Positions 1 through 37,374 of a stretch of DNA of 37,374 nt are shown piece after piece. Positions within the stretch are counted from its first letter, which is position 1. Every line of letters starts with the position of its first letter. Source of the stretch: Acidimicrobiales bacterium (GTDB taxonomy: Bacteria > Actinomycetota > Acidimicrobiia > Acidimicrobiales > SZUA-35); NCBI GenBank assembly GCA_020628065.1, contig JAHDFR010000031.1:1-37374 (forward strand), written 5' to 3'. A program made the position numbers and the translations under genes. The notes under the pieces were generated by a model. The model was not told the origin of the DNA, ran no database searches, and was given only the letters and a program-made list of their open reading frames with translations.

Positions 1-26
1 ATCCACTCAACGTCAGGGCTGGTGGA

Positions 27-32
27 TACACT
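27..32 (+). promoter_or_regulatory. Candidate -10 element of tig (leaderless)
   Basis: TACACT fits the actinobacterial -10 consensus TANNNT and ends 7 nt before the GTG at 40, so transcription would begin at the start codon. No convincing -35 is visible, and the window begins only 26 nt upstream. The same spacing recurs at several other genes here, which is the main support. Confidence 0.45.
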
Positions 33-39
33 TCTACGG

Positions 40-1383
40 GTGAAATCGTCTGTAGAAACTCTGGAGGGCAACAAGGTCAAGGTGGTCGTCGAACTCGAAG
101 AAGCCGAGTTCGACAAAGATCTTGACGCTGCCTTCAAGCGGTTGGCCCAGGAAGTACGACTTCCCGGCTTCCGTCCCGGTAAAGCCCCCCGCAAGGTGCT
201 CGAAGCCCGCATCGGGCAGGGCTTCGCCCGCGAAGAGGCCTTCCGTCAGGCCCTACCCAACTACTACACCCAGGCCGTAATCGAGCACGAGGTCGACGTC
301 ATCGCTCCGCCGGAGATCGACATCACCTCTGGCGCTGACGAGGGACCAGTGGTCTTCGACGCCGTAGTAGAGGTGCGACCCAGTGTTGAGGTGTCCGGAT
401 ACGAGGCGCTCGAAGTCGAAGTGCCGAAACCGGAGGTTGAAGACTCCGAGGTGGACGAAGCCATCGATCGCATCCGATCCCAAAGCGCCGAGTACAACGC
501 CGTCGACCGGGCCGCAGCCGAAGGCGACCGGGTCGACATCAACATCAAGGCTGTACACGACGAAGCCGAGATCCCCGGCATGACCACCGACAACTACGAA
601 TATGAGGTGGGATCGGGAGCAACCGGCATCCCCGAAATAGACGAACAACTCACCGGAGCATCACCCGGTGACGAGCTGGAATTCGAAGCCGCTTACCCCG
701 GCGACGAGGACGGTGAAGAACCGCCGATCGAATTCACCGTCAAAGTGAACGAGGTGCAGGAGAAGTCGCTGCCGGAACTCACCGACGAGTGGGCCAGCGA
801 AAATTCCGACTTCGCCACCGTTGAAGACATGCGGGCCGATTACCGCAAGCGCATGGAACAAAGCCGGGTGTACCAAGCCAACGCCACCCGCCGCAACAAC
901 GTGGTCGATGCGCTGGCCGCCCTGGTCGATGAAGACAATGTCCCCGAAGCCATGGTTTCAAACGAGGTCGAGAACCGCGTCCAGGACATGGCTCTGAGAC
1001 TTCAAGCCCAGGGTCTCAGCCTCGAGCAGTACATGCAGTACAGTGGCCAGGACCGCGAGTCCATGATGGATGAACTCCGAGCGTCGGCTCACACCTCGGC
1101 CAAGGTAGACCTTGTGTTGAGGGCAATCGCCGCCAACGAGAACATTGCCGTCACTGAGGACGAGCTCACTGAGGAGATCGACAAGGTTGCCACCCAGGTG
1201 GACCGTCCCTCCGACGAAGTCCGCCGTGAATTTGCCGAAGCCGGCCAGCTGCCAGCCGTCCGAGCCGATTTGCTCAAGAGCAAGACCTTGGATTGGGTGG
1301 TGGAGAGAACGAAGCTAGTGGATGAGGATGGCTCGCAAGTCAGCCCCGATGCGCTAGAACTGCCCGAAGACGAAGAAGAATAG
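40..1383 (+). CDS. tig: Trigger factor, ribosome-associated chaperone and prolyl isomerase
   Basis: Binds at the ribosomal exit tunnel and shields nascent chains, with peptidyl-prolyl isomerase activity. The 447-residue product has the family layout: an N-terminal ribosome-binding domain with the signature GFRPGKAP (about residues 43-50), a central FKBP-like domain (about 155-245) and a C-terminal helical chaperone domain ending in an acidic tail. I chose GTG 40 because the protein then begins MKSSVETLEGNKVK, as in homologues, and because a TANNNT box lies 7 nt upstream. An in-frame GTG at 22 would add six residues and has only a weak AGGG upstream. clpP and clpX follow on the same strand, the standard actinobacterial proteostasis cluster. 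Family assignment is very secure; the start is likely. Confidence 0.96.
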   Translation: MKSSVETLEGNKVKVVVELEEAEFDKDLDAAFKRLAQEVRLPGFRPGKAPRKVLEARIGQGFAREEAFRQALPNYYTQAVIEHEVDVIAPPEIDITSGADEGPVVFDAVVEVRPSVEVSGYEALEVEVPKPEVEDSEVDEAIDRIRSQSAEYNAVDRAAAEGDRVDINIKAVHDEAEIPGMTTDNYEYEVGSGATGIPEIDEQLTGASPGDELEFEAAYPGDEDGEEPPIEFTVKVNEVQEKSLPELTDEWASENSDFATVEDMRADYRKRMEQSRVYQANATRRNNVVDALAALVDEDNVPEAMVSNEVENRVQDMALRLQAQGLSLEQYMQYSGQDRESMMDELRASAHTSAKVDLVLRAIAANENIAVTEDELTEEIDKVATQVDRPSDEVRREFAEAGQLPAVRADLLKSKTLDWVVERTKLVDEDGSQVSPDALELPEDEEE

Positions 1384-1441
1384 GGACCCAGCGGGGCCCT
1401 CAACGAACGCCAACAGGATGACTCACCAACAGGAACACAGA

Positions 1442-2089
1442 GTGAACCACCTTTCACCAACCGCCAGCTACACCATCCCAACGATTTACGAGGACACGCC
1501 CCGAGGCACCATCGGCCGGGACTTGTTCTCTAGCCTGCTGAAGGACAACATCTTGTTCCTCGGCACCCCCATCTCCGAAGATGTGGCCAACGTCGTGTGC
1601 GCCAAGCTGCTGCATCTCGAGTCGGAGAACCCGGATCGAGACATCAGCCTCTACATCAACTCGCCCGGTGGCGACGTGAACGGCATGTTCGCCATCTACG
1701 ACACGATGAGCTACATCAAGCCCGATGTGGCCACCATCTGCTTCGGTCAAGCCGCTTCGGCCGCCGCCATCCTGCTGGCCGCCGGCGCACCGGGCAAGCG
1801 CCTCGCTCTACCCAACGCCCGGATCCTGCTCCACCAGCCCTACACGGGCGCTCAAGGCCAGGTGTCGGACCTCGAGATCGCAGCCAAAGAGATCGAGCGG
1901 ATCAAAGACACGATGGAGGCCGTGCTGGCCCGCCACACCGGTCAAGACGCCGAGAAGTTGGCGCAAGACATGGACCGCGATTTCGTAATGACTGCGCAAG
2001 AGGCCAAAGAATACGGCATCATAGATGAGGTGATTGCGGAGCGGGACGCTGTGGACACCAGCGGGGCAATTCGAGCGGTGGACTCCTAG
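1442..2089 (+). CDS. clpP: ATP-dependent Clp protease proteolytic subunit
   Basis: Serine peptidase that forms the tetradecameric barrel degrading substrates fed by ClpX or ClpC. The catalytic triad is visible: Ser106 in GQAAS, His131 in LLHQP and Asp180 in DRDFVM, with the NSPGG oxyanion loop near residue 75. I place the start at GTG 1442 because AGGA (1431-1434) sits 7 nt upstream. An in-frame ATG at 1418 adds eight residues but its only purine run abuts the codon. The product is 215 residues, normal for the family. Many actinobacteria carry two adjacent clpP genes; here there is one. clpX begins 11 nt downstream, so the two are surely co-transcribed. Confidence 0.96.
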
Positions 2090-2100
2090 GGAGAACTCAC

Positions 2101-3369
2101 GTGGCCAAGTTCGGCGAAGGAAGCGAGCTCCTGAAATGCTCGTTCTGCGGAAAGTCGCAGAAGCAGGTCAAAAAACTAATCGCCGGACCCGGCGTCTACA
2201 TCTGTGACGAGTGCATTGATCTCTGCAACGAGATCATTGAAGAAGAGCTGGCCGAGGGCACCGAGCTCAATTTCGACGAACTGCTCAAGCCCCGGGAGAT
2301 CAACGGCTTCCTCGACGAGTACATCGTCGGTCAGGACGCGGCCAAGAAGATCCTGTCGGTGGCGGTCTACAACCATTACAAACGGATCCAGTACTCCAGC
2401 GGCTCCACCGACGTCGAACTGGCCAAGTCCAACATCTTGCTGATGGGCCCCACCGGCTCGGGTAAGACTCTGCTGGCTCAAACGCTGGCCCGCATGCTGA
2501 ACGTGCCGTTCGCCATTGCCGACGCCACCGCCCTCACCGAAGCCGGTTACGTCGGTGAAGACGTCGAGAACATCCTTCTCAAGCTGATCCAGGCCGCCGA
2601 CTTCGATGTCAAGCGAGCCGAGACCGGCATCATCTACATCGACGAGATCGACAAGATCGCCCGCAAGAGCGAGAACCCCTCGATCACCAGGGACGTATCC
2701 GGTGAAGGTGTGCAGCAGGCCCTGCTAAAGATCCTTGAGGGAACCGTTGCTTCGGTACCGCCACAGGGCGGCCGCAAGCACCCGCACCAGGACTTCATCC
2801 AGATCGACACCGCCAACGTGTTGTTCATCTGTGGTGGTGCCTTCGCCGGCATCGAAGACATCATCGAGAAGCGCCTGGGCAAGCGCACCATCGGATTCCT
2901 ATCACCCTCCGACGAGGAGGAGGAAACGAAACCGGTGGAAGACTTCTACGCCGAAGCCGTCCCCGAGGATTTGCTCAAGTTTGGTTTGATTCCCGAGTTC
3001 GTCGGTCGTCTCCCGGTTGTCGGGACGGTATCGAAACTGAGCCGTGAAGCGCTGGTCGAGATTCTGGTTGAACCCAAGAACGCTTTGACCAAGCAGTATC
3101 AGAAGTTCTTCGAAATGGAGGACGTTGAACTGGAGTTCACCGAGGACGCTTTGGAGGCCATCGCCGACCAAGCTGTCCTGCGGGGAACCGGTGCCCGAGG
3201 CCTCCGGGCCATTCTGGAAGAAGTCCTGCTGGACATCATGTTCGACGTTCCCGGTCGAGAAGACGTCGGACGTTGTGTCATCGACGCCGACGTTGTGCTG
3301 GAGCGGGTTAACCCCACGTTGGTGCCCCGGTCGGAAACCGACGCCGACGAGCAGCGGGCGGCATCGTAA
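2101..3369 (+). CDS. clpX: ATP-dependent Clp protease ATP-binding subunit ClpX
   Basis: AAA+ unfoldase that recognises tagged or adaptor-delivered proteins and threads them into ClpP. The 422-residue protein begins with a C4 zinc-binding domain (Cys13, Cys16, Cys35, Cys38). It then has Walker A GPTGSGKT (116-123), the pore-1 loop GYVG (149-152), Walker B IIYIDEID (177-184), the pore motif RKH and the IGF tripeptide that docks on ClpP. The GTG start is preceded by GGGAG at good spacing and lies 11 nt after clpP. Nothing is missing from the family set. The stretch after it (3370-3470) holds no gene. Confidence 0.97.
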
Positions 3370-3456
3370 CCACCCCGGCCAGTTCCACCCGCCAGGTACC
3401 ACGTGGTCCGTAGTCGCCACCGGCGAGATTCGCGCCTGCAACCGGGTCCGAACCCC

Positions 3457-3462
3457 TACATT
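3457..3462 (+). promoter_or_regulatory. Candidate -10 element of folC (leaderless)
   Basis: TACATT matches TANNNT and ends 8 nt before ATG 3471, which would put the 5' end of the mRNA at or next to the start codon. No clear -35 hexamer is visible. A GAGGG lies within these 8 nt but is too close to the ATG for a normal ribosome binding site. Confidence 0.35.
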
Positions 3463-3470
3463 TGAGGGCC

Positions 3471-4826
3471 ATGGATTACAAGTCCGCGCTGGACTACTTG
3501 GACGGCCACACAAACCTTGAGGGTGGACGGGCGGATCGGTTCAAAGAACCGGCCCCCACCATGCCCACTGCAGGCAAAACCGACGGCTTGTCCCTGGACG
3601 CCATGGCGGCTTTCATGGAGGCTCTGGGTGATCCTCACAAGGCTTACCGCACGATTCACCTGACCGGAACCAACGGCAAAGGCTCCACTGCCCGGGCATC
3701 GGCGGCGCTGCTGCAGGAGCTGGGACTATCGGTCGGTCTCTACACCAGCCCGGACATGGGTCGGGTCAATGAGCGGATCATGTGGGACGGCATCGAGATA
3801 CCGGACGGGGACTTCGCTCGGATCATCGGCCTCCTGGCCGAGGTGGAAACCAAGCTTGGTGTCACCCCCAGCCGGTTTGAGCTGTTGACGGCGGCCGCCT
3901 TTGTGTGGTTCGCCGAACAAGGGACCGAGGTGGCAGTGGTTGAAGTTGGTCTGCTCGGCCGGTTCGATGCCACCAACGTCATCGACTCCGATGTCGCCAT
4001 CATCACCAACATCGGGAAGGACCACACGACAGGTGGACCTGACTGGGAGCACGCTGTCGCCGAAGAAAAGGCCGGCATAATCAAACCGGACTCCCGAGTG
4101 GTACTGGGTTCACCGATGGGTGAGTTACGCCAGTACTTCGACAATCCACCGGCGGCCTCGGTGTGGGAAGCGGGCGCTGACTTCAACGTGGTGGGCAACG
4201 AGGTAGCTGTAGGTGGACGCCTCATCGACCTCCATACCGTTCACGGCGTCTACAACGAGCTGTTCGTCCCGTTCCACGGTCGTCATCAGGGTCACAACTT
4301 CGCCACGGCGGTGGCTGCGGTCGAAGCTCTGTTGGATCGGGAGATAGATCGCGATCTCATTGACGCCGCCTTCTCTCGGGTCAACCTGCCCGCCCGGTTC
4401 GAAATTGTGGCCCGCAACCCGACGGTGGTTATCGATGGTGCTCACAATCCCGATGGCGCGGCCACCGTTACCGGCACGCTGTTCGAGTCGATGGCCCGAA
4501 CTGGATCGTGGATTCTGATTGTCGGCATCCTTCAAGGCAAACATCCGAAAGAGATGCTGGAGGCGTTCCGCATTAAGGACTTCGACGCCGTCATCTGCAC
4601 GCAAGCCGATTCCAACCGGGCCGTGCCGGCTGAAGAGCTGGCGCAAGCGGCAACCGCCATGGGCATCACGCCTCAGACCGTGGTCGACTCACGAGAGGCC
4701 ATCACCCGAGCTGTTTCGGTTGGCGCTGACGACGATCTCATCTTTGTCAGCGGCAGTCTTTACGTGGCGGCCGAGGTGCGGGCTCACCTGATTGCGGCCA
4801 TGGACGCTACTCAATCAGGCGGGTAG
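3471..4826 (+). CDS. folC: Bifunctional folylpolyglutamate/dihydrofolate synthase
   Basis: Adds glutamates to folates, and in many bacteria also joins dihydropteroate to glutamate. The 451-residue Mur-ligase-fold protein shows the ATP loop GTNGKGST (66-73), the FolC motif EVGLLGRFDATN, TNIGKDHT and the C-terminal-domain motif DGAHNPDG. ATG 3471 gives the family-like MDYKSALDYLDGHTN; an in-frame TTG at 3462 would add three residues. valS, which often lies between clpX and folC in actinobacteria, is absent. The last 20 nt overlap the 3' end of the convergent TadG-like gene, so no terminator can lie between the two coding regions. Confidence 0.94.
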   Translation: MDYKSALDYLDGHTNLEGGRADRFKEPAPTMPTAGKTDGLSLDAMAAFMEALGDPHKAYRTIHLTGTNGKGSTARASAALLQELGLSVGLYTSPDMGRVNERIMWDGIEIPDGDFARIIGLLAEVETKLGVTPSRFELLTAAAFVWFAEQGTEVAVVEVGLLGRFDATNVIDSDVAIITNIGKDHTTGGPDWEHAVAEEKAGIIKPDSRVVLGSPMGELRQYFDNPPAASVWEAGADFNVVGNEVAVGGRLIDLHTVHGVYNELFVPFHGRHQGHNFATAVAAVEALLDREIDRDLIDAAFSRVNLPARFEIVARNPTVVIDGAHNPDGAATVTGTLFESMARTGSWILIVGILQGKHPKEMLEAFRIKDFDAVICTQADSNRAVPAEELAQAATAMGITPQTVVDSREAITRAVSVGADDDLIFVSGSLYVAAEVRAHLIAAMDATQSGG

Positions 4827-6432
4827 GGTCACCGGTCATTTCAATGGCCCACACCGTCCTGTCGCCGGGGGCGACGTCGGTGATGTATCGGGCTTTCCAC
4901 CAGCAATCACCGCCGCAGGTGTAGTCGGGCGGAATCTCGATCTTGATGCGAACCACATGGTCGTTGAACGACCCGTAGTCCGACGTGATCAGACACGGGT
5001 TTCCGAACGTGCCGGCCCAACCGCATGTGTCGGTTCCGGCGGCGAACGTCGACTCCAGGTACTCGCTGCCAGTCATGTTGGCGATGCTACGGTCGGCATG
5101 ACGCCACTGGAATGGCACCGCCTGGCCGCTTGGGTCGGCGATCTGGATGTTGGAGACACCGTCGGCGGCGTCGAACAAGGTGATGGTCATGGTCGACCCC
5201 CGGTGAAGTTCGGGAACCTCGGCCAGGAAGAAGTCGGCTTCGCTCGACGGTAGCTCTCGCCACAGCGGCAGCCACTCGAGGGCGAACAGCTGTGGACAGG
5301 TCGGGTCAGCAGCCGTGAAGGCGCACAACGTGGATGAACCGTTCCGGGTGGTACGCAGTGAGAAGTTGTTGATGCCGGTCTCCTGCCAGAAGGAGTCTGC
5401 CGGATCGTGGTCGGTGGCGATCGGATTACGGGTGCCGAGCTGTACGTAGTAATAGGCGCTGTCGTTTCCAGGGGCGTTCAGCCCGGTCGCTACGGGCCAC
5501 CACCCGTCGCCGTTCGGACTGTTGGCGATGCAGGCGTCGCCCGGCAGCAGGCCGGCGGCGATAGGGCTGTTGGTGTCGACGAAGCGGCGATGATTGGTCT
5601 GCAGGTTCGGGCCGTAGATGCGGTAGTGAATACGGGGCGAGTTGGTTGAGTCGCCGGTATTCTCGGGCTCGGTGCAGCCTGCCCCGGGCTCGTAGAGGGC
5701 GATGTCCAGGGCCGGGGACTTTGGTTGGGCCTTGACCACAAAAACATAGGCGTCGGGATCAAAGTTGGGGTTGGCGTAGGCCTGTGGGGCGGCGGTGACT
5801 TCGCCTGGTGTCGGACCGCAGGTTCTGGCGCCGCCGGCATCAGCGCCGGAGAAGAAGCCGGAGGCGAACAGGTCGCCGCGTTGTTTGTCCCAGCAGTAGG
5901 CGTTCAGGGCCAGCCAGGTCTGGTCGTTGGGCAGACCCAGAGCAGTGGGAGAGATGGTTCCGGTGCCGAGACCGGATGTGGGGTTGCCCATGTACACAGC
6001 GTCGGAGAACTCGGCGATGGCGAAACGCTCGACCACAATCCCGTCGAGTACAAGGCGTCCGAGGAACGACTGTTCATGGCGTTTAACAGCCACCTCCAAC
6101 GTTCCTGGTCTTGGGCTTGTGACTTCAAGCTGGGGGAGCGGCCCGGTGTCGAAGTCGGTGTTGTCACCCGGGGTCTGATCTTCGAATCCGTTGCGGATGG
6201 CCACCGCTCGGGCTTCGGCCACGGCGGCATCCATGTCGGGTAGCTGGGTCACACCGGCCAGAGCAGCGGCGTCAGCGGTTTTCTGCAGTTTCTGCCCCTG
6301 CACGTACCACGAGCCGATGTCGGTGGCGAAGGCGGCGAAGATCAGCAACGGTATGAGCAGCAGCGCCGTTTGAGCCAGAACGTATCCCGACTCGGCTGAT
6401 TGCCGGTGCAGGTCGGCGGGACGGAAGGTCAT
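4807..6432 (-). CDS. TadG-like pilus assembly protein
   Basis: A 541-residue protein with the N-terminal domain typical of Flp-pilus TadG-like proteins. A basic start and the segment SGYVLAQTALLLIPLLIFAAF are followed by the GQKLQKTADAAALAG stretch common to this family. The remaining roughly 400 residues are a Cys-containing, probably extracytoplasmic domain that I do not recognise; I see no VWA MIDAS motif. The pilin-type site resembles those of its neighbours, but the glutamate five residues after Gly is replaced by Gln. It begins 1 nt after the upstream TadE gene and ends inside convergent folC. It is last in a four-gene pilin-like operon. Its role, surface anchoring or a minor pilus component, is inferred. 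Confidence 0.8.
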   Translation of the reverse strand: MTFRPADLHRQSAESGYVLAQTALLLIPLLIFAAFATDIGSWYVQGQKLQKTADAAALAGVTQLPDMDAAVAEARAVAIRNGFEDQTPGDNTDFDTGPLPQLEVTSPRPGTLEVAVKRHEQSFLGRLVLDGIVVERFAIAEFSDAVYMGNPTSGLGTGTISPTALGLPNDQTWLALNAYCWDKQRGDLFASGFFSGADAGGARTCGPTPGEVTAAPQAYANPNFDPDAYVFVVKAQPKSPALDIALYEPGAGCTEPENTGDSTNSPRIHYRIYGPNLQTNHRRFVDTNSPIAAGLLPGDACIANSPNGDGWWPVATGLNAPGNDSAYYYVQLGTRNPIATDHDPADSFWQETGINNFSLRTTRNGSSTLCAFTAADPTCPQLFALEWLPLWRELPSSEADFFLAEVPELHRGSTMTITLFDAADGVSNIQIADPSGQAVPFQWRHADRSIANMTGSEYLESTFAAGTDTCGWAGTFGNPCLITSDYGSFNDHVVRIKIEIPPDYTCGGDCWWKARYITDVAPGDRTVWAIEMTGDPTRLIE

Positions 6433-6433
6433 G

Positions 6434-6970
6434 TCAGTTGACCTCTATTCGCATTACGGCTGTTTCGGTGATGTCCATGGTCCCGGTTCCCAAGATGTTG
6501 GTGGCCAACGGCCGGTCCACTGAAACCTGAATGCCGATGTAGGCACCGGTGGTGATGGTTGAGTCTCGCGATGCCGGACTCCAGTTGCCCTGAACGAACG
6601 ACGTGAAGTGCGTCTCGTCGTATACCGAGCAGCGGTTGTTGCCCGGGTGACCGGCACCATCACAGCTGACGTGCATGGTGCCGTCAGATGCTTCGGCGTT
6701 GTAGATGACCACGTCGACCGGCTCGGCGGCCAGGTCACCCAGAGCGGCTTCGATGGCATCGAGGATGTATTGATCGGCATTGGGGTCGTCTCCCACCTGA
6801 GCCGCCACCCGGGCCCCCGAGCGAGCGGCCTGGGTGACCAGTTGAGCGTCGCTCCAGGCCAAACCGATCTCGAATGTGCCGGCGGCAATAGCCACCAGCA
6901 TTAGGGCCACGATGGACAATTCCACTAATGCCGCTCCTCGCTCGGAGCTTGCGTTTCGCTTGGTCCTCAT
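6434..6970 (-). CDS. TadE-like minor pilin (second copy)
   Basis: TadE family pseudopilin of 178 residues. After a short basic leader, SSERG/AALVE (Gly12, Glu17) matches the Tad prepilin-peptidase pattern G/XXXXE and is followed by a single hydrophobic helix (about 15-36). The C-terminal domain is predicted to lie outside the cytoplasm. The start ATG overlaps the stop of the upstream TadE gene as ATGA (6967-6970), so the two are probably translationally coupled. The TadG-like gene follows after 1 nt. The family is clear from the N-terminal helix; the C-terminal two thirds are not diagnostic. Confidence 0.83.
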   Translation of the reverse strand: MRTKRNASSERGAALVELSIVALMLVAIAAGTFEIGLAWSDAQLVTQAARSGARVAAQVGDDPNADQYILDAIEAALGDLAAEPVDVVIYNAEASDGTMHVSCDGAGHPGNNRCSVYDETHFTSFVQGNWSPASRDSTITTGAYIGIQVSVDRPLATNILGTGTMDITETAVMRIEVN

Positions 6971-7587
6971 GGTCTGTCCGGTTCGATCTGCAACACAGTG
7001 GTTGCGCCGAGCGACGTGTCGGCACCGAACATGCCGGTCAGGTAGCGGTGGGTGGTTTCAACGTGGACGCCGATGTAGTCCGGCCCCGCTGAAGCCTGGG
7101 TTTCCCTTGTTGTGGGGCACCAGGCCGAATCGAGCGTTCCGCACCGGAAGTTGCCGGTGTCGTTGCCGGCTGCGTCGTCCATGCTGGCGAAGAACTCGGC
7201 GGGCGAGTAACGGTTGCAGATGCCGGTCTGCGACGACGTTCGACAGGCCGCAGGCAAATCATCGCCGGGGCCGGTGGCTTTGAACACGACGATGTACTCA
7301 ATTGCCTGCAGGTCCATGGCGGCCAGACCGTTCTCGGCTGATCGGATGATGAAAAAGTCGGCCTCCGGATCGCGACCCTTAGTCGATGCCGATCTGGCCG
7401 CTTCACGACTGGCGTTCTCGGTCGTCAGTGAATCCCGGAACAGTAGACCCAGTTCGAAAATCCCGAATACCAGAGCCAGAAAGATCGGAGTGGTCAAGCC
7501 GATCTCGACCAGCACGGCGCCACGCTCGCGTCGTCCGTCTTTGCCGGTTGGTCGTCGCCGCAGAGCGATCACGGCGAGCCGATCCAT
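6967..7587 (-). CDS. TadE-like minor pilin (first copy)
   Basis: TadE family pseudopilin of 206 residues. A 23-residue basic leader ends in RRERG/AVLVE (Gly23, Glu28), the prepilin-peptidase site, followed by the hydrophobic helix LTTPIFLALVFGIFELGLLF. The extracytoplasmic part has several cysteines (in AACRTSS, GICNR, FRCGT and SAWCP) that may form disulfides. The reading frame is open much further upstream, but that sequence is Arg/Pro-rich and unlike pilins. ATG 7587 gives a normal leader and overlaps the Flp-like gene by 19 nt. The second TadE gene follows by ATGA overlap. Confidence 0.82.
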   Translation of the reverse strand: MDRLAVIALRRRPTGKDGRRERGAVLVEIGLTTPIFLALVFGIFELGLLFRDSLTTENASREAARSASTKGRDPEADFFIIRSAENGLAAMDLQAIEYIVVFKATGPGDDLPAACRTSSQTGICNRYSPAEFFASMDDAAGNDTGNFRCGTLDSAWCPTTRETQASAGPDYIGVHVETTHRYLTGMFGADTSLGATTVLQIEPDRP

Positions 7588-7829
7588 GACGGAGCGTCGG
7601 GAAGGCTGGGGTCCAGGTCGGCGATGTGTTCGGGCGGGCTGCCAATGTCGGTGCCCGTCTGGCTCAGGTAGGTGCCCGAGCTGGTTGTCAGGCTCGACAA
7701 CGCCCCGATGGTCAACAACAGCACTAACGCCAAGGCCAGTGCGTACTCCACTAAAGACGCACCGCGATCGTCGCCGAATCGCTCCGGTGTGTACAGGCTT
7801 CCGAACACAATATGACTGTCGGCCGCCAT
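7569..7829 (-). CDS. Flp-like pilin, first gene of the pilin quartet
   Basis: Small protein of 86 residues with the hallmark of Flp pilins: a leader ending DDRG/ASLVEY (Gly23, Glu28, Tyr29), matching the TadV site G/XXXXEY, then a strongly hydrophobic helix (about 30-47). The tail of about 40 residues is longer than in classical Flp pilins and rich in Ser, Gly and Pro. ATG 7829 is my choice by leader length; no good ribosome binding site is visible, and the frame is open further upstream. It is the first of four overlapping minus-strand pilin-like genes and is divergent from ndk. No assembly ATPase, secretin or prepilin peptidase gene is present in the window. Confidence 0.75.
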   Translation of the reverse strand: MAADSHIVFGSLYTPERFGDDRGASLVEYALALALVLLLTIGALSSLTTSSGTYLSQTGTDIGSPPEHIADLDPSLPDAPSWIGSP

Positions 7830-7924
7830 TGCTGCCGACTTGACCGCCCGATGCTGGGTGATGACGCCGAAGAAGTCGGAGCAACTAGGCCGTTCGAAGG
7901 GTTTCGATGTCGGGCCGATCGACC

Positions 7925-7930
7925 TAGTCT
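7925..7930 (+). promoter_or_regulatory. Candidate -10 element of ndk (leaderless)
   Basis: TAGTCT fits TANNNT and ends 7 nt before GTG 7938. No ribosome binding site precedes the start codon, which agrees with a leaderless mRNA. A -35 is not recognisable. Confidence 0.45.
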
Positions 7931-7937
7931 GATCGCC

Positions 7938-8351
7938 GTGAACCGAACCTTTGTGATCTGTAAGCCTGACGCCGTAGAACGAGGCTACGTCGGACGTATC
8001 CTCGACCGCTTCGAGCAGAAAGGCTTGAAGATTGTCGCCGCCGAACTCCGACTGTTGGACGAGGCCACCCTGGCCAAGCATTACGCCGAACATGTCGAGA
8101 AGCCCTTCTACCCTGACCTTGTCGCCTTCATGAGCCGTAGCCCGGCGATGTTGGCAGTGCTCGAAGGCCCGGAGGACACCTTCGCTGTCGTTCGAACCCT
8201 GATGGGTGCGACCAACCCGGTTGAGGCTCCTCCCGGAACCATCCGTGGTGACTACGGAACTATTCTCACCGAGAACCTGGTGCACGGCTCGGACTCAAAC
8301 GAGTCGGCCGAGCGGGAAATTTCGATCTTCTTCCCGAACCTCGCCTCCTAG
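7938..8351 (+). CDS. ndk: Nucleoside diphosphate kinase
   Basis: Transfers the gamma phosphate of ATP to nucleoside diphosphates through a phosphohistidine. The 137-residue product has the family length, the N-terminal FVICKPDAVERG motif, the RGDYG loop and the active-site His116 in NLVHGSDS. GTG 7938 gives the usual N-terminus (MNRTFVICKPD) and lies 7 nt after a TANNNT box. folC-ndk proximity is standard for actinobacteria; here the pair is separated by the pilin quartet on the other strand. A terminator-like structure follows 5 nt after the stop. Confidence 0.96.
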   Translation: MNRTFVICKPDAVERGYVGRILDRFEQKGLKIVAAELRLLDEATLAKHYAEHVEKPFYPDLVAFMSRSPAMLAVLEGPEDTFAVVRTLMGATNPVEAPPGTIRGDYGTILTENLVHGSDSNESAEREISIFFPNLAS

Positions 8352-8356
8352 AGTTC

Positions 8357-8416
8357 CCGACCAATTGGAAACGTTTCGTCGGTCGGCTCCCGCTGCCGAC
8401 CCGGCGGTCGTTTTTT
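8357..8416 (+). terminator. Terminator with competing upstream hairpins (attenuator-like)
   Basis: Four complementary segments lie in order: CCGACC (8357-8362), GGTCGG (8381-8386), CCGACC (8396-8401) and GGTCG (8406-8410), the last followed directly by six T (8411-8416). Segments 3 and 4 form a 5-bp hairpin with a 4-nt loop and a T tract, an intrinsic terminator. Segments 2 and 3 would form a competing 6-bp hairpin that destroys it; segments 1 and 2 would restore it. It lies between ndk and the radical SAM gene and may simply end ndk transcription. The regulatory reading is inference. Confidence 0.6.
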
Positions 8417-8482
8417 GGTCCTGGTTGGAACCATCTATGCCGGGTGTTTGTGCGGTAGGGTGGGACGCTAGGAAGTCATTGG

Positions 8483-10441
8483 ATGACCACGGTTTGGCCC
8501 CAGCTGGAGCCGCTTCTCCCCAGGGTGCAAAAGCCCGCCCGATACATCGGTAGTGAAGACGGCGCGAAGGCCAAGTTTCCTGACCCCGATCTCATCAGCT
8601 GGTGCTTCATCTACCCCGACACCTACGAGGTCGGGCTACCCAACCAGGGTCTCCAGATTCTCTACGAGATCATCAACGAGCGTCCCGACGCCCGAGCTGA
8701 TCGCTCGTACGCTCCGTGGGTAGACCTTGAGGAGTTGATGCGGGCCGAAGGTGTTCCGCTGTTCTCGGTTGAGCACCACACTCCATGCGGTGAGTTTGAT
8801 GTTCTGGCCTTCAACCTTTCGGCCGAGCTGACCTACACCAATCTGATCAACTGCGTTGATCTCGCCAGAGTACCTATCCGGGCCGCCCAGCGCTCCGAAG
8901 ATGCTCCGCTGATTATTGCCGGCGGGCACTGCACCTATAATCCCGAGCCGCTGGCCGACTTCTTGGACGCCGTGGTACTCGGCGACGGTGAAGAGGTCGT
9001 CGGGGACATCACCGACGTTTTGGTCACCGCCCGAAACGAAGGCTGGGACCGTCCGACCGTACTTCGGCGTCTGGCCGACATTGAGTCCGTCTATGTGCCC
9101 TCGCTGTACACCGTCACCTATGACGGGCCGAAGATCGCGTCAATCGACCCTGTTGACGACACCGTTCCCCATCAGATCTCGAAGCGGACCGTCGCTGATC
9201 TGGCCGAATGGCCGTATCCCAAGGAGCAACTTGTCCCTTTGACCGAGGTGGTCCACGACCGTCTCAGCGTTGAGGTGTTCCGGGGATGCACCCGTGGATG
9301 TCGCTTCTGCCAGGCCGGGATGATCACTCGACCTGTCCGAGAACGTCCGGCCGACCAGGTCAGGACCATGGTGTCCGAAGGCTTGGCTCGCAGCGGTTAT
9401 GACGAGGTCAGCCTGACGTCGCTGTCGACCGCTGACTTTTCCAATATCGAAGGTGTCGTCACCGACCTGATGGACGACAGTGACGAAGCTGGATGCGGGC
9501 CGATGTCGGTTTCTCTGCCCAGCCTCCGTGTTGACGCCTTCGGCGTGGGGATCGCCGCCCAACTCCAGCGAGCCAAGCGCAGCGGCCTGACCTTTGCTCC
9601 CGAGGCCGGAACCTGGCGCATGCGTCAGATCATCAACAAGCTCATCCGCGAAGAGGACCTCTACGGCGCTGTTGAGTCGGCGTTCTCGCAGGGATGGAAG
9701 CGGGTCAAGTTGTACTTTCTCATCGGACTCCCGTCCGAGACCGACGAAGACACGCTTGGCATCATCGAACTGGCCAAGAACTGCGTGGCCATCGGCAAGA
9801 AGTACAACAACCGTGCCAGCGTGACCGTATCGGTTGGTGGGTTCGTGCCCAAGCCGTTCACACCGTTTCAGTGGTTCGGTCAGAACACCGATATCGAGCT
9901 GCAGCGCAAAGTCAATCTGCTACGAGACGCCTCCCGCAAGACCAGAGGTGTCCAGCTCAAGTGGCATGACCCGAAAGCCACACTGGCCGAGGGCATAGCC
10001 AGCCGTGGTGACCGCCGGATTGGTGCCGTCATAGAGCAGGTGTGGCGCAACGGTGGAACGTTCCAAGAGTGGTCTGAGCACTTCGATCTCCAACTGTGGC
10101 TCGATGCGCTGGCAGACAACGACCTGTCGCCGGAAGATGTGGTGTTCCGTCACCGAACCGAAGAAGAGCCACTGCCCTGGGACCATCTGTGGGCCGGGCT
10201 TCACAAGGACTTCCTGTGGACTGACTGGCAGGACGCTTTGGCCGAAGTCGGTCTGGAGGACTGTCGTTGGACGCCGTGTTATGACTGCGGCGCCTGCACC
10301 GGCTACGGCATCGAACATGTCGTCGCCTCTGCCACGCCACCGGCAGGCGGGAGCCAGGGGACAGGCCAAGACCTGGCGGTCGGTGGCGCTGTTCCCGTGA
10401 GCCTGCTGTCGTCGAAAGAGTCGGGGGAGGTGTTGGTGTGA
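8483..10441 (+). CDS. TIGR03960-family B12-binding-type radical SAM protein
   Basis: Member of the conserved TIGR03960 radical SAM family; no reaction is established for it as far as I know. The N-terminal part (about 40-200) resembles the cobalamin-binding-like domain of such enzymes. The radical SAM cluster motif is CTRGCRFC (Cys269, Cys273, Cys276, a CX3CX2C pattern). A C-terminal Cys cluster, CYDCGACTG, could bind another metal centre. ATG 8483 has AGGA (8470-8473) 9 nt upstream. The stop overlaps the start of the TIGR03936 gene as GTGA, so the two are coupled. Its place just before RNase E/G and the L21/L27 genes suggests a role in RNA or ribosome modification, which is inference. Confidence 0.88.
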   Translation: MTTVWPQLEPLLPRVQKPARYIGSEDGAKAKFPDPDLISWCFIYPDTYEVGLPNQGLQILYEIINERPDARADRSYAPWVDLEELMRAEGVPLFSVEHHTPCGEFDVLAFNLSAELTYTNLINCVDLARVPIRAAQRSEDAPLIIAGGHCTYNPEPLADFLDAVVLGDGEEVVGDITDVLVTARNEGWDRPTVLRRLADIESVYVPSLYTVTYDGPKIASIDPVDDTVPHQISKRTVADLAEWPYPKEQLVPLTEVVHDRLSVEVFRGCTRGCRFCQAGMITRPVRERPADQVRTMVSEGLARSGYDEVSLTSLSTADFSNIEGVVTDLMDDSDEAGCGPMSVSLPSLRVDAFGVGIAAQLQRAKRSGLTFAPEAGTWRMRQIINKLIREEDLYGAVESAFSQGWKRVKLYFLIGLPSETDEDTLGIIELAKNCVAIGKKYNNRASVTVSVGGFVPKPFTPFQWFGQNTDIELQRKVNLLRDASRKTRGVQLKWHDPKATLAEGIASRGDRRIGAVIEQVWRNGGTFQEWSEHFDLQLWLDALADNDLSPEDVVFRHRTEEEPLPWDHLWAGLHKDFLWTDWQDALAEVGLEDCRWTPCYDCGACTGYGIEHVVASATPPAGGSQGTGQDLAVGGAVPVSLLSSKESGEVLV

Positions 10442-11172
10442 GCGGCATCCAGCCTCAACACATCACCCATCGGCTTCGCATTCGTTACACGAAGAACGGC
10501 AAGATTCGTTTTGTCAGTCACCGCGATGTCGCCCGGCTCTTTGAACGGGCCTGTCGCAAGGTGATGTTGCCCGTGGCCTACAGCCAGGGTTTCTCACCTC
10601 GACCGAAGCTCAGCTTCGGTTTGGCGCTAAGTGTCGCTCACGAGTCCGACTCCGAGTTTCTCGACGTCGAACTCACCGAGCAGGTTGAATTGGACGATCT
10701 TGAGTCCAAGTTGACCGCTGCGCTTCCCGACGGCCTGGCCGTCGAGGCGCTTCGTTGGACCAGGGTCGGCGAAGAGTCTCTGCAGGAAGCCATCTCCAGC
10801 TGTAGCTGGAGAATAGAAGTAGTCGGCGCCGACCACGATGCCGTGGTTGCCGCCGTCGGCCGGGCGGTCGAAGCCCCCGAGCTACCCCTGGAACGAATTC
10901 GAAAAGGCAAAACCCGAACAGACGACGTTCGTCCAATGATCGTTGATCTGACAGTCGAGGGCCAGACCGACACCGGCACGCAGCTGGTTGCCGAGCTGGC
11001 CACCCGGCCATCCGCGCTTCGACCCGCCGAATTGGTGGGCGCGCTGGGATTGGACGGGCTGAGCGAAGGACGGGTTCGCCGAACTAACCAATGGACTTTT
11101 GTCGACGGCGAGCGATCTGAGCCTCTGGCTCCGTCACCGTCGACCGAACGCACCCTTGAGTGCGTGTCATGA
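10438..11172 (+). CDS. TIGR03936-family radical SAM-linked protein (DUF2344)
   Basis: Protein of 244 residues matching the DUF2344/TIGR03936 family, which almost always accompanies the TIGR03960 radical SAM protein and is fused to it in some genomes. Recognisable features are the opening RLRIRYTKNGKIRFVSHRDVARLFERA and the segment LPVAYSQGFSPRPKLSFG. I see no metal or cofactor motif of its own. GTG 10438 overlaps the upstream stop by 4 nt. The likely role is that of a partner or substrate-recognition subunit of the radical SAM enzyme, by association only. RNase E/G starts 45 nt downstream. Confidence 0.85.
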   Translation: MSGIQPQHITHRLRIRYTKNGKIRFVSHRDVARLFERACRKVMLPVAYSQGFSPRPKLSFGLALSVAHESDSEFLDVELTEQVELDDLESKLTAALPDGLAVEALRWTRVGEESLQEAISSCSWRIEVVGADHDAVVAAVGRAVEAPELPLERIRKGKTRTDDVRPMIVDLTVEGQTDTGTQLVAELATRPSALRPAELVGALGLDGLSEGRVRRTNQWTFVDGERSEPLAPSPSTERTLECVS

Positions 11173-11174
11173 GC

Positions 11175-11198
11175 CGGGTGACGCATGGCGTTCACCCG
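11175..11198 (+). promoter_or_regulatory. Stem-loop in the RNase E/G leader
   Basis: A 7-bp outer stem (11175-11181 with 11192-11198), one bulged base (11191), a 3-bp inner stem (11182-11184 with 11188-11190) and a 3-nt loop lie just after the preceding stop and 19 nt before the RNase E/G start. There is no T tract, so it is not a standard terminator. Known RNase E genes autoregulate through 5' leader structures; that role here is inferred. Confidence 0.45.
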
Positions 11199-11217
11199 CC
11201 TAGAAGGGATCTTTATC

Positions 11218-13032
11218 ATGTCGGAGAGCACAGAGAGCAGTTCTGCAGCTCCCGGGCGGTCATCAGCCAACGAAAAGGCAGCGTCCGCACCAGAGAAATC
11301 TAACGCCAGCGGCGAGAACGCCGGGCGCCGGTCTACACCGGACAACAACAAGTCAGCTTCGCCCAAGTCCGATTCATCGGCCAAACCAAAAATCGGCGAC
11401 ACTCGCCCTGCGCCGCAGCAGGGTGAGCAAAACAGCTCCGAGAAGCCTGAAGGTGGTGGCAACGGTGGAGGTCGCCGTCGCCGCCGGCGCAGGTCGAGTG
11501 GTGGCCGTAAGAACGGTGGGGGAGAAGCAGACAGCGGAAACAACCGGGACAGCCAGAACTCTGGTGGCAAAGACGGTCAGAAGCAGTCCGGTGGTGGCCG
11601 CCGGTCTCGCTCTCGACGTCGCGGTCGAGGTGGGCGGGGTAACACCCATCAGCCCGTCGGCCATGTCATCCCGGACGGTGAGCTGGAACTGGACGAAGAA
11701 ACCCTGGAGCAGCGTCGAGGTCGGTCTCGCAAGGGCAAGCCCATTGGCCGCTACTTGATGGCGGTCTCCAAACGAGACGACGCAACTCACATTGCCATTC
11801 TCGAGGGCCGCAATCTCATCGAGTATTACGTATCTCGCCCCGCCGATGACGTCTTCCAGATACACGGCAACATCTACCTCGGTCGGGTCCAGAATGTTCT
11901 GCCCGGTATGGAGGCCGCTTTCGTCGATATCGGTACCCCGAAGAACGCGGTGATCTACCGAGGCGACGTTCAACACGACACCGACGAGCACGACGGCAGC
12001 TCCGGGCAACCGAAGATTGAACAGATTCTTCGGGCTCGTCAACCGATTCTGTGTCAGGTCACCAAAAACCCGATTGCCCACAAAGGCGCTCGCCTCACCA
12101 CCGAGGTCTCGTTGCCCGGACGGTTTGTGGTGTTGGTACCGAACAGCACCACTTACGGAATCTCGAAGCGCCTGTCGGATCAGGAGCGCAAGCGACTTCG
12201 GGGCATTCTTGACCGTGTCCGACCGGCTGAGCATGGCATCATCGTGCGGACCGCAGCCGAAAACGTGACCGCGGCCGAGATTGAACGTGACGTCACCGGC
12301 CTCCTGGAGCAGTGGCGACAGATCGAGAAGCTGTCCAAACAGGCCAAAGCCCCTGCACTTCTCTACCGCGAACCGGATATGTCAACGAGGGTCATTCGCG
12401 AGGAGTTCAACAAGGAGTACCGCAACGTCGTCATCGACGACCAGGCGCTCTACGACGACGTCTCGGACTACGTGCGGGCCATCACCCCGGCCTTGGCCGA
12501 GAGGGTCGAGTTTTACGATCAGTCCGCCGAAGAGCTGCCGCTGTATGAGCGTTTCCACGTGCATGAACAGCTGCACAAGGCATTGGACAAGAAGGTCTGG
12601 CTGCCGTCCGGTGGCTCGTTGATCATCGAGTCCACTGAGGCGTTGACCGTCATCGACGTCAACACCGGCAAGAACGTCGGCAAGTCAAGTCTCGAAGAGA
12701 CGGTCTTCCAGAACAATCTGGAAGCGGCCGAAGGTATCGCTCACCAGCTACGGCTCCGCGACATCGGCGGGATCATCGTCATCGACTTTGTCGACATGGA
12801 GAACAAGAAGAACCGTGACGAGGTCATGAGGGTCTTCCGTCGGGCGCTCAACCGGGACAAGACCAGAACCCAGGTGTTTGACATCTCGGCGCTGGGGCTG
12901 GTTGAGATGACCCGCAAGCGGATCGGCGAGGGGCTGCTCGAGTCGCTGTCGGTGCAGTGCCCTCATTGCGCCGGTCGAGGCGTCAATATTTCCGAAGGTG
13001 TGGCCGACGAGCCGCGCAAATCGGGCCGTTAA
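11218..13032 (+). CDS. rne: Ribonuclease E/G
   Basis: Single-strand endoribonuclease for rRNA maturation and mRNA decay. The 604-residue protein has a disordered N-terminal extension of about 160 residues, rich in Ser, Gly and Arg with Arg-rich patches likely to bind RNA. An S1-type domain (about 200-265) follows, then the DNase-I-like catalytic core with Asp480 (VIDVNTGKN) and Asp523 (VIDFVDM), then the zinc-link CPHC (Cys581, Cys584). ATG 11218 is chosen for AAGGGA 8 nt upstream; an in-frame ATG at 11185 falls in the loop of the leader hairpin. As in mycobacterial enzymes, the variable arm is N-terminal instead of the long C-terminal scaffold of E. coli. L21 follows after 20 nt. Confidence 0.93.
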   Translation: MSESTESSSAAPGRSSANEKAASAPEKSNASGENAGRRSTPDNNKSASPKSDSSAKPKIGDTRPAPQQGEQNSSEKPEGGGNGGGRRRRRRRSSGGRKNGGGEADSGNNRDSQNSGGKDGQKQSGGGRRSRSRRRGRGGRGNTHQPVGHVIPDGELELDEETLEQRRGRSRKGKPIGRYLMAVSKRDDATHIAILEGRNLIEYYVSRPADDVFQIHGNIYLGRVQNVLPGMEAAFVDIGTPKNAVIYRGDVQHDTDEHDGSSGQPKIEQILRARQPILCQVTKNPIAHKGARLTTEVSLPGRFVVLVPNSTTYGISKRLSDQERKRLRGILDRVRPAEHGIIVRTAAENVTAAEIERDVTGLLEQWRQIEKLSKQAKAPALLYREPDMSTRVIREEFNKEYRNVVIDDQALYDDVSDYVRAITPALAERVEFYDQSAEELPLYERFHVHEQLHKALDKKVWLPSGGSLIIESTEALTVIDVNTGKNVGKSSLEETVFQNNLEAAEGIAHQLRLRDIGGIIVIDFVDMENKKNRDEVMRVFRRALNRDKTRTQVFDISALGLVEMTRKRIGEGLLESLSVQCPHCAGRGVNISEGVADEPRKSGR

Positions 13033-13052
13033 ACAGATAGGCTTGAACAGTT

Positions 13053-13361
13053 ATGTACGCAATCGTTGCTACCGGTGGCAAGCAGTACCGGGTAGAAGAA
13101 GGACAGCAGATCAAGGTCGAGCGCCTTGGCGAGCCCGGTGCTGACGTCGACTTGCGACCAGTGCTGCTCGTCGACGGCGACCAGGTTCTGGCCACTCCGA
13201 GCGAGCTCGACGGTGCGTCGGTCACAGCTCGGATTGTCGAGGAGACCAAGGGCACCAAGATCGACGGCTTCACTTACAAGTCGAAGACCAACAATCGACG
13301 TCGGTTCGGCCATCGCCAAACCTACGCCACGATCGAGATCACGGGAATTACGCGAGGCTGA
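13053..13361 (+). CDS. rplU: 50S ribosomal protein L21
   Basis: Large-subunit protein of 102 residues that binds 23S rRNA. The N-terminus [18 protein letters not shown] and the C-terminal [22 protein letters not shown] motif are diagnostic. It starts 20 nt after RNase E/G and is followed after a single nucleotide by rpmA, the usual rplU-rpmA-obgE order. Confidence 0.97.
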
Positions 13362-13362
13362 T

Positions 13363-13614
13363 ATGTCAAAGACCAAGGGTGGCGGCTCAACCCGCAACGG
13401 CCGCGATTCACGAAGCCAACGTCTAGGCGTCAAGGCTTTCGACGGCGAAGCGCTTTCCGCCGGATCAATCATTGTTCGTCAGCGAGGCACCAAGTTTCAC
13501 GCCGGCCGCAATGTGAGCCGCGGCGGTGACGACACGCTCTTCGCTACCGCCGATGGGCGGGTGAAGTTCGGTTTCCGCAAGGGCCGGCGACTCGTCGACA
13601 TCATTCAGGATTAA
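13363..13614 (+). CDS. rpmA: 50S ribosomal protein L27
   Basis: Protein of 83 residues located at the peptidyl-transferase centre. After the start it reads [20 protein letters not shown], followed by LGVKAFDGE and the [12 protein letters not shown] core, a full family match. There is no N-terminal cleavable extension of the Firmicutes type. ATG 13363 lies 1 nt after the rplU stop, with GAGG at 13354-13357 inside rplU as its ribosome binding site. A strong hairpin follows 8 nt after the stop. Confidence 0.96.
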
Positions 13615-13622
13615 CGTCCTTG

Positions 13623-13648
13623 GCTGCACCCGCCGCGGGTGCAGCTTT
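13623..13648 (+). terminator. Strong hairpin between rpmA and obgE
   Basis: A perfect 10-bp stem (13623-13632 with 13636-13645) closed by a 3-nt loop is followed by only three T. It could be a weak terminator lowering obgE expression relative to the ribosomal protein genes, or an RNA processing site. With so short a T tract, full termination is unlikely. Confidence 0.55.
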
Positions 13649-13691
13649 CCATACGCCATCCCCTTCGGTTGGCATTACGCAATGCAGGTGA

Positions 13692-16075
<2,384 letters not shown>

Positions 16076-16102
16076 GCAGCCCACCGTCGGCGTTCAGCAC
16101 AT

Positions 16103-16777
16103 CTAGCGGTTGGCGCTTACCATGATGCGTTCGGCGGCAAAGGCGCTCAGACCGACAACGTTGCCACTCACATCCAACGTGGTGGTACCGTCCGGCGCTT
16201 TCATTATGATGCGTGCCGTCGCCCCGGGCTGCAGCTGATTCTCCTCCAGAAACTCGAGGAGACCCGGGGTGAATTCCAGCTCTTCGGGGATGCGAGTGAC
16301 AACCAGCTCGGCCTCGGGATCAGCTTCGACCAGTGTTACCGCGTCGGGCTCGATGTAGCCGGAGCCGGGAATAGGGTTGCCGTGTGGACAGGTGGTGGGA
16401 TCGCCGAGTTGTTCAACGATGGCTGCTTCCACCCGGGGGCTGATGACGTGCTCCCACTTGCCTGCTTCGTGATGGGCCTCGGCCCAGGACAGGTTGAGCA
16501 CGTCGGTTAGAAACCGCTCGGCCAGTCGATGACGCCGGACCATGGTTTGGGCCAGGCTGCGGCCGGTATCGGTCAGTCGGATCTCGCCGTCGTCGATTGT
16601 GACCAGACCGTCGCTGGTCATTCGGCGAATCATCTCGGATACCGCAGGGCGCGACACGCACAGCCGCTCGGCGATTCGGGCCTGGATCACGGTCAATCCA
16701 TCTTCGGCCAACTCGAAGATGGTCTCGCAATACTCCTCGTAGGCCGGGTGATGCTCCGGTGAGGTGTACTCGGTCAT
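16103..16777 (-). CDS. DtxR/IdeR/MntR-family metal-dependent repressor
   Basis: Metal-activated transcriptional repressor of 224 residues. It shows the winged helix-turn-helix (about 29-75, with RIAERLCVSRPAVSEMIRRM), the dimerisation/metal domain (RRHRLAERFL), the ancillary metal motif CPHGNPIPG (Cys130, His131) and a C-terminal SH3-like/FeoA domain. Iron or manganese could be the effector; sequence alone does not decide. ATG 16777 is preferred because TATAGT lies 6 nt upstream; an in-frame GTG at 16792 would add five residues. It is divergent from an iron ABC transporter with a palindrome between them, so it probably controls that operon and perhaps itself. Confidence 0.92.
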   Translation of the reverse strand: MTEYTSPEHHPAYEEYCETIFELAEDGLTVIQARIAERLCVSRPAVSEMIRRMTSDGLVTIDDGEIRLTDTGRSLAQTMVRRHRLAERFLTDVLNLSWAEAHHEAGKWEHVISPRVEAAIVEQLGDPTTCPHGNPIPGSGYIEPDAVTLVEADPEAELVVTRIPEELEFTPGLLEFLEENQLQPGATARIIMKAPDGTTTLDVSGNVVGLSAFAAERIMVSANR

Positions 16778-16783
16778 AACTCG

Positions 16784-16789
16784 ACTATA
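16784..16789 (-). promoter_or_regulatory. Candidate -10 element of the DtxR-family gene
   Basis: On the minus strand TATAGT, close to TATAAT, ends 6 nt before ATG 16777. The transcript would be leaderless. A GGGGAGG upstream of it would lie outside the mRNA and so would not act as a ribosome binding site. Confidence 0.45.
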
Positions 16790-16879
16790 CACCTCCCCAG
16801 TCGATAGGTGATAGGCGAGGTGTCAGCGAGTAGCTGTATCGCCATATACTGTGACATCTGACCGCCATACAGAGACTGA

Positions 16880-16892
16880 TAAGGTCACCTAA
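16880..16892. promoter_or_regulatory. Candidate metal-regulator operator, TAAGGTCACCTAA
   Basis: AGGT-C-ACCT is a perfect dyad with outer bases TA and AA. TAAGGT and ACCTAA resemble DtxR/IdeR half-sites (TWAGGT/ACCTWA), but the spacing is 1 nt instead of the usual 7, so it is not a canonical iron box. It covers the expected -35 zone of TACCAT (16911-16916), and TAAGGT could itself be a -10 with CTGACC (16858-16863) as -35 at 16 bp. Confidence 0.4.
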
Positions 16893-16910
16893 CAAGCAGA
16901 TCCAGACTGG

Positions 16911-16916
16911 TACCAT
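16911..16916 (+). promoter_or_regulatory. Candidate -10 of the iron transporter operon
   Basis: TACCAT fits TANNNT and ends 7 nt before ATG 16924, which has no ribosome binding site. The palindrome at 16880-16892 would occupy the -35 region and could block polymerase when bound. Confidence 0.4.
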
Positions 16917-16923
16917 CCGCTAG

Positions 16924-17931
16924 ATGATTTTGAGAACTGTCGCTCGTTGGTTCCCTTTGGCGGTCCTGGCCGTCACGGTCTCGGCCTGCACCGATGGTGG
17001 GGACGATTCAGTGACCATCTACTCGGGTCGCAACGAGGATCTGATGGCTCAGGTGTTGGAAGACTTCACAGCCGAGACCGGCATCGAAGTCCAGGTTCAA
17101 TACAACGAATCCGACGTGCTGGCCCGATTGATCGCTGAGGAGGGAGAGCAGTCACCGGCTGACCTGTTCTTGTCGCAAAGCCCGGGCGCAGTTGGCTTTC
17201 TTGATCAAGCCGGCTTGCTTGCCGAGCTCCCCGAAGGTGTACTTGGTCAGGTGCCCGAAGGCCTCCGTGACGATGACGGCCGGTGGATCGGCGTCAGCGG
17301 CCGCCAGCGGGTTATGGTCTACAACCCCGACCTGGTCGATGAGTCCGAGCTGCCGGAGTCGGTGCTCGATCTGGCCAACCCGGCATGGACGGGTCGTTTG
17401 GCTGTCGCTCCTGCCAACGGATCATTCCAAGACTTCGTAACCGCTATGCGTTTCCAGCTGGGTGAGGACGAGACCGCCGCCTGGCTGTCGTCCATCAATG
17501 CCAACGATGCTCAAACGTATGCCAAAAACAGCGCAATTGTCGAAGCGGTGGGTCGAGGTGAGGTTGATGCCGGTCTCGTCAATCATTACTACAACTTCCG
17601 AGCTCAGGCTGAGAATCCCGATCATCCGGCTCTCAACCACCAGTTCGCCACCGACGACGTCGGTTCAGTGCTGATCGTGACCGCAGCGTCCAAGCTGGCG
17701 AGCTCGCAGAACGAGTCGGCCGATGCGCTGTTGGAGTGGCTGTTGTCCGAGTCGGCGCAGCGATACTTTGCCGACGAGACGTTCGAGTATCCGCTGGCCT
17801 CCGGAGTGGAGCCGTCAGATGTGATTCCGGCCGCCACCTTCGGTGATGTCGGCGGAATCGACCTCGAAGAGCTTGAAGGCGGTTTGACAGCCACTCGTGA
17901 GCTCATCATCGAAGCCGGATTTGAAGGTTGA
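16924..17931 (+). CDS. FbpA-like ferric iron ABC transporter substrate-binding lipoprotein
   Basis: Periplasmic-type binding protein of 335 residues anchored as a lipoprotein: signal peptide with lipobox VSAC (Cys22). The start of the mature protein, VTIYSGRNEDLMAQVLEDF (Tyr33 in YSGR), and the tandem tyrosines in NHYYNFR (Tyr222, Tyr223) match the Fe3+-coordinating elements of FbpA/FutA proteins. It is followed by a permease and an ATPase of the same system and faces a DtxR-type repressor, so iron-regulated ferric uptake is the natural reading. Thiamine- or polyamine-type ligands are alternatives in the broader family, but the Tyr pair favours iron. Confidence 0.9.
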   Translation: MILRTVARWFPLAVLAVTVSACTDGGDDSVTIYSGRNEDLMAQVLEDFTAETGIEVQVQYNESDVLARLIAEEGEQSPADLFLSQSPGAVGFLDQAGLLAELPEGVLGQVPEGLRDDDGRWIGVSGRQRVMVYNPDLVDESELPESVLDLANPAWTGRLAVAPANGSFQDFVTAMRFQLGEDETAAWLSSINANDAQTYAKNSAIVEAVGRGEVDAGLVNHYYNFRAQAENPDHPALNHQFATDDVGSVLIVTAASKLASSQNESADALLEWLLSESAQRYFADETFEYPLASGVEPSDVIPAATFGDVGGIDLEELEGGLTATRELIIEAGFEG

Positions 17932-17950
17932 TGCCGAAGTCGATGTTGCG

Positions 17951-19588
17951 ATGAGAGCTACCCCGGACGGATCGTTTCAGTGGCTGGCGGCTGACCGGCC
18001 GCCCCTGAAGCTGTTCGTCGTCGGGGTGGCAATCGCCTTCGGCATGCCGGCGGCCTACATCCTGCTCAGGACAGCCCAGCTCGGGTCCCTCGGCGGTCTG
18101 GACGAGGCCCTTGCTCCCACCGGCCGGAGCGTCCTGTTGGCTGTAACCGTCTCGATGTCGGCAGCCGTTGTCGGGATCTTCCTCGGTTGGGCGGTGATCT
18201 CCAGCGACGTCCCCTCGCTTCGAGCGCTCCGCACCGTCCTTCCACTGGCTCTTGTCCTGCCGTCGTTCGTCGGTGCGGCCGCCTACCTGGCGGCGTTCGC
18301 CCCCGGTGGTGTGCTGCACACAGCGTTGTCCGCAGTGGTGGAGCTTCGAAACGTGTTCACCGGCGGCGAGCCACTTGGACCGGTGCGGTTGCGGGGATTC
18401 TGGCCTTCATGGCTGTTCCTTGCCCTGTTCACCTTTCCCTACGTGCTTTTGCCGGTTATGGCCAGAGCACGGGCGCTTTCGGGTTCACTTCACGAGTCGG
18501 CGTTGCTTCTGGGCCGCTCTCAACGCGAGACCTTCTTCGCCGTCACAGTGCCTCAGTTACGGCCCGCCATACTCAGTGGAACCCTACTGGTGTTCCTCTA
18601 CACGCTGTCGGAGTTCGGTGCAGTTCAACTGCTGGGCTATGACACGTTGACGAGGATTGTCTTTGCCTCCTTCCTGGCCGACCAGGGCGTTTCGTTTCTA
18701 GCCGCCACAATTCTTATGCTGCTGGCGGTGACGGTGGTGTTGATAGAGCGATCGGTGGAATCGAGCTACCGGCCGGACTCACGGGCGGACTCCGGCCACG
18801 GGGCCATGGTCGGTCTCGGTCGCTTTCGTTGGCCGGTCGCCATCTTGGGATGGACGGTCGTGATGTTCTCGCTGGTGGTGCCGATCGCCAGCTTTGCCGT
18901 TTGGGCCGGGCGGGGTCTGGTCGACGGTCGGGTCAATCTCGGTCGTCTCCCTCCGGCCATGCTCAATACAGCGGCTGCCGGACTGGTGACAGCTTTATGC
19001 ACCATCGTCGTCATGGTCCCGGTGGCTACGCTGTCGATTCGATCGCGTTCGCGGATCACAGCGTGGTGTACCACCGCGGTGTTGACCGGCTTTGCCCTTC
19101 CTGGCGTAGTGCTAGCGCTGTCCATGGTGTTTTGGACGCTTCGCACGCCCGGCTTCTCCTGGATGTATCAAACGCTGCCGGCTCTGATAGCTGTCTACAT
19201 AGTTCACTTCGGGGCCCAGGCTCTGGGTTCGGCCGAGAATGCCGTACGGGCGGTGCCGGCCAATGTGCGGGAATCAGCCTCGCTGCTTGAACCTCAGTTG
19301 CTCCGCAGGTTCGGGAAGGTGCAGTTGCCTCTTATGCGGCCAGGTCTCATCTCCGGAGCGGGTCTGGTGCTGTTGTCGACGGTTAAAGAGTTGCCTGCCA
19401 CTCTTTTGCTGGCCCCGATCGGGTTCGATACGCTGGCCACCAGAATTTGGTCCGGTTATGCCGAAGGCTTCTATGCCGAGACTGCCGTTCCGGCTCTGGT
19501 GCTCCTGGCTGTGTCCGGAGTCCTAACCTGGTTGTTTGTGATTCGATCTGGATTTAGTTCCCGGGCGGAAGGCTCCGGTCAATTGTGA
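17951..19588 (+). CDS. FbpB-like ferric iron ABC transporter permease
   Basis: Membrane protein of 545 residues with about twelve hydrophobic helices in two tandem permease halves, the fused arrangement of FbpB. Each half carries an EAA-type loop: ESALLLGRSQRETFFAV and ESASLLEPQLLRRFGKVQL. Two starts are possible. ATG 17951 lies 19 nt after the binding-protein stop. GTG 17897 would overlap that gene by 35 nt and add 18 residues. Neither has a strong ribosome binding site, and I prefer the ATG. The stop overlaps the ATPase start as GTGA. Confidence 0.9.
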   Translation: MRATPDGSFQWLAADRPPLKLFVVGVAIAFGMPAAYILLRTAQLGSLGGLDEALAPTGRSVLLAVTVSMSAAVVGIFLGWAVISSDVPSLRALRTVLPLALVLPSFVGAAAYLAAFAPGGVLHTALSAVVELRNVFTGGEPLGPVRLRGFWPSWLFLALFTFPYVLLPVMARARALSGSLHESALLLGRSQRETFFAVTVPQLRPAILSGTLLVFLYTLSEFGAVQLLGYDTLTRIVFASFLADQGVSFLAATILMLLAVTVVLIERSVESSYRPDSRADSGHGAMVGLGRFRWPVAILGWTVVMFSLVVPIASFAVWAGRGLVDGRVNLGRLPPAMLNTAAAGLVTALCTIVVMVPVATLSIRSRSRITAWCTTAVLTGFALPGVVLALSMVFWTLRTPGFSWMYQTLPALIAVYIVHFGAQALGSAENAVRAVPANVRESASLLEPQLLRRFGKVQLPLMRPGLISGAGLVLLSTVKELPATLLLAPIGFDTLATRIWSGYAEGFYAETAVPALVLLAVSGVLTWLFVIRSGFSSRAEGSGQL

Positions 19589-20715
19589 CTAAACGAGATG
19601 CAACCCGACAGGGCTCGACTGAGAGCGAGGCGATGTACGCCAAGGTATCGCTTACCGATGTTTCGGTCGGGTATGAGCCTGGCCGCCCTGTGTTGCATAA
19701 CATCGATCTCAATATCGAGCCCGGTGAGATTCTTTCGCTGCTCGGGCCCTCAGGCTGTGGCAAGAGCACGCTTCTTCGGGCTATTGCTGGTCTTCAGACG
19801 CTGTCATCGGGCACGATTGAAGTCGGCGGAGTGACGGTTGACGGACCGGGAGTCCACTTTCCGCCGCACAGGCGACGAGTCGGCATGGTCTTTCAGGACG
19901 GTGCCCTCTTCCCTCATCTGTCGGTCAGCCAGAACATCGAGTTCGGCTTGCGTGGTGTTGATGATGCCGCCGACCGCGTTCAGGAGTTGTTGAGGATCGT
20001 TGAGCTTGAAGGCTTCGCCGATCGCCGACCGGACACCCTGTCAGGAGGTCAACGTCAGCGCGTTGCCTTGGCTCGTGCACTGGCTCCGAGACCGTCTGTT
20101 CTTCTGCTGGATGAACCATTTTCAGCCCTTGATCCAGGTATGCGGGTGCAACTGAGGCGCGACGTGCGTCGAATCCTCTCTCAGGTGGGTATTACCGCTA
20201 TCGTCGTGACCCACGATCAGGACGAAGCGTTCGTGCTCGGTGACCGGGTGGCTGTCATGCGAGATGGTCGGGTACGCCAGATCGGGCCCTCAACCGAGTT
20301 GTACGACAGGCCCGATGACCGGTGGGTGGCTGAGTTCGTTGGGGAAGCCAATCTGATCAAAGGGGTGATTAGCGGCGAGCATCAGGTCGTCACCGCCTTC
20401 GGCCAACACGAAGTTCATGGTCCGAATCTCGGCGGCTTCGAACCGAATGGTCTGGTTGACGTTTTGATCCGGCCTGAACATCTAGTTGTCACGTCGCTTG
20501 AGGCTAGGTCATCCTCGAGCGCGGACGACCGTCCGTTGGTGCCGGTCAACGTCGAGTCGGCCGAGTACTTCGGTCACGATGTGCTTTATGAAGTCAGCGG
20601 TGCCGACCAGGTGTTTTCCGTCCGCAGCACCGATACCAGTTTGTCTCCCGGGGACTCAACCGCTGTCCGCTATGTCGGCCCGCCGGTTCAGATTTGGCAC
20701 CGAAGCAATAGCTGA
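19585..20715 (+). CDS. FbpC-like ferric iron ABC transporter ATP-binding protein
   Basis: ATPase of 376 residues energising the transporter. Walker A GPSGCGKS (54-61), signature LSGGQ (152-156), Walker B LLLDEP (173-178) and the H-loop THDQDEA are intact. The C-terminal part (about 250-375) has the TOBE-type regulatory domain common to PotA/FbpC ATPases. GTG 19585 overlaps the permease stop by 4 nt; an in-frame ATG at 19633 is an alternative that would remove 16 residues. A bidirectional terminator follows. Confidence 0.9.
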   Translation: MTKRDATRQGSTESEAMYAKVSLTDVSVGYEPGRPVLHNIDLNIEPGEILSLLGPSGCGKSTLLRAIAGLQTLSSGTIEVGGVTVDGPGVHFPPHRRRVGMVFQDGALFPHLSVSQNIEFGLRGVDDAADRVQELLRIVELEGFADRRPDTLSGGQRQRVALARALAPRPSVLLLDEPFSALDPGMRVQLRRDVRRILSQVGITAIVVTHDQDEAFVLGDRVAVMRDGRVRQIGPSTELYDRPDDRWVAEFVGEANLIKGVISGEHQVVTAFGQHEVHGPNLGGFEPNGLVDVLIRPEHLVVTSLEARSSSSADDRPLVPVNVESAEYFGHDVLYEVSGADQVFSVRSTDTSLSPGDSTAVRYVGPPVQIWHRSNS

Positions 20716-20740
20716 AGTAGCAACAACAGCCGAAACGAAG

Positions 20741-20770
20741 AAAGCGCCCCGCTGGTCAGCAGGGCGCCTT
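20741..20770. terminator. Bidirectional terminator between the iron operon and pspA
   Basis: An 11-bp stem with one C-A mismatch (20744-20754 with 20757-20767) and a tight loop separates two convergent operons. On the minus strand it is followed by TTTCTTCGTTTC, a good U-rich tail after pspA. On the plus strand the tail (CTTCTGTT) is weaker. Confidence 0.65.
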
Positions 20771-20805
20771 CTGTTGGATTTCCGTTGGGCCGGTTGGAAC
20801 CCGGT

Positions 20806-21600
20806 TTAGCCTTCGCCTTCGGCCGGTCGCGGTGCCGCTTGGGCGATGGTGTCGGTGACCGGGGCTTCTGCGCCAGCAGACTCGATTCCGAGCTGGGCCC
20901 GAATTTCGCTTAGCCTTGACTGGGCTTCAACGTTAAGCGAAGCCTGTTCGACTTCGAGCATCCGGCTCTCTACCGTGTTCTCAGAGAGCTCAGCCGCACC
21001 CTTGGCTTTGGCGTACCGCTGCTCGATCTTGTTGCGGACTTCCTCCATGGAGGGGGTGTCCTGACCGACCTGCTCGGTGAGCGAGTCCATGGCCGAGTTG
21101 AGCTGCTCCTGCATCTTGGCCTGATCGAGCTGGGACAGCAGTTTCTGTCGCTCGCTGATCTTCTTTTGCAGCATGGTCGAGTTTTGGTTGACGGCCTGTT
21201 TGGCCTTGTCCGATGCCTCGCTGGCCTGCAGGTGGAGCGACTTGAGATCGTCGATTTCCCGCTCAAGAGCAATCATGCGGTTGGCGAACGACTCGGCCGT
21301 GTGCGTGTACTGGACCATCTTGGCCTCGTCGCCACGCTTCTGGGCATCGTCGGCCATCATGACCGCTTGGCGGGCGTTGGCGCTGACCTTTTCGTAGTCT
21401 TCCATCACCCGGTTGAGTTTGATTTCAGTTTGCTTCTGGTGAGCGATGACGTTGGCCGCCTGCTCTTTGAGCTGACGGTGTTGCGTCTGTGCTTCCTGGA
21501 TGGCCTGCTCCAGCTGAATCTTGGGGTCAGCCCGGGCCTCGAAGTCGCCCGACAGCTTTGCGCCCATGTATTTCCACCAGCGTTGAAACACCTTAATCAT
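20806..21600 (-). CDS. PspA/IM30-family membrane stress protein
   Basis: Peripheral membrane protein of 264 residues that stabilises the cytoplasmic membrane under stress. Almost the whole chain is a predicted coiled coil with the PspA motifs ADPKIQLEQAIQEAQ and MVQYTHTAESFANRM; the C-terminus ends in a short Ala/Glu/Pro-rich tail. The start at 21600 gives MIKVFQRWWKYMGAKL, an amphipathic helix suited to membrane binding. The ATG overlaps the murJ stop as ATGA (21597-21600), so synthesis of PspA is probably coupled to that of MurJ. There is no PspBC or anti-PspA gene nearby. Confidence 0.92.
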   Translation of the reverse strand: MIKVFQRWWKYMGAKLSGDFEARADPKIQLEQAIQEAQTQHRQLKEQAANVIAHQKQTEIKLNRVMEDYEKVSANARQAVMMADDAQKRGDEAKMVQYTHTAESFANRMIALEREIDDLKSLHLQASEASDKAKQAVNQNSTMLQKKISERQKLLSQLDQAKMQEQLNSAMDSLTEQVGQDTPSMEEVRNKIEQRYAKAKGAAELSENTVESRMLEVEQASLNVEAQSRLSEIRAQLGIESAGAEAPVTDTIAQAAPRPAEGEG

Positions 21601-23261
21601 GGCTTTGATGCTAGTGCCGAAAGTGATCGAACGCCTTGCATCCAGAGGATTCCGGCGTAGGCGACCAAGCCCGTGATGGCGATGGCGGCTGCGTTGATGG
21701 GGGAGGGAAGGGGAAGTTGGCGGACTGCGATCATCACGGCGGCTGCGCCAAGAGACGCCAGCGTGATCTGTCGCAACCACCCTGAGGACACAGCCTCAGC
21801 GCCTTGGCGGCCAAGCTTTGAGCGAATCCGAGCCCGTAGTAACCCCCACTCGACCCAGGCGGCCACTGCCGAAGCCAGCCCAAGGCCGACTACACCGAGG
21901 TGAGGTATCGGAGAGTCAACGCCGCCTTGAAGCCGTCGGGCTTCGGGTAGGCGTTCCCAAGGGGGCCAATGTGGAAAGTCCCCGAAGGTGACCACTTCGC
22001 CGTCGTCGAAGGTCAGCCAGTCCATTTGAAGCATGAGTAGGACGCTCAAGACAGCGCTGACACCGACACGTATTACAGCAATTCTGGCCGGACCTTTGAC
22101 ATCGCCGATGCTGTACAGCGTGTTCTGGGTGACTCGTGCCGTCATGGCTGCCGGGAGACCAAGGGCCATGGCCATTAGCAGATAACCCAGAACCAGGAGA
22201 TTCTCGGTCTTCTGCGGACTACCGAACAGTCGTGAAGTCCAGCCGTACAGAGCGTCAACGAATACCGGCCCAGCCGCCAGATACGCCACAGCGACGAAGC
22301 CGGCTGGGACAAGTACTCGGCGGATGGCGGGCCTCAGCCGTCCGGCCAGTAGATCCAAGCGGTCCGAGCGCCGAGACATCTCGGCGAGCTCCGAGGCGGC
22401 GACGCTGAAGCCGAATAACGAAATCGGAGTGACGTATAGGGGAAGAGCCAAGACATAGATACCGATGGCACTGATCATGATGGCCCCGAGCAGAAACTGA
22501 TCGATAAGACTTGAGATCTGGATGACGCCTCTGGCACCGACGGCTGGCACAAACCGCCTAAGGACTTCGCGAGTGTCCGGGTCGACCGTGAGGCTTAGTC
22601 GACCGCCGTTTAGCAGCGAACTCGTTGTCCGTAGCTGAACTGCTGTTTGGAGGACGCCACCGGCAACCACCGCCCACGCCAATGCAACCATTATCTCAGT
22701 GTCAGTCCAGGCGACGAGCGCAGCAAACAGCAGCACCACGATTTGGGTCGCATTCCAGGCAACCGGCGACACGTAGGACAGGAAGAACTTGCGATGACTG
22801 TTGAGAATCCCAAGGCACCAAGCTGAAATGACCAGGAAACCAATTCCGACAGTTGTGATTCGGAATAGCTGAACCGTGAGATCGAACGTCTTCGGGTCTC
22901 CCTCCCAGCTGGTCATAAGACCAACAATTGGCCGTGCTGCCGATACAGCGACTAACACGACTACGCCGGTAACGAGCAGCAGAAAGGCAAGTGCCGTCCC
23001 TGCGACCTTGCCAGCCCGCTCTTCTTCGCCCTCGTCGACAAGCTTGGCGTATACAGGGATGAACGATGCCGACAGCGATCCTTCGCCGAGAAGGTTCTGG
23101 AGCAGGTTTGGCAGGCGCATGGCGAAGCCGAATGCGCTGAGCGCAGGGCCGACACTAACAACGGCGCCCAACACGACGGTCCGAACGATTCCGGCAATCC
23201 TGGACAAGAAGATGCCGGCCGCGACGGCGTTGGCTCCCCGAAGCCGACTTGTGGACGCCAT
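21597..23261 (-). CDS. murJ: MurJ-family lipid II flippase
   Basis: Polytopic MviN/MurJ protein of 554 residues with about 14 hydrophobic segments, proposed to flip lipid II for peptidoglycan synthesis. The N-terminal block NAVAAGIFLSRIAGIVRTVVL and the following MRLPNLLQNLLGEGSLSASFIPVY are strong family signatures. It lacks the large C-terminal pseudokinase and extracellular domains of mycobacterial MviN. In many actinobacteria murJ lies near the chromosome end beside trxB; here it sits between a CbbX-like ATPase gene (12 nt upstream) and pspA (ATGA overlap), an unusual and suggestive grouping. Confidence 0.9.
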   Translation of the reverse strand: MASTSRLRGANAVAAGIFLSRIAGIVRTVVLGAVVSVGPALSAFGFAMRLPNLLQNLLGEGSLSASFIPVYAKLVDEGEEERAGKVAGTALAFLLLVTGVVVLVAVSAARPIVGLMTSWEGDPKTFDLTVQLFRITTVGIGFLVISAWCLGILNSHRKFFLSYVSPVAWNATQIVVLLFAALVAWTDTEIMVALAWAVVAGGVLQTAVQLRTTSSLLNGGRLSLTVDPDTREVLRRFVPAVGARGVIQISSLIDQFLLGAIMISAIGIYVLALPLYVTPISLFGFSVAASELAEMSRRSDRLDLLAGRLRPAIRRVLVPAGFVAVAYLAAGPVFVDALYGWTSRLFGSPQKTENLLVLGYLLMAMALGLPAAMTARVTQNTLYSIGDVKGPARIAVIRVGVSAVLSVLLMLQMDWLTFDDGEVVTFGDFPHWPPWERLPEARRLQGGVDSPIPHLGVVGLGLASAVAAWVEWGLLRARIRSKLGRQGAEAVSSGWLRQITLASLGAAAVMIAVRQLPLPSPINAAAIAITGLVAYAGILWMQGVRSLSALASKP

Positions 23262-23273
23262 CAGCCGGTCCGT

Positions 23274-24746
23274 CTACTCACTTGGTGTCTCGACGTCGGA
23301 CTCCGAGTGCGAGTCAAGCGCTGACTCTCGGTCGGACTCGGTGGGCACGGCGGCGATGTCGGCCGCTTCCAGGGTCGTCAGCTCATCGTCGCTCGGGTTC
23401 TCAACGTCGACCAGCCGTTGGGCGTGGCGGGAGACAGCGGCTTCAAACAGGTTGCGGGCCAAGCGACCGTTGCCGAATCCACGACCCCGATCATGGGCTC
23501 CGAACCAAACCTTGGCCGCTTCCTCGGCCTCGTCGGTGAGGCTGTAGGTCCCGCCACCGGAAATGATCAAAAGGATCTCGACCAGCTCGTCGTCGGTGTA
23601 GTCCGGGAAGTAGATCGTCTTTGGGAATCGACTCTGGAAGCCGGGGTTGGTGGCCACCAACTCGGCCATCTCTTTGGGGTAGCCGGCCAGGATGACCACC
23701 ATGGAGTCACGACGGTCCTCCACGTTCTTAACCACGGCGTCAATTGCCTCACGACCGAAGTCCTTCTCGCCGCCCCTTGTCAGCGAGTACGCCTCGTCGA
23801 TCAGTAGTACGCCGCCATCAGCCCGATCGAATACTTCGGCCACTTTGGTCGCCGTCTGGCCGACGAAGCCGGCCACCAGTCCGCTGCGGTCGACCTCGAC
23901 GAGTTGACCTTTGTCGACAACGCCCAGCGACCGGTAGATACGGGCCAGCAGACGCCCCACAGTGGTCTTGCCGGTTCCGGGGTTGCCACTGAAGATGAGA
24001 TGGTTGTTGCTGTCAACCACCGGGAGTTCGCGTTCCTCACGGAGCTTCTGCACCCGGAGTAGCGCCGATAGAAGCCGGACCTCTTCCTTGACCTGGTCCA
24101 GCCCGATGAGGGCGTCCAACTCGGCCAGTACGTCCTCCAGCGGTTCAGGAGGCTCAGTCGGTACGTCGGCCTCCACCGCGGCATCGACGGCGGCTTGTTC
24201 AGCATCGGAGTTGGACGAACCTGGGTCTCCGGAACCGGTGGCGGCCTGCGGGCCACCGGCCGCCGCTGAAGGCAGCGCCGCCATAAGCAGCCGCTGAAAC
24301 TCAACCAGAGCCTTCAACTCGGCGTCGGCCGTGTACTGATCGAGGGAAATGACCGTGTGGGCCAGAGTCATCGCCTCGTCGTAGTAAAGCCGAGCAAATG
24401 TCGTCCTTCTGGTGGTGTCGACCTGGCGGAAAGTGACGAACATGTCCGACGGTTTGGTCAGCCAGTTGCGCTTGCCGTCAACCAGGTCGTTGCGCCGTAG
24501 AGCGTCCGGGGTCGCCATACCGGGGAGCAGATCGTGATGAGCGAACGCGGCCACGATGGCCCACAGCTCGTCGTCGCTGTGCCGTTGGTCCGAGTCGACG
24601 AACGCCAGGCTCAAATTGAACGCTTCGACGATGGCGTCGCGCTCAAGTTTTTGCTGCTCGACGCTCGTTCCGCTGGCGGCCTGCCGGAGCGCGCCGCCGA
24701 TGGTTTTGGCGAATCGATCAACCGCTTTGGTCAAACCCCTGTCCAT
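23274..24746 (-). CDS. CbbX/SpoVK-type AAA ATPase
   Basis: AAA+ protein of 490 residues. The first roughly 200 residues are a helical domain ending in an Ala/Gly/Pro-rich linker; I do not recognise it. The AAA module follows with a GLDQVKEEV entry, Walker A GNPGTGKT (254-261), Walker B LLIDEAY (314-320), the SRF arginine finger (372-374) and the sensor-2 part HDRGRGFGNGRLARN, all typical of CbbX, SpoVK and EccA. The tail is Ser/Asp/Glu-rich. ATG 24746 is preferred; the upstream in-frame start is a TTG at 24818. The start of the operon with murJ and pspA suggests an envelope role; the substrate is unknown. Confidence 0.85.
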   Translation of the reverse strand: MDRGLTKAVDRFAKTIGGALRQAASGTSVEQQKLERDAIVEAFNLSLAFVDSDQRHSDDELWAIVAAFAHHDLLPGMATPDALRRNDLVDGKRNWLTKPSDMFVTFRQVDTTRRTTFARLYYDEAMTLAHTVISLDQYTADAELKALVEFQRLLMAALPSAAAGGPQAATGSGDPGSSNSDAEQAAVDAAVEADVPTEPPEPLEDVLAELDALIGLDQVKEEVRLLSALLRVQKLREERELPVVDSNNHLIFSGNPGTGKTTVGRLLARIYRSLGVVDKGQLVEVDRSGLVAGFVGQTATKVAEVFDRADGGVLLIDEAYSLTRGGEKDFGREAIDAVVKNVEDRRDSMVVILAGYPKEMAELVATNPGFQSRFPKTIYFPDYTDDELVEILLIISGGGTYSLTDEAEEAAKVWFGAHDRGRGFGNGRLARNLFEAAVSRHAQRLVDVENPSDDELTTLEAADIAAVPTESDRESALDSHSESDVETPSE

Positions 24747-24883
24747 AACGTTCTTGATCGTACTCGGCTGTAGCGCCGTTGGCCGTGCGGTGGGTGCCAA
24801 GGAGAACAGGTGAGACAAATCGGAGACGGTGGCGAAGGGAGGTGATGTGGGAAAACGGTTCTCGCCCCCGGGGTCGTGTCGGG

Positions 24884-24889
24884 TACCGT
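24884..24889 (+). promoter_or_regulatory. Candidate -10 element of the MoxR gene (leaderless)
   Basis: TACCGT fits TANNNT and ends 7 nt before ATG 24897, which lacks a ribosome binding site. The divergent region 24747-24896 also holds TACGAT on the minus strand (24757-24762), 10 nt before the AAA ATPase start. Confidence 0.4.
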
Positions 24890-24896
24890 ATGGGCC

Positions 24897-25799
24897 ATGA
24901 CTTACCGTTTCGAATCGGTTGATGCCGTCCGCGAGGGCCTGGAGAGTGTCGACTACCTGGCGGACGACTCGATTGCCGGCATAGCCTATTTGGCCGATCG
25001 GCTGGGCAAGCCGGTGCTCGTGGAGGGGCCTGCTGGTACCGGCAAGACACAGCTCGCTAAATCTGTGGCAGAAATGAGCGGTGCCCGCCTCATCCGGCTC
25101 CAGTGCTATGAGGGCATCGACGAATCCAAAGCGCTGTATGAGTGGAACTACAAGAAGCAGCTGCTGCGCATCCAGGTGGAAACCGGCGACGGCACCGGGG
25201 AGTGGAGCGACATCGAGGGCGACATCTTCTCCGACGAGTTCCTTTTGACCCGGCCGCTGCTTGAAGCCATCACCGCCGACGACCCGGTTGTTCTCCTGAT
25301 CGACGAGGTCGACAGAGTCGAGTTGGAGACCGAAGCGCTGCTATTGGAGATTCTGTCCGACTATCAGGTGTCGATACCCGAGCTCGGCACTATTGAGGCC
25401 AAACAGATCCCGTTGGTGTTCCTGACCTCCAACAACACCAGGGAGCTGTCGGAAGCGCTGAAGCGTCGCTGCCTGTTCCTCCACCTCGACTACCCGTCGA
25501 TCGAGCGGGAAAAAGAAATCGTGCTTACCAAGGTCCCGGACATCAGTGAACAGCTGGCCGATCAGGTGTCGCGAATCGTACGGTCGGTCCGTCAGCTTGA
25601 ACTCAAGAAACACCCATCAATTTCGGAGACGTTGGACTGGGCCCGGACGTTGGTTCTTCTCGGTATCGAGAACATCGACGAGGAAGACGCCGTGAACACG
25701 GTGCACATCTTGTTGAAGTATCGCTCCGACATCGAGAAGGCCATGAAGGACTTCACCGCCAACTCCGGTGCTCACTTCGAAACACCGGCCGGCGGATAA
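24897..25799 (+). CDS. MoxR-family AAA ATPase
   Basis: AAA+ chaperone-like ATPase of 300 residues. Walker A GPAGTGKT (44-51), Walker B VVLLIDEVDR (131-140) and SNNTRELSEALKRRC (sensor 1 and arginine finger region) are clear. Members of this branch partner with VWA proteins to insert metals or assemble complexes, for example CoxD with CoxE for CO dehydrogenase. The VWA partner follows 15 nt downstream, but no CO dehydrogenase or other obvious client gene is in the window. An in-frame GTG at 24876 would add seven residues; ATG 24897 is favoured by the TANNNT box. Confidence 0.9.
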   Translation: MTYRFESVDAVREGLESVDYLADDSIAGIAYLADRLGKPVLVEGPAGTGKTQLAKSVAEMSGARLIRLQCYEGIDESKALYEWNYKKQLLRIQVETGDGTGEWSDIEGDIFSDEFLLTRPLLEAITADDPVVLLIDEVDRVELETEALLLEILSDYQVSIPELGTIEAKQIPLVFLTSNNTRELSEALKRRCLFLHLDYPSIEREKEIVLTKVPDISEQLADQVSRIVRSVRQLELKKHPSISETLDWARTLVLLGIENIDEEDAVNTVHILLKYRSDIEKAMKDFTANSGAHFETPAGG

Positions 25800-25814
25800 G
25801 TCGGAGCGCATCAG

Positions 25815-27314
25815 ATGACCGCATCGGTGGACGACTCAACAACCTCAGGCCCACCCCCCGCCTCGGACCCGTTGTTTGACCTGCTTGAGGGATTTGTCCA
25901 TGAGCTGCGCAACGCCGGCCTACCGGTGTCGTTGTCTGAGAACATCGACGCTGCTGATGCTGTTCGCCATATTCCCATAGAGGACCGCAACGCCTTCAAG
26001 TACGCCTTGGCGGCCACCCTGGTAAAACACCAGGCTCACTGGAAGACGTTTGAAACGCTCTTCGATGTCTACTTCTCCCTGCGAGGGTCGGAGTACGTCA
26101 TTGATCCCGATGCTCAGGACCCGTTCGAAGACATGGACTTCGACCCTGAGCTTGCTCAACAACAGCAGGGCGAAGGCGGTCAAGGCTCGGGCGACGGCTT
26201 GTCACCGGAAGAGCTTGCCGAATTGCTGTATCAGGCCCTGATGCGGGGGGATGACACGCTGATGCGAGCCATCGCCCGTCAAGCGGTAAAGCGGTACGCC
26301 GGTATGGAGCCGGGTCGTCCGGTTGGTGGAACCTATTACCTGTATCGGACGCTTCGGAACCTGGATCTTGACGGTGTTTTGGAACGGCTGATGGAGCAGG
26401 CTCGGGGCCAGGCCGACCAGCAAGGTCAACCGCTCACGCCGTTTAAGGAACGCCTGGAGCAGGACGAGTACGAGACTCGAATCGACAAGCTGCGCAAGGA
26501 AGTCGAGGCCGAGATTAGACGGCGTCTGGTGGCCGACAGGGGAGCGGAGGCGATGGCCAAGACGCTCCGCAAACCGCTGCCGGAAGACGTCGACTTCATG
26601 CACGCCAGTCGAGAAGAGATGACCATGCTTCGGCGGGCCATCTACCCACTAACCCGGAAGTTGGCTGTGCGACTTGCCCGCAAACGGCGACACAAACGCA
26701 AGGGGCCGCTCGATTTCCGCAACACCGTTCGTCACTCGTTGAGCTACGGCGGTGTGCCGGCCGAGCCGAAGTTCAAACACCCGAGGCCGGCCAAGCCTGA
26801 GATTTTTGTTATCGCTGACATTTCCGGCTCGGTGGCCGCCTTCGCCCGGTTCACCCTGCATCTGGTGTACGCCATCTCCAGCCAGTTCAGTCGGGTCCGA
26901 TCCTTTGTGTTCATCGACGGTTTGGACGAGGTCACTTCGTTCTTCGAAGGGGCCGACGACATCACTGAGGCCATCCACCGGGTCAACACTGAGGCGGACG
27001 TGGTTTGGGTCGACGGGCATTCTGACTATGGGCACGCTTTTGAGATCTTCTGGGATCGCTACGGCAAGGAAGTCGGGCCGAAGACAACAGTTTTGATCCT
27101 TGGCGACGCCCGCAACAACTACCACGCCTCCCAGTCATGGATCATCAAAGAGATCCAACACAAAGCCCGGAAGCTGTTCTGGCTGAACCCCGAACCGAAG
27201 GCCTATTGGAACACCGGTGACTCCATCGTCGGTGAGTACGCCACCTACTGCGATGGCACCTTTGAGGTCCGGAACCTTCGTCAACTTGAACGTTTCGTCG
27301 ACAATCTCGTCTGA
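25815..27314 (+). CDS. CoxE-like VWA-domain protein, partner of MoxR
   Basis: Protein of 499 residues with a helical N-terminal half and a C-terminal von Willebrand A domain. The metal-ion-dependent adhesion site appears as DISGS (Asp335, Ser337, Ser339), followed by the second-half motif VLILGDARNNY. A Gln/Gly-rich linker lies at about 115-130. There is no signal peptide or membrane segment, so it should be cytoplasmic. MoxR-VWA pairs act together on client complexes; the client here is unknown. The gene is 15 nt after moxR and surely co-transcribed. Confidence 0.88.
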   Translation: MTASVDDSTTSGPPPASDPLFDLLEGFVHELRNAGLPVSLSENIDAADAVRHIPIEDRNAFKYALAATLVKHQAHWKTFETLFDVYFSLRGSEYVIDPDAQDPFEDMDFDPELAQQQQGEGGQGSGDGLSPEELAELLYQALMRGDDTLMRAIARQAVKRYAGMEPGRPVGGTYYLYRTLRNLDLDGVLERLMEQARGQADQQGQPLTPFKERLEQDEYETRIDKLRKEVEAEIRRRLVADRGAEAMAKTLRKPLPEDVDFMHASREEMTMLRRAIYPLTRKLAVRLARKRRHKRKGPLDFRNTVRHSLSYGGVPAEPKFKHPRPAKPEIFVIADISGSVAAFARFTLHLVYAISSQFSRVRSFVFIDGLDEVTSFFEGADDITEAIHRVNTEADVVWVDGHSDYGHAFEIFWDRYGKEVGPKTTVLILGDARNNYHASQSWIIKEIQHKARKLFWLNPEPKAYWNTGDSIVGEYATYCDGTFEVRNLRQLERFVDNLV

Positions 27315-27370
27315 CGAAACCTGCTGATTTGTTGGTGGGTCAATGTTGATGGTTGGCCATTCATGGCCCT

Positions 27371-27397
27371 GAAATAGCTCTGAGCTGGGGCTATTTC
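27371..27397. other. Inverted repeat downstream of the VWA gene
   Basis: GAAATAGC (27371-27378) and GCTATTTC (27390-27397) form a perfect 8-bp stem with an 11-nt loop. No T tract follows on either strand. A second small dyad, GGCCAT-TC-ATGGCC, lies at 27355-27368. The region 27315-27473 holds no gene. Possible roles are an end of the MoxR-VWA mRNA or an operator for the next gene. Confidence 0.4.
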
Positions 27398-27460
27398 GCC
27401 GGTCAAAATTTGCCCAGTTGAAATACCGAGCGCTTCCATCGTGGCCCCCTAACGCTTGAT

Positions 27461-27466
27461 TACGCT
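27461..27466 (+). promoter_or_regulatory. Candidate -10 element of the sigma-like fusion gene
   Basis: TACGCT fits TANNNT and ends 7 nt before GTG 27474, again the leaderless spacing. No clear -35 hexamer is visible. Confidence 0.35.
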
Positions 27467-27473
27467 CGGTCGG

Positions 27474-28814
27474 GTGGGTACAACAATCGAAGATCGTCTG
27501 ATCCTTGGCGACGTCTCGGTACTTGAGGATATGTACGGTGGAAGCGGCAAGTTGCTGTACGCCATCGCCGGTGTTCTCGACCCTGACAACAAGGATCGGA
27601 TTACCGCCGCCGTCTTCTCAGACGCTTGGGACAATCGTCGAGACTTCGACCCCTCGCGGGGGAGTGTCCGAGCTTGGCTGGTCCGTCAGGCCCGGCTTTC
27701 CTACCCGATGGGACCTGAGTCTGATCGACGGGTTGATGAGCTTGTCGTGGCCGCCACGGTGTCTGACATGGATGACGTTCAACGCCAGATTCTCGTTGAA
27801 GGTTCGTCCGCCAGCGGGCGGACCGAGGATCTGGCCGAACACCTCGATCTGCCGGTAGGCACGGTTGAGGGTCACTTGCGGCGCGGCATTCGCACGTTGC
27901 AGTCTGAGCTGGTTGACGGGCGTTTGGATGGCGATGACTCCCGCCTGGCCGACATCATTCGCTCGGGTAGGTTGGAGTCGGATCTGGCTTCGCCACCGGA
28001 CACCGTCTGGCGCCAGATCATGGAGATGACCGGGGCTGATGAGACGGTTCCGATGGAGGCATCTGCTCTTGAGCCTGAACCCGTCGGGGATCTTGATATC
28101 GACGACGAGCTGGGTGAACTCGACGGGCAGGACAAGGACGAGCTGGATGCGCTGGCTGACGGCGAGTCCGACGACTCCGGCGGACCAGGCACCGGTAGGG
28201 GGCTGGTGGATGAGTTCTCCGCCACAGACTTCCCCGGTCAGACGCCGTTGCAACCGGAGATGACAGTCGCCGAGTCTGATGTCGAGTCCGAATCGGAGCT
28301 TGAGTCGGAGTCTGACCACTCACACTCCGAAGTCGAGAATGAATCGGTCCTCGCCAACAGCGATGAGCCCGAGATTCCTGTCTGGAGCGATCTTGACATC
28401 GACGCCGACTCCGAAGCCGATGCGGCGGGTGAGGCCACGGAAACGGATGCCGATCTTGTTGACCCGGTAGACGTAGACGGTGAGGTTGACGACGACGGCG
28501 TGCCGTATGTGTTGAGTGGGCGGTACCGTCCCGGCGTCGATGACGATCCGTATGTCGACCGGCCAGCCAGTGGCGGTTCGGTGGTCAGCGAATCAAGCGC
28601 GTCGGAGAGCACTGATGTTGGCGACGTGTTGGCCGCTGTCCAAGACGACCCTGACGAGAGCGCTCAGAGACGGGCGGAAGCCGAAGCCATCTATTTCAAC
28701 GACGACGAAGACGCCGCAAAGGGAACAGGTCTGGCGGCGTTACCGTGGCCGAGAATTATTGTGTTGGCCGTCGCCGCTTTCATCCTGCTGGGCATCGTAC
28801 TGACGCTCAGGTAG
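27474..28814 (+). CDS. ECF-sigma-like protein with acidic linker and C-terminal membrane anchor
   Basis: Protein of 446 residues with an unusual architecture. Residues about 14-75 resemble ECF sigma region 2 (AAVFSDAWDNRRDFDPSRGS, VRAWLVRQAR). Residues about 95-145 resemble region 4 with a helix-turn-helix (DLAEHLDLPVGTVEGHLRRG). A segment with SPPDTVWRQIMEM (near residue 183) recalls the PP-x-x-x-W motif common in actinobacterial anti-sigma factors. Then come about 220 residues of Asp/Glu/Ser-rich disordered linker, and one hydrophobic helix (IIVLAVAAFILLGIVL) almost at the C-terminus, so the protein is tail-anchored with its head in the cytoplasm. The start is GTG 27474; an in-frame TTG lies at 27456. 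Function as a membrane-held sigma factor is inference. Confidence 0.75.
   Translation: MGTTIEDRLILGDVSVLEDMYGGSGKLLYAIAGVLDPDNKDRITAAVFSDAWDNRRDFDPSRGSVRAWLVRQARLSYPMGPESDRRVDELVVAATVSDMDDVQRQILVEGSSASGRTEDLAEHLDLPVGTVEGHLRRGIRTLQSELVDGRLDGDDSRLADIIRSGRLESDLASPPDTVWRQIMEMTGADETVPMEASALEPEPVGDLDIDDELGELDGQDKDELDALADGESDDSGGPGTGRGLVDEFSATDFPGQTPLQPEMTVAESDVESESELESESDHSHSEVENESVLANSDEPEIPVWSDLDIDADSEADAAGEATETDADLVDPVDVDGEVDDDGVPYVLSGRYRPGVDDDPYVDRPASGGSVVSESSASESTDVGDVLAAVQDDPDESAQRRAEAEAIYFNDDEDAAKGTGLAALPWPRIIVLAVAAFILLGIVLTLR
28272..28320 (+). repeat. Imperfect hexanucleotide repeat coding Glu-Ser runs
   Basis: Degenerate GAGTCN/GAATCG units, with some interruptions, encode the ESDVESESELESESD stretch of the acidic linker. 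Such low-complexity DNA can vary in length by slippage. It lies within the sigma-like fusion gene. Confidence 0.55.
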
Positions 28815-28826
28815 CGGTAGGCTCGG

Positions 28827-30173
28827 CTATAACCCGTCGTCGTCAGCTGAAAGTAGTTCGGCCACTTCGAAGGCGAGATCCAAAGCCTGACGGCCGTTGA
28901 GCCTCGGGTCGCACATGGTCTCGTAGCGCTTGCCTAGGTCTTGGGGCTCGACTGCCTCGCCTCCACCCAGACATTCGGTGACATCCTCACCGGTCAGTTC
29001 TACGTGGATACCACCCGGGTTGGTCCCGACCTGACGGTGTGCTTCGAAGAATCCCTGAACCTCGGCCAGCACGTCGTTGAAGTGACGTGTCTTGTGGCCG
29101 GTTTCCGACGTGAAGGTATTGCCGTGCATCGGGTCACAGGCCCAGACGACCGGGATGTCAGCTGCTTGTACAGCCTGGAGGACCGGCGGGAGCAACTGGG
29201 TTATGTCCTTGGCTCCCATGCGGGTGATCAGGGTCAGGCGACCGGGTATTTGCTCCGGGTTGAGCGCCTGGCAAAGGGCCACTACCTCTTCGGGGTTGGC
29301 CGTGGGGCCAACCTTGCAACCGATGGGGTTCTTGACCCCGCTCAGGAACTCGACGTGAGCACCGTCCAGCTGACGGGTTCGTTCGCCGATCCACAACATG
29401 TGAGCCGAGCAGTCGTACCAATCACCGGTAAGGCTGTCTTCCCGGGTCAGTGCTTCCTCGTACTGGAGGATCAAGGCTTCGTGGCTGGTGTAGAAATCGG
29501 CCTCGGCAATCTCATGATGTTTGGAGGAAATGCCTGAAGCTTCCATGAACCGCAGAGCTCGGCTGATCTCCGATGCCAGTTTCTGGTAGCGCTGTCCTTG
29601 GCTTGAGGAGGAGACGAACTCCTGGTTCCAGCTCTGTACTCGTCGAAGGTCGGCAAAGCCGCCTTTGGTGAATGCTCGAAGCAGATTCAGGGTTGACGAG
29701 GACTGGTTGTAGGCCTGCAGCAGGCGTTGGGGGTCGGGCCGTCGATCGCCTTCGGAAAAGGGCAGGTCGTTGACCATATGGCCGAGGAACGACGGTAGCT
29801 CGGTGTCGTCTTTTGTTTCGGTGGGGCTGGATCTTGGCTTGGCGAACTGACCGGCTATGCGGCCCACTTTCACCACCGGGACGCCGGCGGAGTAGGTGAG
29901 GACAACCGCCATTTGAAGGATGACCCGGAGCTTCTCTCGGATGGCTACAGCGTTGAAGCCGTCGAACGATTCGGCGCAGTCACCGGCTTGGAGAAGGAAG
30001 GCTTCGCCTGTGGCCACCCGCCCCAAGCCCGCCTGGAGATCACGGGCTTCGCCGGCGAAGACTAGCGGCGGGACCGACGACAACTGCTTCTCGATGCCCT
30101 CGAGTTCGGCTTGGTCCGGCCATGCCGGCTGGTGGGCGGCGGACTTGCGCCTCCACGATTCTGGTGTCCACAT
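28827..30173 (-). CDS. aroG: Class II 3-deoxy-7-phosphoheptulonate (DAHP) synthase
   Basis: Condenses phosphoenolpyruvate with erythrose 4-phosphate, the first step of aromatic amino-acid synthesis. The 448-residue product is of the plant/mycobacterial class II type. Metal ligands can be recognised in QAGDCAES (Cys66), DPMHGNT, GIHVELTG and CDPRLN. ATG 30173 gives the conserved opening MWTPESWRRKSA; the frame is open 69 nt further upstream but that part is unlike the family. The gene converges with the sigma-like fusion, with only 12 nt between stops. Upstream lies the terminator of the sigma-70 gene, so it has its own promoter. Confidence 0.95.
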   Translation of the reverse strand: MWTPESWRRKSAAHQPAWPDQAELEGIEKQLSSVPPLVFAGEARDLQAGLGRVATGEAFLLQAGDCAESFDGFNAVAIREKLRVILQMAVVLTYSAGVPVVKVGRIAGQFAKPRSSPTETKDDTELPSFLGHMVNDLPFSEGDRRPDPQRLLQAYNQSSSTLNLLRAFTKGGFADLRRVQSWNQEFVSSSSQGQRYQKLASEISRALRFMEASGISSKHHEIAEADFYTSHEALILQYEEALTREDSLTGDWYDCSAHMLWIGERTRQLDGAHVEFLSGVKNPIGCKVGPTANPEEVVALCQALNPEQIPGRLTLITRMGAKDITQLLPPVLQAVQAADIPVVWACDPMHGNTFTSETGHKTRHFNDVLAEVQGFFEAHRQVGTNPGGIHVELTGEDVTECLGGGEAVEPQDLGKRYETMCDPRLNGRQALDLAFEVAELLSADDDGL

Positions 30174-30206
30174 CACGTCTTCAGTGTCTCCAGTTTTGCC
30201 CGTATT

Positions 30207-30240
30207 GGCAATCGATTTACCTACTCGATTGGTGATTGCC
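30207..30240. promoter_or_regulatory. Inverted repeat in the aroG promoter region
   Basis: GGCAATC (30207-30213) and GATTGCC (30234-30240) are a perfect 7-bp dyad 20 nt apart, located 34-67 nt upstream of the aroG start. Extra GATT copies lie between the arms. It could be an operator or a leader hairpin; no known regulator motif is recognised. Confidence 0.3.
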
Positions 30241-30275
30241 ACGTGACATTGGTTGCGTCGCGCCCGGATTCGATG

Positions 30276-30311
30276 AAAAACGACGATGGACCGGCCAGAG
30301 CCGGTCCATCG
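30276..30311 (-). terminator. Intrinsic terminator of the sigma-70 gene
   Basis: Read on the minus strand, an 11-bp perfect stem (arms 30301-30311 and 30284-30294, 6-nt loop) is followed by ACG-type bases and then TTTTT (30280-30276). It lies 26 nt after the sigma-gene stop and upstream of aroG, so it separates the two genes. Confidence 0.8.
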
Positions 30312-30336
30312 CCTTCAGACTATTTTCGAGTTGCGC

Positions 30337-31176
30337 CTAGGCGGCGTCGAAGTCGCTCATGACGTCGCCGGCCTGGTCGCGAACGGCACTGACAGCTCGC
30401 TTAACAAGCCGTCGGGCGGCCTCGGCTGTAACTCCCAGCTCCTCGCCAACTTCACGGTAGCTGCGCTTGCGGCCGTCATTGAGGCCGAATCGCTGCTCCA
30501 CTGCGTACTTGGCGCGGGGGTCGAGGACCTCCAGGAGACCGGTCACCATGGTTTCCTCGGCTCGTGCCATAACCTCGATTTCGGGGCCGGGGTTGGCGTC
30601 GGGGAGAAGGTCGACGAGCTCGTTGGAGTCGTCGTCACCGATGGTGCGGTCAAGAGAGGTGGGGGTGGTCAACCGATGAAGGCGTGCATGCTCGTCATCC
30701 AGCTCGTCACCGTCGCCCGATACCTGGCGGAGGGCCGCCCGAAGGCTGGCCGACCGGTCGCCGGGGAGACGAACGAGGCTGGCCTTTTGGTCAAGGGCCC
30801 GGCCGATCGCCTGGCGAATCCAGAACGTGGCATAGGTGGAGAATTTGAAGCCTTTCCGCCAGTCGAACTTGTCGACGGCGTGCTCAAGGCCAAGGTTCCC
30901 TTCCTGAATGAGGTCGAGAAGTTCCATTGAAGGCGGCAGGGGGTAACGTCGTGCGACGCTCACCACCAGACGCAGGTTGGCTCGGATGAATCGATCTTTT
31001 GCTCGAGCTGCCGCACGAACTGCCCGACGGTTGGCCACCGAATTGTCTCCGGCGTCGATCATTTCCTGGGCCTCGCGGCCTTTCTCGATGATCTGACTCA
31101 ACTCGCGCTCCTCGTCCGCCGTCAAGAGGGGGACGAGTCCGATTTCGTTTAGATATTGTCCTACTGAATCACTCAT
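30337..31176 (-). CDS. Group 2 RNA polymerase sigma-70 factor
   Basis: Sigma factor of 279 residues lacking region 1.1. It has region 1.2 (DSVGQYLNEIGLVPLLTADEE), region 2 (ANLRLVVSVARRY, LLDLIQEGNLGLEHAVDKFD, FSTYATFWIRQAIGRAL), region 3 and region 4 (EVGEELGVTAEAARRLVKRA). The -35 recognition helix reads TAEAARRLVK where primary sigma factors have TRERIRQIE, so promoter choice may differ. The start ATG has AAGAAG about 10 nt upstream. No anti-sigma gene adjoins. It ends with a good terminator and is divergent from nadD across a region with a CRP-type palindrome. Confidence 0.9.
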   Translation of the reverse strand: MSDSVGQYLNEIGLVPLLTADEERELSQIIEKGREAQEMIDAGDNSVANRRAVRAAARAKDRFIRANLRLVVSVARRYPLPPSMELLDLIQEGNLGLEHAVDKFDWRKGFKFSTYATFWIRQAIGRALDQKASLVRLPGDRSASLRAALRQVSGDGDELDDEHARLHRLTTPTSLDRTIGDDDSNELVDLLPDANPGPEIEVMARAEETMVTGLLEVLDPRAKYAVEQRFGLNDGRKRSYREVGEELGVTAEAARRLVKRAVSAVRDQAGDVMSDFDAA

Positions 31177-31213
31177 GGCGCGTGCTTCTTTTCCAGGGTT
31201 CTGCTTGAAGGAG

Positions 31214-31236
31214 CAGGATGATGCTTGTTCATCCTG
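31214..31236 (-). promoter_or_regulatory. Stem-loop in the leader of the sigma-70 gene
   Basis: CAGGATG (31214-31220) and CATCCTG (31230-31236) form a perfect 7-bp stem with a 9-nt loop, 38-60 nt upstream of the sigma start. An open frame through this leader ends in a TGA overlapping the sigma ATG (31173-31176), so leader translation could affect sigma translation. Confidence 0.35.
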
Positions 31237-31362
31237 AGGTGGGGCTTAGTGCTCGTCGTCCGGCTGCTTTTCGGTTTTAGATAGTTCCGTTGAGAATGTG
31301 CCGGCGGATGCGAGGCTGTAGTAGGCCCGATTACTCTTTTTAGTACGAATAGGCTCTCAGAT

Positions 31363-31382
31363 AAAGTGACATGAGTCACTTT
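31363..31382. promoter_or_regulatory. CRP/FNR-type palindrome between sigma-70 gene and nadD
   Basis: AAAGTGAC-ATGA-GTCACTTT is a perfect 8-bp dyad. Its core GTGA-N6-TCAC equals the inner part of the CRP/GlxR consensus TGTGA-N6-TCACA. It overlaps TAAAGT (31362-31367), a possible -10 for nadD on the plus strand. Divergent promoters could share it. The regulator is not in the window. Confidence 0.5.
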
Positions 31383-31451
31383 AGGGGGAATTTTCCTGAA
31401 TTTGCGCTAGACGAGACTTCTTATGGCTTCCGCAAAGAGCTCGTAGCGCCT

Positions 31452-32045
31452 GTGGATAACAGTACCACATCTCGGATAGGCGTGCTTGGCGGAACCTTCG
31501 ACCCTCCGCATCTGGGGCACCTTATTGTCGCTGACCAGGTTCTGAACGCACTGGACCTCGATCTTGTGCTCCTCATCCCTGCTAACAACCCCTGGCAGAA
31601 GGCGGGAACCCGCCAGATTACCTCGGCCGAACGCCGTTTGGAGATGACCGAAGCGGCTGTGGGCGACGCCCGGGGCCTGAAGGTTTCAGGCATCGAGCTG
31701 GAGATCGGTGGGCCCAGCTATACGTCTGTGACTCTTGACGCATTGGCCGAGCAGTACCCCGATGCACACTGGCGGGTGATCGTTGGAGCCGATGCCGCCA
31801 TCGGGCTTGACTCTTGGCACAACGTGGACAGGCTGCGTACCCAGGCTGAAATCGTGGTCGTCAACCGTCCAGGAGCCGACTTTCAGCCACCGACCGGCTG
31901 GCAGTGGGACCTGGTTGAGATTCCGGCGGTAAACATCTCAGGCACCGGTCTTCGTCGCCGGGTAGGCCAAGGCCACTCGATCCGGTTTTTGACCCCCGAG
32001 CCGGTGGTCGAACGAATACGGGAGTGGAACCTCTATCGTGGTTGA
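31452..32045 (+). CDS. nadD: Nicotinate-nucleotide adenylyltransferase
   Basis: Adenylates nicotinate mononucleotide in NAD synthesis. The 197-residue product has the nucleotidyltransferase motif GGTFDPPHLGH (13-23) and the C-terminal ISGTGLRRR, which replaces the usual ISSTxIR. GTG 31452 gives MDNSTTSRIGVLGG, close to the family start. The frame is open back to an ATG at 31371, but that codon lies inside the CRP-type palindrome and the extra 27 residues are not family-like. It is followed by the LytR_C-like protein and rsfS, the usual actinobacterial series. Confidence 0.93.
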   Translation: MDNSTTSRIGVLGGTFDPPHLGHLIVADQVLNALDLDLVLLIPANNPWQKAGTRQITSAERRLEMTEAAVGDARGLKVSGIELEIGGPSYTSVTLDALAEQYPDAHWRVIVGADAAIGLDSWHNVDRLRTQAEIVVVNRPGADFQPPTGWQWDLVEIPAVNISGTGLRRRVGQGHSIRFLTPEPVVERIREWNLYRG

Positions 32046-32047
32046 CT

Positions 32048-33253
32048 GTGAGTCGGCCCGCCGCCCTGCTCCCGTCTAGCCCACGATTCTTTCTACTGTT
32101 CGCCACCGCCGAGCTTGTTTTGGCGATGGCTGTTCCTTTTCTGGCCATCAAGGGTTATCACACGCTCCTCGGCTCTCAAGCCGGCGTGGTTGTTGACCAG
32201 CCTGAACCGGGCACGCCGGGCTGGTCGGCTCTCGTCGATCCGACCGCGGTGGTTGGGGTGGCCGAGGTCCTTGATGGTGAGCTGACCGGTTTTGCCATGG
32301 TGGTGGTCGACGACACCGGTGGGGCTTCGGCGGTAATTCTCGGATCAGGTGACGCTCTCGTTGATGGCAGTGTTGAAGCAGTTGAGGTTGAAACAGACGA
32401 AGTTGAAGCAGGTGAAGCCGAGGCAGGTGAAGTTGAAGCAGGTCAGCTGGGGCCGATCGAGGCCGTTGAATTGGCTGCCAAGCAGCTCCGTCTTCGACTC
32501 GATTCGGTTCAGGTGGTCGACGATGCGGCGTGGATCGAAGCGTTCGGCTCTTCGTTCCTGACGCTCGACAACCCGGATCCGGTTCTTCAGGTCGATGGCA
32601 CACCACTCTTCGAGGTCGGAGTAGTGGAGGTGAGCGGCGAGAGTGCGTCGAGATTTGTCGGGCAACCTTCGGAGGGCTCGTCGCTGCTGTCGCTGGGCCC
32701 CAGACGCCTGGAGTTCTGGTCGCACGTGGCGGACAACGGTTTGCGAGGCGCCGGGCCGTTAGCCACGTTGTTCCCGGCTTCTCGGGCCGAGGCGGGATTA
32801 CAACCTGCCGTCTTCGAGCTACCCACGGCGGTGGCGGAGGCCGACGATCAGACGAACCGTATCGATCTGCCTGCAGCTGAACAGCTGCTTCGCACGCTCG
32901 TTCCGTTTCCTGCCGGACAGGATGGGACTGATCGCCTTCGAGTTCGCATCGTCGACGGGCACGGCGGTGCCGACTTGGAGAGCATCGCCAGGCAGGTGGC
33001 GGCCCGAGGTCTGGAAGTGGTTGAGATCTCCACCGCAACCCCGTCGTCGCAGCCATCGCAGTTGATTGTTCCAATCGAGTTGTCGTCCGTCGTCCCTCGA
33101 CAGGGTTCACAGCGAAATGCTCTCGACGACCTGAACGAGCTGGCCGATGAGCTCGACGTTGAACAGTTGGTCACCACTAGGAGCGACGATCAGAGGACTG
33201 TGTCATTGATTGTGGGTCCTGATCTCGACCTGGCCGAGGTCTTGGTGAACTAG
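32048..33253 (+). CDS. Membrane-anchored LytR_C-like protein
   Basis: Protein of 401 residues with one N-terminal membrane helix (FFLLFATAELVLAMAVPFLAI) and a large outer part. The C-terminal region, RLRVRIVDGHGGADLESIARQ and VAARGLEVVEIST, resembles the LytR_C domain found after LCP (LytR-CpsA-Psr) domains. The middle shows a three-unit EVEAG/EAEAG repeat. I do not find the LCP catalytic arginines or an LCP core, although genes in this position between nadD and rsfS are often LCP proteins. The stretch before rsfS is therefore filled by a degenerate or distinct relative. GTG 32048 is chosen 2 nt after the nadD stop; TTG 32042 is possible. Confidence 0.7.
   Translation: MSRPAALLPSSPRFFLLFATAELVLAMAVPFLAIKGYHTLLGSQAGVVVDQPEPGTPGWSALVDPTAVVGVAEVLDGELTGFAMVVVDDTGGASAVILGSGDALVDGSVEAVEVETDEVEAGEAEAGEVEAGQLGPIEAVELAAKQLRLRLDSVQVVDDAAWIEAFGSSFLTLDNPDPVLQVDGTPLFEVGVVEVSGESASRFVGQPSEGSSLLSLGPRRLEFWSHVADNGLRGAGPLATLFPASRAEAGLQPAVFELPTAVAEADDQTNRIDLPAAEQLLRTLVPFPAGQDGTDRLRVRIVDGHGGADLESIARQVAARGLEVVEISTATPSSQPSQLIVPIELSSVVPRQGSQRNALDDLNELADELDVEQLVTTRSDDQRTVSLIVGPDLDLAEVLVN
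32399..32443 (+). repeat. Three tandem 15-bp units in the LytR_C-like gene
   Basis: Unit 1 (32399-32413) and unit 3 (32429-32443) are identical, GAAGTTGAAGCAGGT; unit 2 (32414-32428) differs at three bases. They encode EVEAG, EAEAG, EVEAG. Because the unit is a multiple of three, copy number could change without breaking the frame. Confidence 0.85.
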
Positions 33254-33362
33254 GCGAGTTCGTCGTTGCCGGCAATCTTCTGGCTAGTCGTCACCTCGCC
33301 CATCTACAATGATCGACGCACCGAGAATCACTTGCTCGACGTGCTATGTGAGATCCTGACCT

Positions 33363-33367
33363 AGGAG
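33363..33367 (+). promoter_or_regulatory. AGGAG ribosome binding site before a CTG in the rsfS frame
   Basis: AGGAG is followed after 5 nt by CTG 33373, in frame with rsfS. No ATG, GTG or TTG stands at the right distance. If used, rsfS would gain 45 residues over GTG 33508. The region 33254-33507 has no other convincing gene. Confidence 0.4.
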
Positions 33368-33507
33368 CAGAACTGAGCCCCGAACCACAAGGCGACGACC
33401 AACAACCCAGCGACCGGCACGACGATGTGCATGGCGGCCAACAGAGCGATCGTCCTGGTGATGAACATGGCGACCATCTGAAGGGCCAGCACGGCGCCAT
33501 CGGTTCC

Positions 33508-33879
33508 GTGCCTGAAGATGAGCTCACGAACTGGGTCCGTATCGCCTCCGACGCCGCAGACGACAAGCTCGGTCAGGACACCCAGGCGTTTTTCGTCGGT
33601 GAGGTCATGGCCATAACCGACTGGTTTGTTATCACCTCAGGACGTACCAGTCGGCAGGTGCGAGCCATAGTCGACGGTGTAGAGGAGGCGTTGACGAAGG
33701 CCGGTGGTCCTAAACCCAATCGCATCGAAGGTCGGGACACGATGAGCTGGGTACTGATGGACTACGGAGCCATCGTGGTGCACGTGTTCACCGACGAGGC
33801 CCGCCAGTATTACGAGCTGGAGCGGTTGTGGCGCGACGTCCCCAAGCTGGAGCGGGTTGCCGACCGAGCGGCCGGCTGA
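33508..33879 (+). CDS. rsfS: Ribosome silencing factor RsfS
   Basis: Binds L14 on the 50S subunit and prevents joining of subunits when nutrients are low. The core from GTG 33508 is 123 residues, normal for the family, with AITDWFVITSGRTSRQVRAI, the GRDTMSWVLMDYGAIVVHVF block and the DEARQYYELERLW end. The true start is uncertain: GTG 33508 and GTG 33427 have no ribosome binding site, while CTG 33373 has AGGAG at ideal spacing and would add a hydrophilic Asp/Gln/His-rich N-terminus. nadD and rsfS share the neighbourhood as in other actinobacteria. The stop directly abuts that of convergent leuS. Confidence 0.9.
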   Translation: MPEDELTNWVRIASDAADDKLGQDTQAFFVGEVMAITDWFVITSGRTSRQVRAIVDGVEEALTKAGGPKPNRIEGRDTMSWVLMDYGAIVVHVFTDEARQYYELERLWRDVPKLERVADRAAG

Positions 33880-36405
33880 TCAAGCGACGACGTTCACCAG
33901 TCGGGGCGCTCGCACTATGACGTTGCTCGGCTCCGAGCCTCCCAACAGTGCCTGGACCCGTTCAGAGCTCAGCGCTGTGGCCCGGGCGTCGGCATCGGTG
34001 ATGTCGGCATTGACATCGACTCGGTGACGCACCTTTCCATTTACTTGAATCACCATCGTGACGGTTGATTCTCTCAGCTTTGCTTGGTCGGCTTCGGGCC
34101 AAGAGAGCTCATGCACGTGTTGGCCTTCGTGCCGGATGGCCCACAGCTCGGCGGTGATGTGCGGAACAGCGGGGGCCATCAGCTGCAGCAGGGTGTCGAT
34201 AGCCAGGCGCAGAGTCGGGCCATGGGGGCCGTCCGCTGACTGCACGTACTTGTACAGACCGTTGGTGAACTCCATAAATCCGGCGACCGCGGTGTTGAAA
34301 GCCAAACGCTGATACTGCTCGGTGGTGGCGGCAATCAATCGGTGGGTTGCCGTCTCGATCCGGTTGTCGGGCTCGGCCGGCTGCCCACTTCGTGTGTTGT
34401 CGATGTCCCGGGTGGGTGTCGCCGCCAGCCGCCAGACGCGGTTGAGGAACCGCTCGCAACCTTCCAGTTGAATGTCTTCGAAGTCGACGTCTTCGGACGC
34501 CGGCTTTGCCTGCAGAATGGCCAACCGCAGCGCGTCAGCCCCATGAGTGTCGACGAAACTTTCCGGCGCGACCGTGTTGCCCTTGGTTTTGGACATCTTT
34601 GATCCGCCCAGTCGGACCATGCCCTGGGTGAACAACTTGGCGAACGGTTCCCTCAAATTCGATGGCGCCAAACCCAAGTCGGCCAGGGCCTTGGTAAAAA
34701 ACCGTGCATACAGCAGGTGCAAGATGGCGTGTTCGACGCCGCCTATGTATTGGTTGACCGGCAAGAACTTCTCGACGGCGTCGGATGAAAAGGGCTGATC
34801 GGGATTCCACGGATCGACGAAGCGAAGGAAGTGCCAGGACGAGTCAACGAAAGTATCCATCGTGTCGGTTTCTCGACGGGCGGGTCCGTCACAAATCGGG
34901 CACCCGGTGTTCAGGAAGCTTTCGTGATAGTTCAAGGGCGACTCGCCGGTTGGGCGAAACTCGACGTCGTCCGGGGCCACGATCGGCAGATCCGATTCCG
35001 GTACCGGCACAGCACCGCAGGTGTCGCAGTAGACGATGGGGATAGGGCAACCCCAGAATCGTTGACGGCTCAGCAGCCAGTCTCGCAGCCGATAGTTGAC
35101 CCGTTGTTCGCCCAGCCCGGTGTCGACCAACCAGTCGGTGGCCGCTTGTTTGGCTTCGTCGACCGTCAGCCCGTCCAGCCATTCACTGTTCACCGCCGGC
35201 CCGTCGCCGGTATACGCCTGGCCATCGAAGCCGTCCGGGGGTCGCACGGTTCGGACGATGTCCAGTTCGTGAGCTTCGGCGAAATCCCAGTCGCGCTGGT
35301 CCTGTCCGGGCACAGCCATGATGGCGCCGGTGCCATAGTCCATCAGCACGTAGTCGGCCAGGTACAGCGGGATGGCTGTGTTGGTAAAGGGGTTGACGAC
35401 GGCTGAGCCGGTGAACACTCCGCGCTTGGTCATGCTTTTGTGCTGGCCGTTCGGGTGGTCGGTGTTCCCCGTGTTGCTGAGACGCTCGATTTCGGATCGC
35501 TTGGAAACCTCGGCCCGAAATGCTTCTACTACCGGCCGCTGTTCATCGGTCACCAGCTCCTCGACGCGGGGATGTTCCGGTGACATGACGGCGAACGTCA
35601 TCCCGAATCCAGTGTCGGGTCGAGTGGTGTACACCACCAGCGGGTCAACGTCGGTTCGGGCGGTGCCCTTGGCGTCGGCGATCGGCAGGCCGAACTGGAC
35701 GCCTTCGGAGCGCCCGATCCAGTTCCGCTGCATGATCTTGACCCGGTCCGGCCAATCCAACGTTTCCAGCTCGTCCAGCAATTCCTGGGCGTAGCCGGTG
35801 ATGCGGTAGAACCACTGTGACATGGTCCGCCGTTCGACCTCGTCGCCGGATCGTTCACACCGTCCGCTGACGACTTGCTCGTTGGCCAGCACGGTGCGAC
35901 ACCCCGGGCACCAATTGACCGGGGCCTCGGCCTTGTAGGCCAGGTCGGCTTCCAAGAACTTCAAGAAGAAGTGTTGATTCCAACGGATGTAGTTCACGTC
36001 GTGGCTCTTCACGGTGCGCCGATCGTCGTACACGGCGCCGATGCGGCGTAACGATTCGGTCAGCTGGTCGATGCGTTTGTCGGTGAAGATGCGAGGGTGG
36101 GTGTTGGACTTGATGGCGGCGTTCTCTGCGTTCAGGCCGAAGCTGTCGAACCCGATCGATGACAGTACTCCGTACCCGGCCATTGTGTTGTAGCGAACCA
36201 ACACGTCGCCGTAGGTGTAGTTGCGGACATGGCCGATGTGAGCCGGCCCCGACGGGTACGGGTACATCGACAACACATACCGGGCTTCTCGATTGTCGTC
36301 GTTGTCGATCCGGTAGAGGCCATCATCGGCCCAGCGCTGTTGCCAGCGGGGTTCGATGCTGCCCGGATCGTAGCGACGTCGTGCGTGCGCCGGTTGGTGG
36401 TCCAT
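33880..36405 (-). CDS. leuS: Leucyl-tRNA synthetase
   Basis: Class I synthetase of 841 residues charging tRNA-Leu. The HIGH motif appears as HIGH (56-59, in [14 protein letters not shown]), the KMSKS loop as KMSKT (603-607), and the CP1 editing domain carries TTRPDT. Zinc-type Cys pairs are seen in [10 protein letters not shown] and YCDTCGA. ATG 36405 follows an in-frame TTG at 36408; neither has a clear ribosome binding site. The gene converges on rsfS with stops directly adjacent and is divergent from the YkgJ-like gene 71 nt away. Confidence 0.97.
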
Positions 36406-36476
36406 CAAGTCATGTAATCAGAGTCGCCCGGGTGGCGTGGCTGAATTCGAAGCCCCAGTAAGCCAGACTTGAAGAT

Positions 36477-37229
36477 GTGCCACCATCCGATCCTGTCACC
36501 CCCGAGCCGTCATCTGATTCTCAACCACCCGAGGCCGACGGGTCAGGGCCAGCGGACTTCGAGCTGTTCGTTGACCCGGTGGACGGCGTCAATTGGGAGG
36601 TGGACGTCGAGTTCATGGCATCCAACTGGACTTGCATCTGGGGTGACGGATGCGAGGGCATTCTTGCCGAGCCGTCGCCCCAGCTCGGCCAAGGGTGTTG
36701 TTCGGTAGGAGCTCAGATGCTGGACGAGGACGAGGCCCGCCAAGTCGGTGCTTTCGGGGTCAGTCTTGATCCGGCCCGCTTCCAGTTCTTTGCTGAAGCG
36801 GCCGAGGGCGGCGTGTTCGCCGATGAGGCCCGAACAGCCACCCGTCTGGTGGATGATGCCTGCATTTTTCTAAATCGGCCGGGTTTCGCCGGGGGAGAAG
36901 GGTGTGCTCTTCATCTCGGGGCGTTGGATGACGGCGAGCGACCAATGGACTGGAAGCCGGCCGTGTGCTGGCAGGTGCCGTTCCGGATAGAAGAACTGGG
37001 CCCCGGACGTCGCCGGCTGCGACGCTGGGCCAAGTCGGACTGGGGTCCAGCTCCGACAGCCTGGTGCTGCGCCGACCGGGTGCACGAGAGACGGGGTTCG
37101 GCATCGGCCTTCGTCGGCACTGAGTCCGTCGCAGTTTCGTTGGGTGAAGAGCTTGAGGCGCTGACCGGTCCAGAGGTGGCGGTTGAGATTCAGCGCCGGG
37201 TGCAGACTGCACCTGAGATCGACCGGTAG
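36477..37229 (+). CDS. Cys-rich YkgJ/DUF3109-like protein
   Basis: Protein of 250 residues. Cysteines at 53, 59, 74, 75, 129, 143 and 164, with CIFLNRPGF, GCALH and KPAVCW around the last three, recall the YkgJ-type zinc/iron-chelating pattern (CC, then CpfL, then C and RPxxC). A further pair, CC at 197-198, lies near the end. The first 25 residues are Pro/Ser/Asp-rich and disordered. No signal peptide is seen, so it should be cytoplasmic. GTG 36477 is the only reasonable start. Function is unknown in the family as far as I know; metal binding is inferred from the cysteines. Confidence 0.65.
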   Translation: MPPSDPVTPEPSSDSQPPEADGSGPADFELFVDPVDGVNWEVDVEFMASNWTCIWGDGCEGILAEPSPQLGQGCCSVGAQMLDEDEARQVGAFGVSLDPARFQFFAEAAEGGVFADEARTATRLVDDACIFLNRPGFAGGEGCALHLGALDDGERPMDWKPAVCWQVPFRIEELGPGRRRLRRWAKSDWGPAPTAWCCADRVHERRGSASAFVGTESVAVSLGEELEALTGPEVAVEIQRRVQTAPEIDR

Positions 37230-37281
37230 ATGGCGGGATTCACCCCTTACTCGCAATGCCGAGTCTTGATACCAAAATCGA

Positions 37282-37310
37282 GTGTCAGCGGGACCGAATC
37301 TAGGTAAGAT
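37282..37310 (+). promoter_or_regulatory. Promoter of tRNA-Ala
   Basis: GTGTCA (37282-37287) and TAAGAT (37305-37310) are separated by 17 bp, four of six matches to TTGACA and a good TANNNT. Transcription would begin about 6 nt before the tRNA. The rest of 37230-37322 holds no gene. Confidence 0.55.
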
Positions 37311-37322
37311 CAAAGTCCCCTC

Positions 37323-37374
37323 GGGGCTATAGCTCAGTTGGTAGAGCGCTTCCATGGCATGGAAGAGGTCAGGA
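37323..37374 (+). tRNA. tRNA-Ala(GGC), 3' part cut by the window edge
   Basis: The 52 bases present give the start GGGGCTA, T8-A9, the D arm, and the anticodon stem CTTCC/GGAAG around the loop ATGGCAT, so the anticodon is GGC, reading alanine GCC/GCU codons. The variable loop is followed by the first bases of the T arm; the T loop and acceptor 3' strand lie outside the window. Confidence 0.9.

Follow-up and report, generated by a model that had tools for sequence, protein, structure and literature searches.

A tail-anchored fusion of a degenerate SigK-like sigma factor with an anti-sigma remnant in a genus of Acidimicrobiales, and its possible repurposing

The closest described systems are the SigK/RskA-type pairs of Actinobacteria (4NQW), in which the ECF sigma factor and its anti-sigma factor are separate proteins. 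RskA-type anti-sigma factors have an N-terminus of the type DVMxILRxGP...PPxxVWxxI and one membrane helix, with RskA_C on the outside. Fused sigma/anti-sigma factors are already known as well, and IutY (ECF243), ECF48, ECF52 (SCO4117) and ECF53 combine a sigma head, an anti-sigma part and a membrane helix within a single chain (PMC8999054, PMC5826349). In IutY and SCO4117 the sigma head is active, and ECF48, ECF52 and ECF53 have been described with a zinc-finger anti-sigma part. A degenerate ECF domain is known separately from PhyR of the alphaproteobacterial general stress response, in which the parts of the domain that would bind promoter and polymerase are degenerate (PMC8103513) while the domain is nonetheless conserved, and an intact sigma/anti-sigma pair is present alongside. 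Here we describe a gene in which the degenerate head is combined with the fusion. In the literature searched, no description was found of a degenerate ECF domain and a fused anti-sigma part in a tail-anchored, sensor-less chain, and the term "pseudo-sigma" returned nothing usable.

The gene lies at 27474..28814 on the plus strand of the window, which is the whole 37,374-nt stretch of DNA that was analysed, and encodes 446 aa from a GTG start. Its translation consists of a sigma2/sigma4-like head, a PPDTVW element, an acidic linker of approximately 234 aa and a single terminal hydrophobic helix. The initial annotation had read the ORF as a sigma-like N-terminus, an anti-sigma-like element, a linker and a C-terminal helix, and all of these were present. 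Products of 287-461 aa with the same layout are encoded in seven genomes, the G150 copy being interrupted by a contig end. The GTG at 27474 was favoured as the start; a housekeeping-type -10 element (TACGCT, of the form TANNNT; 27461..27466, plus strand) lies 7 nt ahead of it and is kept in all three closest orthologs. A TTG at 27456 was set aside as the start because it is located ahead of this conserved element.

On the same strand upstream are genes for a MoxR-type AAA ATPase (24876..25799) and a CoxE-type VWA protein (25815..27314), both in conserved synteny, and the VWA protein was found in 40 of the 41 relatives searched. Against the NCBIfam models MadB and MadC, the MoxR and VWA proteins scored below the cut-offs (313 of 475 and 159 of 600 bits, respectively). 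An inverted repeat (GAAATAGC...GCTATTTC, 27371-27397) between the VWA gene and the fused gene is perhaps a terminator, and the two closest orthologs carry differing hairpin-like sequences at its position. A class II DAHP synthase gene lies downstream on the other strand, as does a gene for a short sigma factor of the RpoD family. The DAHP synthase gene is located 13 bases past the fused-gene stop, so that no remnant of the RskA_C region is left. The RpoD/SigA-family gene (30337-31176, minus strand) encodes 279 aa with clear regions 1.2, 2 and 4 and a weak region 3; it is 90-100% identical family-wide, which is far above the conservation of its neighbours.

The interval between the VWA and DAHP synthase genes was compared among the relatives. 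In four genomes of the genus and in most other genera of the family, it holds two overlapping genes, for an ECF sigma factor of approximately 200 aa and a one-membrane-helix protein of approximately 200-250 aa, and RskA_C was matched on the second gene in both pairs tested (40 and 38 bits). Of the 12 genomes in the genus, seven (G000, G154, G156, G152, G153, G155 and G150) have a single fused gene, always directly 3' of the VWA gene. In the twelfth genome, G157, approximately 14 kb separate the two-gene pair (L146, G157:C3) from MoxR-VWA, and the VWA gene is directly followed by other genes. When the fusion profile was run over 397 genomes of the order, matches spanning the anti-sigma part were confined to the genus; a single-protein search of the order matched chiefly ordinary ECF factors. 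The planctomycete Fimbriiglobus has an ORF similar to RskA-type anti-sigma factors downstream of an ECF sigma gene (L041:4608-5980). From the two-gene pairs at the same locus and the anti-sigma profile match given below, it follows that the fused gene is a sigma/anti-sigma fusion without RskA_C. The relatives, which show the fusion of a two-gene pair, thus bear out the earlier description of a sigma part, an anti-sigma element and a membrane tether in one chain. We regard it as near certain that a SigK-like ECF sigma gene and an RskA-type anti-sigma gene were fused and that losses followed. The SigK/RskA-type pair is the direct ancestor in fold and, in sister species, in locus, and the ancestral two-gene state includes RskA_C on the partner and a sigma-type promoter, GCATCC-N16/17-CGWA. 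Compared with such pairs, the fusion is one chain and has lost the sensor, region 2.4, the linker, the contact residues and its own promoter.

The head comprises a sigma2-like domain (residues 1-78, 27474..27707, plus strand) and a sigma4-like domain (residues 79-152, 27708..27929, plus strand). Its homology to sigma factors, checked with HMMs, was weak but real. The window head scored 17.6 bits for Sigma70_r2 and 14.6 bits for r4_2, both under the Pfam cut-off; the window protein matched NCBIfam SigK with an E of 3e-9, and both Pfam sigma domains were matched by all seven orthologous heads. Furthermore, the family profile retrieved solved ECF sigma factors, SigK (4NQW) included, with an E of 1e-14. 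Profiles and an AF2 model of residues 1-200 (pLDDT 82, pTM 0.78), which was built on a shallow alignment of four rows, placed both the sigma2 and the sigma4 fold in one chain, and in Foldseek the two parts of the model fitted solved ECF domains with an rmsd of 2.6 and 2.4 Å, respectively. Since the whole-chain rmsd was large, the separate sigma2 and sigma4 matches alone were used, and the placement of the domains relative to each other was not taken from them. The full-length AF2 model, made with three rows, was poor (pLDDT 41) and failed on the head; just its helix and disorder were used, cautiously.

The initial annotation had named a lack of polymerase-contact residues in the head as evidence against its reading, and such residues were largely missing: the region-2.2 Asp, the region-2.4 Asp with its stretch and the region-4.2 Lys are absent from all seven fusions. 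Of these residues, the last two occur in each of the 19 tabulated two-gene or paralogous sigmas, and the region-2.2 Asp occurs in 18, the remaining one having Glu. The region-2.2 Asp and Gln, which we take to be the equivalents of sigma70 D403 and Q406, binding the polymerase clamp, belong to the pattern D..Q[QE].F. The D of this pattern is replaced in 7/7 fusions and both Q in the window clade, and the changes in the window protein are D to R and QQ to AA. In the recognition helix of the window protein, the Lys of GTVK is replaced by Glu. Moreover, region 2.4 of the fusions is a truncated helix from which the Asp/Arg stretch is gone, and at the junction RLSYPMGPESDRRVD (27693..27737, plus strand) about 22 residues are absent that in the relatives make up region 2.4 and the sigma2-sigma4 linker. 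The AW-to-VDR stretch, which connects the region-2 Trp with region 4, has 20-28 residues in the fusions compared to 40-48 in the relatives, a total shortening over region 2.4 and the linker of approximately 15-22 residues, and the connector in the AF2 model is approximately four residues long. As the linker of ECF holoenzymes threads the active site and the RNA exit channel (PMC8103513), a connector of the modelled length can hardly pass through the polymerase in that way. Very probably, the fused protein is not an initiating sigma factor.

The head is followed by the remnant of an anti-sigma domain (residues 153-186, 27930..28031, plus strand), made of short helices and including PPDTVW (27993-28010). 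Since PPDTVW aligns with the anti-sigma N-termini of the relatives, it is the anti-sigma start, which reads DVMAILRSGPLEAPTERPSDDVWNAI in one relative and LADIIRSGRLESDLASPPDTVWRQI in the window protein. A profile of the relatives' N-termini scored 12.1 bits on the window tail, a value reached by 0 of 1000 shuffles, and the resemblance of PPDTVW to anti-sigma motifs noted earlier was thus confirmed. The same profile gave 30-35 bits on the G155 and G150 fusion tails, and G153 alone was not significant. In the AF2 model from the four-row alignment, the anti-sigma helix at residues 176-186 was confident. Judged on the window protein taken alone, the remnant would be a weak assignment. The fusion shares with RskA-type factors the type of N-terminus and the one membrane helix; however, it lacks RskA_C, for which Pfam gave no match in the window protein, and its remnant is joined behind its own sigma factor. 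The fused protein differs from the known fusions in its degenerate head, in lacking a Cys/His zinc motif and in having no part beyond the membrane.

The linker (28056..28742, plus strand) is acidic and largely disordered, as judged from composition, pN/pS and the shallow AF2 model. It was first described as about 220 Asp/Glu/Ser-rich residues; the acidic character stood, and the measured length was 234 aa (31% D/E, 3% K/R, net -64). Two motifs kept among the three closest orthologs, GLVDEFSATDFPGxTPLQPE (residues 243-262, 28200..28259, plus strand) and DDDGVPYVLSGRYRPGVDDDPY (residues 339-360, 28488..28553, plus strand), have a pN/pS of 0.10 each, compared to 0.56-0.69 in the remaining linker. 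The chain ends in the membrane helix that would form the tail anchor (residues 424-446, 28743..28811, plus strand). Residues 425-444 are helical in the shallow AF2 model, and hydropathy places the hydrophobic helix at residues 428-446, so that it ends at the last residue. In agreement with the initial annotation of a single hydrophobic helix at the extreme C-terminus, nothing follows residue 446, and 0-2 residues lie beyond the helix in all six complete fusions. Judged by sequence, the fusions have lost the extracytoplasmic sensing part, and with it any target on which a signal or site-1 protease could act.

The upstream regions were compared in the same way. A TANNNT element at this position was found in 7/7 fusions and in 14 two-gene relatives, and leaderless genes with TANNNT have been described (PMC3898074). 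A sigma-type motif, GCATC[CT]-N16/17-CG[ATG]A, precedes 14/14 two-gene orthologs as well as 7/7 paralogs, and none of the seven fusions; the GCATCC motif was spotted by eye and then counted, its exact form being chosen after the sequences had been seen. In the two-gene orthologs, TANNNT is nearer the conserved start (6-7 nt ahead) and the sigma-type motif is further off, whereas the fusions have TANNNT alone, in each case 6 or 7 nt before the start, and the seven paralogs the sigma-type motif alone. The two-gene relatives L075, L080, L074, L076, L083 and L149-L153 have GCATCC-N16/17-CGAA plus the housekeeping-type -10, and the latter fits a leaderless shorter sigma with a start some tens of residues later. 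No GGAAC-type ECF promoter was found when sought, and the literature on a SigK CCATCC consensus gave nothing usable. A whole-genome scan with GCATCC-N16-CGTA gave five matches against four in the reversed control, so the regulon could not be defined. The distribution of the motifs suggests that the fusions have lost sigma autoregulation, a predicted housekeeping leaderless promoter being left.

The head dN/dS was 0.03-0.06 in the window clade (approximately 0.03 for sigma2 and 0.04-0.06 for sigma4) and about 0.1 in G155/G150, the overall range of 0.03-0.1 being that of four genome pairs. By the same pairwise estimate, that of the linker was approximately 0.2, with dS saturated. The open frame was maintained across a dS near or above 1. 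The strong purifying selection on the head indicates that the fused gene is not decaying, and the protein, so conserved in its head despite the lost switch and sensor parts, appears to have taken on a new function. It is strongly supported that the head is maintained by purifying selection for a role other than transcription initiation.

In the head tree, the fused heads formed one clade (bootstrap 98) inside the locus orthologs (96), separate from the paralogs; the fused-head branches are long, so attraction is possible in this tree. In the species tree, G153 is separate from the others, although support for this is low. All seven fusion genomes have a second SigK-like sigma (identity of at least 60%), which the five others of the genus lack, and none was found in the rest of the family at this threshold. 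An RskA-like partner lies downstream of the paralog in G156, G152, G153 and G150; in the remaining three fusion genomes no partner was read beside it, in part because of contig ends. Since the paralog tracks the fusions, it appears that no genome of the genus is without an intact pair of the subfamily. Two histories would fit this distribution: the fused copy was replaced and then put to a new use, or it serves as a decoy for the other pair. Paralog and fusion go together in one or two lineages, and their association may reflect shared ancestry or simple functional replacement.

We propose that the fused protein is a repurposed, tail-anchored pseudo-sigma, housekeeping-expressed and protein-binding, with the intact SigK/RskA-like pair as its most plausible partner, and we give this reading a probability of roughly 0.5. 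Its history is strongly supported: a SigK-like sigma gene fused with its own anti-sigma gene of the RskA type; the sensor, the region that reads the -10 element, the connection between sigma2 and sigma4, key polymerase contacts and the sigma-dependent promoter were then lost, and the long acidic linker was gained with the C-terminal membrane helix retained. The protein would be produced steadily from the leaderless housekeeping promoter and would sit on the inner membrane face by its tail anchor, with the anti-sigma helix lying against the pseudo-sigma head. Most likely, it would affect the SigK/RskA-like pair encoded intact elsewhere in the genome through sigma mimicry or titration, in the manner of PhyR on NepR, and the linker motifs and the anti-sigma helix may tune access to the head. 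Mimicry of this kind, by analogy with PhyR, is a tentative proposal. PhyR has a receiver domain where the fusion has a membrane tether and the anti-sigma remnant helix (no receiver domain was matched in the window protein with Pfam or NCBIfam), and the RskA remnant fused to the head might block the binding of another anti-sigma factor, which counts against mimicry. That a tail-anchored pseudo-sigma without input and output controls the paralogous pair by mimicry, as a second and independent origin of a PhyR-like system, is doubtful.

Other explanations were weighed against the repurposed pseudo-sigma. The initial annotation proposed a polymerase- and DNA-binding head released by proteolysis, that is, a genuine membrane-tethered sigma factor like IutY or ECF52. 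One chain does hold the sigma part, the anti-sigma part and the membrane helix, as in the known fusions; nevertheless, the contact residues, region 2.4, the linker that normally threads the polymerase, the autoregulatory promoter and the extracytoplasmic part are all lost, and we consider this proposal improbable. It is about as improbable that a membrane-held head reads the -35 GCATCC of the paralog through the sigma4 helix-turn-helix alone and competes with the paralogous sigma. The sigma4 fold is kept and constrained and GCATCC is present in the paralog promoters, but the recognition-helix Lys is Glu in the window clade and replaced in all fusions. Less unlikely is a membrane adaptor, whose head or conserved linker motifs would recruit the MoxR-VWA ATPase to the membrane. 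The fused gene has stayed next to VWA in every fusion genome despite its changed function, and short conserved motifs lie within its linker. However, MoxR-VWA occurs across the order with no adjoining sigma gene, the same locus is occupied by the two-gene sigma pair, and a promoter-like element of its own precedes the fused gene; of the earlier suggestion that MoxR-VWA acts on the fused protein, the adjacency held and nothing beyond it. Finally, the fused copy of a pair whose work the intact paralog took over could simply be drifting. Such decay would agree with the match between paralog and fusions and with the fast-evolving linker, but the low dN/dS of the head in four genome pairs, the constrained linker motifs and the long-kept open frame make it very improbable.

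The fused sigma/anti-sigma factors characterised so far keep a working head; here, both signalling ends are gone and what lies between them is strongly conserved. One genus contains the ancestral as well as the derived state, and since the two-gene state survives at the same locus in sister species, the route away from a gene switch can be read step by step and tested. The finding raises the question of which partner holds a promoter-blind sigma fold under selection. If mimicry is true, sigma mimicry would have arisen a second time, outside the Alphaproteobacteria.
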